The notes under the pieces: generated by a model | Told to the model about the DNA's origin: nothing | What the model saw: the letters and a program-made list of their open reading frames with translations, nothing else | Databases searched by the model: none | Translations under genes and position numbers: made by a program | Shown here: in pieces, positions 1 to 64,000 of the stretch | Layout of the letters: the number at the start of each line of letters is the position of its first letter | Numbering within the stretch: position 1 is the stretch's first letter | IMG/VR virus record: IMGVR_UViG_3300036832_001373 | Span: 83,530 to 147,529 of that record | Length of the DNA: 64,000 nucleotides | Source of the DNA: a virus | Direction: 5' to 3' (one strand)

Positions 1-3000
1 TAGCTAACTGCTGCTGAATAAATTCGCTATGTTTACTTGACAAATTAAATCTTTCAGCAATACCTTCTGAAGGTTGTCTACCGGCTGTGACGCCCTCAGG
101 TAAATTAGCTCCAATATATTTAAGATATGAACCTCCTTTAACATCTGACTCTTTCATAGAGCCAAATACCATCTTCGAAGCAGGTGCGTTATAGTCTAAT
201 ACCTCACCTTTTCCTGGGTTTGGACCTGTGTCAGAATGTCGTAGAATAAATGATTGTCCAGCATTTACTCCTTCCTTCGGCGTATTAAGATAGTACCCAC
301 CTAGAGTTTCACGACCTTTTCCAGGAAAATTATGATATCCAAATGCAATTCCTGGCGTCTCAGCAGGTAAATGACTTGCCGCGGCAGTTGTTGGCTGAGT
401 TCGATCCGTATAAGACTCCCCACTAACTGGATCAGTATATGTAACAGAACTAAGTCGTTTACCTTCTGGACCGGTATAATAAATTGTAGAACGAGTTGGT
501 TCATATGTCTTACTAAGGAGCGGACTGGTACTAGGATCACCTTGATAGAAAGGACGAAATATACCACCGCCCTTAGGAGTACCAACCCCAGGTCTACTAC
601 TTGGAAGTGGGGCTACTGTAGCTCCTCCTTCTGGACGAGACTTAAGCAACTCAGGTCCTTCGTCTCCAACTAGAACAGTTTCTCCGGGAGAAACCTCTCC
701 TCCTTCTGCCAAAGCTCTTATAGAACCTTGATTAGAAGCGAACTGTGTATTACCTCGAATGTCATCGGAATGAACTGGACGATTACCAGCTTTGTGGTGA
801 CTTATATTATGATGAGCATGATGATTTCTATGATGAACTCCGTGATGTTGTCCGTGGAAGGATCTATGGTGTTGTCCATGATGTCTTCCATGGTGAGAAC
901 CATGAGCAGTAGCATGTCTTATATGGTGGCGTCCATGGCGACGTCCACGACCTTCTCCATGAGAAGGAACTTTACCTAGAGTATGTAGAGGATGCAGGTC
1001 ACTAGTTTCAGATCCATGTACATCATCTGGACGCTCTCTTGGTAGAGGTACATCCTCAGTAGGCTGACTGGCCATTGTAGTAGTAACTTCCGGTTCTGAT
1101 TTTATCGCTGATCTAGTATCACCAGGATGAGACATAAACCCAGGACCATGCCTTGCAGTCTGACCTTTTACGGCTATACTTTCGTCTACTTTTGCTGAAT
1201 AACCAGTTGCAGACTGGGCACCAGAACCTGCTGCTGAGATATCTCTAGTAGTACTAGAAGTCTCGGTTATATCAGTCGGCCTTGACCTAGGAGTCGGAAC
1301 AAGTCCACCAGGTCCGTCTCTACCAGGTCTAGCTCTAGGCAGAGGTATTCTTTCTGCTTGTGGTACATCAATAAGATCCTTAGTGTATGGAAGATTAGCT
1401 TTACGAACTTCACCCTTTAACCATTCTTTGTAGTAAGGTTCCATCTCCTCTTCTCTTGGAGCTCTTCCAAGCTTCCTACGAAGCATCTCTTGAGTTGATC
1501 CATAATCCCAACCTGGGTCTTTCCAGACTGGACGACGAAGAGTTTCAAGATCTCTCATCATTTCTGGAGAAATTTGTTGAGGACCACGACCAGTATGAGG
1601 AGTTCCTGGAGGAGAAGTGTTAGCTGGGCTAGTTGCTCTTATGTCTGGATCGTAAGTCATACTAGCTTTTTTAGCACTAGTATGTGGCTTACCAGGAGGA
1701 GAAGAAGGAGTGGCAACTTTTGGAGTTTCTCCAGCAGCTCTTCTTCTTTCTTCCTCACCTACTACATGGGCCGGATAAGGATCCTTAGAGTGAACTGGAG
1801 GTGTATCAGTAGTAGTAGTAGTAGCTGTTTCCGTGGCTGGTTTCCCTGGAGCTTTACCTACAGGATAATTTCCTTCACGATAATTCTTACCCATTGGTAT
1901 ACTTTGAGCTTGATCCCAACCATGAGGTATGACTCTTTCTCCTTGCATAGTGCCAGTAGCAGTCCTACCAGTCTGCCATCCTCCAGCTGCCATACGACCA
2001 GGACCAGCGAGATCACTATGCATAGTATCCATTACACCATAACCACCAGGCCCATGTAAGAAATACCCTCCCCATCTATGTCGAGCAGCTAATTGAGGAT
2101 TTGTTTTCTGTAGTTCTGTATGGATATCTTGATGAAATTGTTCGTACATACGATACTGACTAGGATCCTGATAGTTATTTAGCATTTTTCCATCAGGACC
2201 AATAATTCTAAAATCAGTAGCACTTCCTCCTCTGTGGGGACCTTGGTTACGTTGACCTGAATAAGCTTCTATGCGATACCCTTCTGGTAGATATGCTGAA
2301 GCTCTCCTGGCAGCTTCTACAAGTGCTCCTCTATTAGGATCACCTCCCATAGAATAATTTCCTACAGTAGAAAGTCTTTCCTTTCCGGCTACTCCTCCGG
2401 CTACTCCTCCACCTCCACCACCAGTTCCTTGAGGAATTTCTACATGAGGAGAATATGGACCGTAGCCAGTAACTGTTCCTCCTCCTGAAGGTTTATAACC
2501 TGTAGCTGCTTTGCCAGCTTCACCTAAATGTTTAATAGTTTCATCAGGTCTTCTTATAGAACCAAAGATATCTCCCATTGCGGCGATACCTTTTCCTGAT
2601 CCTCCTCTCCAATGAGTTCCTGGTCCTCTTACACGATCTTCTGCGTATTTTACAAAAGCAGTAGAAGCAACATCAGGATCGTAAGCATTTCCTCCTCCCC
2701 ATTTCTTAGCTTGACCTTGATCAAATTGATATAATCCAAATGATGTGGCGTCAGCACCCCTACCATGAGGCCCAAGCTTTGCGTTTAGATTAGACTCTTG
2801 AATCGCATTTGCAACACCAAATCTAGCCCATTCATCAGCAGAACCAGTTTTTATACCGTATTTAGCTCCATCTGGAGGTATGTATCCAATCAATTTAGAG
2901 TTACTAAATTTCTGGTATAGATTTGCATATAATTCTTTTGCATCAACATGACCCGACTTATCAGCAACTAGCTTTCCAACTGGACCTCCAGAGGTTTGAG

Positions 3001-4465
3001 CTGGACCTCTAGGCATATCTCCTTCTGGAACTTGAGACCCAGGTTGGAAATGCCCTCCTGGTTTTACACCTAGAGCTTCACCTAATGTTCTGAGAGGTTT
3101 GTTTACATCACCAGTAACGTCAGACCCTTGGACTTGATCAGCTGGAGTGGTATCAGTTCCACCAGGAGTATCACTACCTCCAGGCCCACTGCCTCCAGGT
3201 CCACCACCTCCTCGTCTACCACGTCCACCAAGTCCAGGAAGTCCTCCCATACCACCTCCAGGAAGACCTCCTCCACCCCCTCCACCTCCACCTCCACCAC
3301 CACCGCCAGCTCCTCCACCTAAAGACTGGCCAGGAGGTGTGTAGGCTGCTAGTTGTACTCTTCCTCCTTGATCTCGATTTAACAATTCCATTAGAAGTGC
3401 ATTTAATTGACTAGATTCCTGACCTCTACTTCCTCTAAGGCTTTGGACTTCCGCAGCTAATGCTGCTAAACCTTGTTGGTTAGCTGTAGGACTATTACCA
3501 CCATTTCCAAGTGGAACAATAGCTTCCGGACCTGCCTCACCTACCATCGCCAGGGTAGGTCCCGTGACGATACCCCCTTGTTGGAAAGCTCGAAAAGGGA
3601 CTTGACTACCGCCACGACGTAATGGCCGAAGAGTTCTATATGCAGATTCATTAGAAGGAGGAAGTCCGGGAGGAGTTGATGGAGGAGGTGATTGAGGAGT
3701 CTTTGACGGTGGTTGGTTAAATATATTAGGGTTAAATTCAGGCATCCCTTGTTTAAATTGATTCCACCAACTAAAGTTTTCTGGCACTGGCATCTTAGCC
3801 AATTCATTAGCACGTCTTTGAAAATCCCACGCAGCAAAAGCTACAGCAAAGCCACCAAATAGAGCTTTTCCCATAATAGCAGCTTCGGCTAAAATTGATT
3901 TTGTAAAAGCTCCTCCGATAGCACCTCCGATAGCACTACCAATAGTACTCTCAGCTATGCTACCAGCAACTGACGTTCCAATTGACCCTAAAAGTCTAGA
4001 AGTTAGTGAAGCTACTATACCTTTTGAGTTGTCAGGATCCAAGAAGCCTCTAATTTTACGGAGATCGTCTGGAGTCTTACTTAAACCCTTAAGAGCATCA
4101 AAGCCGTGTTTTAATGTAACTCCCATTTGCCTCATTTCACTAAAGTTTTCTTGAAAACCTTTTACTAAAATCCCTAATGTAGGATTAATTGCTCCTACGA
4201 CATTCCCTACTGGGCGTCCAAATCCTTGGCCATAACCTGCCTGTTCCACGAAACTTCTAGCAAAGGGATTTCTCCTACCACCTCCTGGTGAACCACGACC
4301 TAAGTTATCTTCTAAGGTTTGGTCTAGACGTTCAAAGTTTCTATTTAGTTTTCTAAGTTCATCTCTTAAACTAGAGATGGTGTCATCATATGATGGACCT
4401 TCTGGTCCACCTCCAGGTGGAGATGGCTGACCACCTGAAAGTGTAGACTTATTAGCTTGAGCCAT
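1..4465 (-). CDS. Tape-measure protein with lysozyme-like and M15-peptidase-like domains (3' end outside window)
   Basis: The frame is open for 1,488 codons from ATG 4465 and runs off the left edge without a stop. An early Ala/Gly-rich hydrophobic part (about residues 160-220) is followed by the tape-measure signature GPTLAMVGEAGPEAIVPL (about 307-324), which recurs near residue 1250 as ETVLVGDEGPELL. A poly-Gly linker lies near 380-400. Residues 550-590 hold QESNLN (E557) and FGLYQFDQ, typical of transglycosylase/lysozyme-like folds. Residues 735-820 hold H744-x6-D751 (PHRGGSATDF) and DTMHSD (H816), the metal-ligand pattern of M15/LD-carboxypeptidase-like enzymes. A His-rich stretch covers about 1165-1228. 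Family knowledge: tape measures set tail length and may cut peptidoglycan during DNA entry. The two-hydrolase reading is inference. Confidence 0.85.
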   Translation of the reverse strand, partial: MAQANKSTLSGGQPSPPGGGPEGPSYDDTISSLRDELRKLNRNFERLDQTLEDNLGRGSPGGGRRNPFARSFVEQAGYGQGFGRPVGNVVGAINPTLGILVKGFQENFSEMRQMGVTLKHGFDALKGLSKTPDDLRKIRGFLDPDNSKGIVASLTSRLLGSIGTSVAGSIAESTIGSAIGGAIGGAFTKSILAEAAIMGKALFGGFAVAFAAWDFQRRANELAKMPVPENFSWWNQFKQGMPEFNPNIFNQPPSKTPQSPPPSTPPGLPPSNESAYRTLRPLRRGGSQVPFRAFQQGGIVTGPTLAMVGEAGPEAIVPLGNGGNSPTANQQGLAALAAEVQSLRGSRGQESSQLNALLMELLNRDQGGRVQLAAYTPPGQSLGGGAGGGGGGGGGGGGGGLPGGGMGGLPGLGGRGRRGGGGPGGSGPGGSDTPGGTDTTPADQVQGSDVTGDVNKPLRTLGEALGVKPGGHFQPGSQVPEGDMPRGPAQTSGGPVGKLVADKSGHVDAKELYANLYQKFSNSKLIGYIPPDGAKYGIKTGSADEWARFGVANAIQESNLNAKLGPHGRGADATSFGLYQFDQGQAKKWGGGNAYDPDVASTAFVKYAEDRVRGPGTHWRGGSGKGIAAMGDIFGSIRRPDETIKHLGEAGKAATGYKPSGGGTVTGYGPYSPHVEIPQGTGGGGGGVAGGVAGKERLSTVGNYSMGGDPNRGALVEAARRASAYLPEGYRIEAYSGQRNQGPHRGGSATDFRIIGPDGKMLNNYQDPSQYRMYEQFHQDIHTELQKTNPQLAARHRWGGYFLHGPGGYGVMDTMHSDLAGPGRMAAGGWQTGRTATGTMQGERVIPHGWDQAQSIPMGKNYREGNYPVGKAPGKPATETATTTTTDTPPVHSKDPYPAHVVGEEERRRAAGETPKVATPSSPPGKPHTSAKKASMTYDPDIRATSPANTSPPGTPHTGRGPQQISPEMMRDLETLRRPVWKDPGWDYGSTQEMLRRKLGRAPREEEMEPYYKEWLKGEVRKANLPYTKDLIDVPQAERIPLPRARPGRDGPGGLVPTPRSRPTDITETSSTTRDISAAGSGAQSATGYSAKVDESIAVKGQTARHGPGFMSHPGDTRSAIKSEPEVTTTMASQPTEDVPLPRERPDDVHGSETSDLHPLHTLGKVPSHGEGRGRRHGRHHIRHATAHGSHHGRHHGQHHRSFHGQHHGVHHRNHHAHHNISHHKAGNRPVHSDDIRGNTQFASNQGSIRALAEGGEVSPGETVLVGDEGPELLKSRPEGGATVAPLPSSRPGVGTPKGGGIFRPFYQGDPSTSPLLSKTYEPTRSTIYYTGPEGKRLSSVTYTDPVSGESYTDRTQPTTAAASHLPAETPGIAFGYHNFPGKGRETLGGYYLNTPKEGVNAGQSFILRHSDTGPNPGKGEVLDYNAPASKMVFGSMKESDVKGGSYLKYIGANLPEGVTAGRQPSEGIAERFNLSSKHSEFIQQQLA

Positions 4466-4475
4466 GACTTACTCT

Positions 4476-5513
4476 CTAGCCTCGCTTTACTATAGAATCG
4501 AAGCGCGCAGGTCCAGGACCAACATCTAACTCCACCTGTGCCTCGTGGCGAACCTCTTCAAGAATTCTATTTGCTAGCTTATCAGACTGCTCTTTAGTTA
4601 TAATTGGAGTTACTGTCTTGCTCTCGCCATTAGAGTTTGCTCCTCTAGCTGAGCCTTCGCTTTGGATAGGTTGTCTAGTTCTGCTTGGTGGCGTCTCTGG
4701 AACCAGATTAGGTGTGGAAACGACTGGTTCTGCTGTTCGCTTAGCTGCATGCTTAAGTGATTTAGTAGAAAGTATTCTAGTTCTAATATCTGCGAAGTCG
4801 GAATCAGTGGGAAAAAATTCCAGTACTGAAAACCGAAAGGATACTGTTCGGGGTTCTCCACACTTAGAGCATTTACACTCCATAGTATTATCAGGACCGT
4901 ATCTAAACAGTCTCTTAAATCCTTCGATAACAAAAACGTCTTCTGGAGAAAATACGTTATTGATTAATTCCCATTTTTCTAGTGGCGTATGGCCATTATC
5001 GAATTCCATCATGCATAGCAGTTCCGCCTTGCGGAAGTGGCCTTCGTTGGGATTGTCGATTGAGAGCATCTTGACCTGGTTGGCTGCGCTAACGTCATCA
5101 ACTTCTTTAGGAAGCCTAAAGATCATCTGATGACCGCAGGGTAGGTCAAGGCCAACTCCGTCTAGGGGATAGTCGTCTGCGACTGACGGAGATACAATTT
5201 TTGTGAGATCTAATTTACTTGAGTTTTGAGACTGGCAGGTAGGGCACTGCCAAGGAAGATTATATGGAAAATGAGAGTAGGAATTTACTCTCTGCCAGTA
5301 AACTATGAAAAGAAAATCTGGCTCGTAGAGTTCTTCTACCTTTATTCCTTTTAACGTATTCTCTATTAAAGTCCGTAAAGCAGGAATAGATCCAGTACGT
5401 CTTATGATATAGTAATTCTCTACTTCGGAAGGACCAAATTGACGTATTGATACTTCTTTTTGATAGAGACGTGCTCCAGGTAGAGTAAGTGGATGATACT
5501 GCATCCCAGCCAT
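4476..5513 (-). CDS. T4 gp26-like baseplate hub assembly / tail chaperone (zinc-binding)
   Basis: 345 residues, immediately upstream of the tape-measure start (10-nt gap). The N-terminal part ends in a CPTCQSQN motif (about residue 90), followed by CGH near 127 and CKCSKCGEPRTVSF near 215. This is the paired CxxC arrangement of T4-family baseplate proteins of the gp26 type (Pfam T4_baseplate). A disordered Ser/Thr/Pro-rich tail follows residue 265. In T4-like phages such proteins help assemble the central hub. The position next to the tape measure also fits a chaperone for it. Family assignment rests on motif layout only; a Zn-ribbon tail chaperone of another family is the alternative. Confidence 0.55.
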   Translation of the reverse strand: MAGMQYHPLTLPGARLYQKEVSIRQFGPSEVENYYIIRRTGSIPALRTLIENTLKGIKVEELYEPDFLFIVYWQRVNSYSHFPYNLPWQCPTCQSQNSSKLDLTKIVSPSVADDYPLDGVGLDLPCGHQMIFRLPKEVDDVSAANQVKMLSIDNPNEGHFRKAELLCMMEFDNGHTPLEKWELINNVFSPEDVFVIEGFKRLFRYGPDNTMECKCSKCGEPRTVSFRFSVLEFFPTDSDFADIRTRILSTKSLKHAAKRTAEPVVSTPNLVPETPPSRTRQPIQSEGSARGANSNGESKTVTPIITKEQSDKLANRILEEVRHEAQVELDVGPGPARFDSIVKRG

Positions 5514-5557
5514 AGTCTTTTCCTTTCAGTGTTACAGCACATTCTTAGACCACTAGT

Positions 5558-6307
5558 TTAAAGGGACAGTTGTTGAACTGAACCAAGAGAAGTTGATCCG
5601 CTTGGAGAAGTAACTAAATTAGGACCAACTCTTCCTTCAGTCAAGGATAGACGACCTACTGAGAAAGCCTGAGAGATTCTACTTCTACCAGGACTTTCGT
5701 AATCTAAGTGAAGAGTTCCAGTAGTAGTTGGAAAACAGTACTTATACCAAAATGTATAAACCATATTGCTTTGCATATCTTGAATATAAACATAAATAGA
5801 TTGCCAATAATTTATTGGGTACATATAAGTTCCATCATCTATTCCAGTAGATGGAGTATAAGGTCTAATTAATCTCTTCCAAGCTTGAACATATTCTAGA
5901 GGGGTACAAGCAACTATATTTCCACTATCGTCTGTATATGCGTCATTATATAGTTCCATAAGTAATTCTGATGTGTCAAAAAAGTCTGCTACAAACATAT
6001 GTCTTCCACCAATTGGGTGAGGCTCAGCTTGAGTATTATCAAAACTAAGAGTTACAGCTTGAACTATAGGTCTCTTGACCGTTACTCCTTGAGTGCTTGC
6101 AATTGGAGGAAGAATAACGTCGAATTTAAATATTCTATGAGGTTCAGGTATTGCTTCAGCATGATAGGTACCAATAGTTATTTGACCATTGGTACCTAGA
6201 GTACCAGTAAAATTACCAGCTTGAGGGGATAACAGTATAGGACTAGAAACTGGTAACGTTACATCAGTTGCAGTTACACTAGGTAGAATTGGAACTGGAA
6301 TGGGCAT
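5558..6307 (-). CDS. Tail-tube-fold structural protein (gp19/gp54-like)
   Basis: 249 residues, directly downstream of the tail tube gene in transcription order (4-nt gap). A Pro-rich N-terminus leads to a predicted beta-rich body with PHRIFKFDVILPP, a WKRLI segment and a late YPINYWQSIYVYIQD / FWYKYCFPTTTGTLHLDYES region. That pattern is reminiscent of the T4 gp19 tube fold (order of a W, an aromatic strand, an FPT turn and LDY). No signal peptide or membrane segment. Likely a tube, tube-initiator or tail-terminator protein; exact role unknown. Confidence 0.5.
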   Translation of the reverse strand: MPIPVPILPSVTATDVTLPVSSPILLSPQAGNFTGTLGTNGQITIGTYHAEAIPEPHRIFKFDVILPPIASTQGVTVKRPIVQAVTLSFDNTQAEPHPIGGRHMFVADFFDTSELLMELYNDAYTDDSGNIVACTPLEYVQAWKRLIRPYTPSTGIDDGTYMYPINYWQSIYVYIQDMQSNMVYTFWYKYCFPTTTGTLHLDYESPGRSRISQAFSVGRLSLTEGRVGPNLVTSPSGSTSLGSVQQLSL

Positions 6308-6311
6308 GGGA

Positions 6312-6860
6312 TTAAATGTTAATTGTTCCTACATCAGAGATTTTATCTATATCAGTGTAGTCGAAACTCCAGGTAATGCTTGGAGCAACAGCACGGCTTT
6401 CAGCCATTGACAGAGCAATTGCTGGATTTCCGATTGGGAAGACTCCGTAGAGAGTAGTTTTGATAGTCTTGGTTCCTGGATTATCATATTGTTGAATAGC
6501 TGCGGTGGACGAGATATCCTTTTTATTACCTCCTTTTCCTGTTATCCAGTTATAACATAGTTTCATCCAGGAAGCTATTGCAACTTGGATGTCTCCATCT
6601 ACACCTTCTACTAGTGTGGTAGTCCAAGTATGGTGGAACCTAGCTCTACCAGAGTACTCAAGAGTAAATCCAGCTAGGTCAACTGGTACCTGGTCTATAC
6701 CTATTCCTGGAATCTCCGTAGCAGTACAACGGAGACTCATGATCTGCGTCATCTGACCACCAATAGCTGCTCCTTTAGGAGTGATGGTCATCTGAAATTG
6801 ATACCCTTTAAAGGGATCAACTAGAGCTTCTATGTCCTCAACTCTGGTGTCACCAGCCAC
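6312..6860 (-). CDS. Tail tube protein (T4 gp19-like)
   Basis: 182 residues. The N-terminus DPFKGYQFQMTI followed by CTATEIPGIGIDQVPVDLAG and a YSGRARFHHTWTTTLVEG segment is the classic layout of myophage tail tube proteins, as are the late KTTLYGVFPIGNPAIALS and the aliphatic/aromatic C-terminal strand. The length is normal (T4 gp19 has 163 residues). The gene follows the sheath gene at 53 nt, the standard sheath-tube order. The product polymerises into the inner tube around the tape measure. Confidence 0.88.
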   Translation of the reverse strand: MAGDTRVEDIEALVDPFKGYQFQMTITPKGAAIGGQMTQIMSLRCTATEIPGIGIDQVPVDLAGFTLEYSGRARFHHTWTTTLVEGVDGDIQVAIASWMKLCYNWITGKGGNKKDISSTAAIQQYDNPGTKTIKTTLYGVFPIGNPAIALSMAESRAVAPSITWSFDYTDIDKISDVGTINI

Positions 6861-6913
6861 GTTCGTACTCCTCTATTAAGTTAGATGTCTTCTTGAACTT
6901 AGAAGTTCAGGAT

Positions 6914-9602
6914 TTAACCAGTCGTAGCTCCGAGTAGATTGAACCCAGCCAACGCCTGAATCACGGAGAAATTAACTCCTGTGGCTGTGATAATATTCTG
7001 CAGCTGAATAAATTCAGCCGCTTTCTCTGGTTGTAGATAAATATCAACGTTTAGTTGGTTCATATCTATAACTTGTGGAGGATTGTTGGTCTCATCGCAA
7101 ACCGTCTTATAGGCATAGAGACCATTCTGAGCCTGAACAAGAGATAGATATTGGTTTAGAGCGTTTGTTATATCTAGACGAGTATATTGGTTGTTTAGTT
7201 CGAATAGCTTGAACTTCAAGAACTGTTTTGCAGCACGTTCAATCGTTATGATACAACGACGAACGTTGATTCTATCAAGGGCAGATGGCTTGGACTGTTG
7301 AGTCTTTTGACCAAAGACTACAATACCATCTCCAGGAGAGAAGATAAGAGGATTGATATTCACAGGATTTTGATAGAGAGCCTCTATATCTCCGATTGCA
7401 TCGTAACGAACCGTGACATCTACTGGAGGCAGAGTTTGTGATCTTATAACGCCACGATTATAACCAGCAGGAGCATACCAAGGATATGCCTGGTTATCAG
7501 TTCTAGCCATCACCTGAGCAATAAATCCAGACGGAGGAATTGGCATACCAGCTATATCATTATAGCTATCGTATACCTTAACCCAAGGTGAGTAGAGAGC
7601 ACAGAAGCTAGACTCGATATTCTGATAGTTTAGCCTCCAGTCAGAAGCCATAGTGATAGGAGTTATCTCAACTTTGTTGTAGGGTATGTCGAAGACAGCG
7701 AAACAGTCTCGACGTCTCTCAACAAGAGCTTGCATAGATTCTTGGACAGACCAGTCGATATCAGAGACGTATCCACCGTTGATAAGTATATTCATATCAA
7801 CGTATGCAGCATTTCCATACAACTGCCAACCCTGGATAATGTCTCCAGAAGTAACAGGCTGACCATCACTACCCATAGTTAGAGGAACTTTGGTTGTGGT
7901 AAATGCTGGCATCACATTCTGATCTAGATCAACGTTATCGAATACTCTAATAAAGTTAGAGTATCCGTTGATCGCAGTCTCTAGATACATGTTATTTCCA
8001 TAACCATCTTTCTTATTCTTAATTCTGGAGACATCCCAGACTTCTCTGGTAATGTCAATCCCATTTTGATTTTCATATACAACTAGTTGGAACCCTTCCG
8101 GATCCCAGAGAGTCTGGATTATTGATATCTTGAGATTGTTAGCCCAGACACCTGGATTTTCAGCATAGATCATAAAGGCGGTATTACCGGAGTCTGAGCC
8201 GATAAAGTTAGCCGAAATTGTTATTCCAGTTCCTGGAGCATTGACGAATGTGATCTCCAAAGCTCCATCATCAGCTACTAGAGTACCTGTCTGAATTCCT
8301 TGACCAGAGACGTTACCTAAACTATCTACCGTAACTGGGATCGTAGTGGTTCCAACTGCGATCGATAGAAGTTGAACGATAGGTGCTGGAGCTAGAGTAG
8401 CAGCAAACGTTGGAGTTAAGTTATCACCAGTACCAATTTCCTGGTTGACTGAAACTGGGAAGTACTCTGGAGTTTCAGTCGGAACTCCCTGAGCGATTGG
8501 AGTAGACGGATTAGCTGACGTGAAGGTAGCAGCAATCTGAGCTCCACTTGCAGGAGGAGTATCGAAAGTAACGTGAATAACACCAGACACGTAGTCGATA
8601 TCACCAGAGGTAATGCCAGTTCCAACGATAGAACCACCTCCGTCTGCTGTAGTATATCTGGCCGTGATAACGTTATTTAGAGCAGGAGCAGCAGAGAAAG
8701 TAACTGTTAGTGCCCCAGTAACTTTATTTATAGTACCAGAAACTAGTCCAACACCAGTAACGTTACCTAGACTATCAACCGTACAATCTATCTGAGTAGC
8801 TCCATTCATAATAGTTAACAAAGTTCCTATAGGAGCAGGAGCCAAATGAGAAGTAAAAGTAGTTGTAGTACCATCGCCAGTACCTATCTGGCTCTGATTG
8901 TAAACAGATACGTCGATCTGAGTAGCACCTACGTGAATTGCATTTAGAGATTGGAGAGGTACTGGACCTAAGATACCTGCAAAGATTCTAAAACTTGCAT
9001 TACCAACTGCGAATACTTGAGTTACGATTTGAGATATACCTGTTTTATTTATGATGACACCAGCATATGCGCCATTGACACACACTCTAGTGAAGTATAA
9101 CTGAGTCATCTCTTCTAGAGCACACAAACCACAGTACATAGCGTAACCGTAGTTTACATTAGGTGCTCCATTGATAGTTACTAACGCTTGAGTATTAGTA
9201 AATAATACTCTTTTGTTGACTGGTCCTCTCGCAGCTTGACCTACGATAGCTCCTACCGAGGTAGCTTGATTTTGGACTATTGCTGATAGATCTACGTCTC
9301 GTGCGTATACCGTTTATGTTCGCTAGAGTTCGCTACTCTCTAACCGTTCCTTTGAGGAACCGCTCATGGTTACCCATGAGACCAGACTATATCATCAACC
9401 ACTAGGGTTGTGTGGTGCTTCGGACCGCTTGGCCCTACTCCCTTACGGGATAGTCGTTGAACCTTCCTACCAAAGATGGTAGGCTCGGCTTCGGATTGTC
9501 CTGACTCGCTTATCCAGGAGTTCCCCGAAATTCTCCACATTGTCATTAGCGAATTGCTTCGCTACGGGGCTAATAGTAACCCGGGGCGGTATAGACGGCC
9601 AT
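6914..9602 (-). CDS. Tail sheath protein, split by a group I intron (exon 1 9579-9602, exon 2 6914-9310)
   Basis: Exon 1 is only 24 nt: ATG 9602 after a strong AGAAGGAGG ribosome site encodes MAVYTAPG. A stop follows within three codons in the unspliced frame. Removing 9311-9578 joins it in frame to VYARDVDLSAIVQ, giving a textbook sheath N-terminus (SPGVY-x-(R)EVDLS pattern) and an 806-residue protein. Residues about 145-345 carry repeated beta domains (IGTGDG...LAPAPI...VDSLGNV) inserted in the sheath. The C-terminal part has the conserved sheath region INVRRCIITIERAAKQF. The product contracts to drive the tube through the envelope. A frame-only gene call would miss exon 1 and start wrongly at 9139. 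Confidence 0.9.
9311..9578 (-). ncRNA. Group I intron in the tail sheath gene (268 nt, no internal ORF)
   Basis: The 5' exon ends CCCCGGGT and the intron begins TACTATTAGCCCC. GGGT can pair with GCCC in the intron to form a P1 with the required U-G at the splice site. The catalytic core shows CAACGACTA (complement of 9451-9459) and GATGATATAGTCTG (complement of 9383-9396), typical group I P3/P7 elements, plus several stable hairpins. The intron ends in G before GTATAC. The same two core strings occur in the capsid-gene intron at 36.4 kb. Splice positions come from the frame, the family N-terminus and P1 pairing, not from experiment. Confidence 0.88.
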
Positions 9603-9627
9603 TTTGGCCTCCTTCTAAGCAACGTAG

Positions 9628-10371
9628 CTACCTTTCTCTGTAAGGCCAAGTTTCTTCTGTCCAAACAGAAAAAGGAATCTTATTGTCTAGTGACCACTTA
9701 GTAGCCTCTAGAAGCTTTAGTTTTACTGTTAAGTCTAACAACTTTCTTTTTGGCTTAATCTCAATAAGTTCTCTAGAGTCGTCAATATATTCAACTAATA
9801 TATCTGGAATGTAGTGTTTTTCAACTCCTTCTAAAGAGTACGGAATTCTAAAAGGATTTATTTTAAATGTTCTCACGTTTTCATCATTATCTAAGTGTGC
9901 AAAAGCACGTAACTCCCAGGACGATTGATAATATATACGACCAGTCTTCTTAGAAAAATACCATCCTTTTATCTTGGATGTCTTACCTCCTCTAATAAGA
10001 GCACCTACTGTACGATTCCAGTACTCCGGATCTTTTCTTAACTCTTCTTTTGTAGCATTTCTTCTCTCAATTGAATGAGGAAGATTGAATCCACCTCTGG
10101 AATTTCCTTTTAACGACTCTGAAATCTTACCATCTTTATTACACTGAGAAGCTACGTAACTTTGTCTACAATTGTAACATCTTCCACCCTTAAATCGATA
10201 AGTTAGTCCATAAAAAGTCAAGTCTTTACCGCAGCCTATACATTTATCTTCGTTTGTAAACATCATATGTTTTCTAAAATAATTCTCAACTGAGAAATGA
10301 CGTTGAACTATATGTAGTCCTAAAGACTTCCAACTTTTGAAGTCTTTAGGACATTCTTTACAAGAGATCAT
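9628..10371 (-). CDS. PD-(D/E)XK-type homing endonuclease, free-standing upstream of the sheath gene
   Basis: 247 residues. The N-terminus has CKEC...H...H (residues 4-25) and the next 45 residues hold CIGC and CYNC, suggesting two small zinc modules. The catalytic part reads SSWELRAF (E154), HYIPDILVEY (D190) and ELIEIKPKRK (E204, K206), the TnsA/Ssp-type E-D-ExK arrangement. The stop lies 25 nt before the sheath ATG and the start 64 nt after the preceding gene. The gene is therefore not inside the intron but adjacent to exon 1. A 27-bp promoter-like motif precedes it. Presumed role: cutting intronless sheath alleles so that intron and nuclease spread together (inference). Confidence 0.75.
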   Translation of the reverse strand: MISCKECPKDFKSWKSLGLHIVQRHFSVENYFRKHMMFTNEDKCIGCGKDLTFYGLTYRFKGGRCYNCRQSYVASQCNKDGKISESLKGNSRGGFNLPHSIERRNATKEELRKDPEYWNRTVGALIRGGKTSKIKGWYFSKKTGRIYYQSSWELRAFAHLDNDENVRTFKINPFRIPYSLEGVEKHYIPDILVEYIDDSRELIEIKPKRKLLDLTVKLKLLEATKWSLDNKIPFSVWTEETWPYRER

Positions 10372-10401
10372 TGTCCTATCCTCTCTTACAGTTAACTAAC
10401 T

Positions 10402-10428
10402 GTAAACGTTTGAGAAGATAGTTTCCCT
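10402..10428 (-). promoter_or_regulatory. 27-bp promoter-like motif upstream of the 9.6-10.4 kb endonuclease
   Basis: Read on the minus strand: AGGGAAACTA, 8 nt, AACGTTTAC, ending 30 nt before the ATG at 10371. The same block with identical spacing occurs at 34084, 35705, 48681 and 60660 ahead of plus-strand genes, and once at 59956. Half-site spacing (about 17-18 bp centre to centre) suits a promoter; the recognising polymerase or sigma is unknown. Confidence 0.6.
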
Positions 10429-10435
10429 AGGTTAA

Positions 10436-10615
10436 TCAGGCCGAGGGAGATGTAGAGGGATCTTTGATCACTCTAACTCCAGGCGGCAATTTAGTACGAT
10501 TGACTGTAGTTGGAATTGTAATCTTAGACTTAGGAGGAACCCAATATGAATGCTCATCGTCTGCTTTAACTGATACTTGAGCATCATTCCGATTGTAGAT
10601 TGTAGTTGAGGTCAT
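10436..10615 (-). CDS. 59-residue orphan of the collagen-fibre N-terminal anchor domain
   Basis: ATG 10615 to TGA 10436. The protein (TIYNRNDAQVSVKADD, then SYWVPP, TIPTTV, LPPGVRV) aligns over nearly its whole length with the first 50 residues of the three collagen-like proteins at 10.7, 17.5 and 18.5 kb ([25 protein letters not shown]). The collagen part and the C-terminal domain are missing. It may be a free anchor subunit or the remnant of a deleted fibre gene. It sits between the beta-helix fibre gene and the endonuclease gene. Confidence 0.7.
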   Translation of the reverse strand: MTSTTIYNRNDAQVSVKADDEHSYWVPPKSKITIPTTVNRTKLPPGVRVIKDPSTSPSA

Positions 10616-10654
10616 AGTTCTAAACTCCTAAGTTGTGTTGTAGCTTTGAGATGT

Positions 10655-13600
10655 CTACTTTAATGCATAAGGAAATAGTGGATATATACCCGAGACAGCC
10701 GAGGTTGTATTCATAGTAATTGATCCTTCTCCACCAGCTGTACCATTCGTAACTGCAGTTAGAGTAGCTCCAAATTGAGCTAGAGGATAGGAAAACCCAG
10801 GAGCCGTAGGAGCAGGAGTTGTTGAGTTGTAATTCCAATTAATACCGTACCAAATATCACCAACCGAGTAATACGTCGCTAGATCCGTTCCATTACCATC
10901 TCCTCTATGAACGTGTGATATGGTAGCACTACCAGAAGTAAATGTACCATACTCAAGTTGAGCAGGAATCCAAACTCCTGTCTTGATAATTATAGTATAA
11001 CCAGTTAATGCCGTGTCTGGATTAAGATTTGAAACAAATGTCGAATTCCCAAGAGTATCAACTAGGATATTATTTTGCTGCTGAGTAGTTACAGGCACAT
11101 ACCCACCGCCACCACCAACGTTCGCTCCTACTATAGTAACAAGAAAGATGGTTCCAGTATTCTGATGATATAACAAATCTCCAGGAGAGAGTTTAAAAGC
11201 ACTACCGGAAACCATCAAAGATTGATCAAAGTGGAAAGTCATCGTATCAGCATTACCAGGATACGTAACAGTACCGCCTCCACCTACTGTAGTCATATCT
11301 ACGAGGTACTCTACTGGTACAGCCATATTCCACAAACGATATTGACTATCTTGATATAGATAACTTGCTTGACTCATTTGTCGTCTAGATAGAGAAATCG
11401 ATCTATTAATGATACTATCATGTATCAAAGTACCCTGAGTACTGGTAGGAGTCTGAAACCAAGTCCCTTTCAGATTATTAATCTGTAGACTTCTAGTCCC
11501 TCCTGGATTAAAACGACAAGGGCCAAGAATCATGCCACCGCAATAGTTCACTGCCTGTTGATGAACTACGTCCTGAGTCTGGAGATTTCCTAATCCATTG
11601 ATAGCACTCTGCCAGCTACCTCCATTAATTGTGAGGAAACCATATTTATCATTAAGAGTAGTTATCCGCGAGTAGCCATTAACTATTACGTTAGTTAAGA
11701 TCACATCAGCAGAAGCTGACATCATGGAATGTGGGATGCACCCATGCCCGTTGTCCTCATTAAAACCAAACGTACAATCGGAGACGTGCACGGCTGATGT
11801 AAAACTACCTCCAGAAAAATCACCAAGTCTTACTACGTCTTCGACATAAATATGAGAGATTTTTACAGGGCCTGCAGTCCCTAGATACAAATCAGCAATG
11901 TTATATCCCTGTCCTCCAGCGTTATTTTCTATAGGACCATATATACCTCCTCCCTCAGCACCAAACTTGTTGTTACATATAAAAGTATGGCAGTATTGCC
12001 ACATATTATTTCGAATTTCTACAGACCTTGATTGTGTGTTGGCTATGCAAATGGCATATGGCGCACATGTTACAGTACAATCACGTATATGAGTAAAATC
12101 TGCGTTTCCATCTCCGTTAGGTTGATTTACAATATCAACTCCAAAACCATCAACCTCAGTTTCTTCTATATGAACTTGACTAGAAGACCATGTAGGAATG
12201 GTACCCCCTCCCCAATTACCAGGAGTCGTCGCATTACCTCCAGGAGTGGTTGAAGGAGTATAAGTAAACTGCGTACCATTTGAAAGAACATTGCAGTTAT
12301 ATATGCCATTATAACTGCTAGGAACAGCATTAATTATTTGCAGCCATGTTGGTACAGCTGAAAGACCATGTGGATTCACAGCCGTAGCAGTCGCTGTAGT
12401 CCCAGATATAGTAATAGAAGACAAAGCAGCAGTAGCCCACCCATTTGGGTGATTATACCCTCCAGATATAACCCAAGCTGGGAGAGTTCTTGGTGGGTAG
12501 TTATTTGCTTGGGGAAATGCGCTGTATGCATCAACAGCAATCCCTGCATACGGAGCATATCTAGATATACCACCTCCATTGGTACCAATTGGGATCAGCT
12601 CTGGAGCTAACCAGTCATTTGCATTACCAGAATGGTTAAATCCCTGAGCCTGAGAACCTACAGCAAAGTTTGCATTTACTCCTACAATAGTAATACCTTT
12701 AATACCACTATGTCGTGAGCCTTGGATATTAACAGCAGGTCGATCCGTCTTAGTAGGATAAAAAACTGGAGCATTACCAATTGTAGCAGAAAAATTAGGT
12801 CTATAAGTACCAATCAATGTTATATCATACGCGTTGTTACCCCAACCAACGTGTAAAGTATCATCAATTCTATATTTTCCATAAGGAACCTTAACTACTG
12901 AACAACCATTCTGCATAGCAAAATCTAATGCTTGTTGGAACATAGGTGCATTATCTGTTCCTTGAGTTATACTATTATATACCGTAAACGAAACAGTTCC
13001 TGATGCAGGCATATTTCCATCAAGAGTTATGCTATTAGCAGTAGGCTTACTTTGAACAATCCTAGGGACTTGTGGAGCTAATGCTGAACCTTTTGACGCA
13101 TAATTAACAACCGCAAACTGCTGATTTACGTATATGCCAGATGCATCAGCTGCTCCATTCCTCTGAGTTATTCCTGTTATCGTTGGTGAGTTAGCAGTAG
13201 ATGTCCCAGTCCACTGTCCTGCACTAAATACCTGAGTGGAATAACCATCTCCAATGGTTCCAAACTCACCAGCATTGACAGGGTTCCTTGAATAGACTGG
13301 AGTCCATATTTTACTATCTACCGTAACTTCACCATATAGTCCAGTTGCAGAAGTTGACTTTTTATAAAGTAATGGAGTAGCTTCAAGGCTAGCAGCTGGA
13401 GGATAAGTTCCTGTACGTGCTCTTACATACACATAGTTATATGTGGATGCAATAGTGACACCAGGAGTAGTAAAAGCTGAGTAAGTATCAAAATTTAACG
13501 TGTCAACATTACCTATGCCAGCAGGTCCAGTAGCTCCTGGAGTTCCTGAAGCTCCTGGAACCCCAGAAGGACCAGTAGGTCCAGGAATTCCTGGAGTCCC

Positions 13601-14242
13601 GACTCCAGAGGGACCAGTAGGTCCAGGAGGCCCTGTAGCTCCTGCACTAGCTGCAGTTCCTGGTATTCCTGAGGGGCCAGCAGATCCAGTAGCTCCTTGA
13701 ACTCCAGTGGATCCGACTGGACCTGGAGATCCTGGAGTTCCAGATGTTCCAGGAGCCCCAGTAGCTCCAGCTGCTCCGGTAGGACCTGCTATACCAGTAG
13801 CTCCAGGAGGACCAGTAGCTCCAGACGCTCCTGCTGCTGATACAGTTCCAGGTATTCCTGAGGGACCAGATGCACCAGTAGCACCTGGTGCTCCCTGAAT
13901 TCCTATAGGACCCATTACCCCCTGAGAACCTTGAGGTCCAGTAGCTCCAGTGACCCCCTCAACCCCAGCTGGACCAGTAGCTCCTTGAGCTACAGCAGTT
14001 CCAGGTATTCCCTGAGGACCAGTAGGTCCTGTAGCTCCAGTATAATCTGGAGGTTTCTGAACGCTAGGGCCAGTAGCTCCGTCAGGATCTCCTGGATCTG
14101 CTACCCAAACACCTGTAGGTAAAGTACTAACAGTAGTTGGTATAGTAGTATAAGCATTGGCGGCAATCCAATAGATTTGCCCATCGTCACCATTAATCGC
14201 CACTTGATAGTTATTACTATTGTATAACGTAGTGAAGTTCAT
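10655..14242 (-). CDS. Collagen-like tail fibre/spike with beta-helix (pectate-lyase-like) domain
   Basis: 1,195 residues. Residues 1-50 form the shared anchor domain ([30 protein letters not shown]). About residues 55-250 are Gly-X-Y collagen repeats rich in GATGP. Then comes a beta-helix entry: FGTIGDGY, DNAPMFQQALDFA and VVKVPYGKYRIDDTLHVGWG, as in the pectate-lyase superfamily. The C-terminal 250 residues are beta-rich. Family knowledge: such proteins are virion-attached receptor-binding or polysaccharide-degrading spikes. The beta-helix is paralogous to the next gene (14.3-17.5 kb; shared PTKTDR, G-I-x-G-I-x-I-x-G-A/V-N). Confidence 0.8.
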   Translation of the reverse strand: MNFTTLYNSNNYQVAINGDDGQIYWIAANAYTTIPTTVSTLPTGVWVADPGDPDGATGPSVQKPPDYTGATGPTGPQGIPGTAVAQGATGPAGVEGVTGATGPQGSQGVMGPIGIQGAPGATGASGPSGIPGTVSAAGASGATGPPGATGIAGPTGAAGATGAPGTSGTPGSPGPVGSTGVQGATGSAGPSGIPGTAASAGATGPPGPTGPSGVGTPGIPGPTGPSGVPGASGTPGATGPAGIGNVDTLNFDTYSAFTTPGVTIASTYNYVYVRARTGTYPPAASLEATPLLYKKSTSATGLYGEVTVDSKIWTPVYSRNPVNAGEFGTIGDGYSTQVFSAGQWTGTSTANSPTITGITQRNGAADASGIYVNQQFAVVNYASKGSALAPQVPRIVQSKPTANSITLDGNMPASGTVSFTVYNSITQGTDNAPMFQQALDFAMQNGCSVVKVPYGKYRIDDTLHVGWGNNAYDITLIGTYRPNFSATIGNAPVFYPTKTDRPAVNIQGSRHSGIKGITIVGVNANFAVGSQAQGFNHSGNANDWLAPELIPIGTNGGGISRYAPYAGIAVDAYSAFPQANNYPPRTLPAWVISGGYNHPNGWATAALSSITISGTTATATAVNPHGLSAVPTWLQIINAVPSSYNGIYNCNVLSNGTQFTYTPSTTPGGNATTPGNWGGGTIPTWSSSQVHIEETEVDGFGVDIVNQPNGDGNADFTHIRDCTVTCAPYAICIANTQSRSVEIRNNMWQYCHTFICNNKFGAEGGGIYGPIENNAGGQGYNIADLYLGTAGPVKISHIYVEDVVRLGDFSGGSFTSAVHVSDCTFGFNEDNGHGCIPHSMMSASADVILTNVIVNGYSRITTLNDKYGFLTINGGSWQSAINGLGNLQTQDVVHQQAVNYCGGMILGPCRFNPGGTRSLQINNLKGTWFQTPTSTQGTLIHDSIINRSISLSRRQMSQASYLYQDSQYRLWNMAVPVEYLVDMTTVGGGGTVTYPGNADTMTFHFDQSLMVSGSAFKLSPGDLLYHQNTGTIFLVTIVGANVGGGGGYVPVTTQQQNNILVDTLGNSTFVSNLNPDTALTGYTIIIKTGVWIPAQLEYGTFTSGSATISHVHRGDGNGTDLATYYSVGDIWYGINWNYNSTTPAPTAPGFSYPLAQFGATLTAVTNGTAGGEGSITMNTTSAVSGIYPLFPYALK

Positions 14243-14261
14243 ATCTTATTCCTCTTAACTT

Positions 14262-17200
14262 TTAGTAACCAGTACATTTATAACTGATAATATCACTTGC
14301 TGCAGCGTTAACTGAACGAACTGTGAGTGTAGCTGAGGTCGTAGTTGATGCAGTCTGTTGGAGAACCACTCCAGTAGTTGTCATATCATTTCCGTTACAT
14401 GCGTATCCATTAGGAGCTGCAAGAAGTGAGGAAAGAATAATAGTTGAGGCTATGTTGCAGGCAGCTGTAGAGGTCCAAGTTCCTGCAGAAGAACTTCCAA
14501 CGACTGTTACTCCTGTTGTACAGGTTCCAGTAGTCCCGACTGGAGCGGGATCGCTCATTGACTGAGCTACAACCCAATTATTATTCGAATTACAAACAGC
14601 TGTCACTTTGTTTGTACCACCTCCAGCCACAACTGCTCCTAGAGCAGCAACTGTACTATCATTGATAGTAGCTCTTAGTCCTAGGTAATTTCCCCCAAAA
14701 CAACCTGGCACTGCTGAGAACGCACTACCGTTATCACTCCAAGCAATTTGGACAAGCCATTGATTAACTCCACTACAAACTGCTTGAACCCAATTTGAAC
14801 CTCCTCCAGCTACGATAGTCCCTGGAACAATCGTTGTACTATCACTAACAACAGCTTGTAGCCCCACAGTAAAAGAACCGTTACATGTAGGGAGTGTAGA
14901 ATACGCAACACCAGTACCTGACTCTATTCCAAGAATAGTTTTTATCCTACCATAGCCTATAGCTGGCAACGGTAGAATTGGCCAAGTCCCAGTTAACAAA
15001 GATGGTTGAGTTAGAGTTATAGTTGTTGATCCGACTGTATTTATTTTAGTACCTGGAGAAATTGGCCAATTAAAGTCTGGTTGAACATCACCTGCTAACT
15101 CAGTAACGGCATTTGCCCAAAAAGAGTCACCCACGTTAAAAGAGCCCGTTGGGTTGCCTCCTGTCGCTGGATTTTTAATATTTGAAATAGTAGTTGATCC
15201 TTTTATGAAATCCCCAAAGAATAGTCTACCTGGAACCATCGTGTTAGTATGAACGAAATACGTATTCGGATTTCCAGTTGGGAAATTTCCACTTGTTGCG
15301 CCACCTATAAAATTATTTCCTGTACAAGCACCAGTACTAGTATTTAGCTTCATATTATTCATTTGACGAGCAGTAAAAGTAACTGGACTTGTACCTGTTA
15401 CACTTGTAATTACCCACGATGTTCCGGTATCAGAGTTGTACATCAAATCTCCAACACCAGCATTATAAATCTGATTGGCTGGATTAACGAATCCAGGGTC
15501 CATATTAAATGTTAGAACATCACATGAAGAAAACACTCCTGGTCCTGTTACAACCATTCCTCCTACAGCACTTAAATCCTGAGCATTAGCTATCATTGGT
15601 CTTGCAGCAAAATTGACCTTATTACCTTCGTAATCTATTAAACCAGTCGTTGACTGAAGATACTGTATAGAACTAGCAGTAAATGATAGATAATTCCCCA
15701 TTTGTTGGAAACCAAGTGAAGTACCTCCACTAGATAACGCACTAGTAGTAGTTGGTGTCAACCAAGTTAGGTACTCATTAGGGGCTTGTGCTTGTACCAT
15801 TCCAACATAAGTGTTACCTACAAATAATGATCCAGTAAAATTAACTGCCTGTTGCATAGCCATTGTTGGAAATAGAGATGCAATATCTTGAGCACCACTC
15901 CAAGTTCCACCATCGATCTCCATATACGATCTTACACCAGCGGGTGTATGTAATACTGTCTGAATACGTCCCCAAGAATTTAGAGTACACTGTCTAAGAA
16001 CTAGATTACTTCTCTGAGCAAATTCAATTAGTGCAGCTGGAGACACTCCAGTAGAGTGGTCATTGAAATTTAGATTACAATTCTCTAAGTGTACATCACC
16101 AGCAGGAGTTGCACCACCACCAAACGATCCAATTCTAACTAGTTGATCCGAGGTTATATCTTTACAATGGATCCAACCTTGGACCTGCATAGCTCCAATT
16201 TGGAAGATTTGGTAGCTATTCTTAACATTTATATTGTCACACCAAGGAGTTAAATTACCTTGTTGTATACCAAAAGCATTATTAGAGATAACAGTAAAAT
16301 TACCAAAAGCTGCAACATCTGTTATTCTGTTAGATCGAGACAGATCATGATTGATAGAAAAGCAGTAAGTACTATACTTACACACAAAACCCTTAATGTA
16401 TATTAAGTCACCACCATTATCAGAGTCAAAACTTCCTGGGTTAACGTTTGTACAAACTGCAAATCCTTCGCATCGGATTTCCTCAACAGATATACCTGAT
16501 GAATAGTTCTTATTGTATTGTGCCGTGCAAGGAGGAGAGTTGCATGTCCAAGATGGATAGCTTACAGGAGGATACTGAGTTGTTTGACCTCCAGCTGTTC
16601 CACTTCCTGAATACGAATTAACACAGATTGCTCCGTAGGGAGAATATCGAGTTAGTCCTCCAGGATTCGAACCGGTTGGAACTAAAGTTGGATCAAACCA
16701 ACCAGCAGCCGTAGTAGGGTATGGAGGAGTTAAAGATGTCGAGCCAATATAACCTTTGTTTGCTCCAATGATAGATATTCCTCGTATAGAAGAATTAAGA
16801 GCACCTTGAAAATTGAAAACACATCTATCAGTCTTAGTTGGCTTAAAGATAACTCCAGCTAGTAGATTGTCTGACATCATACGTCTATAGTTACAAGATG
16901 TAAAATTGATTGCAGTTTGTGATGGTATATCGTATCCATATCCAAGATGGATCGTATCAGAAGTAACATAAGCTCCATCATTGATACAAACAGTGTTAAA
17001 ATGATACCTTAGAGCATAATCGATCGATAGCTGAATTACAGAAGTATCATCAGCAACACCATCCCCTATAGTACCAAACTGACATGTCCGAACTGGACTG
17101 GTGGCGTAGACTGGCTGCCAGAACGTACCGCCTTTATTAACTTCTCCAGGAACATTTGTTGCAGTAGTAGTACCTTTCCTATAAGTCAGTGGACAAGCGT

Positions 17201-17471
17201 CTTTTGTCGTACCAGAGGTAACACCATTCATAGAAGCGATAGTTACATAACTAATACCATTAGGAGGAGCAACAAAAGCAGATGGAGTATCGTAGACAAC
17301 AGCATTACTAGCAGTACCAACTGATCCAAATGGAATAGGGCTAGGCTCAGCCGGACTAGCACCAGAGTTTCCACAAAGTGTATTAGGTGGAAATCGTCCA
17401 GTACATGTCTGTGCTGTAGCTGGTAAAGAAGCCAGCAGTAGAGCAATTAAACTAATTAGGACCTGTACCAT
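14262..17471 (-). CDS. Beta-helix (pectate-lyase-like) protein with Sec signal peptide instead of a fibre anchor
   Basis: 1,069 residues. ATG 17471 follows GGAGG at 6 nt and overlaps the previous stop by 16 nt. Residues 1-21 are a clear signal peptide ([18 protein letters not shown], cleavage after ATA or AQ). The body carries [22 protein letters not shown], the pectate-lyase 3 entry motif, and parallels the beta-helix of the collagen-anchored paralogue. It has far more cysteines than the paralogue, which fits an oxidising compartment. The C-terminus has two GGG-S/T-N-W/K-V modules ([28 protein letters not shown]) like those ending other fibre proteins here. Probably an exported or surface depolymerase-like protein; catalysis unproven. 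Confidence 0.75.
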
Positions 17472-18457
17472 GCACCGCCTCCAGGCTTTGGGCTTACAAT
17501 AACCCAGCCATAGTCATTACCAATAGTAATAGTTGAATCCCCATCACACTTCTCAGAAGAAGTAAATGCAACCGTGATAGCTCCAGTACTAGCACTGCCT
17601 CGAAAGTCTTTAATCAACACTCCAACTGAGAAGGCCTCAGGAGCCATACTTGAAGCAAGTGGTAGTGTAACTGTTGTAGGTGTTGTTGGTGGCGTGTTTA
17701 CCAACACTCTCTGTACGTTCGTAGCAACTGTGTACGGTGAGGTAGTAATAGTTGCTTGGTTAAAATTGGAACCAGGTCCAACTGGACCTGGAGGCCCTGA
17801 GGGTCCTGTAGGTCCTTGAGAACCTATAGGTCCTAGAGGTCCTGTAGCTCCTACCCCAGTTGGTCCCGTAGCCCCAGGAGGACCGAGAGGACCTTGAGAT
17901 CCAAGAGCTCCTGTAGCTCCTTGAACTCCTGTAGGTCCTTGAGTTCCTAGAACTCCTGTTGATCCGGTAGATCCTTGAGGTCCTAAAAGTCCTTGAACTC
18001 CTGTAGGTCCAGTTGATCCAGGTAAAGAAGGACCAGTAGGTCCAGTAGCTCCTTGAGTACTAGCTGTACCAGGAGGGCCAGTGGAGCCTGTAGCTCCTAT
18101 AGTACTAGCTGGACCAGGAGGTCCAGTTGAGCCTGTAGCACCTAGAGAACCAGTTGCTCCAGAAATTCCTACTCCTGTAGCTCCAGCAGGACCAGTAGGT
18201 CCAGTGGCTCCCTTATATTGTACTATACCTAAAGAGCCTGGAGGAACATAGGGACCAGTCGCCCCAGTAGCTCCCTGAACTACCCAGACACCAGGGGGAA
18301 GTGTACTTACAGTAGAAGGTATAGTAGTATAATCATTAGCAGTTATCCAATAGGTGTTACCATCGTCTGCATGAATACCAACTTGGTAATCATTACTATT
18401 ATAAAGAATAGTAGGAGCTTGTGTGCTAGTTAGATTTCTTAGAGTTGGTATGTTCAT
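17456..18457 (-). CDS. Collagen-like fibre protein (333 aa)
   Basis: The shared anchor domain starts near residue 16 ([36 protein letters not shown]). About 55 Gly-X-Y triplets with GATGPTGP follow, to about residue 230. The C-terminal domain of about 100 residues is beta-rich ([18 protein letters not shown], ending GGGAWYRS). Collagen-like stretches in phage fibres trimerise. Together with its neighbours it forms a cluster of three such fibres, plus a distinct one at 22-23 kb and one at 35 kb. Function: presumably adsorption appendage (inference). Confidence 0.78.
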
Positions 18458-18471
18458 CTACCAAACCTCTA

Positions 18472-19770
18472 TCATAGAAGTTGCCAAGCAATTGTTGAGG
18501 TATCTGTAGTTGAAGATGATGTAACAGTAAAACTAGTTCCAACAGTACGACTTGAGACCCTCAACCATCCAGGCGTTCCACCATCTATCTGAGAAGTCAA
18601 GAATATATTAGAAGTAGATTGAACAGCAGTAGTGCTTACAACAGCAGTACCTCCAGACAATACAGCTGTTCCAATAGTACCGGAAGGTCCTGTAGCTCCT
18701 TGAGGACCAGTTGGGCCAGTTGCCCCTACTCCTGTAGCTCCTGTAGGTCCTCCAGACGGCCCCGTAGCTCCAGTTAAACCTGTTATTCCAGTCGCTCCTA
18801 CCCCTGTAGCTCCTGTAGCTCCTATTCCAGTTGGCCCAGTAGCTCCAGTTGGACCTTGGACTCCTGTAGGTCCAGGAACTACAGACGACGCTCCAGTTGC
18901 TCCAGTTGGACCAGTACCTCCAAGAAAGCCAGTAGCCCCAGTAGCTCCAGCTCCAGTAGGTCCAGTAGCACCAACTGGACCAGCAGGACCTATTGTAGTA
19001 GATGCTGCTCCAGTTGCTCCTGTAGCACCTACTCCAGCTGGTCCTGTAGCTCCAGTAGATCCAGCAATCGTAGAAGCAGCTCCTGTAGCTCCCGTAGGAC
19101 CTACACCAGAGGGTCCAGTAGAACCTGTAGCTCCGACACCTCCCTGTAATCCTATAGGACCAATTAGACCTTGAGGCCCAATAGGACCTGTAGCTCCGGT
19201 TGATCCCTGAGTAGTAGCTGGACCTGGAGGTCCAGTAGCTCCAGTGGGTCCTAGTGGACCGGTAGCACCAGCACCAGTTGGACCAGTTGAACCCACTGGT
19301 CCCGGAGGACCGGGAGAACCAACCGGACCTATGGTACCACCAGGACCAGTAGCTCCTGTAGGACCAGTAGTCCCTACTCCAGTGGAACCTTTAGGACCAG
19401 TTGGACCTGTAGCCCCAGAAGATCCAAAAGGTCCAGTTGGACCATCAGGGCCTGTAGCTCCGGTAGCGCCAGCACCAGTTGGACCTGTAGCTCCAGAAGG
19501 ACCAGGAGGTCCAGTAGCACCTATAGTATCAGCTGGACCAGGAGGTCCGGTAGCTCCAGTAGCTCCTGTGAAGAAAGGAGGTCCTGGACCTGTAGCACCG
19601 GTAGCTCCTGAGGGAGCATCGGCTATCCACACTCCAGTAGGGAGTGTAACTGAATCTACGGTAGCAGGTATTACAGTGTAATCGTTAGCCTTAATCCAAT
19701 ATGTATTGCTGTCATCAGCAGTAACTCCAACTTGATAGTTATTACTATTATAGAGTACAGTTACATCCAT
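18472..19770 (-). CDS. Collagen-like fibre protein (432 aa)
   Basis: Residues 1-52 are the shared anchor ([29 protein letters not shown]). Residues about 55-360 are almost uninterrupted Gly-X-Y triplets ([15 protein letters not shown]), the longest collagen stretch in the window. The final 70 residues form a Ser/Thr-rich beta domain ending TSTIAWQLL. No transmembrane segment. The DNA is correspondingly repetitive, so length variation between relatives by slippage or recombination is likely. Confidence 0.78.
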
Positions 19771-19784
19771 AGTTTAGATCTCTA

Positions 19785-20129
19785 TTATCCAACGATCCAA
19801 TTAGAGCCATCCCAGAAGACAGGTATTAGAGTGTTACCTCCTCCAACAACTGGAGAGCCAAAAACTGGACTTAAAGCATCAGTTACAAACATCTTAGTTG
19901 CAGTACAAAGTGTAGTTGGTAGATTAGCTACGAGTACTTTTGGAAACTTCACTCCATTCAAAAAGAATAGATTTGATAGTTGTTGAAGAGTAATCCTATA
20001 CGTAGTAAAGCCAGTATCACTAGTTGAGTCGACCTGATTAATAATGATATAATCAGGGAGAGTCGTTGTAGCAGCTACGTCAAGATCTGAGACCTTAAGA
20101 AGAGCAGTTGGATATGCAAGACAGGTCAT
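19785..20129 (-). CDS. Small fibre-tip-like virion protein
   Basis: 114 residues, overlapping the upstream gene by 4 nt. The C-terminus reads MFVTDALSPVFGSPVVGGGN then VFWDGSNWIVG, a module also ending the 35-kb collagen protein and repeated in the secreted beta-helix protein. Such V-x-D-x-GGG-x-DG-x-W endings are common at phage fibre tips. Role inferred from this and from the fibre-rich neighbourhood. Confidence 0.5.
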   Translation of the reverse strand: MTCLAYPTALLKVSDLDVAATTTLPDYIIINQVDSTSDTGFTTYRITLQQLSNLFFLNGVKFPKVLVANLPTTLCTATKMFVTDALSPVFGSPVVGGGNTLIPVFWDGSNWIVG

Positions 20130-20950
20130 TTATTAGTCTCCAAAGGAACTTGCTCCTCTGTTGCTATAGCATTAGTATTCTCATCAGTTAACACGTAAAC
20201 ATTATTATCCTTTATCGGAGTATTGCTATCAATTATTATACCTACAATCTTGTAAGTTGGAGGACAAACTGGGGACCTATAGTTAAGATCGATATGGTCT
20301 ATGCGCTTAACAGGTTCAGACTCTCCTAGAATACATCTACATTCAAAAGGCACCATTATTGAGAGAAGAGACCCTCTACCTTTCAGTCTATCTGGTAGAC
20401 TTGGAATTTTATCGTATCTTGGATTACCTATCTCAATCCTATAAGGAGATTGGGTATGAAGAATTTGAGAGTCATAGTGATATAAAGTGGACTTTTCCCT
20501 GATACCTTTACGGTACAGTCCATCGAACAACATTTCCGTATATTCAACTTTAAAATCATATACTCTAAGAACATACAAAAGGATAGCTGGAACTACAGTC
20601 ATTTGCCATTTAGATTGAACTGGCTCTCTTATATTGTTTGGATGAGTTGATAAAGCTGGATCCCAAGGACGAAGAGCGTGATCATATGTACGTTCTACTA
20701 CTTCAGTAGTACTTCTGGAGAAGTAGGCAAATGGTAGGGTAATATTTCCAATATTCTCAGGATGTCTTAGTTGATAAAGATACGAGGCATAGTCCAAATC
20801 GTCTCTAGGAGAATAAATTACTTGACTAGGATCAATCCATATAAAAGGAGAAATATAATTTAATAAGTCGTACATACGATATTCTAGTTCACGATTTATC
20901 TCACTCAGAGTGCTTAAAGCATTATCTCCAGAACAGGGATCGTTTGTCAT
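20126..20950 (-). CDS. Conserved-looking virion/neck-region protein, function unknown
   Basis: 274 residues with no recognised motif. The first half is helical and aromatic (LEYRMYDLLNYISPFIWI, ILLYVLRVYDFKVEY). The C-terminal part is beta-rich with a Cys pair (FECRCILG) and RSPVCPPTYKIVGIII. It overlaps both neighbours by 4 nt, so it is translationally coupled in the late operon between capsid and tail genes. This is where neck and tail-completion proteins are found, but I cannot assign one. Confidence 0.4.
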   Translation of the reverse strand: MTNDPCSGDNALSTLSEINRELEYRMYDLLNYISPFIWIDPSQVIYSPRDDLDYASYLYQLRHPENIGNITLPFAYFSRSTTEVVERTYDHALRPWDPALSTHPNNIREPVQSKWQMTVVPAILLYVLRVYDFKVEYTEMLFDGLYRKGIREKSTLYHYDSQILHTQSPYRIEIGNPRYDKIPSLPDRLKGRGSLLSIMVPFECRCILGESEPVKRIDHIDLNYRSPVCPPTYKIVGIIIDSNTPIKDNNVYVLTDENTNAIATEEQVPLETNK

Positions 20951-21288
20951 TCTTGATTCGTATAGTCTCTACTAAATGTGCCTTTAAAGCGTCTACCAGA
21001 CAGATCATGTTTGTCTTTATTTCCGTACTTATCGTCATCATCCATAGAACCATCTCCGATACCAGTATCAGAAACGCCTCCAGCAGAGGAAGTAGCGTCT
21101 CCTACCCCTTGAGTTCCAGGTATTTTTGTAGGAGTACCAACAACAGTACTACGTTGAATAAAATCCTGTCCTTTATTGAAACTACCAGTTCTACTATTAT
21201 CAGATTTAAAATTTAAAGTTGGAATTTTAGGATCAGCACTACCGATCCTAGCATCAACTAGAGCTCTGATTTTATCTATAGTACTCAT
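20947..21288 (-). CDS. Leader-family protein (candidate packaged/core protein), 113 aa
   Basis: The N-terminus MSTIDKIRALVDARIG matches the shared leader (compare IIRSLVDARIF at 58.3 kb). The rest is low-complexity, Gly/Ser/Asp-rich and charged (DDDDKYGNKDKHD), with no fold evident. It overlaps the downstream gene by 4 nt. If the leader is a head-targeting signal cut after LVD, the mature protein would be a small hydrophilic head protein (inference). Confidence 0.5.
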   Translation of the reverse strand: MSTIDKIRALVDARIGSADPKIPTLNFKSDNSRTGSFNKGQDFIQRSTVVGTPTKIPGTQGVGDATSSAGGVSDTGIGDGSMDDDDKYGNKDKHDLSGRRFKGTFSRDYTNQE

Positions 21289-21299
21289 GAGACATTTCC

Positions 21300-21992
21300 T
21301 TAGGCTGGAAAAGGATGATTAAATCCGAAAGCACCTACTTGTGGTCTAAATGATAGCAACCATGCAATCTGATGCCTATTAGTGTTACTATTAACGGTAT
21401 TATAAGTTATGGAACTCCCATCAGAAATCAAATGACCTCCAGATAAGCCACAATATCCTCCAGCAACTATGACTCCAGTAAAAGGAGGAATTAGCGTACT
21501 AGGAGTTGTAGTAACAACATCTCCAGTTCCTCTTGGATCTACAGCACAAAATCCTACTACAAGATCTCCTTTAGCAGGAGTGCCAGTTACTGAAACATTG
21601 TTAGTTGCACTAACTGGACCAGAAATCAAATTAGTTGGATCAGAAGATGTCTTAATTCCTGTAGCATAGAATGCACTAACTGCTGTCCCTCTTCCAGAGC
21701 TACCTTTTGTATAAATTATAGTATCTCCTGCAACTAATGGATTAGAGTTCCATGCAATATAGACTGCTGCCCAACCATAAGTATTATTGTTATTATTAGC
21801 TGCGCTAACTTTCTTAAGAAAAGAATTAGCTGATTTAGAGTCAGCTACACTTCCTGAAGCTGTAGTGCTATCTTCATTAACTCCTATACATATAAAACTT
21901 CCACTTGGAACTCCTCCTGTAGGTACAGTCACGCTAGTAGTAGCACCACTAACACTATTGCCAGTTCCTATATCAACAACCGTTATAGTCAT
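21300..21992 (-). CDS. Beta-sandwich-type virion protein, unknown
   Basis: 230 residues, Ser/Thr/Gly-rich, predicted all-beta (TITVVDIGTGNSVSG, VPTGGVPSGSFICIGVN, GDTIIYTKGSSGRGTAVSA, ending WLLSFRPQVGAFGFNHPFPA). It resembles decoration or fibre-associated Ig-like proteins common beside phage fibre genes. It overlaps the collagen gene upstream by 4 nt. Confidence 0.45.
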   Translation of the reverse strand: MTITVVDIGTGNSVSGATTSVTVPTGGVPSGSFICIGVNEDSTTASGSVADSKSANSFLKKVSAANNNNNTYGWAAVYIAWNSNPLVAGDTIIYTKGSSGRGTAVSAFYATGIKTSSDPTNLISGPVSATNNVSVTGTPAKGDLVVGFCAVDPRGTGDVVTTTPSTLIPPFTGVIVAGGYCGLSGGHLISDGSSITYNTVNSNTNRHQIAWLLSFRPQVGAFGFNHPFPA

Positions 21993-23215
21993 TGTAAAGC
22001 TTTAACTATATACGTAGAAGTTCCGTTAATTCTTCTGACTGATACAATAAACTGATGGCCTGATACCGTATCGAAAGCCTCACCTACATTGGCACTAACT
22101 GACCAGGAACCAGAAAAAGTTATAGCTCCGGCAGTTGAACCGTTAATCACCAGAATATCAGTTGAGCCATCTAAAGTTGGAGGAGTAAACGCGAACGCTC
22201 CATTACAATTTAGATACTGTAAAGGCCCGGATCCAGGATTTACAGTTAGAGTTCCAGCAGCTATATTTCCTATGAAATAGGAAGTTATATTAACTCCGCC
22301 AGAATAAGTCTGATTTTGAGCTGTCAGGCTCATAGAGCCTGAAGCAGCAACTCCAGTTGCTCCAGCTGGACCAGTAGGCCCAGTAGGTCCTATAGTAGCA
22401 GCTGGTCCAGGTGGTCCAGAAGGTCCAGTAGCTCCAGAAGATCCTTGAAGACCCTGAGCACCAGTTGGTCCAGCAAACCCTTGAGGTCCAGGACCACCTT
22501 GAGGACCTATGGCTCCAGCTGGACCAGCTGGACCTGTAGGTCCAGGAGCTCCAGCTCCAACTGGACCCTGAGTACCTTGAGGTCCTGTTGCTCCAGTAGC
22601 TCCCGTAACGCCAGAAGCTCCTCCTCCCTGAGGCCCTTGATTACCTTGAGGACCAGTTGCACCAGTAGGTCCTATAAATCCTTGAGCTCCAGTTGGACCA
22701 GGGACGGAGGGTCCAGTAGCTCCAGTTGCTCCTAGACCTCCCTGAATTCCACTTGCTCCAGTAGCACCTTGGGTAGTAGCCGTTCCAGGAGGCCCAGTAG
22801 CACCTTGAGGACCAGTAGCGCCAGGAAGAGAAGGACCAGTAGAGCCAGTTGCTCCTACAGTATTAGCAGCTCCAGGAGGTCCTTGAATACCTTGAGGACC
22901 AGCTAGTCCCTGAGGTCCTGTAGCTCCTTGAATACCTGAAGTTCCCTGAGACCCTGTAGCTCCTTTAGCACCAGAAGATCCAGTAGCACCTATAGTAGTA
23001 GCAGGTCCAGGAGGACCTGTAGCTCCTACCGGACCAGTAGGACCAGTGGATCCTGGATCTCCACTTGGAAATACCTTACTTGATATCGATCCTGCTGCTA
23101 CATTTCCTTTCTGAAGTTCTTCATAAATAATATTTTGTATATCACCAACAGAGTAAAACTGTGATTGAGGAGGTGGAACAGTAGGACCAGAAGCACCAGA
23201 GGCACCGTTAGACAT
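21989..23215 (-). CDS. Collagen-like fibre protein with a different N-terminus (408 aa)
   Basis: Residues 1-55 (PPQSQFYSVGDIQNIIYEEL, then a short linker) do not match the anchor of the other collagen proteins, so it probably attaches elsewhere on the virion. About residues 55-290 are Gly-X-Y triplets ([15 protein letters not shown]). The last 110 residues are a beta domain (MSLTAQNQTYSGGVNITSYF, ending STYIVKALQ). Confidence 0.75.
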   Translation of the reverse strand: MSNGASGASGPTVPPPQSQFYSVGDIQNIIYEELQKGNVAAGSISSKVFPSGDPGSTGPTGPVGATGPPGPATTIGATGSSGAKGATGSQGTSGIQGATGPQGLAGPQGIQGPPGAANTVGATGSTGPSLPGATGPQGATGPPGTATTQGATGASGIQGGLGATGATGPSVPGPTGAQGFIGPTGATGPQGNQGPQGGGASGVTGATGATGPQGTQGPVGAGAPGPTGPAGPAGAIGPQGGPGPQGFAGPTGAQGLQGSSGATGPSGPPGPAATIGPTGPTGPAGATGVAASGSMSLTAQNQTYSGGVNITSYFIGNIAAGTLTVNPGSGPLQYLNCNGAFAFTPPTLDGSTDILVINGSTAGAITFSGSWSVSANVGEAFDTVSGHQFIVSVRRINGTSTYIVKALQ

Positions 23216-23698
23216 TTAAGATCCAATACTAAAGAAAGAGTGAGCTACTATATGTACGCATCCTTGAACTGCTATAGGCTCTCCACGCATAGGATTTAGG
23301 TGAGCTACTCTAGCATAGTGGCTTTCTATATGTTTTACTTCTGTACTGGAAACTTTCCACCACAACGATTGTGTAGTACCTTGGTTATTTCTAACTGCTA
23401 TCAGTATAACTGATTCGTTTGGAATATAGTCCTTAACTTTAACTATAGCATCTAAAGGCAAGTTAGCTTCATAGTTCTGACCTAGAATACTTATTACTTG
23501 ATAATATCTATCATACTGAGGAACTATAGTAATATTGTCCTCAGTTCCGTAGTTAGAAATAAAATCCCCATAGAAATCAATTTGATTTTCAACTATAGGT
23601 CTTCGTATCCTAGTGACAAGCCCCATCATATCTACGTTAACATCTCTGAGTTCAGCAAGGTATTCTGCAGAACGATTAGCCAGAACTCTGAAATTCAT
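23216..23698 (-). CDS. Unknown virion-region protein (160 aa)
   Basis: Predicted beta-rich protein with NITIVPQYDRYYQVISILG and HIESHYARVAHLNPMRGEP. No zinc or nucleotide motif. It overlaps the upstream gene by 4 nt and is followed directly by the collagen gene (start codon adjoining). Position suggests a tail or neck component; family not recognised. Confidence 0.35.
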   Translation of the reverse strand: MNFRVLANRSAEYLAELRDVNVDMMGLVTRIRRPIVENQIDFYGDFISNYGTEDNITIVPQYDRYYQVISILGQNYEANLPLDAIVKVKDYIPNESVILIAVRNNQGTTQSLWWKVSSTEVKHIESHYARVAHLNPMRGEPIAVQGCVHIVAHSFFSIGS

Positions 23699-23991
23699 GT
23701 TTTCATTTTACCACAGTGAATACATTTTCCGTCTTTGTATTCATGATTGGTACACTCTTTTAGCTTAACAGACTCAATTCCATACTTTTCGTTGTACCAA
23801 TAAGTGGTTCCTTCTGGACATCCTTCCAAGAACCATTTGTTAGCAATCTGGTAGCGTTTATTAATATACTCATTTATCGGAGTTTCGTCAAGATCTACTT
23901 TAATCTCCTCCAACTTGGAAAGAGATTTATAACGAATAACCGAGATTACCCTATTGTCTTCTTTCTCACAGATGTAAGTTTCGAGCGTCAT
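23695..23991 (-). CDS. Small protein with C-terminal zinc ribbon
   Basis: 98 residues. The C-terminus carries CTNHEYKDGKCIHCGKMKT, a C/H-x-CxxC zinc-knuckle typical of small phage regulators or nucleic-acid-binding proteins. The N-terminal part is charged and has no known motif. It overlaps the next gene by 4 nt. Confidence 0.4.
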   Translation of the reverse strand: MTLETYICEKEDNRVISVIRYKSLSKLEEIKVDLDETPINEYINKRYQIANKWFLEGCPEGTTYWYNEKYGIESVKLKECTNHEYKDGKCIHCGKMKT

Positions 23992-24012
23992 AGTCGTTGT
24001 ACTCCTACGTAA

Positions 24013-24040
24013 AGCAGAGTGGAGAATTGCCTGCTCTGCT
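24013..24040 (-). promoter_or_regulatory. Stem-loop between the 24.1-25.5 kb gene and the zinc-ribbon gene
   Basis: AGCAGAG (24013-24019) pairs with CTCTGCT (24034-24040), 14-nt loop, in the 69-nt gap. There is no U-tract on either side, so an RNA-processing or attenuation element is as likely as a terminator. Confidence 0.35.
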
Positions 24041-24060
24041 ATAGAGAGGTGGTATATAAT

Positions 24061-25518
24061 CTAGTTAGCTCCTCCTGCACCTGCTGGTAGACCACCCCCA
24101 ACCGAACATATGAGGGCGCCATTAATCATCTTTAGAACCCCAGGATGTCCATGGTCATCGCATGGGTCTCCCTCACATGGACTTGCCGGAGCAGCAGGAG
24201 GATCTCCTGGAGGCTCCTTACCAGAAAGCGGGACTATTCCTCCGTCCTCATCAAGACAAGTGAACAAAACTTCTTCAGAAGTCTCTCTGATCTCACAGAC
24301 CAGAGATTCTCCAAGTTTCTTTACTTTTCCTTCCTTTCCATTGAAAGAACACTTATCTCCTTCTTGACAATTCTCAGAGAATGTCTTGAAGTCGGAGAAA
24401 TGATGAGTATAAGTGGTATTGTCAACTACACAACACATTTTTCCTTCAATGATCTTGAGTTTACCCTTCCCATTGGGTCCGCAACTATCTCCCTCGAAGA
24501 ACACTTCGTCTAAGTCTAAATCTTCTAAGAACGACTCTTCTACCATACAAACGAAACTGTCTCCAAGCTTGTACAAAACTCCTTGTTTTCCACCTTCTCC
24601 CTGACAAGGATCCCCTTCCTTCTTATCTCCGATATCTTCAGCCAACTTATACGGAACGTATTTAGTATAGAAACTTTCAACAACTTTTTCTTGTTCAGAT
24701 TCCTGGAGCCTGATTTCGTAGAAGGTGTCTTCATTCTTTCGATCAAGGGTCCTAGTTACCTTGATTGGAAGAGTTTCCAAGATAGTATTCAAAGCTGCCG
24801 GACGTTCACCATTAATCGAAACTCTAACTGCACCCTCTACTGTACGGATTTTCCAGTCCTTTGGACAAGCTTCATTCAACTTATTCTGAAGGTAGCCTAG
24901 AAGCTTAGAGTCAACTTCTCTGTAGAGACTTTCGGTTTCTACTATATGACGAGTTTCTTGAGCTCGATTCTTTTCTCTAATACTAACTACATTGATATTG
25001 TCACTAGCTGGAACATCGATACGATCAAACTTGGATAGAATTTTAAGTTTCTCACTCAAAGGCGTATCTTTAACTATAGTACGTACAGGTAACCTGATAT
25101 GGGTAATCCCCTCTTTAACATAAGACTTCTCAAGTGAGGTAGACTTATTGCTTAGATAGGATGTCACCAGGTCAGGACTAACTCGTTCCTTGAGGAGTAT
25201 GTCCGATAGAGACAGATCTTTAAGATCGATAGCATCAGACAGTTGATCTTCAAAGAAGAGATTGTCTGAAGCAAATTTAAGATCTTCTGCTCTAGTAAAC
25301 TTATAGTATTTAGTCTCTACAATTTGTTTATCTACTTTCTTAGATTGAGGATCCTTTGGATCGCTCAACTCTTGAATAGTAGCAAATCTATGATTTACCA
25401 CATATACATCGTTATTTTTATCCACCTCAAGTTGAATAAACGCACCTTTTGGATAATTAATCTTATTAGACTTGGTCTCGAATACAAAATCGGTACCAGT
25501 GAAAGTTGCCATACGCAT
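24061..25518 (-). CDS. Unknown protein with four tandem Cys modules (485 aa)
   Basis: Start at ATG 25518 behind AAAGGA. The first 290 residues are charged alpha/beta without recognised motif. Residues about 300-485 hold four repeats of the form EGD-x-C-x(3-5)-G-x(1-3)-G-x-L/V-x-K-x(2)-G-x(3)-C-x-V: EGDPCQGEGGKQGVLYKLGD, EGDSCGPNGKGKLKIIEG, EGDKCSFNGKEGKVKKLGE and EGDPCDDHGHPGVLKMING, each ending in a second Cys. The same module occurs once at residues 36-58 of the 28.2-29.3 kb protein. It may be a small beta (KOW/SH3-like) metal-binding or disulphide domain; function unknown. Confidence 0.55.
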   Translation of the reverse strand: MRMATFTGTDFVFETKSNKINYPKGAFIQLEVDKNNDVYVVNHRFATIQELSDPKDPQSKKVDKQIVETKYYKFTRAEDLKFASDNLFFEDQLSDAIDLKDLSLSDILLKERVSPDLVTSYLSNKSTSLEKSYVKEGITHIRLPVRTIVKDTPLSEKLKILSKFDRIDVPASDNINVVSIREKNRAQETRHIVETESLYREVDSKLLGYLQNKLNEACPKDWKIRTVEGAVRVSINGERPAALNTILETLPIKVTRTLDRKNEDTFYEIRLQESEQEKVVESFYTKYVPYKLAEDIGDKKEGDPCQGEGGKQGVLYKLGDSFVCMVEESFLEDLDLDEVFFEGDSCGPNGKGKLKIIEGKMCCVVDNTTYTHHFSDFKTFSENCQEGDKCSFNGKEGKVKKLGESLVCEIRETSEEVLFTCLDEDGGIVPLSGKEPPGDPPAAPASPCEGDPCDDHGHPGVLKMINGALICSVGGGLPAGAGGAN

Positions 25519-25574
25519 GGTCTAGTCCTTTCTAGATTCTCTCTATCCTATGAAGTCTTTAAGTGTTAGGACTC

Positions 25575-26207
25575 TTATAGATGATCTTCTATAGCTGCAT
25601 TATTAGCAGCAAAGGTTTTTAAGAGCCAGCAATTTAAATCTGTGGTGTGACGCTTCATTCTAGGACCTTTACCTGACTGACCACAATAAGGACAAGTAAA
25701 AATTTGTTTATTAATATGATTAGGACTAGCAACTGAAACTTTCTGAGCATTCCCAGTAAAGAACATATTTATATCTGGTCTTTGACTAATATGAGTTCCA
25801 CTAGTTAATTGAGACACTATTCCTGCTTTGCCAGCTGCTCCTGTATGAAACGGAGTTTTACCAGTCTGACTTGAATGAGTTCCTCTAGCTAATTGGGACT
25901 TAGAACCACGGTGCCCTCCAATTTTACCAGCTCTTGATCTATCTTCCGAAGATAATTTAGAACTCCACGTATTACTGTAATGCTGACCTCTAGGGTAATT
26001 AAACGTATCTGCCCACTCCCACTCCCGATCTCCTGCAAACCTAGCTCCAACTGAAATAGGCCAAGTATCTAGTATCTCTATTATAATATGATCACCTCTT
26101 TTTCTTTTATGCGTAAAACATCTTTGCTCAAAGTCACTAGTACATCCTACGTAGTTTTCAGAGTGAATTACGTAGAGAACATAGCACCAGATCCCATCAA
26201 CGAACAT
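25575..26207 (-). CDS. GIY-YIG-like homing endonuclease (210 aa)
   Basis: The N-terminal nuclease reads CYVLYVIHSENYVGCTSDFE (Y-x-x-Y...Y-V-G-C-T), then an R, GDREWEWAD (catalytic E) and YSNTWS (N), the ordered GIY-YIG residues. Modular DNA-binding repeats follow (GKIGGHRG, GTHSSQTGKTPF, GTHISQRPD, SPNHINKQ), then a C-terminal finger CPYCGQSGKGPRMKRH. It lies in the operon without its own promoter motif. Paralogous to the genes at 27.1, 31.9, 35.8, 48.7 and 60.9 kb. Confidence 0.8.
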   Translation of the reverse strand: MFVDGIWCYVLYVIHSENYVGCTSDFEQRCFTHKRKRGDHIIIEILDTWPISVGARFAGDREWEWADTFNYPRGQHYSNTWSSKLSSEDRSRAGKIGGHRGSKSQLARGTHSSQTGKTPFHTGAAGKAGIVSQLTSGTHISQRPDINMFFTGNAQKVSVASPNHINKQIFTCPYCGQSGKGPRMKRHTTDLNCWLLKTFAANNAAIEDHL

Positions 26208-26222
26208 TGTTACACCTCATTC

Positions 26223-26597
26223 TTATATTAGTGCTCCTTCGTGTCCTCGTATTGAGATTATATCAGCTACATCCTTGAACTTCCTATCCGTTACCTCTGG
26301 GATGTACGGACTAGGAGCATTATCTAGGATAGAAGCTTTAAGCGATATCTCTCCATCTTCTTCTGCTACAAGTGAGAAAGATGCTGGCTTTATCACCTTG
26401 GATAGATCCTGGAGAGCAGTTTTATGTCTAACACGAAGTACTGTTCCACTACTGCCTATATACAAATCGCCATTCTGGTCTTGGATATAGGAGATTGACT
26501 CGCCTTCACCTATAGTTACCAATCCTTTGTTAGTTAAAATTTCTATTTGTATAATCGATATACAATTAGGATCGTAGTTATCAGTAATTAACATCAC
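26223..26597 (-). CDS. Unknown small protein (124 aa)
   Basis: Predicted beta-rich, with IGEGESISYIQDQNGDLYIG and LRVRHKTALQDLSKVI. It overlaps the previous gene by 17 nt and precedes an endonuclease gene. No family recognised. Confidence 0.4.
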   Translation of the reverse strand: MMLITDNYDPNCISIIQIEILTNKGLVTIGEGESISYIQDQNGDLYIGSSGTVLRVRHKTALQDLSKVIKPASFSLVAEEDGEISLKASILDNAPSPYIPEVTDRKFKDVADIISIRGHEGALI

Positions 26598-27081
26598 CGC
26601 CTATCTTCTTATAGAAGTTTGTATGTTGAAGAGTACTAGCTAGCAAGAGAAGATGTTTGCACATACCAGGAATCATATTAGGGTTCCTTAGTGGATAACG
26701 AGGATCCCAGACAGGGGTTTTTCTAACATATGGTTTAAATCTTGTTCCAAACGAACAACCTCTGACTTGGTTAGCGAATGAAAAGTTAAAGTAGTATGCC
26801 TTGCAACTACATCTTACTCCAACGTTATTATTAGGAGAAGGAGCTTCTTTAGTAACATCAACTCCGTAAAAAGCAATCTGAGAAATATAAGCTCCCATAG
26901 ATAATTCGTCTGGATTACCTATTCCTGAAGCCCTAACTGTAGCTGTCGCTACTCTAATTTTAGTACCAATGTAAGAATTAAATCTCATAGACTCGACGAC
27001 GTTTCTGCCGTCCATATAACGTATCATACCAATAGGTAGGACAGCTTCGGTTCCATTAACTAGTTGAAGAAGAGTTATCAT
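26581..27081 (-). CDS. SWIM-type zinc-finger-like protein (166 aa)
   Basis: Cys/His ligands appear as VRCSCKAYYFNFSFANQVRG then NPNMIPGMCKHLLLLASTL, the CxC...CxH pattern of SWIM-like fingers seen in phage structural or DNA-associated proteins. The N-terminal third is beta-rich (ATATVRASGIG). It overlaps its neighbours by 1 and 17 nt. Role unknown. Confidence 0.45.
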   Translation of the reverse strand: MITLLQLVNGTEAVLPIGMIRYMDGRNVVESMRFNSYIGTKIRVATATVRASGIGNPDELSMGAYISQIAFYGVDVTKEAPSPNNNVGVRCSCKAYYFNFSFANQVRGCSFGTRFKPYVRKTPVWDPRYPLRNPNMIPGMCKHLLLLASTLQHTNFYKKIGGDVNY

Positions 27082-27716
27082 TAAACATGATCTTCAATAG
27101 CTATATTGGTGGCAGCAAAGATACCTAATATTGGACAATTTAAACCAGAAACATGACGCTTCCACATAGCTCCAAAGCCAGACTTTCCACAATAAGGACA
27201 ACTAAAAAATTGTTTTGATATATGGTTAGGACCAGCAGCTGATAATCTACCTGCTACTCCAGTAGAAACCATATTTATATCAGGTCTCTTACTTATATGG
27301 TTAGGTCCTTTAGCTGATGCTCTTTGAGCTACTCCAGTCTGGAACCCAGAAGTCCCAAGTTTAGCTGCTCCACCTTTACTACCTCCAATCTTACCAGCCA
27401 TTGATTGATGTTCAGATGTAAAATATAGCTCAGCTGTACGTTTTCCTGCGTGTTCTCTCATTTCCTGAGTAATACTTCTACTATTCCAATTCTCGGAGTA
27501 ATGAGGACCTCTTTCATATCCAAATGCATCACACCATTCCCACTCCCTGTTACCAACAAAATTATCTCCAACAGACATTGGCCAAGTATCTAATATTTCA
27601 AACTCCCCATCTTTGAATCCTTGTCTATAGCAACGTCTAGGATAATCGTCAGTACAACCTACCTTGACACCAATTATGTGATATACTACATAGCACATTA
27701 TACCATCGATTAGCAT
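27081..27716 (-). CDS. GIY-YIG-like homing endonuclease (211 aa)
   Basis: CYVVYHIIGVKVGCTDDYPR gives the GIY-YIG core with following R; GNREWEWCDAFG supplies the E and YSENWN the N. Repeats GKRTAEL, GKIGGSKGGAAKLG, AKGPNHISKRP and AAGPNHISKQ precede the finger CPYCGKSGFGAMWKRH. It overlaps the downstream gene by 1 nt. Nearly collinear with the 25.6-kb copy, including the C-terminal AA-N-x-AIEDH tail, so the two arose by duplication. Confidence 0.8.
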   Translation of the reverse strand: MLIDGIMCYVVYHIIGVKVGCTDDYPRRCYRQGFKDGEFEILDTWPMSVGDNFVGNREWEWCDAFGYERGPHYSENWNSRSITQEMREHAGKRTAELYFTSEHQSMAGKIGGSKGGAAKLGTSGFQTGVAQRASAKGPNHISKRPDINMVSTGVAGRLSAAGPNHISKQFFSCPYCGKSGFGAMWKRHVSGLNCPILGIFAATNIAIEDHV

Positions 27717-27718
27717 TC

Positions 27719-28219
27719 TTAACTCCCATAGTCTACACCAATTATTAGTGACGCGCTGGCGGCAGGGTTGGCGACATCTTGTTCTCGTGGACGAGAACGA
27801 GGGTCGGGGTAGTATTTCTTTTTCTTTGGAAATTTGTCATCTTGATTGTTTGGATTAGTAGGTTGAGTTACAGGAACTGTAGACAAAGAGTTAGGACCAG
27901 ACGAGGCAGACCAGAAGCCAGGATGGTATCCGTAAAGTGCACTTGAGGTAACTTGAGAAGTATCTTCGTTCATATCATCTCTAAAATGTTTATACAAACT
28001 TTTAACAACAAGTCCAAGAGTTGGATTTACAGCTCCGGCTATTAAGCCTAAAGTATGACCAGTAATATCTTTATTCTTTTTACTAGAGATAGCTTTCTTT
28101 CCCATATTTCTAGCAGTTCTAGCTAACTGCTGTTTATAGGTACCATACGGCTTAGTTGGAGGCCACTGTCTTTTCGCTTCGTCGTAAACGTCTTCTAGAA
28201 CTTCTAGAACGTAAGACAT
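27719..28219 (-). CDS. Leader-family protein, Pro/Lys-rich (166 aa)
   Basis: The N-terminus MSYVLEVLEDVYDEAK is almost identical in style to the 39.8-kb protein (MSYVLDILEDSYDDV). Residues about 50-90 hold GLIAGAVNPTLGLVVKSLY, which matches GNVVGAINPTLGILVKGF of the tape-measure protein. The tail is Pro/Lys-rich and disordered. Possibly a head-internal protein, or one interacting with whatever the tape-measure segment contacts (inference). Confidence 0.5.
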   Translation of the reverse strand: MSYVLEVLEDVYDEAKRQWPPTKPYGTYKQQLARTARNMGKKAISSKKNKDITGHTLGLIAGAVNPTLGLVVKSLYKHFRDDMNEDTSQVTSSALYGYHPGFWSASSGPNSLSTVPVTQPTNPNNQDDKFPKKKKYYPDPRSRPREQDVANPAASASLIIGVDYGS

Positions 28220-28227
28220 ATCAGAGC

Positions 28228-29286
28228 CTATTGATTCTGACCACTCTTAACCCAGGCACTTCTATTTCTTGACCAGTGCATCTCATGACCTTCATGGTCG
28301 TACATATGACCTATAAAGCCAGCTGGAGCACCGTTATCTTCATATCCGACAGTATGTCCAGGACCAAGATCTCTAACTTGGTCAATTGCATCTTTCTTGT
28401 CATAATGTTTTCCAACAACATTTTGAGACGGATCAAAAACATGATATGTTCCAGCTTCTTTTAGTCCAAGCTTTTTAGCAACCATTTCTCTAACTTTTTC
28501 CCTGATAACATTGTTTGGTTCAATTTGACTGGCAAGATGCGGTGCTCCTTCAGGTGAAGCTGAAGACTTAGTAACAGTCACACCACCTACCAAGATGTTA
28601 TTCATCCTACCAGGATCTAAAAATTGATTTTCAGACTCAGAGCCCACGTCGAAATACCAATTTCCAGGTGCTCCTAGGATCCGACCTACACGAATTTTTG
28701 CAAGACCAGATCTCATTCGACGGTGGATGTCCCAGTAGACTGCTTGCTTAGCAATCTGAGTTCGACTCGGAGAAGAGAATCTCAGAGTTACAGCTTCCTG
28801 AATTGTATCCATGGTATCTTCATTCTCCTCATGAGCTGGAATTCCTTGAGCCCTTCTAGCTACTTCGTCTCCATCAAAATGAACATCTACCCTATGACCA
28901 GAAGGATGTTTAAAACTTCTTTGGAATAAATCTCCAGAGGATGGTCCGTAGCTAGTAGCATGGTAGTTTCTATTGAACAGAGTCTTATGAACTTTATTTC
29001 GTCCAAGTCCTTTTAATTTTGCAACTTCTGGATCCGATAGGGGAGAATCGGGGTTCACTCCTCCAGACTCTTTAACTCCACTTCCTGAAGTTATCTCTCC
29101 AGCCATGGAGGTATCACAAACCATTTTATCTCCAACTCTTTTCAGAACTCCAGACTTACCTCCTATAGTACAAGCTCTACCCTCTTGAGTAAACCATTGA
29201 AGAGGTTGTTTTGGATCTGTCGTAGTCCAAGTTTGAGGTTGGATATCAAAATTAGCTGAAGTTGTTGACTCTCGAAGAAGAGACAT
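28228..29286 (-). CDS. Unknown protein with one EGD-Cys module (352 aa)
   Basis: Starts MSLLRESTTS; the ATG overlaps the stop of the 27-residue gene (TAATG). Residues 36-58 (EGRACTIGGKSGVLKRVGDK plus a second Cys) match the module repeated four times at 24-25 kb. Later segments include FKHPSGHRVDVHFDGDE, a basic helix (IHRRMRSGLAKIRVGRIL) and YEDNGAPAGFIGHMYDHEGH. No known enzyme motif. The N-terminal LLRE could be a short form of the leader. Confidence 0.4.
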   Translation of the reverse strand: MSLLRESTTSANFDIQPQTWTTTDPKQPLQWFTQEGRACTIGGKSGVLKRVGDKMVCDTSMAGEITSGSGVKESGGVNPDSPLSDPEVAKLKGLGRNKVHKTLFNRNYHATSYGPSSGDLFQRSFKHPSGHRVDVHFDGDEVARRAQGIPAHEENEDTMDTIQEAVTLRFSSPSRTQIAKQAVYWDIHRRMRSGLAKIRVGRILGAPGNWYFDVGSESENQFLDPGRMNNILVGGVTVTKSSASPEGAPHLASQIEPNNVIREKVREMVAKKLGLKEAGTYHVFDPSQNVVGKHYDKKDAIDQVRDLGPGHTVGYEDNGAPAGFIGHMYDHEGHEMHWSRNRSAWVKSGQNQ

Positions 29287-29369
29287 TAGGGCCTCCTTAT
29301 AAAGTAGGCAACAACAACGACAATTACAACTAGAAACACAGCACCTATTATCATTTCGTTGTAATTCAT
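29286..29369 (-). CDS. 27-residue single-span membrane protein
   Basis: ATG 29369 to TAA 29288-29286. The protein is MNYNEM, then a membrane segment (IIGAVFLVVIVVVVAYFI), then RRP. The stop overlaps the next ATG, the coupling seen across this operon. Too short for a family call. Size and topology fit small phage membrane proteins of unknown function or holin accessory proteins. Confidence 0.55.
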   Translation of the reverse strand: MNYNEMIIGAVFLVVIVVVVAYFIRRP

Positions 29370-29370
29370 C

Positions 29371-30129
29371 TTATCCCCAATAGATAGGTATAATCATTTG
29401 ATCTGTTACTTCTTTATCAACCTTGGCTTGCAAATCGTCTCTTTTCTTCGTTAGAGCCGTCATGTCTAATTTAAAGTCAGCGTTGACAGCTATATTGCTT
29501 CTAGCAGAGATTACTGTATCAAGAAAATTAACACAAGCCATTTTACGGAAAAGATCAATTTGTCTATTTGGAACGTATTGAAGTCCTACTGACTCATCAA
29601 ATCCAAAAGCATAAAATGCTGTAAACTGTCCATAAGCATTTGGAGTTACGTATCGTATAACTCCTAGAACTTCATCGTATTCAACTTCAATCTCACCTGT
29701 TATAATTGATACTTCTGTACGATAGCGAACTATTTCAGCTAAATCAAGAGAGCCAGGATATACTTTATAGGATGGATTAGGATAAGGCACACCCAATAAA
29801 TAGCTATCAATATTGTTACCGATAGCACCAAGAGCTCCATCTTCAATTCTGGATACTCCTAAAAAGTAAGCTGCAGCTTGAGCCTGAGGATTGTCCATAA
29901 ACGCGTTGTTAGTTATATTCTCAACTGTATCTGTTACATTACCTTTAGCTGCTGAGGAGTAATAAGTTCTCCAAGTATAAGGAAATGCTAGCCAGTAGGA
30001 TACCAAGGCGCTATTGATAGCAGTTTGAATTGTATCAGATTCTTCATCAATAGATTGAACTATTGGATCACCTATTTGAGCTTTAATATAGTTTATAACA
30101 AGTTGTTGTTTAGTCTCACTTAGCATCAA
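29371..30129 (-). CDS. Structural/neck-type protein, unknown (252 aa)
   Basis: Helical N-terminus (QQLVINYIKAQIGDPIVQSI), a middle with Tyr-rich beta segments (TEVSIITGEIEVEYDEVLGV) and a helical C-terminus ending IIPIYWG. It overlaps the preceding gene by 14 nt. The mixed sandwich with terminal helices and the location between capsid and tail modules suggest a neck or head-completion protein, but no family is recognised. Confidence 0.4.
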   Translation of the reverse strand: MMLSETKQQLVINYIKAQIGDPIVQSIDEESDTIQTAINSALVSYWLAFPYTWRTYYSSAAKGNVTDTVENITNNAFMDNPQAQAAAYFLGVSRIEDGALGAIGNNIDSYLLGVPYPNPSYKVYPGSLDLAEIVRYRTEVSIITGEIEVEYDEVLGVIRYVTPNAYGQFTAFYAFGFDESVGLQYVPNRQIDLFRKMACVNFLDTVISARSNIAVNADFKLDMTALTKKRDDLQAKVDKEVTDQMIIPIYWG

Positions 30130-30631
30130 ACTGCTCCAACGCCATAGAGCGTAGGGACTCTAGAGACTTTTTCTGGTAGACGTACCCTATCTTTTCAGCT
30201 ACATAGTCTCTCAAAGCTTCCCAGTCTACAGTTTCTTCAATCTCCTTTCTAGAAGAAAAAGCGGAAGGCTTAGGTGCGAACTCAGGTTGAGAACCTTCGC
30301 CTTCCGAGTCTGGGGAGGAAACCACATCAGCATCAGCCGACGCCTCCTCAGGGATGTCAAGTACCTGAGGAAGAGGTTTAGGTGGGTCTGGAGCCCTGGA
30401 TGAACTAGACCCACCCCCAGTCTCACTAGTGCTTTCGCCGGGACTATCACTAGGAGTCTGAGCTTTAGGGTTAACTATATCTTCAGCTATAACTATAAAT
30501 CCAGCCCTATGTAAAACTATTAGTTCTTTTGTTACTTGAACTCTGAGTCCTATCTTCGGTACGTTATACCCTTGAGCGCAAATTGAGTCCTTTCCCTTCG
30601 GAGGAAGTATAGTCATCATTTTTCCAAGCAT
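30116..30631 (-). CDS. Protein with disordered acidic linker (171 aa)
   Basis: Residues 1-55 form a small beta domain (GLRVQVTKELIVLHRAGFIV). Residues 55-125 are Pro/Ser/Glu-rich and disordered. The C-terminus is a predicted coiled helix (TVDWEALRDYVAEKIGYVY). ATG 30631 follows AAGGGG. It is coupled to the next gene by a 14-nt overlap. Function unknown; layout suggests a tether between two partners. Confidence 0.4.
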   Translation of the reverse strand: MLGKMMTILPPKGKDSICAQGYNVPKIGLRVQVTKELIVLHRAGFIVIAEDIVNPKAQTPSDSPGESTSETGGGSSSSRAPDPPKPLPQVLDIPEEASADADVVSSPDSEGEGSQPEFAPKPSAFSSRKEIEETVDWEALRDYVAEKIGYVYQKKSLESLRSMALEQFDAK

Positions 30632-30648
30632 ATTGACCCCTTCTAGTG

Positions 30649-30768
30649 TTACGGTTTTATTATATCGTAATGATCATGAATATCCCAAGTTATCAATGAG
30701 ACAATTAAAATCCATACTATAATTGCTGTAAAGGTTAGTATGAGTATAAACTTAAGTTCGTCACTCAG
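30649..30768 (-). CDS. Possible 39-residue single-span membrane protein with CTG start
   Basis: In-frame reading from CTG 30768, overlapping the glycosyltransferase stop (CTGA), gives SDELKFILILTFTAIIV then WILIVSLITW and a charged tail. There is no ATG/GTG/TTG in frame, so the start is unusual. The clear membrane span and exact fit between neighbours argue for a real gene; the start codon argues for caution. Confidence 0.3.
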   Translation of the reverse strand: MSDELKFILILTFTAIIVWILIVSLITWDIHDHYDIIKP

Positions 30769-31892
30769 TGGAAGTTACCAAGACTTCGCTTGTTAGTTGG
30801 GTTGTAAGATTTACAATTCCAGTCGTGACCAGGAGTCCATAATCCTCTAAGTCTATCAAAGTAATCTTGATAGCGATACTTAATCACATCTACAGAGAAT
30901 CTATTCTGGGCTCTTCGACGTATTCTCTCGTAGTCTAAAGTTTTACACTCTTCCATAGCCCACATAGTTTCACCTAAAGTCCTAGTTCTAAATCCATCAA
31001 CTCCATCCTTAATATTTTCTGGAAATGCTCCCCAATCAGTACAAATTACTGGAGTCCCACAAAGAAGAGCCTCAACAGACACTCCACCAAATGGTTCTAC
31101 ATAAATAGTAGGAACGAATACTGCTTGAGCCCTAGACATTAATTTACCACGTTCTTCAACTCCAACTAATCCAACATACTCAATATTAGGACCTTTTGGA
31201 ATATCTCCTTGATTACCAGCAACGATTAATTTATTATTAGTATGCTTGCAAGCTTCTACTGCAATATCCACTCCCTTTCGTTGTATCAATCTACCTATAT
31301 AAAGATAATAATCATCTTTCTCTTTCGAGAACGGAAACTCAGATGTATCGAAATAATTTGGGATAACTTCGTCGTAAAATCTACCATCACACTTAAAAGG
31401 AGAGCCATACATAGCAGTATAAACAGAATGCATCCAAGCGTAAGATTCAAATACAACAAATTTAGAACATACTCCCTCATATCCTACTCCATACTCTACA
31501 CATAGAACATCACTAAAATAATTCACTATTGCAATCTGAGCTACTCCCATACTGATACATATAAAATTTTGTTTAGTCTTACGAAGCATAATTTCATTGC
31601 ATACTCTCTCATTAGTCATCATCCAATAATTCAAACTGTTGTCCCATCTAATATTATGCATATCTTCAGGACCGGTAACATTGATTAAATCTTTTTGTTC
31701 CTTCTTGGAAATAATAGTAATTAACTCATCACAATCTGCTTCATTTTCTTCAGAAGCATATAGATAAACTGTGTTACCCATAGACTTCATCATATTACAA
31801 AATTTAATTATTTTCTGAGTATAGGCACAAGCTAGATATTTTTGGGTAGTTTGAGTGTGGGGGAGTGAAACTACGTGTAACACGTGCTGCAT
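30765..31892 (-). CDS. Glycosyltransferase, GT4 family (GT-B fold)
   Basis: 375 residues from ATG 31892 behind AGGAG; a TTG nine bases upstream is less likely. The C-terminal Rossmann half has YLYIGRLIQRKGVDIAVEA, IEYVGLVGVEERGKLMSRA and EPFGGVSVEALLCGTPVI, the E-x7-E motif and donor-binding loop of family 4 retaining glycosyltransferases. The N-terminal half is the acceptor domain. Transfers a sugar from a nucleotide sugar; the target is unknown but may be a virion protein, since the neighbours are virion and fibre genes. An endonuclease gene separates it from the methyltransferase. Confidence 0.85.
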   Translation of the reverse strand: MQHVLHVVSLPHTQTTQKYLACAYTQKIIKFCNMMKSMGNTVYLYASEENEADCDELITIISKKEQKDLINVTGPEDMHNIRWDNSLNYWMMTNERVCNEIMLRKTKQNFICISMGVAQIAIVNYFSDVLCVEYGVGYEGVCSKFVVFESYAWMHSVYTAMYGSPFKCDGRFYDEVIPNYFDTSEFPFSKEKDDYYLYIGRLIQRKGVDIAVEACKHTNNKLIVAGNQGDIPKGPNIEYVGLVGVEERGKLMSRAQAVFVPTIYVEPFGGVSVEALLCGTPVICTDWGAFPENIKDGVDGFRTRTLGETMWAMEECKTLDYERIRRRAQNRFSVDVIKYRYQDYFDRLRGLWTPGHDWNCKSYNPTNKRSLGNFH

Positions 31893-31894
31893 AA

Positions 31895-32392
31895 TTAGCA
31901 ACTCCTAAATTTACAATTATCAAAATGCCATCTTTTCATAACACTACTTTTACCTCTAAATTCACACCAAGGACAAACATATTCAATAGAATTAGCAGCT
32001 CTTACCGCTACTCCAGTTTGAAACCCAGATTTTCCTAATTCTCCAGTCCTTCTTCCAGCTCTTCCGTCGAAGAAAGTATTACCTTTACCAGTCTGACTAT
32101 TGTGAGTACCACTTTTTAACTGAGATTCTACACCTTTCCTACCATTCTCTGCTTGTTGATCAGAAGTTTGAGTAGAACCATAGTTTCTTTCATAAGGAAC
32201 TCTATCTATTGGTAGCCCATAATACCATTGCCAAAATCTCTCTACTTCTCCTGCAAACTTAGCTCCACAACTATCAGAAACTAAGTCTTCAATTTTGAAG
32301 GATCCCTCCTTGAATCCTTGTTCTACACACCTTTTAGGATATCTGCTATCACATCCTATCTTCACATCACGAACATGGTAGATCGTGTACAT
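31895..32392 (-). CDS. GIY-YIG-like homing endonuclease (165 aa)
   Basis: MYTIYHVRDVKIGCDSRYPK gives the Y-x-x-Y...K-I-G-C core and R; AGEVERFWQWYYG gives the E; YERNYG the N. Short repeats (GTHNSQTGKGNTFF, GRRTGELGKSGFQTGVA) precede the finger CPWCEFRGKSSVMKRWHFDNC. It is inserted between methyltransferase and glycosyltransferase genes, with the ATG of the latter 2 nt past its stop. Confidence 0.78.
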   Translation of the reverse strand: MYTIYHVRDVKIGCDSRYPKRCVEQGFKEGSFKIEDLVSDSCGAKFAGEVERFWQWYYGLPIDRVPYERNYGSTQTSDQQAENGRKGVESQLKSGTHNSQTGKGNTFFDGRAGRRTGELGKSGFQTGVAVRAANSIEYVCPWCEFRGKSSVMKRWHFDNCKFRSC

Positions 32393-32407
32393 TGGTTACC
32401 TCTAGTG

Positions 32408-33016
32408 TTACAGTTCATAATGACTACCTGGAAAGATTCCATAGATACACCTACCTGTACAACCATTCTCGTCTATATCTTCAATAGAGTACTCTCCATT
32501 TGGCAAGTTAGTATAAAACAATTCCATTGTAAGTACCTGAGGATGGCCTTCCTCGACTGGCTTATCTAGCCACTCGAAAATTCTAATTATCTTACTCACA
32601 TTTCTAGCGTTCCGAAGAATTCTAGCTGGATCTTCCGTATGTTGTAAACAATTATAAATCAAAACTTCGTCAAAAATTTCTTCTTCAAAGTGATGGTCTA
32701 CCTCTTCTCCTTTTATAAGAAAAAAGTGGATACCAGCATCCCCATATCGTTGATAAATCCATCTAGGAAACTCACAAGGATCGACCACAGTCCCATCAAC
32801 ATTAATACACTTGAGAAGTAAGGATACAGGTCCTCCTCCTATGTCTAGAACTGACTTTCCTTCCATGTCAATTGTAAAAGGACGCCAATCCTCAGTACAA
32901 AATTTTAATCCCATTCTCTTAGCATAAATAATTTGTTTACGTTCTTCATTAAAAGTATTGGTGCAGTTTCCCCACCAATGCTTTTCCCATTCATTTACGT
33001 CTTTCCAATTGGTCAT
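32408..33016 (-). CDS. Class I SAM-dependent methyltransferase
   Basis: 202 residues. VLDIGGGPVSLLLKC (about 55-69) is motif I, VVDPCEFP the acidic motif II, and FDEVLIYNCLQHTEDPARIL motif IV/V with downstream helix. The N-terminal WKDVNEWEKHWWGNC resembles the small-molecule/sugar methyltransferase group. Paired with the adjacent glycosyltransferase it could methylate a transferred sugar or modify a virion component (inference). Confidence 0.8.
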   Translation of the reverse strand: MTNWKDVNEWEKHWWGNCTNTFNEERKQIIYAKRMGLKFCTEDWRPFTIDMEGKSVLDIGGGPVSLLLKCINVDGTVVDPCEFPRWIYQRYGDAGIHFFLIKGEEVDHHFEEEIFDEVLIYNCLQHTEDPARILRNARNVSKIIRIFEWLDKPVEEGHPQVLTMELFYTNLPNGEYSIEDIDENGCTGRCIYGIFPGSHYEL

Positions 33017-33038
33017 TTAATTCATTTTAATGTTGAGA

Positions 33039-33111
33039 AGAGTGGGATAGAGCACAGGGAGATCCGATCCCACTCTCCTACCTGAGACGAAACGCCCAAG
33101 TTATCGTCTCA
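33039..33111 (-). terminator. Two adjacent stem-loops between Pro-rich and methyltransferase genes
   Basis: AGAGTGGGAT (33039-33048) pairs with ATCCCACTCT (33067-33076). TGAGACGA (33083-33090) pairs with TCGTCTCA (33104-33111). The second arm set recurs at 35.55 kb. Lacking a strong U-tract, they may be Rho-independent-like, processing or mRNA-stabilising elements. Confidence 0.45.
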
Positions 33112-33124
33112 AGGACGTAGTTGG

Positions 33125-33961
33125 TTACTTCTTACCAGTAGGCAGAGGATTCACTACCGGTGCATTAGGATCAGTAGGTTTTCCAGGTTCACCAGGACCA
33201 CCAGGACCCTGTGGAGGATGAGGTTTATCACCCTCTCCCTGAGGGAGCCAAACCCAGCCATAAACCGGACTCCAAGCCCAGCTACCACCAGGCTTATCTC
33301 CAGAAGGACCACTACCTCCAGGAGGAGTCCCACCACCTACTGGTGGGAAGTAGATCGGAGGAGTAGGTCTCGGATCGGTTGGTCCCCAGATTCCAAGAGG
33401 AGGAACACCACCACCTCCTCCAGGAGGATAGTAGATCGGAGGCATTGCTACCGGAGGCCAGCCAGGGATCGGCTGAGGACCGGGAGGGCTGATGTCAACG
33501 TAGGGAGGAAGAAAGATCGGATGGGCAGGTACTCCAGGAGCAATCGCGTCTGGTGGAATCACGATCGGGTGTGATGGCATCGGAGGAGGAAGTACGATCG
33601 GATGGGTAGGTACTCCGGGTGCAAGTCCATCCGGAGGAATCACGATTGGGTGTGCTGGGTGAATCGGGATGTAGATCGGATGAGTCGGGACTCCCGGTGC
33701 AATTGCATCCGGAGGAATTACGATCGGATGGGAAGGTGTAGGAGGATAGTAGATCGGAGGCATCACACTTGGAGGAGGACCTCCCGGAGCGATAGGATGC
33801 GCCGGATAGGGTGGATAATAAATCGGAGGCATCACAGTCGGAGGTGGTCCTCCGGGAGCGATAGGGTGAGCAGGACCAGGACCACCTGGCATCGGACCAC
33901 CACCCACACCTAAATCAGTGTAGGTCATTGTACCTATGATAGTAACAGGGATACTTGCCAT
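33125..33961 (-). CDS. Proline-rich repeat protein
   Basis: I choose ATG 33961 (MASIPVTIIGTMTYTDL, behind GGGAG); an ATG at 34051 would add 30 residues but has a poor ribosome site. After a short beta-like head, some 200 residues are Pro/Gly repeats built from AHPIAPGGPPP, MPPIYYPP and SHPIVIPPDAIAPGVP units. The tail is Pro/Gly/Lys-rich, with WAWSPVYGWVWLPQGEG before it. Such proteins occur in many phages; role unknown, possibly an extended virion linker or fibre. Confidence 0.6.
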   Translation of the reverse strand: MASIPVTIIGTMTYTDLGVGGGPMPGGPGPAHPIAPGGPPPTVMPPIYYPPYPAHPIAPGGPPPSVMPPIYYPPTPSHPIVIPPDAIAPGVPTHPIYIPIHPAHPIVIPPDGLAPGVPTHPIVLPPPMPSHPIVIPPDAIAPGVPAHPIFLPPYVDISPPGPQPIPGWPPVAMPPIYYPPGGGGGVPPLGIWGPTDPRPTPPIYFPPVGGGTPPGGSGPSGDKPGGSWAWSPVYGWVWLPQGEGDKPHPPQGPGGPGEPGKPTDPNAPVVNPLPTGKK

Positions 33962-34083
33962 ATTTGTATTCTCCCAGTTGTTCTCTCCCATGTTTACAAT
34001 AACGACAGCCCCGACCTGGGAGAGAATCCAATCGGGACCGCCGCCCTCCATCTAGCCAAAAGCCAGATAAAGGCTCGGAAGTT

Positions 34084-34110
34084 AGGGAAACTACTCCCTA
34101 AAACGTTAAC
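34084..34110 (+). promoter_or_regulatory. 27-bp promoter-like motif before the HNH-type endonuclease
   Basis: AGGGAAACTA, 8 nt, AACGTTAAC, 21 nt before the ATG at 34132; TAGGAGG lies in between as ribosome site. Confidence 0.65.
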
Positions 34111-34131
34111 TCTTGAATAGGAGGATTCAAA

Positions 34132-34638
34132 ATGGAATATAGTAAGCATCCCTACTACAAGTACTTTAAGCACATGATTGAAAGAGGTAGAAAGTTTGGA
34201 TCAGACTTTACCTTTGGTAAAGAAGAATTTTATAGATGGTTACCTATCATAGGACCAATACCCGAAGGTATGATACGACCTACAGTAGGTAGGTATGACC
34301 ACTCTAAAGGCTACATATTCGACCAAGAAAATAATAGATGGAATTTTAGGTGGGAAGAATTAAGTGAAAACAATCGTGACGGAGGGAAAAGAGGATTTAA
34401 GAAACAATTTGAATTAGGAAAGAATCCATTTCAAGATGGAACGGCATCTATATCTTCTGTGGCTAGTCCTAATCATGTCAGTAAGACTGGAAAGTCAGGA
34501 ATGCATACAGGAGCAGCGTGGAGAGCGTCCATTTCTAGTCCGAATCACGTATCAAAACGAGTACTTACTTGTCCAACTTGTGGTTACACATGTGTGGGTC
34601 CACTAGGAATGTGTAGCCACAAGAAAACTCACGAGTAG
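34132..34638 (+). CDS. HNH-like homing endonuclease with the GIY-YIG paralogues' C-terminal half
   Basis: 168 residues on the opposite strand to its surroundings. The N-terminal half has VGRYDHSKGYIFDQENNRW, which matches the R-x-D-x-S-K-G-Y-x-x-x-N-x-R-W core of small HNH homing enzymes. From about residue 85 the modules (GFKKQFELGKNPF, SVASPNHVSKTGKSG, SPNHVSKRVLTCPTCG) are those of the six GIY-YIG-like proteins here, ending in a CxxC...H-x3-H finger. It therefore looks like a catalytic-domain swap onto a shared DNA-binding tail. Confidence 0.75.
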   Translation: MEYSKHPYYKYFKHMIERGRKFGSDFTFGKEEFYRWLPIIGPIPEGMIRPTVGRYDHSKGYIFDQENNRWNFRWEELSENNRDGGKRGFKKQFELGKNPFQDGTASISSVASPNHVSKTGKSGMHTGAAWRASISSPNHVSKRVLTCPTCGYTCVGPLGMCSHKKTHE

Positions 34639-34693
34639 TTAAACTCCTCCTGTTAGGTAAGGCTCGGAAGATAGTATCTAATTGGAGAAAGAA

Positions 34694-34768
34694 GTGGAGC
34701 TTTCATTTGCCTGGGTAAGCTCCACCTCCCTACACTACCTAAGTCGCAAGGAGAACACCTAGGTAGTG
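34694..34768. terminator. Two stem-loops between endonuclease and collagen-like gene (converging transcripts)
   Basis: GTGGAGCTT (34694-34702) pairs with AAGCTCCAC (34717-34725); CACTACCTA (34733-34741) pairs with TAGGTAGTG (34760-34768). The region separates the rightward endonuclease gene from a leftward gene ending at 34815, so transcript-end function in either direction is likely. Confidence 0.45.
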
Positions 34769-34814
34769 CAACTATCAACAAAGTATTATATTAAGTTACT
34801 ATGTACGATCTCTA

Positions 34815-35471
34815 TTATCCCATTACTACCCATCCAATTCCATCCCTATAACCAGCAAAGACTTGGTTTGTTCCTCCGCCAGCTGTAATAACTTGTCCTT
34901 GATTTTTAGTATTTGAGTCTGAAACTGAGGCCATCATTCCAAAAACAGGTGAAGCAGGTAACTGTGCAAATGTCATTGGAAGATTATTAATTATACCTAC
35001 AACACGTATATTAGCTCCAACATTCAAATAACCACCAATACCAACACCTCCAGCTACTACAAGATCACCTGTAGTGGGTGAAGTTGAAACTGTTCCAACT
35101 CCACAATGAACAGTCGCACTATCGAAAGTTAAACTAGGATCACCAGCAAAATTACCTCCATAATTAAACTGAATAGACCCTCCAGGTGCTCCTGGAGGAT
35201 TAAATGGTCCAGTAGGTCCAACAGGTCCTAAAGGTCCAGTAGGTCCAGTAGATCCTTGAGGTCCAGTTGGTCCTCCTGCAGGACCAGTAGCTCCTGGAGG
35301 TCCAGATGGTCCAGTAGCTCCAACTGGTCCTTCAACGCCACCAGGTTGAAATATAGCTGCATTCATATCACGAAGAAGTGTCTTAAGTTTAAAAACGTCT
35401 GTACCACCTAAAATATTAGGTTGTAGACTACCAGTAATATCTGCATCTATATCAGCTTGAGTGATAGCCAC
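34815..35471 (-). CDS. Short collagen-like fibre protein (218 aa)
   Basis: The N-terminal 45 residues are helical ([34 protein letters not shown]). About residues 45-95 are Gly-X-Y repeats. The C-terminal part has [20 protein letters not shown] (fibre shaft type) and ends with [20 protein letters not shown] and [11 protein letters not shown], the tip module also seen at 19.8 kb and in the secreted beta-helix protein. First gene downstream of the stem-loop array on its strand. Confidence 0.7.
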
Positions 35472-35514
35472 TAAACTTACTCCTAAGTTTAGGACAAAGG
35501 CTAGGATATTAACG

Positions 35515-35700
35515 AGGAAGGTAGGATAGCGGCTCGCGGATCCTACCTTCCTATTGAGACGAGGAGCTTCGGGTTCTTCGTCTCAAACTACTAAGAGGTG
35601 GAGAGCACTAGCGCCCAGTAAAGACTCTCCACCTCTAGGAGACGAGAAAGCTAGTCCAGGGATGTAACTAGCTAGGGATGATCTCGTCTCAAACCTAGGT
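35515..35700. promoter_or_regulatory. Array of four stem-loops in a divergent intergenic region
   Basis: Stem 1: 35515-35527 with 35540-35552 (13 bp). Stem 2: 35554-35562 with 35578-35586 (TTGAGACGA/TCGTCTCAA). Stem 3: 35594-35605 with 35625-35636 (12 bp). Stem 4: 35639-35646 with 35693-35700 (GAGACGAG/CTCGTCTC). Stems 2 and 4 share arm sequence, so alternative pairings are possible. It lies downstream of the capsid gene in leftward transcription and upstream of the 34.8-35.5 kb gene; it may be an RNA processing or termination region or a small structured RNA. Confidence 0.45.
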
Positions 35701-35704
35701 TTTT

Positions 35705-35731
35705 AGGGGAACTAGTGTTTGGAACGTTAAC
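35705..35731 (+). promoter_or_regulatory. 27-bp promoter-like motif before the endonuclease at 35.8 kb
   Basis: AGGGGAACTA, 8 nt, AACGTTAAC, 23 nt before the ATG; AAAGAGGAG between them is the ribosome site. Confidence 0.65.
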
Positions 35732-35754
35732 TCTTTTGGAAAGAGGAGTACAAC

Positions 35755-36273
35755 ATGTTCTATAGAATCTATTATGTAGTTGGAGTAAAAGTAGGATGTA
35801 CCGTACAAACAGTAGAGGCAAGATGTAGATATCAAAATCTTTGGGAAGGTTATGTCGTAGAAATTTTAGAAATTATACCTTTAGAATTTGGAGCTAAGTT
35901 TGCTGGTAATCAAGAACGATTTTGGCAATGGTATTATAGATGTGAAGAAAAAGAGAATACTCACTACGAAAGAAATTGGGGTACTAATCTGACTCCTGAA
36001 AGGAGATCAGAGGTCGCTCGTACTACTAGTGGATTTGCGACCGGAGCAGCTGGACGAGCTTCGTTAGCTAGTCCTAAGCATACTAGTAAAACAGGTAGAA
36101 CAGGAATGCAGACTATAGTTAAGTGTCCTTACTGTCCTAAAGAAGGACGTCAGATGCCAATGAAACGTTGGCACTTTAATAATTGTCCAGAGTTGAAGAA
36201 AATGTACCAAAGATGGTACAGAGAATATAGTATCGTGACTCCTGATAATCCTAACTTGTACTATGTAGACTAG
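35755..36273 (+). CDS. GIY-YIG-like homing endonuclease beside the intron-bearing capsid gene
   Basis: 172 residues. FYRIYYVVGVKVGCTVQTVE, then R, GNQERFWQWYYR (E) and YERNWG (N) form the nuclease. Repeats GFATGAAGRASLASPKHTSK and GRTGMQ precede a finger CPYCPKEGRQMPMKRWHFNNC. The C-terminus extends about 25 residues beyond the relatives. It converges on the capsid gene; the stop lies 47 nt from the capsid stop, so it is not intron-encoded. Likely cuts intronless capsid alleles (inference). Confidence 0.78.
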   Translation: MFYRIYYVVGVKVGCTVQTVEARCRYQNLWEGYVVEILEIIPLEFGAKFAGNQERFWQWYYRCEEKENTHYERNWGTNLTPERRSEVARTTSGFATGAAGRASLASPKHTSKTGRTGMQTIVKCPYCPKEGRQMPMKRWHFNNCPELKKMYQRWYREYSIVTPDNPNLYYVD

Positions 36274-36281
36274 AGCTTAGA

Positions 36282-36309
36282 ATTGGGGAGGGAGATCTCC
36301 CTCCCCAAT
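36282..36309. terminator. 28-bp perfect palindrome between converging endonuclease and capsid genes
   Basis: ATTGGGGAGGGAGA is followed directly by its reverse complement (centre 36295/36296). It lies in the 47-nt gap between two converging stops, the usual place for a bidirectional terminator; U-tracts are absent. Confidence 0.5.
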
Positions 36310-36320
36310 CGTGACTGCGA

Positions 36321-38147
36321 TTACGCAGAGTAGTTAGAAACTGTGCCCTTCACAAAATATCCTGGGTTGTTGACGAACATATCGTACCAGCTTTGTTATC
36401 GCTAAGGTTCTTTATCCCTAGCTTCTTACGCTTTCACGTAAGCTCAGACTATATCATCATCCAAGACTAAAAACTTGGAGTCCGGCGCTCGTGGAGGAAT
36501 TATCGCCTACGGTCAGAGACCGCTTACGGCTCACCTCTAGTCGTTGCTCCTTCAAGGGACTTTCATCCCAAGCTTGGATCAGGATTGCCCTCGTCTTCAC
36601 GTTAGGGTGTTCCCTGAGTTCACCGGATTTAGTGTCCACCTTCAATGATATGTAATGGACATCAAACCTTGCTGGTTTTGTAACGTCGGGGCTTGGAACA
36701 CAGGTGTGAAGTAAATTGGTATCCATTCGGCCAAAATTATGGACGAATCACCTGCCATGTATCCCTTGTACCCGCAGATAAAGTCGTTCGTGTTCAGGAC
36801 TTTGAGGGTCTTGATCACAGGAAGAGTACCATCCCTCAAATGGCCAAGAACGTGAGCACCAATCGGAGCAGTGATCGGTGCACGAACGAAGCCCTTGGTA
36901 GCAGCCAGAAGGTTACAGGCATTGGCTCCAGCTAGGACCCAAGAGAGACCACCACGACCCATCGTGCCTTGAATCAATGCTTCAGCTTCGTTGATCTTCA
37001 GCTCGATATCCGCATACTTCGATTGACGATCGAAGTACTGAGGAGACTGAGTCGCGTCGAAGTTCAAGGTAGCCTGAGGTGCAGCAGCTTGGTTGATCAG
37101 ATACATGAGCGCATTGTCTCGCTCATTCTTTAGGAACTGACCAGCGAGCTCAGCCAAAGTGTCTTGCACATCGATGGCTAGATGCGCCGACGCAGCAAGA
37201 CCAGCTGCCACCGAGTAGGTGAACTTCAGAGGATGGATCTTAGCTTTGACAGGGACGGTGATCAAGTCGAACTCGATCTCGTTGATGCCAGCAGTATTAG
37301 ATTCAGAGCTCCAGGCGTACTGAGCGTAGATAGCAGAGCCAGTGGTCGGAGCCGTCAGGAATTTGATGGCAGTAGCGCCAGCAGTACCACCAGTGTAGGT
37401 GATAGTATTCGGACCAGCAGGATCTAAGACACCAGCAGGACCAATTAGACCACCAGAACCGTTGTCAGTAACAACTACTGTATTACCACCAACCACTGCT
37501 ACGATTGAGACAGTGCTAGGCTGGATCGGGGTACGACCTAAGGTCCAGGTGTAGGTGACAGTAGCAGCCGGAACGCTAGCGACAACCTTCTCGTTCACCA
37601 CTTCCGAAGCGTAGTCGTAGGTGGCAGTCTTGAAGATTTCTTGACCAGCTACGACAGGACCGACATCTGTCGCAGGCAGAGAGTTGGAGAAGATTGGCTT
37701 CATCACGAAGATTTCACCAACCTGACCATCGATTGGTTGGATGTCAACTAGTTCTGGAGCCACCATATTAGGATAGAAGATACGGACGACGTCCAGAACT
37801 CGAGGGTTCAACGCACCGAGGTTGGTTTGAACGGTAGTTTCACCGTAGAGATTCTTGGCTTGCTCAAGGAATGCTCGGGTTTTTTCGACGGCGAGCATTG
37901 TGAGAGCAGCTTTCCATTGGTCCTTGGGGTTGTTGGACTCAAAGAGGGCACCGATACCGGTCCACTCACTGTACTTACGGTTACGTTTGTTCTGGATATC
38001 ATAGAACTCTCCCTCATCAAAGAGTCGAGCTCCGGTCTTGATCTTGTTCTCACGGAACAAGACAGCTGCTGAGTCCTTGTTTTCAGTCATTAGCAAGGAC
38101 GGATTGATCCTTGAGGCCGTCTCGGCCAATTCGTTTAAGAGACCCAT
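36321..38147 (-). CDS. Major capsid protein (T4 gp23-like), split by a group I intron (exon 1 36655-38147, exon 2 36321-36390)
   Basis: Splicing out 36391-36654 gives 1,563 nt and a 520-residue protein (T4 gp23 has 521). Exon 1 shows VRIFYPNMVAPELVDIQPID, the gp23-type core, and LSWVLAGANACNLLAATKGF. Exon 2 supplies WYDMFVNNPGYFVKGTVSNY before the stop, joined as MSIWYDMF. The unspliced frame would end five codons into the intron. Residues about 195-285 are an inserted beta domain (PSTVSIVAVVGG, NTITYTGG, SAIYAQYAW). The N-terminus MGLLNELAETAS resembles the leader family and is probably cut by the prohead protease. The weak ribosome site lies just before ATG 38147. Confidence 0.92.
36391..36654 (-). 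ncRNA. Group I intron in the major capsid gene (264 nt, no ORF of its own)
   Basis: The 5' exon end TGTCCAT can pair with GTGGACA 15 nt inside the intron, giving a 7-bp P1 with the U-G at the splice site. The core shows CAACGACTA (complement of 36538-36546), AATCCTGATCCAAGC (Q-type element) and GATGATATAGTCTG (complement of 36445-36458), the last shared exactly with the sheath intron. The 3' end is placed at G 36391, where the frame closes correctly; a shift of a few bases is possible. Confidence 0.85.
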
Positions 38148-38209
38148 TTTGATGGTCCGTTCATATCAGAAGACTTTTAGAGCTTGTCTAGATTCTTACG
38201 AAGAGAGGT

Positions 38210-39601
38210 CTATACCCAGCCTTGCCTATTTCCAGAGTAGGAAGGACTAGGTGGTGGACCGTGTGCCTTGTCGAGATTTTCAACTGCTGGTCGCTTACCA
38301 GAAAGATTTTCATTAACGCGAGTAGCAGTACCCTTAGAGCTTATGAAACTCTTTGGATCCTTGTCTTGGATTTCAATAAGTTGATTGTAGAGAGTGTTTA
38401 CAATTCTACGGAGAACAATAGCGTTCTCAGCAAATTGATCACCAATACGAATTGTATTATCAAGTCTAGTTTCAAGATTAATAATAAGATCTCGAGCTTC
38501 TTTCTGAATACGTCGTACAGTACGAAGCGATCTCTCGGTAATATCTCGAGCTTGAGCAGTTGTACTACCATCATTTAATTTGGCAACAGATTCTTCAAGT
38601 TCCTCGTATATAGTAGCAGAAACTTCTTCGTATGCTGCCAATCTAGTTTGGAATTGATTTTGCTCTTCTTCAAAACTTTCAGCCATTGTCTTATAATGGA
38701 CAGCTAGATTTTGAGTAGCCTCTAGCTCACGGAGAGCCTTATTAAGAGCGTCTTGGTTTTTATCTTTGTCATAGTTAGGAGGATTGTTAAGAGGAGGTGC
38801 ACTTTCAATCCCATAGATCTGATCGGTAAGAGATTCTAAGAGAGACAGATCTTTTACTCCACCCTCTACAGCAGAACGCTGCATAGACAACAACGATTTA
38901 GTAATCTCTGTTGAGATCGGACCTTTGAGTTTGTTATTGTCAAAGTTGGCAGCTCTGAACGCATCCACAGCCCTTTTGAGATCAAACATATTACTGTTCT
39001 CCAACTGTTCTGTTATCATGGAAGCTAGTTCGGCTGAGATCGACTCTGTCTGAATCTCAAAGGTTCCAGGACTAGCGAATGTACCAGCAGAGGGATTTCC
39101 CACCGCGTCAGTTCCAAGCCAGTCGTAGTTCTCTACGTGTTTGGTCTCTTCATTAAGTTGACCAAGGCCACGTATAGAAGTACCGAAACTAGCACCAGCT
39201 TCAGCTAAGGCTCGAAGATTTTTTCCATTGGCCGTGTTAAGAACTAACCAATCATTCATCAAGATGTCTTTACCTTTATCATTTTTCTTGATATAAGCGT
39301 CTAAAATTACATGAGAAGACTGTATCGGACTAACATGAGAACTATCTTTTGGATGATCATCAGCGCTACAAAGCATTCTCTTATTCTTGAATGCACCGTT
39401 GTGCCTTAATTTATTTATGGAATGTTCAAGAACATTTTTAGAATACGTTCTTCCATTACCATTTTTCTCATCCAAGACAGTAGCAGGTACACCTTTCAGT
39501 ATCATCATACCAGTTTTATTAACTTCTAGAACAATAGATGGAGGTATATCTTTAACTCTACATGTAAGTCCTGAATCTTCTATAAGAAGTACTTGATCCA
39601 T
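38210..39601 (-). CDS. Prohead protease (T4 gp21-like, S77) fused to a scaffold-like C-terminus
   Basis: 463 residues from ATG 39601 behind GGAG; an in-frame GTG 15 nt upstream is less likely. Residues 35-190 match gp21: LDEKNGNGRTYSKNVLEHSI, CSADDHPKDSSHVSPIQSSH (H83) and LRALAEAGASFGTSIRGLG (S142), then VENYDWLGTDAVGNPSAGTF. Residues about 270-430 are highly charged, predicted coiled coil (LEATQNLAVHYKTMAESFEE) as in core/scaffold proteins such as gp22. In T4 these are separate genes. It directly precedes the capsid gene. The N-terminus MDQVLLIEDSG looks like the shared leader, consistent with self-processing. Confidence 0.85.
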   Translation of the reverse strand: MDQVLLIEDSGLTCRVKDIPPSIVLEVNKTGMMILKGVPATVLDEKNGNGRTYSKNVLEHSINKLRHNGAFKNKRMLCSADDHPKDSSHVSPIQSSHVILDAYIKKNDKGKDILMNDWLVLNTANGKNLRALAEAGASFGTSIRGLGQLNEETKHVENYDWLGTDAVGNPSAGTFASPGTFEIQTESISAELASMITEQLENSNMFDLKRAVDAFRAANFDNNKLKGPISTEITKSLLSMQRSAVEGGVKDLSLLESLTDQIYGIESAPPLNNPPNYDKDKNQDALNKALRELEATQNLAVHYKTMAESFEEEQNQFQTRLAAYEEVSATIYEELEESVAKLNDGSTTAQARDITERSLRTVRRIQKEARDLIINLETRLDNTIRIGDQFAENAIVLRRIVNTLYNQLIEIQDKDPKSFISSKGTATRVNENLSGKRPAVENLDKAHGPPPSPSYSGNRQGWV

Positions 39602-39663
39602 AGCCTTGATCTCCACCTAAGCGTGAAGGTATAGCTTATCCTAGTTCTAAATTTAGGGTATAC

Positions 39664-39696
39664 CTTGGGCAGTGGCGTAACGCCTATAGACCCAAG
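39664..39696 (-). promoter_or_regulatory. Stem-loop upstream of the protease gene
   Basis: CTTGGG (39664-39669) pairs with CCCAAG (39691-39696) around an inner GGCGT/ACGCC stem, with flanking TTTAG/CTAAA able to extend it. It lies 62 nt before the protease start in a 153-nt gap that is otherwise AT-rich. Possible processing site or attenuator. Confidence 0.4.
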
Positions 39697-39754
39697 TTCA
39701 CTAAATCTAGTAAAACTCAGAAAAAATTATTAATTTATTGGTATAAAAGATCCT

Positions 39755-40405
39755 TTAAATTATACTGAGACTCACCCTATTCAAAAGAAGACTGTCACGT
39801 TGTAGCCTTCTAATCTTGTTAACTTTTGATCCCATTAGGTCAGCTGAGTCGAGACCAGAGTCGGCTTTAGAGATAAAAGTCTTAGTTCTACTATGATAAA
39901 ATCCTCTGTCATTGGAATCAAACTTGTCTTTATGTATAGGGTCTATCTCATCAGCGTGCCTATCGATTATATCGTTATGAGTTTCACCTTTACGTCCTAC
40001 ATACATTTTTCCTGTATCAGGATGTCGGAAGGCAGGATACAGAAACCTTAAAGCTTCCCTGCCTTCTGGAGTAGACATATCTAAACGTTCTTCTAGGCTT
40101 TCAGTACCATATTTTCTTAGTCGCTGAGTCCTAGTCATCAGATCAGTAGAGTTAAAGTCTACTTCTGGACCATCGTGGAATGATTTTCTCCGTGAATCAT
40201 AATAACCAGTACGATACTCTGGACTAGCCATGTGGTCATAGTTAGGTATGACTTTTCTAAACACGTCTGCGTGTTCGTCTCCTCTCCTACCTACTGTAAT
40301 TTTACCAGTCACTCTATGCATAATAGCAGGAATTAGTCTAGCTTTCCATTGTTTAGTACCTACATCATCATAACTATCTTCTAAAATATCTAATACGTAG
40401 CTCAT
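39755..40405 (-). CDS. Leader-family protein with two PAI-HP-TG modules (216 aa)
   Basis: The leader MSYVLDILEDSYDDV is followed by two copies of a roughly 75-residue module. Copy 1 has LIPAIMHRVTGKITVGRRGD, then GYYDSRRKSF and STDLMTRTQRLRKYGTES. Copy 2 has LYPAFRHPDTGKMYVGRKGE, GFYHSRTKTF and SADLM. The same module occurs at 46.6-47.3 kb and at 60.0-60.6 kb. The gene sits between portal-side genes and the protease, where T4 places its prohead-core proteins. Function unknown; a packaged head protein is plausible. Confidence 0.55.
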   Translation of the reverse strand: MSYVLDILEDSYDDVGTKQWKARLIPAIMHRVTGKITVGRRGDEHADVFRKVIPNYDHMASPEYRTGYYDSRRKSFHDGPEVDFNSTDLMTRTQRLRKYGTESLEERLDMSTPEGREALRFLYPAFRHPDTGKMYVGRKGETHNDIIDRHADEIDPIHKDKFDSNDRGFYHSRTKTFISKADSGLDSADLMGSKVNKIRRLQRDSLLLNRVSLSII

Positions 40406-40842
40406 GCTGGAACCCGTCGTCTTTCTCTTCTACGAGCTTCAACGAACTCTTCAAGTTCCTCAGGCTGAACTCCGAAGCAGGCTACAATATGAGATTTAAG
40501 ATCGTGAGGTGAAGAATCAAAAACTATTGAGACATCTATTAGAGAACGGGCTAGAGACGGGTTGTACTGAACAAGGAAAGAGTGTATATCAATAAGTTTA
40601 GTTGATATAGGGAGTATCTCACGAATCAGAGGAAGAACCTCACGGATTTCGTCTCTAGATAATTTAGTTGCCATTATTGGAGTTATAAATCTGGACCAGC
40701 GGGATGGACGTCCATCTCGAGTTACACACATATAGTGTGAATAATAGTGAGCTTTATTCCTGATATAGTAAGGGCAGTCAATTATAAATCTCCACTGTGA
40801 TCTATAGTGACGTGCTTTTACTCTTGAGAGATCGAGATCCAT
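40402..40842 (-). CDS. Unknown head-region protein (146 aa)
   Basis: Basic N-terminal half (VKARHYRSQWRFIIDCPYYI), a helical second half (IREVLPLIREILPISTKLID) and an Arg-rich tail (ARRRERRRVPA). It overlaps the next gene by 4 nt. No family recognised. Position between portal and protease suggests a role in prohead assembly. Confidence 0.4.
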   Translation of the reverse strand: MDLDLSRVKARHYRSQWRFIIDCPYYIRNKAHYYSHYMCVTRDGRPSRWSRFITPIMATKLSRDEIREVLPLIREILPISTKLIDIHSFLVQYNPSLARSLIDVSIVFDSSPHDLKSHIVACFGVQPEELEEFVEARRRERRRVPA

Positions 40843-41313
40843 TTAGTCTCTCGTTTGATTGTAAGTTGCCATAGTGTCTTCAAGCTTAGCGTAGCCCTGC
40901 TCTCTTATAATTCTCTCTAAAGCTTCTTTATCCAACTCTTTGCATTCTTCCAACATAGTCTTATAGAGTTCACCAAGACCAGAGATATATTTATTTATTG
41001 GTATGTAAACTCCTAGGTTAGGATAGGTAGTATAATCAATAACAACAGGTTGACCTAACAGGAATTTATTCCTCAACCTCTCGTATACTAAACGGTCCTT
41101 GATATAATTTTGCCAGAATCTATCTAGATCCCAATAAGATGCTATATATTCTAAATCGTTGCCAATTTCTTTTATCAAAACCCATTCTTTAGGGTAATAC
41201 TCATGTATAAGAACTCCTTCCGGGATGAAGGAAGCTTCCTTAACTCCTTCATTAACTGAAGTAACACCATCTACTCTTTCAGGTAATTCATATTGTGGAG
41301 GTATAATTTTCAT
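40843..41313 (-). CDS. Unknown head-region protein (156 aa)
   Basis: Mixed alpha/beta protein (GVLIHEYYPKEWVLIKEIG, DRFWQNYIKDRLVYERLRNK) with a helical acidic C-terminus. It overlaps the upstream gene by 4 nt. No family recognised. Confidence 0.4.
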   Translation of the reverse strand: MKIIPPQYELPERVDGVTSVNEGVKEASFIPEGVLIHEYYPKEWVLIKEIGNDLEYIASYWDLDRFWQNYIKDRLVYERLRNKFLLGQPVVIDYTTYPNLGVYIPINKYISGLGELYKTMLEECKELDKEALERIIREQGYAKLEDTMATYNQTRD

Positions 41314-41633
41314 AAGTGTTTCCTATAGTCATAGTTATACTTTCTTATATGTGTAAAAGAAGTGTTTCCTTTCTGATTAGAATCGTACGGTCCAAACTTG
41401 TTTGGTGAAATCCCCAAATGTCTTGCAACCTCATTATGAGTATTGTCATGCGCATGCCATAGATAGTAATCCTTATTCTTGTCGATAATATATCGAACCG
41501 GAGCATCTTGTCCTACTCTAGCCTCCATCCCTTTTAACTCATCCTTTGATGGATTAACTAGGATATGATGTTCATTCCCCATAGTGGAAGGCACTTTCTC
41601 GATTTTCTCTAAAACTTGTAGAAGGATACTCAA
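41310..41633 (-). CDS. Leader-family protein (107 aa)
   Basis: The leader MSILLQVLEKIEKV is followed by a small alpha/beta domain rich in His and Tyr (YLWHAHDNTHNEVARHLGI), with NTSFTHIRKYNYDYRKHL at the end. It overlaps the portal gene and the next gene by 4 nt each, so it is made together with portal. Candidate core or packaged protein. Confidence 0.5.
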   Translation of the reverse strand: MSILLQVLEKIEKVPSTMGNEHHILVNPSKDELKGMEARVGQDAPVRYIIDKNKDYYLWHAHDNTHNEVARHLGISPNKFGPYDSNQKGNTSFTHIRKYNYDYRKHL

Positions 41634-43333
41634 GCTACTAGCCTTAATTTAGCTTCGTTCTCTTTCTCAACGAAACGTTCGAACCCACTAGGATGTCGAA
41701 GAGCTTCAGCTAGTCTAGCTAGACCAGGACGTAGATAGTTAAACCTTGGATCTTTAGAAGACGTGAGAGTTATATAATCTGCATCGGCAGCTAGTGGAGA
41801 AGCACCTCCTGCTCCTCCAGACATAAATAACTGCGCTACAGTTTTTGGCATCCCTAAGGTTTGGAGTATATTTGAGTACAAATTTGGAGGAAGTGGAGCC
41901 GGAAGCTCCTGACCTTGAGGAGTGATCTGTGGAGGAAGAGTCTCTTTCAGTCCTTGTATCAACACAGTAGCTGTATCTGCTATAAGCTTATAATTTTCAA
42001 TCATAGTCACAGCAATTTGAGTTGGTCTTTGTAAAGCTACTGTAACCTCAAAGGAGCTTAGATCAGCTTTTGCAACATAGACTGCCACTGTCATGCAGAG
42101 TTTGGTAAGTCCCTCAACAAAGGCATTTTGATAGGTAACGAGTTTTCTGGCGAATTTAATATCTTGCTGCTGTAAGGCGGATCCACGGTCAGTAACTTGA
42201 TCGGCGAGAAAGTAACCCTTGGGTAGTCCAGTAACAGATATGGCTTTGTCTCTAAAGTAGGCGACATCCTCGACACTTGAAAGATCCACAGTGGAGGACA
42301 ACTTATCCGCTTCAAAGCCTTTGTCTGACGGCATGAATAGTATGTCCGTGAGACCCGGAGTTTTTCCATAAGTTTTTGTCCCTAAGGAGGTGTCTTTGAA
42401 TATGATATTCTTAAACTGAGCCTTTAGAGACTGAATCTTCTGAGCAGCCTGGACAGGGTTCGTAGAGCCAGTTGGGATTTTAATCACAAGTCGTTCAACT
42501 CGAGAGGCACGGGAGAGAGCTAGGAGAGCCTCGAGAGTAACGAGATGGTCAAAGTCTATTCTCATGCCTTCAAGAAGAGAACGGCCATAGGGCTTCATAT
42601 CCTGATCGTAAACTGACATTTGTACAAATTCCCAAGGCTGTAGCGCTTTTCTGCGGGCAACTCCAGTCTGAGGAGCTCTAATCCAACGGTTGAATTTTTC
42701 ATCAATTTTATAGCCTATACATATTTTACGTTCTTTAGCTACAATACATTCCCAAAGAAGAGGATCGATATAGTCTAAGCCTATATCTGGAACATCTTTA
42801 TCTACATTAGGAATAATGATCTTAACTCCAAGATCACCATACTTAATTAGATTTCTAACAAACGATCGACTTCGTTTTAAAACGTCATTGGTTTGGAGAA
42901 CTTCCATTACCTGATTTCCAACACCTTTGTCATTGAAAGTAATTTTTATAGGCTCGTCTATAAATCCAACTGCCAAACACTCATCAGAGTATGTATCTAG
43001 GCTGATGCAAGCTTCGGCCATAGCTTCGTCCATGATTTTATATGTCTGGACTCGACGATTCCTTTCATGTTCAGTACGAGTTTTATTAACAGATTCATCT
43101 AGCCAATGATCTATAAATTGGAGCCTTATCTCACTTGTTCCTAAGTCAACATTTGGAGGAAGAGCAACATAGGTTCCATCGTCTGTTTGAGTGACTTGTA
43201 GATTCATCCTTGCTGCAAAATCAGAAATTCGATCTGGAGACAAAGTTACAGTCTCGAAGAGATGTTCGCCAGGTTCACGAGAACTAGGTTGACTATCTCT
43301 GATACTATTATAAATATTATCGTACCAAGGCAT
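41630..43333 (-). CDS. Portal protein (T4 gp20-like)
   Basis: 567 residues (T4 gp20: 524). Typical segments: RRVQTYKIMDEAMAEACIS, SFVRNLIKYGDLGVKIII, YIDPLLWECI and GRSLLEGMRIDFDHL, then SVEDVAYFRDKAISVTGLPK with YFLADQVTDRGSALQQQDIK, the conserved stem/clip region of T4-type portals. Forms the dodecameric head vertex for DNA packaging. Its start is directly behind the preceding stop. Gene order portal, core-type genes, protease, capsid is as in T4. Confidence 0.88.
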   Translation of the reverse strand: MPWYDNIYNSIRDSQPSSREPGEHLFETVTLSPDRISDFAARMNLQVTQTDDGTYVALPPNVDLGTSEIRLQFIDHWLDESVNKTRTEHERNRRVQTYKIMDEAMAEACISLDTYSDECLAVGFIDEPIKITFNDKGVGNQVMEVLQTNDVLKRSRSFVRNLIKYGDLGVKIIIPNVDKDVPDIGLDYIDPLLWECIVAKERKICIGYKIDEKFNRWIRAPQTGVARRKALQPWEFVQMSVYDQDMKPYGRSLLEGMRIDFDHLVTLEALLALSRASRVERLVIKIPTGSTNPVQAAQKIQSLKAQFKNIIFKDTSLGTKTYGKTPGLTDILFMPSDKGFEADKLSSTVDLSSVEDVAYFRDKAISVTGLPKGYFLADQVTDRGSALQQQDIKFARKLVTYQNAFVEGLTKLCMTVAVYVAKADLSSFEVTVALQRPTQIAVTMIENYKLIADTATVLIQGLKETLPPQITPQGQELPAPLPPNLYSNILQTLGMPKTVAQLFMSGGAGGASPLAADADYITLTSSKDPRFNYLRPGLARLAEALRHPSGFERFVEKENEAKLRLVA

Positions 43334-43334
43334 C

Positions 43335-43820
43335 CTAGACTACCCTTCTTTTAGAGAAATCACGGTCGCTTATCACCCATTCAAATTTGATTCCAGAATT
43401 TTGGTCGACGCATCTGATATTAGCTTCTGATTCAGAAACTAGAGCAGCTACTGCATAAATTTTACTTTGATCTTGTTGAACTCCTTCAAAAGTTAAAATT
43501 TTTGCATTAATAGTACTGGCAATTTGAAAGTCTGAAAACTCTGATAAATATATTCTACTAGAGAGGAATATCAAAGTTGGTATTTCAATTCTTGGCTCTT
43601 TAGTTTCAACATCAGAATTTATAGCTGGATCTCCAATAACTTTTACGTATATACGATACTGGTTACGGCTCTCTTTTTTATGGGAAAGTATTTTAACTAT
43701 ATCTCCTCTTGAAAAGGGTTTATCTCCAATTATCTTAAAAGAGTGGGTACTAAAACCATACTCGTATGAATGTTCATCATTGTTTTTGTTACTGGAGTAA
43801 ATTAAAAAAGCGTAGTTCAT
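43335..43820 (-). CDS. Unknown protein upstream of portal (161 aa)
   Basis: Beta-rich protein with KPFSRGDIVKILSHKKE (an SH3/KOW-like turn) and RIEIPTLIFLSSRIYLSEF. No catalytic motif. It abuts the portal start. Family not recognised. Confidence 0.4.
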   Translation of the reverse strand: MNYAFLIYSSNKNNDEHSYEYGFSTHSFKIIGDKPFSRGDIVKILSHKKESRNQYRIYVKVIGDPAINSDVETKEPRIEIPTLIFLSSRIYLSEFSDFQIASTINAKILTFEGVQQDQSKIYAVAALVSESEANIRCVDQNSGIKFEWVISDRDFSKRRVV

Positions 43821-43832
43821 TTAATTATCATT

Positions 43833-44945
43833 TTAGACTCTTGTAGTAACTCTAATACGTACTATACTTGGACTCTCAGTCCAATACTCAAAAAGAGCAG
43901 CAGAGTTTGAAGTAAATGACGTAGTCTGTACGGTAGTGGTAATCTGATTAAATTGAGTAGGCCAACTAACTGTTCTGGAAGCACCGCCTGTCTGAGTTTG
44001 ACAGTATATAGTAACAAATCCTTGTTGTCCAGGTTTTATATTAGTAGGATTAATAGTTATCGTAGTTGAAGTTGATGTACTAGGAATAGTCCAAATCCCA
44101 TTGACAAATAAGTTAAAATCCCAAGTACCTCCAGTTTGTGAGAACGGAATCGCAATAGGAGCCTGAGAAGTTCCTCCTAGAGCACTAGCCGGAACTAGTT
44201 TACCAGGAGTACCGTTGATAATATCAGCAGAAGTAGCTATCATAGAAGGGTCAATGTAAGAATAGACAATAGAATTTAGTACAGCTACAGTTCCTAATTG
44301 TAGGTTAGATCTAGCGGTAGATTTATTCGATAGTTCACTAAGATTGTTATTAGCGCTTAGAAGACCTGCGACATCAGCAGTAGCAGCACTTCCGAGTCCT
44401 AAATTATTCCTAGCTGTAGTAGCACTTTGTAGATCTGACAAATTATTAGCAGCTAGTAGTCCAGGAGTGCGAGTTACTACGGTCCAACCGCTGACACCGT
44501 CAGACTCAACAATTACAGAAGCGTATCTAGAACTTAGAAGCACCGGAGAACGAACGCCGTTAAGGGTATCCGTTCCAACTGGATTGACAGCTAGAAGATA
44601 TGTTCCTATGGCACCAGCTAGATCAACTATACGTTTCCGTGTACCTTTAGGTGAGGCACCAGCAACAGATAAATTCCAAGTCCTTGACGACGTAAATGGA
44701 GTACTAGTAACTAATTCAAAATCTGAAGTCAACATTGAGTGATCAGAGTCTCCAACACTAGTGATTTGGTCTGTACCTATCCTGGATTTCATATAAGTGG
44801 TCAGGTCTCCTAGTGTACCTCCATAAGTTAGCCATGGACTAATTGGATGTCCAGTACCATCAAACGAACCATATCCTAGTCCAAATTTGTCAGTGTCTAG
44901 ATATGGAACTCTAGCCGTGTTGAATTGTTCAATTGTTTTAGACAT
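43833..44945 (-). CDS. Tail-fibre-like protein (370 aa)
   Basis: Contains the fibre-shaft repeats LLAANNLSDLQSATTARNNL and LGLGSAATADVAG, then LLSANNNLSELSNKSTARSN, which occur in tail fibres of many phages. The C-terminal 120 residues are a Thr-rich beta domain (TSTTITINPTNIKPGQQGFV). The ATG overlaps the previous stop by 1 nt. Confidence 0.65.
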   Translation of the reverse strand: MSKTIEQFNTARVPYLDTDKFGLGYGSFDGTGHPISPWLTYGGTLGDLTTYMKSRIGTDQITSVGDSDHSMLTSDFELVTSTPFTSSRTWNLSVAGASPKGTRKRIVDLAGAIGTYLLAVNPVGTDTLNGVRSPVLLSSRYASVIVESDGVSGWTVVTRTPGLLAANNLSDLQSATTARNNLGLGSAATADVAGLLSANNNLSELSNKSTARSNLQLGTVAVLNSIVYSYIDPSMIATSADIINGTPGKLVPASALGGTSQAPIAIPFSQTGGTWDFNLFVNGIWTIPSTSTSTTITINPTNIKPGQQGFVTIYCQTQTGGASRTVSWPTQFNQITTTVQTTSFTSNSAALFEYWTESPSIVRIRVTTRV

Positions 44946-45385
44946 TATATTATACCCATAGTTAGAGTACCCTGTTGAAACTGTAGGGTATCATTGTTTT
45001 GTATCGTACGAGCACTTTCAAGGGGACCCATAGACCAACAATGTCCTAGTGTAAGTCCATCGAATACTAGTCCGTAAATAACACTGCCCCAGTCACCACC
45101 ATTAGCAGTAAAATTTATAGGGTTAAAATTGGTGCATTGTCCTGGATTACTTGAAGCTGGATTAAACGTAATACTCTGTCTAGAGTACCCATTCCCTACA
45201 GGTTCAGTAATACCACCACCAGAAGTAGTTGGTACAGTTGATGACAGTCCCATAAACCAAGCTGTAGGCCTTAAGTTTAGACCGCTCATTGGAGCAGTGG
45301 TGAATGCCCAATTTAACATAGCAAGTTGAGCATAGTTGGTAAGTTGATTTATCGATCCTGTTGCGAATGTTGTAACTCCTGGCAT
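44945..45385 (-). CDS. Fibre-associated virion protein (146 aa)
   Basis: PTAWFMGLSSTVPTTSGGGI followed by EPVGNGYSRQSITF is a recurring motif of small proteins next to phage fibre genes. The rest is Gly/Asn-rich beta (WGSVIYGLVFDGLTLGH). Presumably part of the same appendage as the 43.8-kb protein. Confidence 0.5.
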   Translation of the reverse strand: MPGVTTFATGSINQLTNYAQLAMLNWAFTTAPMSGLNLRPTAWFMGLSSTVPTTSGGGITEPVGNGYSRQSITFNPASSNPGQCTNFNPINFTANGGDWGSVIYGLVFDGLTLGHCWSMGPLESARTIQNNDTLQFQQGTLTMGII

Positions 45386-45399
45386 TTAGTCTTCTCCTG

Positions 45400-45570
45400 C
45401 TATATTTTTATCACACTTAGGTCGTCTGGACCAGGGAAGTTTATTGGAGTAACTACTATATCTTCAGTGTCTATAATTATAGGTATAATTTCAATAGTGT
45501 CGCTGACAAAATTTTTTAGATCAATCTCTATGGTATCATAATCGAATATAATAGAGTTAGGAAAAGTCAC
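45400..45570 (-). CDS. Small acidic protein with GTG start (56 aa)
   Basis: GTG 45570 behind AAGGA opens TFPNSIIFDYDTIEIDLK and IIDTEDIVVTPINFPGPD, stopping 14 nt before the next ATG. It fills the gap exactly between two coupled genes and has a codon use like its neighbours. Function unknown. Confidence 0.5.
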   Translation of the reverse strand: MTFPNSIIFDYDTIEIDLKNFVSDTIEIIPIIIDTEDIVVTPINFPGPDDLSVIKI

Positions 45571-45581
45571 AAAATATATCC

Positions 45582-45944
45582 TTATGAATAAGGGTTAATA
45601 ACAGGAGGATCTAGTGGTACTACACCAGGATAATTTTCTAAGAAAAATTTTAGAATTGGTCTAACTGGAGTTGGCGAAGCTCTTAGTACTTCAAAAACTA
45701 ACCTACCTGCTCCTAGGTATAGAGTATCGTACTTAGAAAGAGTTATAGTTAAGGTACTGGGATCAGTGCCAACCGTCATTTGGTAAGTTAAATCTAAATT
45801 AATCCCTGGAAGATTAGTCCGTTGGACTCTACCTTGAAGAGTCCAAGAATCTATTGGAATAGGAGTAGCTGGACTGCCTGACATAAATTGAAAGGTTGTA
45901 GACCAGTCAGCATTAGTTTGACAACGTTGAGCTTCATATAGCAT
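45582..45944 (-). CDS. Virion-type beta protein (120 aa)
   Basis: RCQTNADWSTTFQFMSGSPA, TLQGRVQRTNLPGINLDLTY and YLGAGRLVFEVLR follow the pattern of short beta-sandwich proteins found among phage fibre and baseplate genes. No enzyme motif. Confidence 0.42.
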   Translation of the reverse strand: MLYEAQRCQTNADWSTTFQFMSGSPATPIPIDSWTLQGRVQRTNLPGINLDLTYQMTVGTDPSTLTITLSKYDTLYLGAGRLVFEVLRASPTPVRPILKFFLENYPGVVPLDPPVINPYS

Positions 45945-45950
45945 TTTGAA

Positions 45951-46595
45951 TCAACTCTTTTTAGGTTTTACTTTTCCTCCAACTCCAGTTGGTATTTTTC
46001 TTATTGTAACTCCTGGAGGAGGCTCTGTAAGACGACCCCCTTGGAGCTGAGGTGCAAGTTGTTTGGGTTCTTCAGGATGAACCCTAACAGGATTTACAAC
46101 ACCTAAAGACTTAAATCCTTCTTTAGGACCATAAAGTCTAATACTATCCTGAGTACCTAGACTATAAGGCGAATGTTTACTAGTGGTAAATCTATTTTTA
46201 CTAGCGTTATAGCCTGCGGTAACTGTTGATTGACGTGGATTCTCTTCTCGCCATAAGTAGTAATGGTGACCATTGTACTCATGTACTGTTACCCTAGTAT
46301 TCCCACCTGCCTTTAAACTTCCTCTAGCAGCAAAAGTTCTATCACCAGGTTGTGCTTTTTCTGGTTCATGTAGCTCATACTCTTGGCTAGCACGTGGAGT
46401 ATGTGGAGAGGGAATTGAGAAACCTCCGCCTCCGTGAAGAGCTACTTCTTTACCTTGGGTTTTAAGAATTGGCCAAACTTCTTTCTGGCTTGGATCTACC
46501 CAATGATCAGCCATGTGTCCATTTTGAGCAGCTATTCTCTGGACCTGATGGTCATTATAACCTTCAGCTAGAAGTATGTCATTCACGTGGGACAT
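45951..46595 (-). CDS. Leader-family protein (214 aa)
   Basis: The leader MSHVNDILLAEGYND ends in LLAE. The body is polar, with NTRVTVHEYNGHHYYLWREE, repeated Ser/Thr/His stretches and a Pro/Lys-rich tail. Start and previous stop overlap by 1 nt. No known domain. Confidence 0.48.
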   Translation of the reverse strand: MSHVNDILLAEGYNDHQVQRIAAQNGHMADHWVDPSQKEVWPILKTQGKEVALHGGGGFSIPSPHTPRASQEYELHEPEKAQPGDRTFAARGSLKAGGNTRVTVHEYNGHHYYLWREENPRQSTVTAGYNASKNRFTTSKHSPYSLGTQDSIRLYGPKEGFKSLGVVNPVRVHPEEPKQLAPQLQGGRLTEPPPGVTIRKIPTGVGGKVKPKKS

Positions 46596-47269
46596 TAGGT
46601 CCTCGATCTGAATGTTAGATGTGACGAAGCACCATTCAGGATATCCCTGATACTCTTATCAGCAGTTATGATTAGATAATTTCCATCCATATCGTAAACT
46701 TCTATACTGTTATCTCTAACTTGAATTCTACCGTTATTGTACCTATACTGTTCTGATTCAGAAGTTGGAAATATTACACGACCAGGAGGGATATACCAGC
46801 CTAGGTCTGGCCAAGTTGGATCAATCCCAGTAATATACTCTTCTCTCCCTCTCCCTGTATTGAGTATCCATTGAGAGTTCTTAGGGCACTCATCATATGT
46901 ATCATACGAGTTGTGTACAGTGTAAAGTTCGGTATCTGGATTATAGGAAGCAGCGTGCCAAGTTTTTACACCGCTAGCACCCTCAACTGTCAAAACGTGA
47001 CTTTCAGAACCAAGAGCTCTAAATCTCTGAGGTCCAGTCATTAAATCTGTAGAATCCTTGCCTATCTCATCACGAGTGTGAAAATTTCCAGTCTTAGGAT
47101 CGAGAAAGCCTGTATGATTGTAAAGTTTAGCTCTTTCTGGCTGAAGTTCTGGATACTTCTTTAAGATTGCTAAATGATCTTGACCTCTATTGACAGTATA
47201 GATTTTGCCAGTATCAGGATGTCTGATAGCTGGCTTAACTCTATCTGTAACGTCTTGGCTAACTTCCAT
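46595..47269 (-). CDS. Protein with one PAI-HP-TG module plus a second domain (224 aa)
   Basis: Residues about 8-85 hold VKPAIRHPDTGKIYTVNRGQ, GFLDPKTGNFHTR and STDLMTGPQRFRALGSES, the module of 39.8 and 60.0 kb. Residues 90-224 form an unrelated beta-rich domain (WYIPPGRVIFPTSESEQYRY, IEVYDMDGNYLIIT). The usual leader is absent; the upstream stop lies close, so either the leader was lost or this copy works outside the head. Confidence 0.45.
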   Translation of the reverse strand: MEVSQDVTDRVKPAIRHPDTGKIYTVNRGQDHLAILKKYPELQPERAKLYNHTGFLDPKTGNFHTRDEIGKDSTDLMTGPQRFRALGSESHVLTVEGASGVKTWHAASYNPDTELYTVHNSYDTYDECPKNSQWILNTGRGREEYITGIDPTWPDLGWYIPPGRVIFPTSESEQYRYNNGRIQVRDNSIEVYDMDGNYLIITADKSIRDILNGASSHLTFRSRT

Positions 47270-47274
47270 GGAAG

Positions 47275-47637
47275 TTATAGGTTAGGTGGAACCTTGACGT
47301 AGTATTTACAAGTCACCGAATTGTCGGCAGGATCCTCATGATAAGTAAAACTAACTAGCTTATAGTGAGAAGCTGCCAGGTGCATCCTAAGCTCATCCAT
47401 AAAGCGTTTATGGTCCGCTCCGTTCGGACAAAGGGATGCAGACGCTGAGGCTGAGGGTCCACTCACTGTCACTATGTGGCTGTTGGGATCCTGACCATTT
47501 GGTTGACAGGAAATCGATGCCCCTCCTCCAGCTACCGCTCTGAAAATTCCTTCTAGGTCTTCGAACTCCTCTGTGATGGGAACGTTTAGAACTTGTTCCT
47601 TTATTACTCTTTTGGCGGGAGTTGATAGTAGATTCAT
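47275..47637 (-). CDS. Unknown protein with leader-like N-terminus (120 aa)
   Basis: MNLLSTPAKRVIKEQVL begins after AGGAGGAG. The body has a Cys-containing Gly/Ala segment (AVAGGGASISCQPNGQD) and a predicted alpha/beta C-terminal half. It starts 2 nt after the previous stop. Confidence 0.42.
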   Translation of the reverse strand: MNLLSTPAKRVIKEQVLNVPITEEFEDLEGIFRAVAGGGASISCQPNGQDPNSHIVTVSGPSASASASLCPNGADHKRFMDELRMHLAASHYKLVSFTYHEDPADNSVTCKYYVKVPPNL

Positions 47638-47639
47638 CT

Positions 47640-48428
47640 TTAGACTCCTCCTGTAAGATTTTGTCCAGAGATACCACTTCTGGGAGTGGGGATGTTAGAA
47701 TTGGAAAGCGCGGGCGACACGTCGCTCGGACTAACTAGGCCTGCCATCGCATTCGGCTGAACGTTCAATGGTGCTGTTTGCGGGACCAAACCTGGTTGTC
47801 CTGGCCCACTATATTTCACCATTTCGATTCCTAAGACCGAAATATTAGAAAAGTTCATCTCAGTAGCAGTACGTACTGCCATTGATTTTGCTTCTTCAGG
47901 AGAGCCAGCTCGGATTGAGAGGTGTTCAGTTTTGAACGAGTCTGACTCTGGAGAATTATACTGGATCTTCACAGAGAAGAGGTACATACCTCCACCTGGA
48001 GCAGCGGTGTCCAAGTCGTCAAATTCGACGAAGATTCTCTTGTGAACACTTTCTCGCATCACCCTTTCAGAGATTTTCATGACTGTGTTTCCTGTAGTTG
48101 TTACTAGTGCGTCGGTGTAGTGAGGAATGTCAACAGCTGGGAATGACACTCCTATCATATTCAGAGCCTTAGTTAGCACTTCAACCGGATTGTCAACGTA
48201 GTACTGTTTTGCTAGTGTTCTAACTAGACTTCCAGAAGATTTATCATAAAGTAGCCTAGCTACTTCATCATGATTCATAGGAGCATTTACGACATCAGTA
48301 CCAGGTTTTTGAGAAGCCATATGAACCGGAAGAGCATCGGCAAAAGCAGTGATTAACTCAAAGTCTCTTCTTGAAAAGTCATCTTGAAGAGTTTTTAGTC
48401 TATCCCAAGGACGCATTGTTGTTACCAT
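47640..48428 (-). CDS. Unknown protein (262 aa)
   Basis: Alpha/beta with DDFSRRDFELITAFADALPV, FVEFDDLDTAAPGGGMYLFS and an Ala/Ser/Pro-rich disordered tail. Start behind GAGG. No recognised domain; operon position between leader-family genes. Confidence 0.4.
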   Translation of the reverse strand: MVTTMRPWDRLKTLQDDFSRRDFELITAFADALPVHMASQKPGTDVVNAPMNHDEVARLLYDKSSGSLVRTLAKQYYVDNPVEVLTKALNMIGVSFPAVDIPHYTDALVTTTGNTVMKISERVMRESVHKRIFVEFDDLDTAAPGGGMYLFSVKIQYNSPESDSFKTEHLSIRAGSPEEAKSMAVRTATEMNFSNISVLGIEMVKYSGPGQPGLVPQTAPLNVQPNAMAGLVSPSDVSPALSNSNIPTPRSGISGQNLTGGV

Positions 48429-48438
48429 GACGTAACCT

Positions 48439-48660
48439 CTATTGTGCTATTCTGGTTAACTCTTTGACCCGATAACGTCCAGCAGGTCCATTATCTAGAG
48501 CCACTATAACTTCGAAACATCTATCTGGAGGAACGTCTGTGACGGTCCCAGCTAGTTCAGTTCCCTGAACTTTAACTCTATCTCCACGTTTTAGTGGATG
48601 TGGAAGAAACATCCATTTAGTCTCCAACAATCTCTCAGCTGGGGTAATCAAAGAGTTCAC
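48439..48660 (-). CDS. Small KOW/SH3-like protein with leader-like N-terminus (73 aa)
   Basis: MNSLITPAERLLETKW is followed by KRGDRVKVQGTELAGTVTDV and FEVIVALDNGPAGRYRVKEL, a small beta-barrel pattern of KOW/Tudor type. Such folds bind nucleic acid or protein tails. First leftward gene after the 48.7-kb endonuclease region. Confidence 0.45.
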   Translation of the reverse strand: MNSLITPAERLLETKWMFLPHPLKRGDRVKVQGTELAGTVTDVPPDRCFEVIVALDNGPAGRYRVKELTRIAQ

Positions 48661-48680
48661 TCTAGTATCCTTGATTTCTT

Positions 48681-48707
48681 AGGGAGACTTAGTCCTAGAA
48701 CGTTGAC
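48681..48707 (+). promoter_or_regulatory. 27-bp promoter-like motif before the endonuclease at 48.7 kb
   Basis: AGGGAGACTT, 8 nt, AACGTTGAC, 24 nt before the ATG at 48732; CGGAGG serves as ribosome site. Confidence 0.62.
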
Positions 48708-48731
48708 CCTTGTAAACTCGGAGGCAAAACG

Positions 48732-49244
48732 ATGTCAGAAGTAGTAACATATACAATCTATCATGCTTTTGGAGACAAAATAGGATGTACAACAAACTAT
48801 CCACATAGATGCTACCAACAAGGATTCAAAGATGGAGAATTTGAGTCTCTCAAGGAACTAGAATTTGCTAAGAAGACTCTTGATACCGATAAAATAGCTG
48901 AATTCTTAGAAAGAGACTATCAAGCTTTATATGGATATAGTTATGACGATGCTTCTTACAGAAATAATTGGGGTAATAGATCAACTCCAGAAAAGAGAAG
49001 AGAAAGAAGTAGTAAATCAGGTAAGAGAGCAGCAGAACTTGGAAAGTGTGGAATACAAAATTTTACACGAGAACAACAATCAGAATATGGGAAACTAGGA
49101 GGATTTGCGACAGGAGCAGCAGGTAGAGCGTCGATAGCTAGTCCAAACCACAGTACCAAAAAGATTCATACATGTCCTATATGTGGAAGAACAGGAAAAG
49201 TTCCTGGGATTATCCGTCACATCAAAAGTCATACTAAGATTTAG
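48732..49244 (+). CDS. GIY-YIG-like homing endonuclease (170 aa)
   Basis: TYTIYHAFGDKIGCTTNYPH with R, then ERDYQALYG (E) and YRNNWG (N). Repeats GKRAAELGKCGIQ, GKLGGFATGAAGR and ASIASPNHSTKKI precede the finger CPICGRTGKVPGIIRHIKSH. It is on the plus strand and its stop overlaps the stop of the leftward 49.2-kb gene by 4 nt, indicating insertion at the very end of that gene. Confidence 0.78.
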   Translation: MSEVVTYTIYHAFGDKIGCTTNYPHRCYQQGFKDGEFESLKELEFAKKTLDTDKIAEFLERDYQALYGYSYDDASYRNNWGNRSTPEKRRERSSKSGKRAAELGKCGIQNFTREQQSEYGKLGGFATGAAGRASIASPNHSTKKIHTCPICGRTGKVPGIIRHIKSHTKI

Positions 49245-49702
49245 TATCCGACGTCACTAGGTTTTCTAGGTTCTGGCTTCAGTTCTCTATGGTCTCCTGA
49301 ATTATTCTTCATATATTGAAGAGCCTCGTCTGGGCTACGAGCGAGGATTGACTTAACTCTACTGTAATAGTCAGCTGGACTCATTCCTTTTTTAGGAAAA
49401 TAATGGTATCTAGTACCGTTTATATTAGAGCTAATTTTATTTCCGTCAAGAGGTTCAAGTTTAAAATCTAGATCTGTAGTGTCTCTTTCATAGAAATCAA
49501 TTTCACCGAGAACTTCTAGGATAGGAGAGTCAACTACGATAGGATCGTAGTCTTCTTTCCCATTAAAATTCTTTGCGCCATAGAAAGCTCCTAGGGCCAT
49601 TTGAATACGTCTTTTCTTAGATTTTCCTCTGAAGCGAGCATCTTTGGAATGTACGAAATCGTGAATATAGGCGGAAGCTCCCATCGAGGGTTTAAGTGGC
49701 AT
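49241..49702 (-). CDS. Conserved phage protein, GASAYIHDF/GKSKKRR type (153 aa)
   Basis: The N-terminus GASAYIHDFVHSKDARFRGK followed by KKRRIQMALGAFYGAK is a motif I recognise from many phage proteins of unknown function. The C-terminal part is variable and polar (SPADYYSRVKSILARSPDEA). It lies just downstream of the lysis genes. Confidence 0.45.
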   Translation of the reverse strand: MPLKPSMGASAYIHDFVHSKDARFRGKSKKRRIQMALGAFYGAKNFNGKEDYDPIVVDSPILEVLGEIDFYERDTTDLDFKLEPLDGNKISSNINGTRYHYFPKKGMSPADYYSRVKSILARSPDEALQYMKNNSGDHRELKPEPRKPSDVGY

Positions 49703-49704
49703 AG

Positions 49705-50016
49705 CTATCTTCCAAGTTCTAGTGGACGTAAAGGAGGCAAAGGGACTATAGTAGATTCTTCAGACTGAACCCTAAAGTCTGCACCACCTTTAGGTACAAT
49801 ACAACGTGATAAGATCTCAGTAACGTATTTCTGATAGTCAGCCTGCTGTACAAGCATTGTATTCCGAAAACTAGCTGCTTGGGCTAGCGCATAGAAACAG
49901 AATACCAACAGACCTATTAAAACTACAGTTAGAGCCAATACAGCAGGCTGATCCTTTAGAATTTCTATCATACTTCTGGCAGTCTTACCAGCTTCTTCAA
50001 CAGGACCAGAGTTCAT
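49705..50016 (-). CDS. Single-span membrane protein of the lysis region (103 aa)
   Basis: Residues about 27-49 form a membrane segment (AVLALTVVLIGLLVFCFYA), followed by a polar C-terminal part with one Cys and a Pro-rich end. It begins 5 nt after the endolysin stop. Size and context fit an inner-membrane spanin or holin component, but neither is proven. Confidence 0.5.
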   Translation of the reverse strand: MNSGPVEEAGKTARSMIEILKDQPAVLALTVVLIGLLVFCFYALAQAASFRNTMLVQQADYQKYVTEILSRCIVPKGGADFRVQSEESTIVPLPPLRPLELGR

Positions 50017-50021
50017 GCTAG

Positions 50022-51764
50022 CTATCCTAAAGTATCTATGTAATCTTGAACTTGTTTGAACATATTGTCAGCATCCTGACGAAGCTCAACCTCTTTACGA
50101 TTAATCGGACCCCAGTGCTGCCTTAGACAGCGGAGTCCTATAGCACAAGTCTCTACAGCAAAAGTGGGTGACCATTTACATATTTCTTGGAAATCGTATC
50201 CATCACCAGAGCCATAAGATTTCCAGTTGGACGAAGAACAAGATACATCTTCTGAGAAGATGGATTGATAGCCTTGAGGAGAGGATACATCGTACTGATC
50301 GAAGAGATTTACGAAATCAGTACAACAGTTAGAGGCGTTCCAGGAGGTTTGGAAAAGACCAGCTTCACATGTATTTGAATCTGTATTGGAGGCAGATTGG
50401 TCTCTACCACAACAATATTGTCCCGAGCTTTCACGCATTCCCAGTCCCATGAGGAGTACGTAAAGATGTCTAAGGGTATCGATTCCTGCTTCATCATTTC
50501 TCATCCCTAGTGATACAAAATTAGAATTATAATAACTAAGAGCATCAATATCGTCATTACCAGTATTTGCCTTAGACATCTCTTTAGCAATTGGATCATT
50601 CGACTTGAACCGTCTACAGGCCTGAGCATAGGCAACTGCCATTCCTTTTACGTATCCATCTGGAGCCTGACCTCTGTCTCTCCAAGAGTAATTAGCGATT
50701 GGATGAGAGGCAGCAATATTAGAAATATGAGATACCTGACTATCTGAGAACAAGGCAGGTAGAGGTGGAGGATACGATGACAGTACAAAATCTTCGTCTA
50801 ACTGAGCCCAAGTACCTGGACCGACCATACCGTCAACACTAAGTCCTTTATCAACTTGGTACTTCTCAACTGCATCTACAGTAGCATCACCATAATCTCC
50901 ATCAACGTCACTGACTTCTAATGCAAACTGCACTTCACGGACGTTGAAGCCATAATCTCCCTTACCAATTGTAGGACGAGGCATCTCGTCTTCTGATTCA
51001 GGTGGAGCCTCTGGCTCTGGAGGCCTTTCTTGGATATTATGATAATCCTGCCCATTAACAGTTACAGGGATATTACTGTCGAGAGTAATCCTAACATAAT
51101 TTTGAGTATCTCTATCGCCACCAACGAGAAGTTTCTGACCATTAAACGTGATAATAACATTTCCATAATGTTTCGAGTCTATAACAACTCTAGATTCTTC
51201 AATCTCAGGTTCAGGAGGTTGTTCGACTGGAGGTTGTTCAGTTGGAGGCTCTTCACCGGAGATAAATTTTGAGATTGCAGCACAAATTTCATCAAATAGT
51301 CGGTGATAGTCATCAGCATCAGCTTTGCTGTCGACAAAGCAAGTTTCGATTAAGAGAGCAGGCTTTTCTGTATTGTTTAGGAAAAAGAGGTCAGTTCTTT
51401 TCTTGCCACCACGATTTGGAAACGTACCAGCAGTAGCTATTGAGGAGGAGAGACCGGAGGCCTTGGAGGATTGTGTAACGTAGAGGACTTCTGTTCCCAT
51501 TGGATTAGACGTGGTATTATAAGCGTTGAAATGAACAGATATGTCAAAATCACGAGACTGAGCATTATGATAGTTAACAATCCTGTTGAGATTTTCGGAT
51601 TGGTCATCTGATATATCGTCGTGAAAAGTTTGAACTTGAACTCCAGAGGATCTGAGCTTGGTAGCAACATTTTCTACTACTTTACGTGCTTCATCTACCT
51701 CATCGAGGTAGCCAGACGCACCTCTTATGTATTTACCGTGTCCGGAAGAGATGACGAGTTTCAT
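50022..51764 (-). CDS. Endolysin: amidase_3, peptidoglycan-binding domain and lysozyme-like domain
   Basis: 580 residues from ATG 51764 behind AAGGA. Residues 1-175 are an N-acetylmuramoyl-L-alanine amidase: VISSGHGKY (H9), FDISVHFNAY (H78) and PALLIETCFVD (E140). After a Pro/Glu linker and a beta segment, residues about 275-330 are a PG_binding_1 domain (GFNVREVQFALEVSDVDGDY, DGMVGPGTWAQL). The last 230 residues contain MGLGMRESSGQYCCGRD and CEAGLFQTSWN, a transglycosylase/lysozyme-like region with many cysteines. Two predicted catalytic domains in one lysin. Releases progeny by wall degradation. Confidence 0.82.
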   Translation of the reverse strand: MKLVISSGHGKYIRGASGYLDEVDEARKVVENVATKLRSSGVQVQTFHDDISDDQSENLNRIVNYHNAQSRDFDISVHFNAYNTTSNPMGTEVLYVTQSSKASGLSSSIATAGTFPNRGGKKRTDLFFLNNTEKPALLIETCFVDSKADADDYHRLFDEICAAISKFISGEEPPTEQPPVEQPPEPEIEESRVVIDSKHYGNVIITFNGQKLLVGGDRDTQNYVRITLDSNIPVTVNGQDYHNIQERPPEPEAPPESEDEMPRPTIGKGDYGFNVREVQFALEVSDVDGDYGDATVDAVEKYQVDKGLSVDGMVGPGTWAQLDEDFVLSSYPPPLPALFSDSQVSHISNIAASHPIANYSWRDRGQAPDGYVKGMAVAYAQACRRFKSNDPIAKEMSKANTGNDDIDALSYYNSNFVSLGMRNDEAGIDTLRHLYVLLMGLGMRESSGQYCCGRDQSASNTDSNTCEAGLFQTSWNASNCCTDFVNLFDQYDVSSPQGYQSIFSEDVSCSSSNWKSYGSGDGYDFQEICKWSPTFAVETCAIGLRCLRQHWGPINRKEVELRQDADNMFKQVQDYIDTLG

Positions 51765-51769
51765 TAGAA

Positions 51770-52132
51770 TTATTCCTTCTTGACGCAAGCTTCATCCTTT
51801 GGATATCGACCACAGAATGAAGCAGCTTGATCTTTGATCCACTCGCGCGCATCATCTTGATTCATACTACGCCAGGTGGCAGCCGGATGAGTAGTAGTAG
51901 TTGGACGAGTTACAGTAACTACACGGACACGAGGAACTGGCTTAGGGTCAGAATGATGAACTACAGGTTTTTCAGTATGTCGTTTTTCAGTATGTCTAGA
52001 ACGATGACGTGGCTCTGGAGTTGGTCGCTGTTGTTGTTGACAAGACCAGTCAAAGCACCAAGATTGGTACTGAGGGTAGTACTGAGCTTGAGCAGGAGTA
52101 GTTAGAAGAGCTAGGAGTAGAAAGTTTTTCAT
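51770..52132 (-). CDS. Exported protein with signal peptide, lysis cassette (120 aa)
   Basis: MKNFLLLALLTTPAQA is a Sec signal with an AQA cleavage site and no lipobox. The mature part is Gln/His/Arg/Pro-rich with four cysteines (WCFDWSC; FCGRYPKDEAC). It starts 5 nt before the endolysin region and overlaps the previous gene by 4 nt. A periplasmic lysis accessory is likely; a lipoprotein o-spanin is excluded by the missing Cys +1. Confidence 0.55.
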   Translation of the reverse strand: MKNFLLLALLTTPAQAQYYPQYQSWCFDWSCQQQQRPTPEPRHRSRHTEKRHTEKPVVHHSDPKPVPRVRVVTVTRPTTTTHPAATWRSMNQDDAREWIKDQAASFCGRYPKDEACVKKE

Positions 52133-52404
52133 TTATCTACTACATCTATGTTGAAGAGTTTTGAGAGGTCTTCACCTGGAGGTAGGTATTTGCTATACGG
52201 ATCTTTGGTTTTTCCTTTGAGATCCACCTTCTGGAGAGCGTATCCTCTTTTACCTTTAACCATCATATGAGGTTCACCATTAATCACAGTTACTTTGTAG
52301 CCTGGATCTTCTTCTTTAGGCTTGGCAATTTTAGACGTAGGAGGAGTCGTCTTTTCAGCCTTTTCTACAAGTTCTCGAATAATAGAAAGAATTCTACTTT
52401 GCAT
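52129..52404 (-). CDS. Leader-family protein (91 aa)
   Basis: MQSRILSIIRELVEKAEK is one of the clearest leaders (IIRELVE). A Pro/Lys linker leads to a small beta unit (YKVTVINGEPHMMVKGKRGY). It overlaps both neighbours (4 and 11 nt). Confidence 0.5.
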   Translation of the reverse strand: MQSRILSIIRELVEKAEKTTPPTSKIAKPKEEDPGYKVTVINGEPHMMVKGKRGYALQKVDLKGKTKDPYSKYLPPGEDLSKLFNIDVVDK

Positions 52405-52567
52405 AAAGATCGTCCTTCTTTTTTACTGGAATATACGTATCTCCGTCATATTTACGTCGTTTATTATAGAAAGTTGTTCTACAGTTGGAAGAACAAAACT
52501 TAGTTCTATCTGAGCGAGTTCTTAGAACTGCTTTACACTGGGGGCAGACTTTAGAGATCTTAGTCAT
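52394..52567 (-). CDS. Small zinc-finger protein (57 aa)
   Basis: From ATG 52567 behind GAGGA (a GTG 12 nt upstream is less likely): VCPQCKAVLRTRSDRTKFCS followed by NCRTTFYNKRRKY, a CxxC...CxxxC metal site of the kind found in DNA- or RNA-binding mini-proteins. Confidence 0.55.
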   Translation of the reverse strand: MTKISKVCPQCKAVLRTRSDRTKFCSSNCRTTFYNKRRKYDGDTYIPVKKKDDLYAK

Positions 52568-52679
52568 GGTTTTCCTCACATTGTTGTTTTCTACGGTATC
52601 TTACATAGATACCTACAGCTATTCCTAGGGGTATCTGAAGCAGCAGCCAGAGTACTATGAAGCTGATCCAGAATTGCAA
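52560..52679 (-). CDS. Possible 39-residue membrane protein with TTG start
   Basis: Frame from TTG 52679: QFWISFIVLWLLLQIPLGIA then VGIYVRYRRKQQCEENHD, a clear membrane span with basic cytoplasmic tail. The stop overlaps the zinc-finger ATG. Start codon and ribosome site are weak, but the frame fits the gap between two coupled genes. Confidence 0.4.
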   Translation of the reverse strand: MQFWISFIVLWLLLQIPLGIAVGIYVRYRRKQQCEENHD

Positions 52680-53014
52680 GAAGAAGAAGAGTTCCCTCTA
52701 GAAGAGACAACTTTAACTTCACCACTGTCTACGAAGAAGTTTGTCTTACAGACTTCACAAGAAATAGGACCTGAGAATGTAAGATCATGTAGAAATTTAC
52801 CGGAGAATTCCCAACGACCACGATTAGGAGAAAGTTGTGGGGATACGTCTGGTCTCCAACAAATAATGTAGTGAGGAGTTTCAAATTGAGTGCAGGATGG
52901 ACAACGGAAACGTATCCCAGATACTCTGGAGGAGAGAATTGTATCTGAGATAGCCATCCAGGCGTCTTTAGATACAAGGCGAAGAAATTCTGGTTCCAAT
53001 TCTTCCAATTTCAT
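52655..53014 (-). CDS. Zinc-binding phage protein (DUF6527-like)
   Basis: 119 residues: FRCPSCTQFETPHYIICWRP, then NRGRWEFSGKFLHDLTFSGP and SCEVCKTNFFVDSGEV. The CxxC...HxI-x-W...GRW...L-x-DLT...CxxC-x(2)-F-x-V layout matches a family common in phages and proteobacteria (I recall it as DUF6527). Ser-rich tail. It overlaps the next gene by 4 nt. Confidence 0.5.
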   Translation of the reverse strand: MKLEELEPEFLRLVSKDAWMAISDTILSSRVSGIRFRCPSCTQFETPHYIICWRPDVSPQLSPNRGRWEFSGKFLHDLTFSGPISCEVCKTNFFVDSGEVKVVSSRGNSSSSCNSGSAS

Positions 53015-53325
53015 AGAAAAGATTTAGCTCGCTTTAGAGCTGCTCCACAAGTCCAACGATTTGATATACGAGAGAAGAGGCTACCTTCGGCTACAGTGTT
53101 AAAGTGTGGAGGAAGAGGAACTGGAGTGGAGCCTGAGCGCTCATGCCAGTATTCTTTATTTATTACAGGGTTAGAGATACCTTTACTTTTCAGAAACTGA
53201 CAGAGGAGACAATTTTGAGAGTCGAAGTACGTATACTCTTGATTAGCTGGCTGAGTTTCTAGCCAAGATATCAGATCTTGGAGAGAAGATTGTAGAGGGT
53301 TATCCCAGGAAGGATTATACAACAT
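53011..53325 (-). CDS. Conserved-type small protein, unknown (104 aa)
   Basis: LQSSLQDLISWLETQPANQE and YFDSQNCLLCQFLKSKGI resemble a phage family with 'WLE-QP-Y-Y-D...NCL-x-QY' of unknown function. Overlaps the zinc-binding gene by 4 nt. Confidence 0.42.
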   Translation of the reverse strand: MLYNPSWDNPLQSSLQDLISWLETQPANQEYTYFDSQNCLLCQFLKSKGISNPVINKEYWHERSGSTPVPLPPHFNTVAEGSLFSRISNRWTCGAALKRAKSFL

Positions 53326-53331
53326 TGAGTA

Positions 53332-53589
53332 TTACTCCGATTTTTCTAGCTCTCTTTCTAGAGAGACTTGGAGAATTTCTTCTAAATCGCCATGAAAGCG
53401 AGTTAGAATACCTGAGGAGTCTGTAGACCAGGGAGAGGTAGAGGCGTACTCTAGATGTTGATTTGAGGCAACTTTAGACCGAGATTTATTACAAGAAGTA
53501 CAGAACCGAGTCGACACATCAGAACGAGGACCTGAACAAATTTCACAGACAAAGTTAAACCTAAACGTACCAGCAGAACTAGATCTCAT
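53332..53589 (-). CDS. Small CxxC zinc-type protein (85 aa)
   Basis: From ATG 53589 (a GTG 21 nt upstream would overlap the previous stop): FVCEICSGPRSDVSTRFCTS followed by CNKSRSK forms a four-Cys site. The acidic helical C-terminus reads GDLEEILQVSLERELEKSE. Function unknown. Confidence 0.45.
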   Translation of the reverse strand: MRSSSAGTFRFNFVCEICSGPRSDVSTRFCTSCNKSRSKVASNQHLEYASTSPWSTDSSGILTRFHGDLEEILQVSLERELEKSE

Positions 53590-53590
53590 T

Positions 53591-54184
53591 TCAGAGAACT
53601 TCGTAGACACCAGAGGCTGTAATCGTTATAGTTCTAGCAGCGTTAGCGTAAGAGTTAATCCCATAGGCAGCAGGTACACTACTAGTTTGGTCTGCTATCC
53701 CTTGAGGAGATAGAATTACAGAAGTAGCAGAAGCTGCACCATAACCTGTAAGAGATACCGAGAAAGGAGTAGACGAAATAAAAGAAGTCCCCATAAAAGA
53801 CCCATTCACCGTAAATGAAGAGACTGGAGGAAGAGAAGGTATTCCAACTTGAAGAAGTGCTTGTCCACTACCAGTAGAGAAAACAATGTCACCTCTAATC
53901 TCAAAGAGAACGAATTCTGAAGAGAGACGACGATAACGTCCAGTGACAGTATTAGAAGCTATTGCTAGACCGGTACCATAACCGTTTAATAAGACTAGAG
54001 CCAAGGATGGAGTATAGGGGATCCAAGATTTAGTTTGGTAAAGGAGTTTACCACCAACGTCAAGATCAGATGAAGTAGTAATAGTACCAGTAGCGACAGA
54101 GTCAACTACAATGTTACCAGAAGGTTTATCAGTGAATGAGTCACCTGGTGTACACCAGTAATTGGACCAAAGAAAAACACCCAT
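53591..54184 (-). CDS. Fibre/appendage-like beta protein (197 aa)
   Basis: Ser/Thr/Gly-rich with NIVVDSVATGTITTSSDLDV and a C-terminal half typical of fibre head domains (RYRRLSSEFVLFEIRGDIVF, ARTITITASGVYEVL). No leader. Probably a virion surface protein. Confidence 0.5.
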   Translation of the reverse strand: MGVFLWSNYWCTPGDSFTDKPSGNIVVDSVATGTITTSSDLDVGGKLLYQTKSWIPYTPSLALVLLNGYGTGLAIASNTVTGRYRRLSSEFVLFEIRGDIVFSTGSGQALLQVGIPSLPPVSSFTVNGSFMGTSFISSTPFSVSLTGYGAASATSVILSPQGIADQTSSVPAAYGINSYANAARTITITASGVYEVL

Positions 54185-54187
54185 GAG

Positions 54188-54622
54188 TTAAAAATCAGCT
54201 CCAGTTACTGTTACTAGGATAGAATTGGAGCCTGAGACTGCTGCTATAGCCATTTTGCCCTGAAGTACGTCGGTTGGATTAAGGAATATGTACGGCTGAG
54301 ACGAGTTGTCTTGAGCCAGATGAGTAAGTTTCTGAAGTAGATTTATACCCATAGCTCCAGATGTGAGTCCAGAGTTTGGAGGTATCGATACAGTTCCAAT
54401 AGGAATAAATCCTAGGGTAGGATCAGTTATTCCAATTTGGAAATCATGAGCGGCGGTATCTGAGGAAGACACATAAATAGCAAAAACTTTAGAAGGAGTC
54501 TGCTGTTGAGTGTAGAATCCACCTAGAGCTAGAGTTTTAAGGTTGAGGCCATCTGCGAGGACAAACTTTTGTTTTTGATTCCATGGAAGTTGGAGTGCAG
54601 TCGGGACTGGAGAGGTAGCCAA
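54188..54622 (-). CDS. Virion-type beta protein (144 aa)
   Basis: Predicted all-beta (KVFAIYVSSSDTAAHDFQIG, FIPIGTVSIPPNSGLTSGAM, ending ILVTVTGADF). It begins 3 nt after the previous gene's stop. Likely a structural partner of the adjoining fibre-like protein. Confidence 0.42.
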   Translation of the reverse strand: MATSPVPTALQLPWNQKQKFVLADGLNLKTLALGGFYTQQQTPSKVFAIYVSSSDTAAHDFQIGITDPTLGFIPIGTVSIPPNSGLTSGAMGINLLQKLTHLAQDNSSQPYIFLNPTDVLQGKMAIAAVSGSNSILVTVTGADF

Positions 54623-54627
54623 GGTAG

Positions 54628-54891
54628 TTACCTTCGTTTGTGACGGATTAAGTTCATAGCTGAGTGGATCTTAGCTTTATGGGATGGCGACATATTCTTT
54701 CCAGAACGATTTATGACAAACTGGAGGTAGCGAAGTATAGACCCAGTGGATTTATGCTTATTGTGAGAGAGAATAGCTCGAGCCATGGCTTTAGGAGATT
54801 TATCGTGACCGAGGGTTCCTGAGGGACCTTCGTTAACAGAGGAAGAAGTAACTCCTTGAATCCATCCTTCAACTTGGAGAACATGACTCAA
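54628..54891 (-). CDS. Basic leader-family protein (87 aa)
   Basis: MSHVLQVEGWIQGV starts with a leader-like VLQVE. The body is strongly basic and helical (KSPKAMARAILSHNKHKSTG, HSAMNLIRHKRR), compatible with DNA contact inside the head. Overlaps the upstream gene by 4 nt. Confidence 0.45.
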   Translation of the reverse strand: MSHVLQVEGWIQGVTSSSVNEGPSGTLGHDKSPKAMARAILSHNKHKSTGSILRYLQFVINRSGKNMSPSHKAKIHSAMNLIRHKRR

Positions 54892-55085
54892 AGGGATTTT
54901 TTCACCTCAGGATTTTTCACTGAGATTAGAGTTCTCATCTCTTCTTCAGAAACTGGATAATGTTTTATCTGTTTTTCGGATTCAGTCATAGTGATGAATA
55001 GAGGGTCTCGAAGGATGGATGAACATTCTAGAACGAGCCACCCTCTAGGCCATTTATCGAGAGGAGTATCTAGGGGATGAGCCAT
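54888..55085 (-). CDS. Unknown small protein (65 aa)
   Basis: LDKWPRGWLVLECSSILRDP then a charged helical C-terminus. Coupled by overlap to the basic leader protein. No family recognised. Confidence 0.38.
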   Translation of the reverse strand: MAHPLDTPLDKWPRGWLVLECSSILRDPLFITMTESEKQIKHYPVSEEEMRTLISVKNPEVKKSL

Positions 55086-55089
55086 AATT

Positions 55090-55362
55090 TTAACTTTCTA
55101 CGGGCTTTATAGCACAAACTTGGAAACTCGGTAGCTCTTTTACTTTAGTGTACATTTGATAGAACTCACCAGCAATCTGGTATAGTTCGATGGCTGTCAT
55201 TGTAGGTGGATGTTCTATAAGAAGATCAAGTCCACAACAAGGGAGTCCTAGTGTTAATTGAGTTGTGATTTCACCATCCTTACCGACTTCCCAACCACGT
55301 AGGCGAGGATAGTGGTGTTGTTTGTAGGTATGCATAGGCAGGTTAGTCTTTATTGGTTCCAT
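55090..55362 (-). CDS. Unknown small protein (90 aa)
   Basis: HHYPRLRGWEVGKDGEITTQ and a helical acidic region (MTAIELYQIAGEFYQMYTKV). Start codon overlaps the previous stop by 1 nt. No family recognised. Confidence 0.38.
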   Translation of the reverse strand: MEPIKTNLPMHTYKQHHYPRLRGWEVGKDGEITTQLTLGLPCCGLDLLIEHPPTMTAIELYQIAGEFYQMYTKVKELPSFQVCAIKPVES

Positions 55363-55637
55363 TAGGAGACATCTACATAGTTATTGCCAATAGGCTGTGT
55401 GAGATCTGCTGGAGTTAGAGCTGAGGTGAGTAGTACTTTACATCGACCAGGCTCAGCAGCCATGAGATCTTGAGAAGCAGTTGTTGGAACTGGATAGATG
55501 GAAGGGCTGAGGAGACGTGGTTGGTCAGGGAGCCGACCTAAAACCTGTTTAGTTACATCAGTTCCAAGAACATATCCTGGATCAGTTACCTGAGCATCAC
55601 GCATAACAATGTAGCCTTTACCTTGAGTGTAGTGCAT
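55362..55637 (-). CDS. Tandem paralogue A of a small unknown protein (91 aa)
   Basis: Shares the frame GLGVTVLRDAQ/GKGYIVMRDAQ, then D-P-x-x-V-x-G-x-D-V/I-T-x-Q-V-L, P-x-x-PRL, PGRC, and LTPADLTQPIGNNYVDVS at the end, with the next gene upstream. No known motif beyond this. Confidence 0.45.
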   Translation of the reverse strand: MHYTQGKGYIVMRDAQVTDPGYVLGTDVTKQVLGRLPDQPRLLSPSIYPVPTTASQDLMAAEPGRCKVLLTSALTPADLTQPIGNNYVDVS

Positions 55638-55653
55638 GTCGGTACTCCTAGAG

Positions 55654-55920
55654 TTAGGAATTGTCTACATAATCTGGAGGCAGTGGCTGAGTTATATCAG
55701 CAGGAAGTAGGTCTGCTGTGGGTACCACAAAGCATCTACCTGGTGTAGGAGGGACAATGCCTTGAGGAGGGATAGGAAGGACGAAGGAGTTAACTAGACG
55801 TGGATCGTGTGGATCCTGAACTAGTACTTGTATAGTGATATCTGAGCCAGGTACTACGTCTGGATCATCTTCTTGAGCATCTCGGAGAACAGTAACTCCA
55901 AGTCCATTATAGGTATGCAT
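55654..55920 (-). CDS. Tandem paralogue B of a small unknown protein (88 aa)
   Basis: Duplicate of the preceding entry: LGVTVLRDAQEDDPDVVPGS and the PGRC and LLPADITQPLPPDYVDNS ends align. About half of the residues are identical by eye, so the duplication is not recent. Confidence 0.45.
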   Translation of the reverse strand: MHTYNGLGVTVLRDAQEDDPDVVPGSDITIQVLVQDPHDPRLVNSFVLPIPPQGIVPPTPGRCFVVPTADLLPADITQPLPPDYVDNS

Positions 55921-55935
55921 CTTAGATTCCCTCGT

Positions 55936-56094
55936 TTAGTGGAAGACTCGTCCTAGGCCACCTACGAGCTCAGCTGCTATCCAGCACGCTATGGAGGCTG
56001 CTAGAAAGTTCCAAGGAGGAAGAGACCACCAGCGGATGGCTATAACTGCAAAGACGAAGGCGAAAACTAGGAGAATGAGACCTACGTTTTGCAT
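55936..56094 (-). CDS. 52-residue two-span membrane protein
   Basis: ATG 56094 behind GGAG. MQNVGLILLVFAFVFAVIAI is the first span; WNFLAASIACWIAAELVGGL the second, with WWSLPP between. Stop 15 nt before the next ATG. Size and topology resemble small holins; location 4 kb from the endolysin makes this uncertain. Confidence 0.55.
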   Translation of the reverse strand: MQNVGLILLVFAFVFAVIAIRWWSLPPWNFLAASIACWIAAELVGGLGRVFH

Positions 56095-56112
56095 TGGAGA
56101 ACTCCTAGCGTG

Positions 56113-56310
56113 TTAGGGGTTGTCGTTTTTAGTGAACGGCTGGATTCCCGGTGAGCCAGTTTGACGTTTTTTAAGACGACGCCTGAAACGTTGATTATAA
56201 ACTTTAGTAGGATCTAGAGGGTCTCGACCGTAGTTATCACGACCTCCGTAGGCTAGAATTTCTTGAACTTTTAGTTCAACAAGTTGACGAACTATTTGTT
56301 TAGCAGACAT
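56113..56310 (-). CDS. Basic leader-family protein (65 aa)
   Basis: MSAKQIVRQLVELKVQEIL carries the VRQLVE leader. The remainder is Arg/Lys-rich (VYNQRFRRRLKKRQTGS), suggesting nucleic-acid contact. Starts 4 nt before the next gene's region. Confidence 0.5.
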   Translation of the reverse strand: MSAKQIVRQLVELKVQEILAYGGRDNYGRDPLDPTKVYNQRFRRRLKKRQTGSPGIQPFTKNDNP

Positions 56311-56314
56311 AGTG

Positions 56315-56878
56315 CTAACGTCCTAGGTTTGTCAGATGGTCGTGTAGATCTTTGACGGTATTTCCGAACTTTTTGTTGGGACCATCTTCGTGTCTCCATG
56401 TAAATATAAACTTTTCAGGAGGAGTCTGTGCCATCTTGCCTCCGTAACTAACTACCCTTGATCGTGTCTTTGAATGGTTTAGCGTTACTGAGTCGCCTTC
56501 TTTATGACGAAAAATAGAAAAGTCTCCAGTGGAGTGATATGTAGGAATATAGCCCTTAGAGGTGAGTAGATCTTTGTATAATCCTAAGCTACCTTTACCT
56601 GGAGCGGAGGCTTCAGGACCTGTCGTGAAGCTAGCTGAAGGAGGTCTTGGAGGAGGTCCTTTTGCAGGTTCCGGAGCTCCTTTTGGTGGTGCTTTTGGAG
56701 GAGATTCTGGATCATAGCCCATACGTCTTAGAGCATGGGCCGCAGCTTGTTTTTCACCAGGAGTACCTGCACGTTGGTATAGGTCAAAAAGTTTTTCGTG
56801 TGTTTTTCTGGTATCAATTTCAGTTAAAAGGAGAGCTTCCACTAGAGAACGAACCGCCTGTAAGGCTGCAGTGGGCAT
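56315..56878 (-). CDS. Leader-family protein with TPGEK-type helix pair and 'GY-LLT' module (187 aa)
   Basis: Leader MPTAALQAVRSLVEALL; then KLFDLYQRAGTPGEKQAAAH with ALRRMGYDPE, a helical motif reminiscent of DUF2786; a Pro-rich linker; then a module YKDLLTSKGYIPTYHSTGD ... FIFTWRHEDGP ... LHDHLTNLG also present at 57.4 and 60.0 kb. Function unknown. Confidence 0.5.
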   Translation of the reverse strand: MPTAALQAVRSLVEALLLTEIDTRKTHEKLFDLYQRAGTPGEKQAAAHALRRMGYDPESPPKAPPKGAPEPAKGPPPRPPSASFTTGPEASAPGKGSLGLYKDLLTSKGYIPTYHSTGDFSIFRHKEGDSVTLNHSKTRSRVVSYGGKMAQTPPEKFIFTWRHEDGPNKKFGNTVKDLHDHLTNLGR

Positions 56879-56882
56879 TTTA

Positions 56883-57230
56883 CTAAATCCTAGTTGTAGT
56901 ATGACGTCTGAATTCTGGAGCTCGACCTCCTACAGTCATTCTCCAAGTATCTTTAGCATGCTCGCGGGCTTTATGCTCAGCGTCTATTTCATCTGCAGCT
57001 GTGGTCTCATGGGGACCTATATGAAGTTCTTTATTGTTGAAAGTATATTTTAACATAACGCTATATTTCTTAGGTCCTAAAGTTGGTTTTCTTTGTTGAT
57101 CTGGATGTAGGCCTAGGCGTCTGAGAGCCACACCTGCTGCTTCTTTTTCTCCAGGAGTTCCCGGTCTATCGTATAGTGCACGTATCTTGGAAGGATCTAT
57201 TTCATTGAGTAAATTTAGAACTGTGGACAT
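56883..57230 (-). CDS. Leader-type protein with TPGEK helix pair (115 aa)
   Basis: MSTVLNLLNEIDPSKIRALY merges a leader-like start with the helical motif DRPGTPGEKEAAGVALRRLG shared with its neighbour. The C-terminal half (YSVMLKYTFNNKELHIGPHE, DTWRMTVGG) is beta-rich. The pair probably arose by duplication with different C-terminal domains. Confidence 0.48.
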   Translation of the reverse strand: MSTVLNLLNEIDPSKIRALYDRPGTPGEKEAAGVALRRLGLHPDQQRKPTLGPKKYSVMLKYTFNNKELHIGPHETTAADEIDAEHKAREHAKDTWRMTVGGRAPEFRRHTTTRI

Positions 57231-57237
57231 AGGATTT

Positions 57238-57393
57238 TTAAACTCTTCCTAGTAGGATGAGTACGATTAGGACTATTAGCACTACTCCTAGTACTCCTCC
57301 TGGACCATAGCCCCACGAGGCTGAGTACGGCCAGTGTGGTAACGCTCCCACTAGCATAAGTATGAGTATGACTACTAAGATTGTTGTCAGCAT
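57238..57393 (-). CDS. DUF3309-type small membrane protein (51 aa)
   Basis: MLTTILVVILILMLVGALPH followed by WPYSASWGYGPGGVLGVVLI and a second span ending LLGRV. This matches the hallmark of DUF3309 (ALP-x-WP-S-x-SWGY-P-GG) found mainly in proteobacteria. Two spans, unknown function. Its presence in a phage suggests host-derived origin. Confidence 0.78.
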   Translation of the reverse strand: MLTTILVVILILMLVGALPHWPYSASWGYGPGGVLGVVLIVLIVLILLGRV

Positions 57394-57401
57394 TGGAGTT
57401 A

Positions 57402-57767
57402 CTAGTCCTTATGTATTTTTGATAGATAACTGTGGAAGTAGGAGGCTGATCTACCTACGTTTCCACCTCCTGTAGAAGCAGTGTGTTCCCAGCTACCCAC
57501 TAGTTTAGAATTATTTGGATGCTGCAGGACAACTACATGGAATTCCTCGCTACCAGCTTTTCTGGGATGAACATTAGTTCTAAAAAAGACAGAGTGATCA
57601 GGATCGCCACGATCTTTTTCGTAACCGTGAGATGTGAGGATCTGATGGTACACTCCTCTATGGGATGGACCTTTATCTGGATCGTAAGGTTCTGGAGGAT
57701 CCCGACTTAACGCAAACTCAACTAGTTCACTGACTATCTTTCTAGTTCTCGGATTAACTGAGTTCAT
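57402..57767 (-). CDS. Leader-family protein with 'GY-LLT' module (121 aa)
   Basis: Leader PRTRKIVSELVEFAL; module VYHQILTSHGYEKDRGDPDH, FHVVVLQHPNNSKLVGSWEH and SASYFHSYLSKI, paralleling those at 56.3 and 60.0 kb. No enzyme motif. Confidence 0.48.
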   Translation of the reverse strand: MNSVNPRTRKIVSELVEFALSRDPPEPYDPDKGPSHRGVYHQILTSHGYEKDRGDPDHSVFFRTNVHPRKAGSEEFHVVVLQHPNNSKLVGSWEHTASTGGGNVGRSASYFHSYLSKIHKD

Positions 57768-57797
57768 CAGATTGAATCCTTCACAAAGTTTGGTATT

Positions 57798-58262
57798 TTA
57801 CTCATATGAAATCTTCTCACGATTTCTATGATCTTCAACTTCTTGTTTTATATTATCAATTTTCTTAAGGTGATCTCCAGGAGGAATATATTTATTAGCT
57901 AACATGCTACCTCGTACATTCCAAGGAAAATACTTAAACGCATGTCCTTTAGCCATGTTAGGATGATGTAAATCTAACCTATAGACATGACCATAACTCG
58001 CAGCTTCTTGAGGCTCTGAAGTAAACCAACTTCTAGAGTAGTTCAGGCCTACTTCTGGAGCAAAAGGGTGAGTCTCTATTCCTCGTCTATGGAGATCAGG
58101 TGATTTAGAACCGTGATAGAGATAACGAGTAGTCGTATCTTTAGTCTTTATTCTTTTACGATCATTAGCATCCGGTGGATTAATTTTAGGATCGTCTATA
58201 TAATCTGAACTAAAGATCCTTGCATCTACCAGTGATCTTATAATCTGTCTGGCGTGGGACAC
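57798..58262 (-). CDS. Leader-family protein with ADP-ribosyltransferase-like domain (154 aa)
   Basis: The leader MSHARQIIRSLVDARI is followed by TRYLYHGSKSPDLHRRGIE (H50), YSRSWFTSEPQEAASYGHVY (Y90) and a late RGSMLANKYIPPGDHLKKI. The order YHG(S/T), S-x-x-W/Y-F-T...A-x-Y, and an IPP-type loop is that of compact ART/PARP-like or KptA-like folds. T4 packages the ART Alt with an N-terminal targeting peptide, so this is a candidate injected ART. The catalytic third residue is not certain; a non-enzymatic relative is possible. Confidence 0.5.
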   Translation of the reverse strand: MSHARQIIRSLVDARIFSSDYIDDPKINPPDANDRKRIKTKDTTTRYLYHGSKSPDLHRRGIETHPFAPEVGLNYSRSWFTSEPQEAASYGHVYRLDLHHPNMAKGHAFKYFPWNVRGSMLANKYIPPGDHLKKIDNIKQEVEDHRNREKISYE

Positions 58263-58519
58263 TAGATTGAATCCTTCACAAAGTGGAAGATTTTATCATC
58301 GAAGTAGAGCGTTCCACCAGAATCTGTGATGTCTGCTCCGTATGTATGTCCGTTTATCAGTTGACGCTGTCCATGGCTATCTGGAAAAAAGAGGAACGGA
58401 TCACATACATGCTCGTTAGTGATATTTCCAATGAATATGAGTGTATGACCATCTGGAGTGTTTGGAGGCTGGAATAGGTAGGCACACATTCCAAATGCTA
58501 TTGTTGTGAATATAGGCAA
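58262..58519 (-). CDS. Unknown small protein (85 aa)
   Basis: Hydrophobic start (MPIFTTIAFGMCAYLFQPP), then beta-rich HTLIFIGNITNEHVCDPFLF. Coupled to the ART-like gene by a 1-nt overlap. No family recognised; might be its partner. Confidence 0.38.
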   Translation of the reverse strand: MPIFTTIAFGMCAYLFQPPNTPDGHTLIFIGNITNEHVCDPFLFFPDSHGQRQLINGHTYGADITDSGGTLYFDDKIFHFVKDSI

Positions 58520-58523
58520 TTTT

Positions 58524-58709
58524 TTATCCCTCCAAAGATGGAGGTCGGATGCTACGCATCCTCCCTCTCTTTTCTAGGCCTAGTTTAAAGTGGGTTTGAC
58601 GCATTTGTTCACGTGTAGCCTTTGTATGTTTAAATCCATAAAATCCGTTAGTAGTATCTTTAGGTTTTACTACTTTAGTGTGTTTTCTAGGATAAATTCC
58701 CTTTGGCAT
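58524..58709 (-). CDS. NUMOD-like small basic protein (61 aa)
   Basis: MPKGIYPRKHTKVVKPKDTT then GFYGFKHTKATREQMRQTHF resembles the DNA-binding helices (NUMOD3-like) of homing endonucleases without a nuclease domain. Either an endonuclease remnant or a small DNA-binding protein. Confidence 0.42.
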   Translation of the reverse strand: MPKGIYPRKHTKVVKPKDTTNGFYGFKHTKATREQMRQTHFKLGLEKRGRMRSIRPPSLEG

Positions 58710-59071
58710 TAACTTGTTCCTCCCACTCCCGGTGTATAAAATTTTCCACCTGCCCCTAGAGCTTTATCAATGGCTGATAGCGCTCTGTCTCCATATTTCG
58801 ATATAGGCTCTTCCGTTGTATCGTCTTTTGGTTCTGAACTTTTTATAGTAGATGGTAACATTCCTTTACTAGCTGCAGTTATATGGCTGGTTAGGGAGGT
58901 AGGGCTTAGGTTTCTTAACCCTGTAGTTGCACCTAGTGCTCCTACCATTTGTTTATCTGTAGGAAATGTTTGAATTCTATCGTCTGGATAATTTGTGCCT
59001 GGTATATTTGCCTCCAATATTTTTAGTTCAACTAAAGAGCGTACTATTTGTTTGGACCTAGAGCTACTCAT
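58709..59071 (-). CDS. Leader-family protein (120 aa)
   Basis: ATG 59071 overlaps the upstream stop (ATGA) and follows GGGAG. Leader SSSRSKQIVRSLVELKILEA; the rest is Ala/Gly/Ser/Thr-rich without motif. Confidence 0.48.
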   Translation of the reverse strand: MSSSRSKQIVRSLVELKILEANIPGTNYPDDRIQTFPTDKQMVGALGATTGLRNLSPTSLTSHITAASKGMLPSTIKSSEPKDDTTEEPISKYGDRALSAIDKALGAGGKFYTPGVGGTS

Positions 59072-59271
59072 AGCAAGTTCTCCCATTGTTTAACTAATTC
59101 TTCATAATCATCTGCTACTGCAATTTCTCTCCCTGACTGAGTACGCACTACAGTTTTAGAGTCTGGAGCGTGTCTCACAGGGCTAGTTTCTCTCATCGAC
59201 TCTATAGCCTCTGGATAGATATATTCAGTTCCACCGTTTCCTGGTAGGGTAACCGTTAGTAGTCTGATCAT
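59068..59271 (-). CDS. Unknown small protein (67 aa)
   Basis: MIRLLTVTLPGNGGTEYIYP and DSKTVVRTQSGREIAVADDY. Its first residues (LLTVTLP) echo the start of the next gene (LLTVNVP). Function unknown. Confidence 0.4.
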   Translation of the reverse strand: MIRLLTVTLPGNGGTEYIYPEAIESMRETSPVRHAPDSKTVVRTQSGREIAVADDYEELVKQWENLL

Positions 59272-60000
59272 CTAAACTTTCTCGTATTCTTCATATTCAT
59301 AGTACCACCTAGAACAGTAAACGACATAAATCATATGTCGTATTTTCCTCGAGTTATTGGATAGCCCTCTATGGAGTACATTTCCATGTAGGATTATAGC
59401 GTCTCCAGCCTTAGCGCCTGAGGTAGTAACAGTTTCTCTACCTTCAGTTTCTCGCTGAGAGCCTATCTTTATCTCTACAGGTCCATTTTCCTTTGTAAGA
59501 TCTACTAAAGGAATGAGAACGGTGATGTAGAATATAGGTAAAGTCCCCTCAAGTTTACTATCATTAAAAAGTGACCATACGTCTCTATGCCAATACCCAT
59601 CTAGAGATCCTGGTTGGGAAGGAACTGATCCTGCATAACTCGTGTAGCCTGTCTTGAATAGCGAGTTCACTATAGTTAAAACTTTTTTATTTTCTAAAAA
59701 TTTTCTTGATTGGAATATTCCATGGTCCAGAGCCAAGTCATACCGTCCACTAGTTAGGAACATGACGGTAGAACCTCGAAACTTAGACCGTCTCCGTATA
59801 CTACCATAGTTTCTCTGGTATAGTTTTGAAGATTTAAACCCCTTCCAATAAGATTCGTTCTTTCTAATTAACTTAGAAAGCAGTTTTCCTGTGAAAACCT
59901 CAGGAAGAACCGTATATCCTTTAGTTTTCAGTTCATAAATAGGATCCACTAGTTTAGGGGAACTACTCGTTGGAACGTTGACTGTGAGAAGTTTAGCCAT
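59272..60000 (-). CDS. PhyH-type Fe(II)/2-oxoglutarate dioxygenase (242 aa)
   Basis: GYWHRDVWSLF (H138, D140), GPVEIKIGSQR, then GDAIILHGNVLHRGLSNNSR (H210, R217 or R219) form the 2-His-1-Asp iron site and 2OG anchor of phytanoyl-CoA dioxygenase-like enzymes. Such enzymes hydroxylate small molecules, lipids or amino-acid side chains; the substrate here is unknown. ATG 60000 overlaps the previous gene by 8 nt. Its 5' coding end contains an antisense copy of the 27-bp promoter-like motif. Confidence 0.75.
   Translation of the reverse strand: MAKLLTVNVPTSSSPKLVDPIYELKTKGYTVLPEVFTGKLLSKLIRKNESYWKGFKSSKLYQRNYGSIRRRSKFRGSTVMFLTSGRYDLALDHGIFQSRKFLENKKVLTIVNSLFKTGYTSYAGSVPSQPGSLDGYWHRDVWSLFNDSKLEGTLPIFYITVLIPLVDLTKENGPVEIKIGSQRETEGRETVTTSGAKAGDAIILHGNVLHRGLSNNSRKIRHMIYVVYCSRWYYEYEEYEKV
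59956..59982 (+). promoter_or_regulatory. Antisense copy of the 27-bp promoter-like motif inside the dioxygenase gene
   Basis: AGGGGAACTA, 8 nt, AACGTTGAC on the plus strand, matching the 35.7-kb copy at all but a few positions, with no open frame behind it. Could drive antisense RNA or be relic or chance. Confidence 0.4.
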
Positions 60001-60628
60001 GAGCCGCTATTGACTCTGTTCCATATTTCCTAAAACGTTGGGCTTTAGTCATGAACGTAGTTGAATCTATACCCGTATCTCCCCTACTGTGAAATTCTTT
60101 TGTTTTTGGATCGTAAAATCCTGAGTGTCTTAAAGGATGGTATTCTCCACGAGACTGAAGTTCGTTAAGTTCTGGTTCTATTTTGTGATAGGCTGCTACT
60201 TCTTCGTGAGTTTGACCTCGTTTTCCTCTATAGATCTGACCTGTGATAGGATGCTTGATAGCAGGTACGACACGATCTTCAACTTCCTTTGGTAATTTCT
60301 TTTGACCGAATGGCTCTTCAGTTGACTTAACGTAGAGATGGTAGTCTAAATCCCCAAAAGTTTTTCCATGATGGACTTCAGGATCTATACTAGAGTGATG
60401 AACCCAGTGATTAACATTTTCCCCATCTGGATGACTTAATTGCATAGTATGAGTTTCTTGGCTATTTCTAATGTGATAGGTACTTGATTTGGCGTCTTTA
60501 TGAGTTCTTCCATAGTCATATAGAGTAAGTAGTTCGTGATAGTTGTCGATATGATTGCTTTCTTCACCCTCGTGACCACTAACTTCTTTCTCTAGAAGTC
60601 GTTTTAGAATTTCCAAAACTACACTCAT
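59993..60628 (-). CDS. Leader-family protein with 'GY-LLT' and PAI-HP-TG modules (211 aa)
   Basis: Leader MSVVLEILKRLLEKEVSG; then a module YHELLTLYDYGRTHKDAKSS to WVHHSSIDPEVHHG (as at 56.3 and 57.4 kb); then VVPAIKHPITGQIYRGKRGQ, GFYDPKTKEFHSRGDTGIDS and TKAQRFRKYGTES (as at 39.8 and 46.6 kb). The rightmost leftward gene. It joins both recurring module types and the leader in one protein. Confidence 0.52.
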   Translation of the reverse strand: MSVVLEILKRLLEKEVSGHEGEESNHIDNYHELLTLYDYGRTHKDAKSSTYHIRNSQETHTMQLSHPDGENVNHWVHHSSIDPEVHHGKTFGDLDYHLYVKSTEEPFGQKKLPKEVEDRVVPAIKHPITGQIYRGKRGQTHEEVAAYHKIEPELNELQSRGEYHPLRHSGFYDPKTKEFHSRGDTGIDSTTFMTKAQRFRKYGTESIAAHG

Positions 60629-60659
60629 AAGGTAAGCTCCTCACTGCTAGCAGCTCTTT

Positions 60660-60686
60660 AGGGAAACTATCCTCTAGAACGTTAAC
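60660..60686 (+). promoter_or_regulatory. 27-bp promoter-like motif before the rightward genes at 60.7 kb
   Basis: AGGGAAACTA, 8 nt, AACGTTAAC, 25 nt before the ATG at 60712. Drives a two-gene unit whose second member is an endonuclease. Confidence 0.65.
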
Positions 60687-60711
60687 CTCTGTAAAAGAAA
60701 GGGTTTCTGCC

Positions 60712-60912
60712 ATGGACGTTAAGTATCCTGATATAGAAGTTCAGTTAACTGGTGAAGACGGAAATGCATTCTTCATAATTGGACGAGTATCCCAAGCTCT
60801 CCGTAGAGCAGGTATTCCTAGTTCTGAAATAGACGAGTTTAGAAAAATATGTATGTCCGGTGACTACGATAACGTACTACAAACTTGTATGAAGTGGGTA
60901 ACGTGTAACTAA
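60712..60912 (+). CDS. Conserved small phage protein of unknown function (66 aa)
   Basis: GEDGNAFFIIGRVSQALRRA, GIPSSEIDEF and GDYDNVLQTCMKWV match a family of about 65-residue proteins I recognise from many phages of Gram-positive and Gram-negative hosts (function unknown). Start behind GAAAGGG. Confidence 0.65.
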   Translation: MDVKYPDIEVQLTGEDGNAFFIIGRVSQALRRAGIPSSEIDEFRKICMSGDYDNVLQTCMKWVTCN

Positions 60913-60923
60913 GAGGTAAGATA

Positions 60924-61439
60924 ATGCTAATAAATGGTATATACTATTATGTAATATATCACGCTGTAGGAGTAAAATGCGGGTGTACGGTGACCTACAG
61001 ATACAGAAAGAGTAGGTATAAGGAAGGGACCGTATTTGAAATCCTAGACTTGATACCTAGATCTCTAGGAGATAAGTTCGCTGGAGACATAGAGTGGTTT
61101 TATGCTGACTGGTACGGTTACCAAAGAGGACCTCATTACTCCAAAAGTAATTGGGGTCTTAGAATGACTCAAGAACAAAGAATCAGAGCTGGTTCTAAAG
61201 GAAGTGGTTCTAAAGGAGGAAAGAGAGCCGCTGAGTTAGGAAAAACTGGATTTATGACTATGTCTCAAGAAAGAAGAGGAGCTCTAGCTAAGAAGGGATC
61301 TGAAGTAGCTTGTGCTGGCCCTAACCATAATAGTAAACAAATTTTGACATGTACTATTTGTGGCCGCACCATGAAAGGTCTCCTTGCAATGGCATCTCAT
61401 ATGAGAGCTCATACTAAAAAGAGGTCATGTTTAAAATAA
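60924..61439 (+). CDS. GIY-YIG-like homing endonuclease (171 aa)
   Basis: YYYVIYHAVGVKCGCTVTYR with R, GDIEWFYADWYG (E) and YSKSNWG (N). Repeats GGKRAAELGKTGF and CAGPNHNSKQ precede a finger CTICGRTMKGLLAMASHMRA with H. Second gene of the unit begun at 60.7 kb, behind AAGAGG. Confidence 0.78.
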   Translation: MLINGIYYYVIYHAVGVKCGCTVTYRYRKSRYKEGTVFEILDLIPRSLGDKFAGDIEWFYADWYGYQRGPHYSKSNWGLRMTQEQRIRAGSKGSGSKGGKRAAELGKTGFMTMSQERRGALAKKGSEVACAGPNHNSKQILTCTICGRTMKGLLAMASHMRAHTKKRSCLK

Positions 61440-61787
61440 CGAGATTTAGCGGAGAAGAGTGGTAAGAAACTGACTGAGTGGTCGGAAGATTTATTAGCTA
61501 TAGTTGCCCTAACTAACCGACATTTAAAATAACCCTGATTTTCGGCCAAGACCAGTGACAAACTGCATAAGGGATCCAGTGCCCCTTAGGAAAATTTTCC
61601 CCTGACTGAATTTATTTAGGAATATTTGGGCGCGGCGTTTTGCCGCGGGGAAAAAAGGCGTTTTGCCCCAAAAAAGCCGTCTTTTTTTGCGAAAAGAGTC
61701 TTGCCCGGGGCGGAAAACCCGCCCTCCGGCCCGTCCGGCGCTTTTGCCGGGCGGTTTGGGGCCCTTGGCCCCGGAAAGCAAACTAAA
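61440..61787 (+). other. Non-coding region with the 5' leader of the GC-rich gene
   Basis: The first 190 nt are AT-rich with no gene seen. From 61630 the DNA becomes very GC-rich. GCGGCGTTTTGCCGCGG (61632-61648) and an A-run/GCCC/T-run block (61652-61690) are repeated before the second paralogue (62782-62798 and 62832-62870). The poly-A/poly-T arms flanking GGCGT or CCGT can form hairpins; a terminator/leader function for a single-gene unit is likely. Confidence 0.45.
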
Positions 61788-62138
61788 ATGGCAAACGAAA
61801 CCAACACCACCGTCTCCGCCCGCGCCGCCCGTGTCGCCGGGTTCGTCTCCCAGCTCCGCGCTTTCGCCGCGGCCAACCCCGGAACCGCCTGGGATCTGCT
61901 CCCCGCCGACGACGCGGCTGTCGCGCTCTTGGTTGGCGCGGGGCGCCGCTGGAACCGGGTCGTCGATGGGGTCGGCGATAAGCTGCGGGTGCTGGCCGCC
62001 AACCCCGCTCTCGGGGTGGTCGGGGTTGCTCCGCTCGGGTTCGCGGCGCTGAAAGCCGCCCCGGAAAACCGGCCGGCCCCGGCGCTGGCCCTTCCCGCCC
62101 CGGGCGCGGTGGTTGAAAGCGGCTCGCTCGGGGGTTGA
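61788..62138 (+). CDS. GC-rich paralogue of an unknown small protein (116 aa)
   Basis: ATG 61788. ARVAGFVSQLRAFAAANPGT followed by AWDLLPADDAAVALLVGAG and RRWNRVVDGVGDKLRVLAAN aligns with the 63.0-63.5 kb protein (VAFIAQLRTHAAINQGTEWD, LLPPDDSIVAALIGNGRKMN). Almost every third codon position is G or C, unlike all other genes in the window. The tail is Pro/Ala-rich. It has its own leader and terminator. Function unknown. Confidence 0.7.
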   Translation: MANETNTTVSARAARVAGFVSQLRAFAAANPGTAWDLLPADDAAVALLVGAGRRWNRVVDGVGDKLRVLAANPALGVVGVAPLGFAALKAAPENRPAPALALPAPGAVVESGSLGG

Positions 62139-62150
62139 TCCCCCGGCGGG

Positions 62151-62177
62151 GCGGGGCGCTTCGGCGCCCCGCTTTTT
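62151..62177 (+). terminator. Intrinsic terminator of the GC-rich gene
   Basis: GCGGGGCGC, TTCG loop, GCGCCCCGC, TTTTT, beginning 12 nt after the stop. Confidence 0.85.
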
Positions 62178-62316
62178 CTTCCAGTTTTCTTCCAACCGTT
62201 CAAACCAACGTTCTCCCAATCGGCCTCCGATCGGGCGGACCAGCAACACGTCAATCGACTACAGAATCCACTATAGATCGAGGTATCAAACGTACCTCAG
62301 ATCGGAGGTGTCACGT

Positions 62317-62541
62317 ATGGTGAAATCGACTAAGACTAGAGATGAGCTCGAGAAAGAAGTTCTCGACCATCTCTTTCTCCCGAACGAAGGAGACCTTGAG
62401 CTTCTTCGGAAGATGGACATAGAAGAGCTAGAGGATGCTCTTAAGGAGAGCAAGAAGTTCTTCTTAGCAGTGAAGAAGAACGACCCAATCTTCTTCGAGA
62501 GATGGTCGAAGGAAGGAAGGGAGTGGCTTACTAGCCACTAA
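62317..62541 (+). CDS. Acidic helical small protein (74 aa)
   Basis: ATG 62317 behind GGAGG (longer upstream frames lack a ribosome site). TRDELEKEVLDHLFLPNEGD and LLRKMDIEELEDALKESKKF are predicted helices, then FFERWSKEGREWLTSH. Unknown function. Confidence 0.6.
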   Translation: MVKSTKTRDELEKEVLDHLFLPNEGDLELLRKMDIEELEDALKESKKFFLAVKKNDPIFFERWSKEGREWLTSH

Positions 62542-62978
62542 GAAGTTGAACGCTACAGCGGCCCGTACACGCGCCTGAATTTTTGGGGCACAGGGGCCGC
62601 CTCTCTCTGGAAAAACGCTTCAGCGGCTTGAGGGAACGGTGTATCGACCGTTCTATAGGCTGTTGGCCTGGAGCGTTTTTCCAGACTTGATCAACGTTTG
62701 ATCAAGTACAGATCAACAATCGAGAAAGGAGGAGATCAAAGATCGATCAATCGAACTAGACTTTTGAACTAGTCTTCGTCTGCGGCGTCTTGCCGCGGCC
62801 GAAGAAGCTCAAAGAAGCTCAAAGAAGCTCTAAAAAGGCGCTTCGCCCCAAAAAAGGCGTCTTTTTTTGGCAAAACGCGTGTGCCCCGCGGCCCGCGGCG
62901 GCAAAAGCCCCGGCAAAGCGGCCAACCGGCCGTCCCGGTTCGAAACCACACCCAAAACTACAGAAAGTGAAACAAAAC
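62542..62978 (+). other. Non-coding region with a large stem-loop and duplicated gene leader
   Basis: After the 62541 stop there is a GC-rich stretch, the 62607-62684 stem-loop, then ATCAA-rich DNA with AAAGGAGGAG but no frame behind it. From 62782 the leader repeats that of the GC-rich paralogue. No gene of 30 codons or more with a ribosome site is seen. Confidence 0.45.
62607..62684 (+). ncRNA. 78-nt structured element with a 13-bp outer stem
   Basis: CTGGAAAAACGCT (62607-62619) pairs perfectly with AGCGTTTTTCCAG (62672-62684). Inside, GAACGGT (62634-62640) pairs with ACCGTTC (62647-62653). No U-tract follows, so it is not a simple terminator; could be a small RNA or a cis-element. Confidence 0.5.
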
Positions 62979-63524
62979 ATGGCACGTGCAGAATCTATGG
63001 TTGCTTTCATTGCCCAGCTCCGCACCCACGCGGCAATCAACCAAGGGACGGAATGGGACCTTCTTCCTCCTGACGATTCGATCGTCGCCGCTCTGATTGG
63101 GAACGGTCGTAAGATGAATCGGATCATCGAGGGAGTGGGACGCAAGTTGAGCGTCCTTCGTTCCCAAGGTGGAATCGAGAACGCCGATTGGTCGGTGCTC
63201 GCTGCGATGGGCTACGATGAGCTTCTGGCTCATCCAGCCAATCGGGAGGCTGCTGGTCTCGCTCAGATTGCCGACGCCAACGATCCAGTCGCGAAGTTGA
63301 TCGCGGCTGCTAAAGCTTCCGGTGACAACGTGGTAGCTCTTCCTCCTCCGGCTCCAATCGAAGCGTCGGTCGTTGATGCTCCGGTTGAAACTGCCTCGGT
63401 CGAATCGAAGACCGAGGAACCGACCGAAGAAGCTAAGGAGGAAGTGGTTGAGCTTCCTTCGATCTTCTCTGCGATCCGGGACCAAGTCGAAGAGACCGAG
63501 ACCAAGCGTCCTCGTCGTCGCTGA
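62979..63524 (+). CDS. Unknown protein, paralogue of the GC-rich gene (181 aa)
   Basis: The N-terminal 70 residues match the 61.8-kb protein. A second helical part has MGYDELLAHPANREAAGLAQ; then a Pro/Val/Glu-rich disordered region and IFSAIRDQVEE before a basic end (KRPRRR). Its GC content is intermediate between the phage average and the GC-rich copy. Single-gene unit with own leader and terminator. Confidence 0.7.
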   Translation: MARAESMVAFIAQLRTHAAINQGTEWDLLPPDDSIVAALIGNGRKMNRIIEGVGRKLSVLRSQGGIENADWSVLAAMGYDELLAHPANREAAGLAQIADANDPVAKLIAAAKASGDNVVALPPPAPIEASVVDAPVETASVESKTEEPTEEAKEEVVELPSIFSAIRDQVEETETKRPRRR

Positions 63525-63535
63525 TCCAAGTTGGT

Positions 63536-63559
63536 GGTGGGGCTTCGGCCCCACCTCTT
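63536..63559 (+). terminator. Intrinsic terminator after the 63.5-kb gene
   Basis: GGTGGGGC, TTCG loop, GCCCCACC, TCTTT, starting 11 nt after the stop; same tetraloop design as the terminator at 62151. Confidence 0.8.
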
Positions 63560-63587
63560 TCCTTCAAACTTAAAATGGAGAACCGAA

Positions 63588-63782
63588 ATGGACAACTTGA
63601 AATTGATCTTGAACGGTCGTGAACCTCTTGTCTCCTACGACAATGAGTTCAACGGAGTTCGTTACTTCCACATACGACGTATGTGGAAAGACAAAACAGG
63701 TCGACACTTTCCAGGCAAACAAGGAATCTCAGTTCCTATGTCAGAGAAGGAATCGTTGATCGAAGCGTTGAAGTCGTTGTAA
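63588..63782 (+). CDS. PC4/YdbC-like ssDNA-binding protein (64 aa)
   Basis: ATG 63588 behind GGAG. FNGVRYFHIRRMWKDKTGRH followed by FPGKQGISVPMSEKESLIEA matches the beta-beta-alpha core of the transcriptional coactivator p15/PC4 family (G-x-x-Y-F-x-IR...PGK-x-GIS). Bacterial and phage members bind single-stranded DNA. Probably early or middle gene product acting in replication or transcription. Confidence 0.72.
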   Translation: MDNLKLILNGREPLVSYDNEFNGVRYFHIRRMWKDKTGRHFPGKQGISVPMSEKESLIEALKSL

Positions 63783-63816
63783 AATCCAACCACTTCAACC
63801 AAAAGTGGTTGCCTAT

Positions 63817-63846
63817 GCCATCCAGCCCTGTCTGGATGGCGTTTTA
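63817..63846 (+). terminator. Intrinsic terminator after the PC4-like gene
   Basis: GCCATCCAG, loop, CTGGATGGC, then GTTTTAAA. An AACCACTT/AAGTGGTT stem lies just before it. Confidence 0.75.
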
Positions 63847-63850
63847 AATA

Positions 63851-63990
63851 GTTATTGGTTGAATTTGCCGTGTTAGTTGGAAATTCTGCTCTTTTAGGGC
63901 TAATTTCCAACTAACAAGGAGATTTCCAACGAGTATTGCCCTGGAGGCCCCTGGATATAGAGTTTCAAGAGGTTATTGGTTGGATTAGCC
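63851..63990. repeat. Direct repeat pair enclosing a 14-bp inverted repeat
   Basis: GTTATTGGTTGAATTTGCC (63851-63869) recurs as GTTATTGGTTGGATTAGCC (63972-63990). Between them GTTAGTTGGAAATT (63872-63885) pairs with 63902-63915. No gene is visible from 63783 to the window end. Confidence 0.45.
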
Positions 63991-64000
63991 TAGGAAAAAG

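What the first reader, a model, noticed from the sequence alone, without database searches (positions are those of the whole stretch)
9311..9602. Sheath gene with an eight-codon first exon before a group I intron
Exon 1 (9579-9602) encodes only MAVYTAPG; the intron removes the in-frame stop and joins VYARDVDLS. Automatic annotation would start the sheath at 9139 and lose 65 residues including the conserved N-terminus. The nuclease gene is outside the intron, upstream of the start codon.
Basis: partly seen in the sequence, partly recalled or inferred. Interest (0 to 1): 0.7.

Follow-up and report, generated by a model that had tools for sequence, protein, structure and literature searches.

The report
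Self-splicing intron splits phage tail-sheath gene
A small self-splicing RNA element interrupts a phage's tail-sheath gene after only eight codons, beside a gene for a DNA-cutting enzyme; close copies of the same element sit in a neighbouring tail gene of related phages, each beside a different candidate enzyme gene, so it looks like a mobile intron that borrows separately encoded enzymes to spread.

Summary
Rfam places a group I intron at 9363-9588 (79.4 bits). Five related phage contigs (about 70% sheath identity) read straight through MAVYIAPG|VYARDVDLS, giving exon 1 = 9579-9602, intron = 9311-9578 (268 nt) and exon 2 = 6914-9310. U-G pairing in P1, a terminal G, nine compensatory pair changes and a Shine-Dalgarno sequence before 9602 agree. 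(1) An 82.5%-identical intron sits in the tail-tube gene of three relatives; the tube here has none, and where their sheath 5' end is held it has no intron. The genes themselves are only 59-65% identical, so the intron moved between genes. (2) Every intron-bearing copy has an ORF 49-80 nt upstream: a PD-(D/E)XK/TnsA-like nuclease here, HNH-like or GIY-YIG-like candidates at the tube. Intron-free copies have none. (3) A decayed fragment of this nuclease family lies upstream of the intron-free sheath in two near-identical relatives. Most likely this is collaborative homing, known from cyanophage psbA/F-CphI. Splicing in cells and DNA cleavage are untested. The kind is known; one intron beside different nucleases is the interesting part.

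The parts
9579..9602 (-). sheath exon 1 (MAVYTAPG), ends in U paired to G9570 in P1
9311..9578 (-). group I intron, 268 nt, no ORF of its own; last base G (omega G)
   Evidence: Rfam RF00028 79.4 bits; boundaries from intron-free relatives; 76 pairs, 9 with compensatory change
9567..9582 (-). P1: GGGUUA paired with UAGCCC (includes internal guide)
   Evidence: MFE fold; counted
6914..9310 (-). sheath exon 2 (VYARDVDLS..., 798 aa)
   Evidence: tail sheath phrog_23 1.4e-75; PF17482/PF04984
9608..9616 (-). Shine-Dalgarno AGAAGGAGG before the exon-1 ATG
   Evidence: sequence; nothing similar before 9139
9628..10371 (-). free-standing homing-type nuclease P0001: possible N-terminal zinc fingers (below cut-off), C-terminal TnsA-like PD-(D/E)XK domain
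   Evidence: PF08722 3.8e-10; Foldseek TnsA 1t0f 1.7e-7; E153, D190, E204, K206 invariant in 6 family members
10436..10615 (-). 59-aa gene that directly precedes the sheath in L003, L005, L006 and L008; marks where the nuclease gene was inserted
6312..6860 (-). tail tube gene, no intron here; the relatives' tube intron site would lie between 6804 and 6803 (AAAGGG|TAT)

Best explanation
[quoted passage not shown] The separately encoded PD-(D/E)XK nuclease 49 nt upstream most likely cuts intron-free sheath genes of co-infecting relatives at or near the insertion site, a site the intron splits in its own genome. Repair from this genome then copies nuclease and intron together (collaborative homing). 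Well supported by sequence: intron, splice sites, protein product, nuclease fold, intron relocation between tail genes, and presence or absence of intron and nuclease together. Inferred: splicing in cells, cleavage, the cut position, and joint inheritance.
For: Rfam hit. Intron-free sheaths in five relatives give the exact junction, and spliced translation is open for 806 aa. P1 has the U-G at the 5' splice site and the intron ends in G. All 76 proposed pairs hold in the sheath and two tube introns; 9 pairs change on both sides (0/500 shuffles; 0 when slid). Exon 1 and the first 57 codons of exon 2 differ from relatives mainly at synonymous positions. The intron is 82.5% identical to tube-gene introns of L005 and L007/L013, while the host genes are 65% (sheath) and 59% (tube) identical at DNA level. 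A nuclease-like ORF lies 49-80 nt upstream of each intron-bearing copy (window sheath; tubes of L005/L006 and L007) and of none of the intron-free sheath or tube copies examined; counting L005/L006 once this is 3 of 3 against 0 of 9, exact p about 0.005. P0001 matches TnsA by sequence and fold. Its closest relatives are ORFs of the same family at other intergenic sites in related phages, outside any detected intron. A family member lies between two halves of a group I intron core in a capsid-like gene of another phage. A 50-nt relic of the family's 3' end lies upstream of the intron-free sheath in L005/L006 (score 45, shuffles 24.9 sd 3.0, 0/500).
Against: No RNA or cleavage data. The cut site of P0001 is unknown; free-standing nucleases can cut hundreds of bases or more away (PMC2988022). 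Homing nucleases often cluster near essential genes (PMC10448857), so adjacency is weaker evidence than a uniform null suggests (p about 0.007 for both introns of the window). The tube-associated ORFs are only weakly recognised as nucleases: HNH at E = 0.002, GIY-YIG by motif only. The relic is significant in one lineage only (L003, L004 and L008 are not).
Confidence: 0.8

Rival explanations
1. The intron is real, but the nuclease is an independent intronless-homing gene that cuts elsewhere; its neighbourhood to the intron is incidental and the intron spreads by other routes, such as co-conversion or reverse splicing.
For: The same nuclease family occurs without introns at four other places in three related contigs. 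Free-standing nucleases often cut far from their own gene (PMC2988022).
Against: Intron and upstream ORF co-occur at both sites (3 of 3 against 0 of 9). One family member is intron-encoded in another phage.
Confidence: 0.25
2. ORF 9628-10371 is not a nuclease but a structural head-completion (T4 gp4-like) protein that happens to lie there.
For: Best PHROG hit is head closure, phrog_218, 4.5e-15, and no other phrog_218 match was found in this genome.
Against: The syntenic gap of 81-123 nt in L003, L005, L006 and L008 has no such gene, so it is dispensable at this place. The catalytic residues are intact and the fold matches TnsA. Its N-terminal region resembles that of another ORF of this genome.
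Confidence: 0.04
3. No splicing: the sheath is translated from ATG 9139 and the upstream part is a decayed remnant.
For: ATG 9139 opens the longest contiguous ORF.
Against: No Shine-Dalgarno before 9139 and a strong one before 9602. The 65 N-terminal residues are conserved with mostly synonymous change. The intron structure is intact with compensatory changes.
Confidence: 0.02

Closest known systems
Cyanophage S-PM2 psbA group I intron with free-standing F-CphI (collaborative homing)
   Same: Group I intron with the nuclease gene next to the interrupted gene, and an intron-free allele in a relative (PMC6083498).
   Different: There the nuclease uses an Endo VII motif and cleavage of the intron-free gene, blocked by the intron, was shown. 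Here the nuclease is PD-(D/E)XK/TnsA-like, the gene is the tail sheath, and cleavage is untested.
T3/T7-like phages and ICP1 terminase intron with adjacent T5orf172 nuclease (PMC10448857)
   Same: Nuclease beside, not inside, the intron-bearing gene.
   Different: Other host genes and nuclease families; the passages read do not report one intron paired with different nucleases at two sites in related phages.
Cluster J mycobacteriophage introns (LittleE capsid, BAKA and Optimus tail genes; PMC3706429)
   Same: Group I introns in virion genes, an intron segment shared between a capsid and a tail gene, splicing shown by RT-PCR.
   Different: The LittleE intron carries its own nuclease ORF and BAKA's has none; unrelated phages.
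Staphylococcus phage Twort orf142 introns (tail tube; PMC11878797)
   Same: Group I introns in a tail-tube gene.
   Different: An unrelated phage; several introns in one gene, with exon skipping reported.

Membership tests
Group I introns (RF00028) | Covariance-model match above gathering score | tested here: met
   79.4 bits against 50
Group I introns (RF00028) | P1 with U-G at the 5' splice site, P3-P9 core, terminal G | tested here: met
   U9579-G9570; P1-P9 pairs counted 100% paired in three introns; last base G9311
Group I introns (RF00028) | Guanosine-initiated self-splicing | not testable with these tools
   needs an in vitro splicing assay
PD-(D/E)XK (TnsA-like) nucleases | Sequence and fold match with conserved E...D...ExK | tested here: met
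   PF08722 40.6 bits against cut-off 26.5; TnsA 1t0f 1.7e-7; residues invariant in six members
PD-(D/E)XK (TnsA-like) nucleases | DNA cleavage activity | not testable with these tools
   needs purified protein
Collaborative homing locus | ORF-less intron with adjacent free-standing nuclease, both absent together in relatives | tested here: met
Collaborative homing locus | Nuclease cuts the intron-free site and the intron blocks cutting | not testable with these tools
   cut site unknown
T4 gp4-type head-completion proteins | Core structural gene kept at this locus in relatives | tested here: not met
   absent between the 59-aa gene and the sheath in L003, L005, L006 and L008

The most novel reading that the evidence does not exclude
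An ORF-less group I intron that spreads among essential virion genes of one phage group by pairing with whichever free-standing nuclease (PD-(D/E)XK, HNH-like or GIY-YIG-like) occupies the border of the gene it sits in. Intron and nuclease would then be interchangeable partners rather than a fixed pair, and the nuclease could arrive first, decay and be replaced.
Probability: 0.35. Interest if true: 0.65.

Novelty: new member of a known kind. Interest (0 to 1): 0.5.

Why it matters
For annotation, gene callers would truncate a major virion protein at 9139 and miss its conserved N-terminus, and the same holds for the tube gene of relatives. For biology, how collaborative homing loci arise is described as unclear, with nuclease turnover as a proposed alternative (PMC10448857). 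Here one intron family occurs at two sites beside three different candidate nucleases, with intron-free alleles and a nuclease relic in close relatives, so that question becomes directly testable.

Tried and rejected
The first phase assumed for the tube intron (AAA GGG|) clashed with the U-G and terminal-G rules; re-phasing as AAG GGT|TAC resolved it. An early idea that the MCP intron also follows a Gly GGT codon was wrong: its junction is CCAT|GTACGAT, shown by L138. A nuclease search in viral contigs found no close relative, and one with a two-sequence alignment found only L082's contig again. The sheath alignment search added no new loci. The intron core pattern gave 79 further loci, none with a sheath, tube or capsid homologue of these proteins by phmmer. 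No exact match to a 27-nt stretch of the intron in genome contigs. The relic test against P0001 alone was suggestive for L005 only, tied with one other place in the window; the family member L141 made it clear. The AF2 model of the GIY-YIG-like ORF was too weak to search.

Full report
What is there. The window is part of a 147,529-base virus record with a T4-like set of virion genes, including gp18-like sheath and gp23-like capsid. On the minus strand, the sheath gene begins at 9602 with eight codons (MAVYTAPG), preceded by AGAAGGAGG at 9616-9608. It is then interrupted by 268 nt (9578-9311) and resumes at 9310 with VYARDVDLS for 798 codons. Unspliced reading meets TAG as the third codon of the intron. 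Without splicing the longest ORF starts at ATG 9139 and lacks 65 residues.

Is it an intron? Rfam gives RF00028 at 9363-9588 with 79.4 bits. The exact boundaries come from five relatives at about 70% sheath identity: L003, L004, L005, L006 and L008 read MAVYIAPGVYARDVDLS (or LAVYIAPG...) without interruption. Only exon 1 = 9579-9602 with the intron ending at G9311 satisfies the reading frame, the U-G pair at the 5' splice site (U9579-G9570 in P1 GGGUUA/UAGCCC) and the terminal G. I wrote a 76-pair structure (P1-P9.2 with P3 and P7) and counted it on the sheath intron and two tube introns: all cells pair, nine pairs change on both sides, 0 of 500 shuffles reach this, and slid versions have none. 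Only three sequences are compared, and the structure was taken from one of them.

The same intron in another gene. Relatives L005/L006 and L007 (=L013) carry an intron of 265 and 263 nt in the tail-tube gene, after K-G (AAGGGT|TACCAA). Intron-free tubes in this window, L003, L004, L008 and L009 confirm the site. The sheath intron and tube introns share 217 of 263 and 216 of 261 aligned bases (82.5-82.8%). The genes themselves are 65% (sheath) and 59% (tube) identical at DNA level between window and relatives. Occupancy is complementary where it can be read: the window has the sheath intron and not the tube intron, L005/L006 the reverse (the 5' end of the L007 sheath is not held). This points to relocation of the intron between two neighbouring genes; at the 5' splice sites only GGGT is shared. 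The route (DNA recombination or reverse splicing) is not known.

The neighbour. ORF 9628-10371 (P0001, 247 aa) ends 25 nt before the sheath ATG, 49 nt from the intron. It has TnsA-like PF08722 at 3.8e-10, a Foldseek match to TnsA at 1.7e-7 on a model that is confident only from about residue 135, and the residues E153, D190, E204 and K206 invariant in six family members. Zinc-finger matches in its N-terminal half are below cut-off. PHROG's label head closure reflects kinship with gp4-like proteins; four relatives (two of them near-identical) have the 59-aa gene directly before the sheath with only 81-123 nt between them, so P0001 is an optional gene at this place. Related contigs G003, G004 and G005 carry four further copies of this family in other gene neighbourhoods with different N-termini (44-46% identity in the matched parts), which is what a mobile nuclease would show. 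In a different phage (L082) a family member lies between two halves of a group I intron core in a capsid-like gene, with a second intron behind it (the first intron's halves were recognised by eye).

Association. At the tube, L005/L006 have a 192-aa ORF (weak HNH match) 56 nt before the intron, and L007 has a 255-aa ORF with GIY-YIG-like motifs (no library match) 80 nt before it. No intron-free sheath or tube copy examined has such an ORF directly upstream. Counting the near-identical L005/L006 once this is 3 of 3 against 0 of 9, exact p about 0.005 (my calculation). Within the window, both introns lie within 114 nt of a nuclease-like ORF, p about 0.007 for uniform placement; since such genes cluster near essential genes, that value is optimistic.

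A relic. The 81-nt gap before the intron-free sheath of L005 (identical in L006) aligns with the 3' end of the L141 nuclease gene: score 45, shuffles 24.9 sd 3.0, 0 of 500. So a nuclease of this family probably once stood at the same place there and decayed. L003, L004 and L008 give no significant match. Whether L005's sheath ever had the intron cannot be told.

Mechanism. The best reading is collaborative homing: the nuclease cuts the intron-free sheath near the insertion site, the intron protects its own genome, and repair copies both. Cleavage of the intron-free gene and protection by the intron were demonstrated for F-CphI and the psbA intron of S-PM2 (PMC6083498), and the arrangement is noted for T7-like phages and ICP1 (PMC10448857). 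Here the arrangement and distribution are shown, while cutting, protection and joint inheritance are inferred. A location near the gene's end lets a nuclease gene sit just outside the gene and still be close to the insertion site; the capsid intron of this window, near the 3' end with a nuclease-like ORF just downstream, fits the same pattern (inference).

Novelty. Group I introns in virion genes are known: capsid and tail genes of Cluster J mycobacteriophages (PMC3706429) and Twort's tail tube (PMC11878797). My literature searches found no report of one in a tail-sheath gene, in a library that lacks most subscription papers. I file this as a new member of a known kind; what stands out is one intron family beside different candidate nucleases at two sites.

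Noticed in passing
36388-36654 (-), in the capsid gene 36321-38147: Second group I intron (267 nt, Rfam 72.8 bits) about 22 codons before the end of the gp23-like capsid gene; junction CCAT|GTACGAT confirmed by intron-free L138. It is only distantly similar to the sheath intron.
   Followed up: partly
35755-36273 (+): GIY-YIG-like ORF 114 nt beyond the capsid intron on the opposite strand; 57% identical in the alignment to the ORF upstream of the tube intron in L007. No library hit, and the AF2 model is weak.
   Followed up: partly
34132-34638, 48732-49244, 60924-61439 (all +): Three more homing-nuclease-like ORFs lying antisense to the surrounding genes, sharing short zinc-finger-like and NUMOD-like segments (partly by eye).
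   Followed up: partly
L138:5560-6687: HNH nuclease gene right after an intron-free capsid gene; its C-terminal end (VTPENPNLYYVD) matches that of the GIY-YIG-like ORFs, so catalytic domains seem swapped onto one tail domain.
   Followed up: no
L082:5579-8463 (-): Capsid-like gene of another phage that seems to carry two group I introns in a row, the first holding a P0001-family nuclease ORF.
   Followed up: partly
10436-10615, 14063-14242, 18272-18412, 19609-19770 (-): The 59-aa protein before the sheath resembles segments at three other places in this window (42-47% identity), at least one of them the N-terminus of a collagen-like fibre protein.
   Followed up: no
L020:1501-2150 (G000:C1 near 28076): Another ORF of this genome whose N-terminal region resembles that of P0001 but whose C-terminal part looks different (possibly Vsr-like, by eye).
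   Followed up: no
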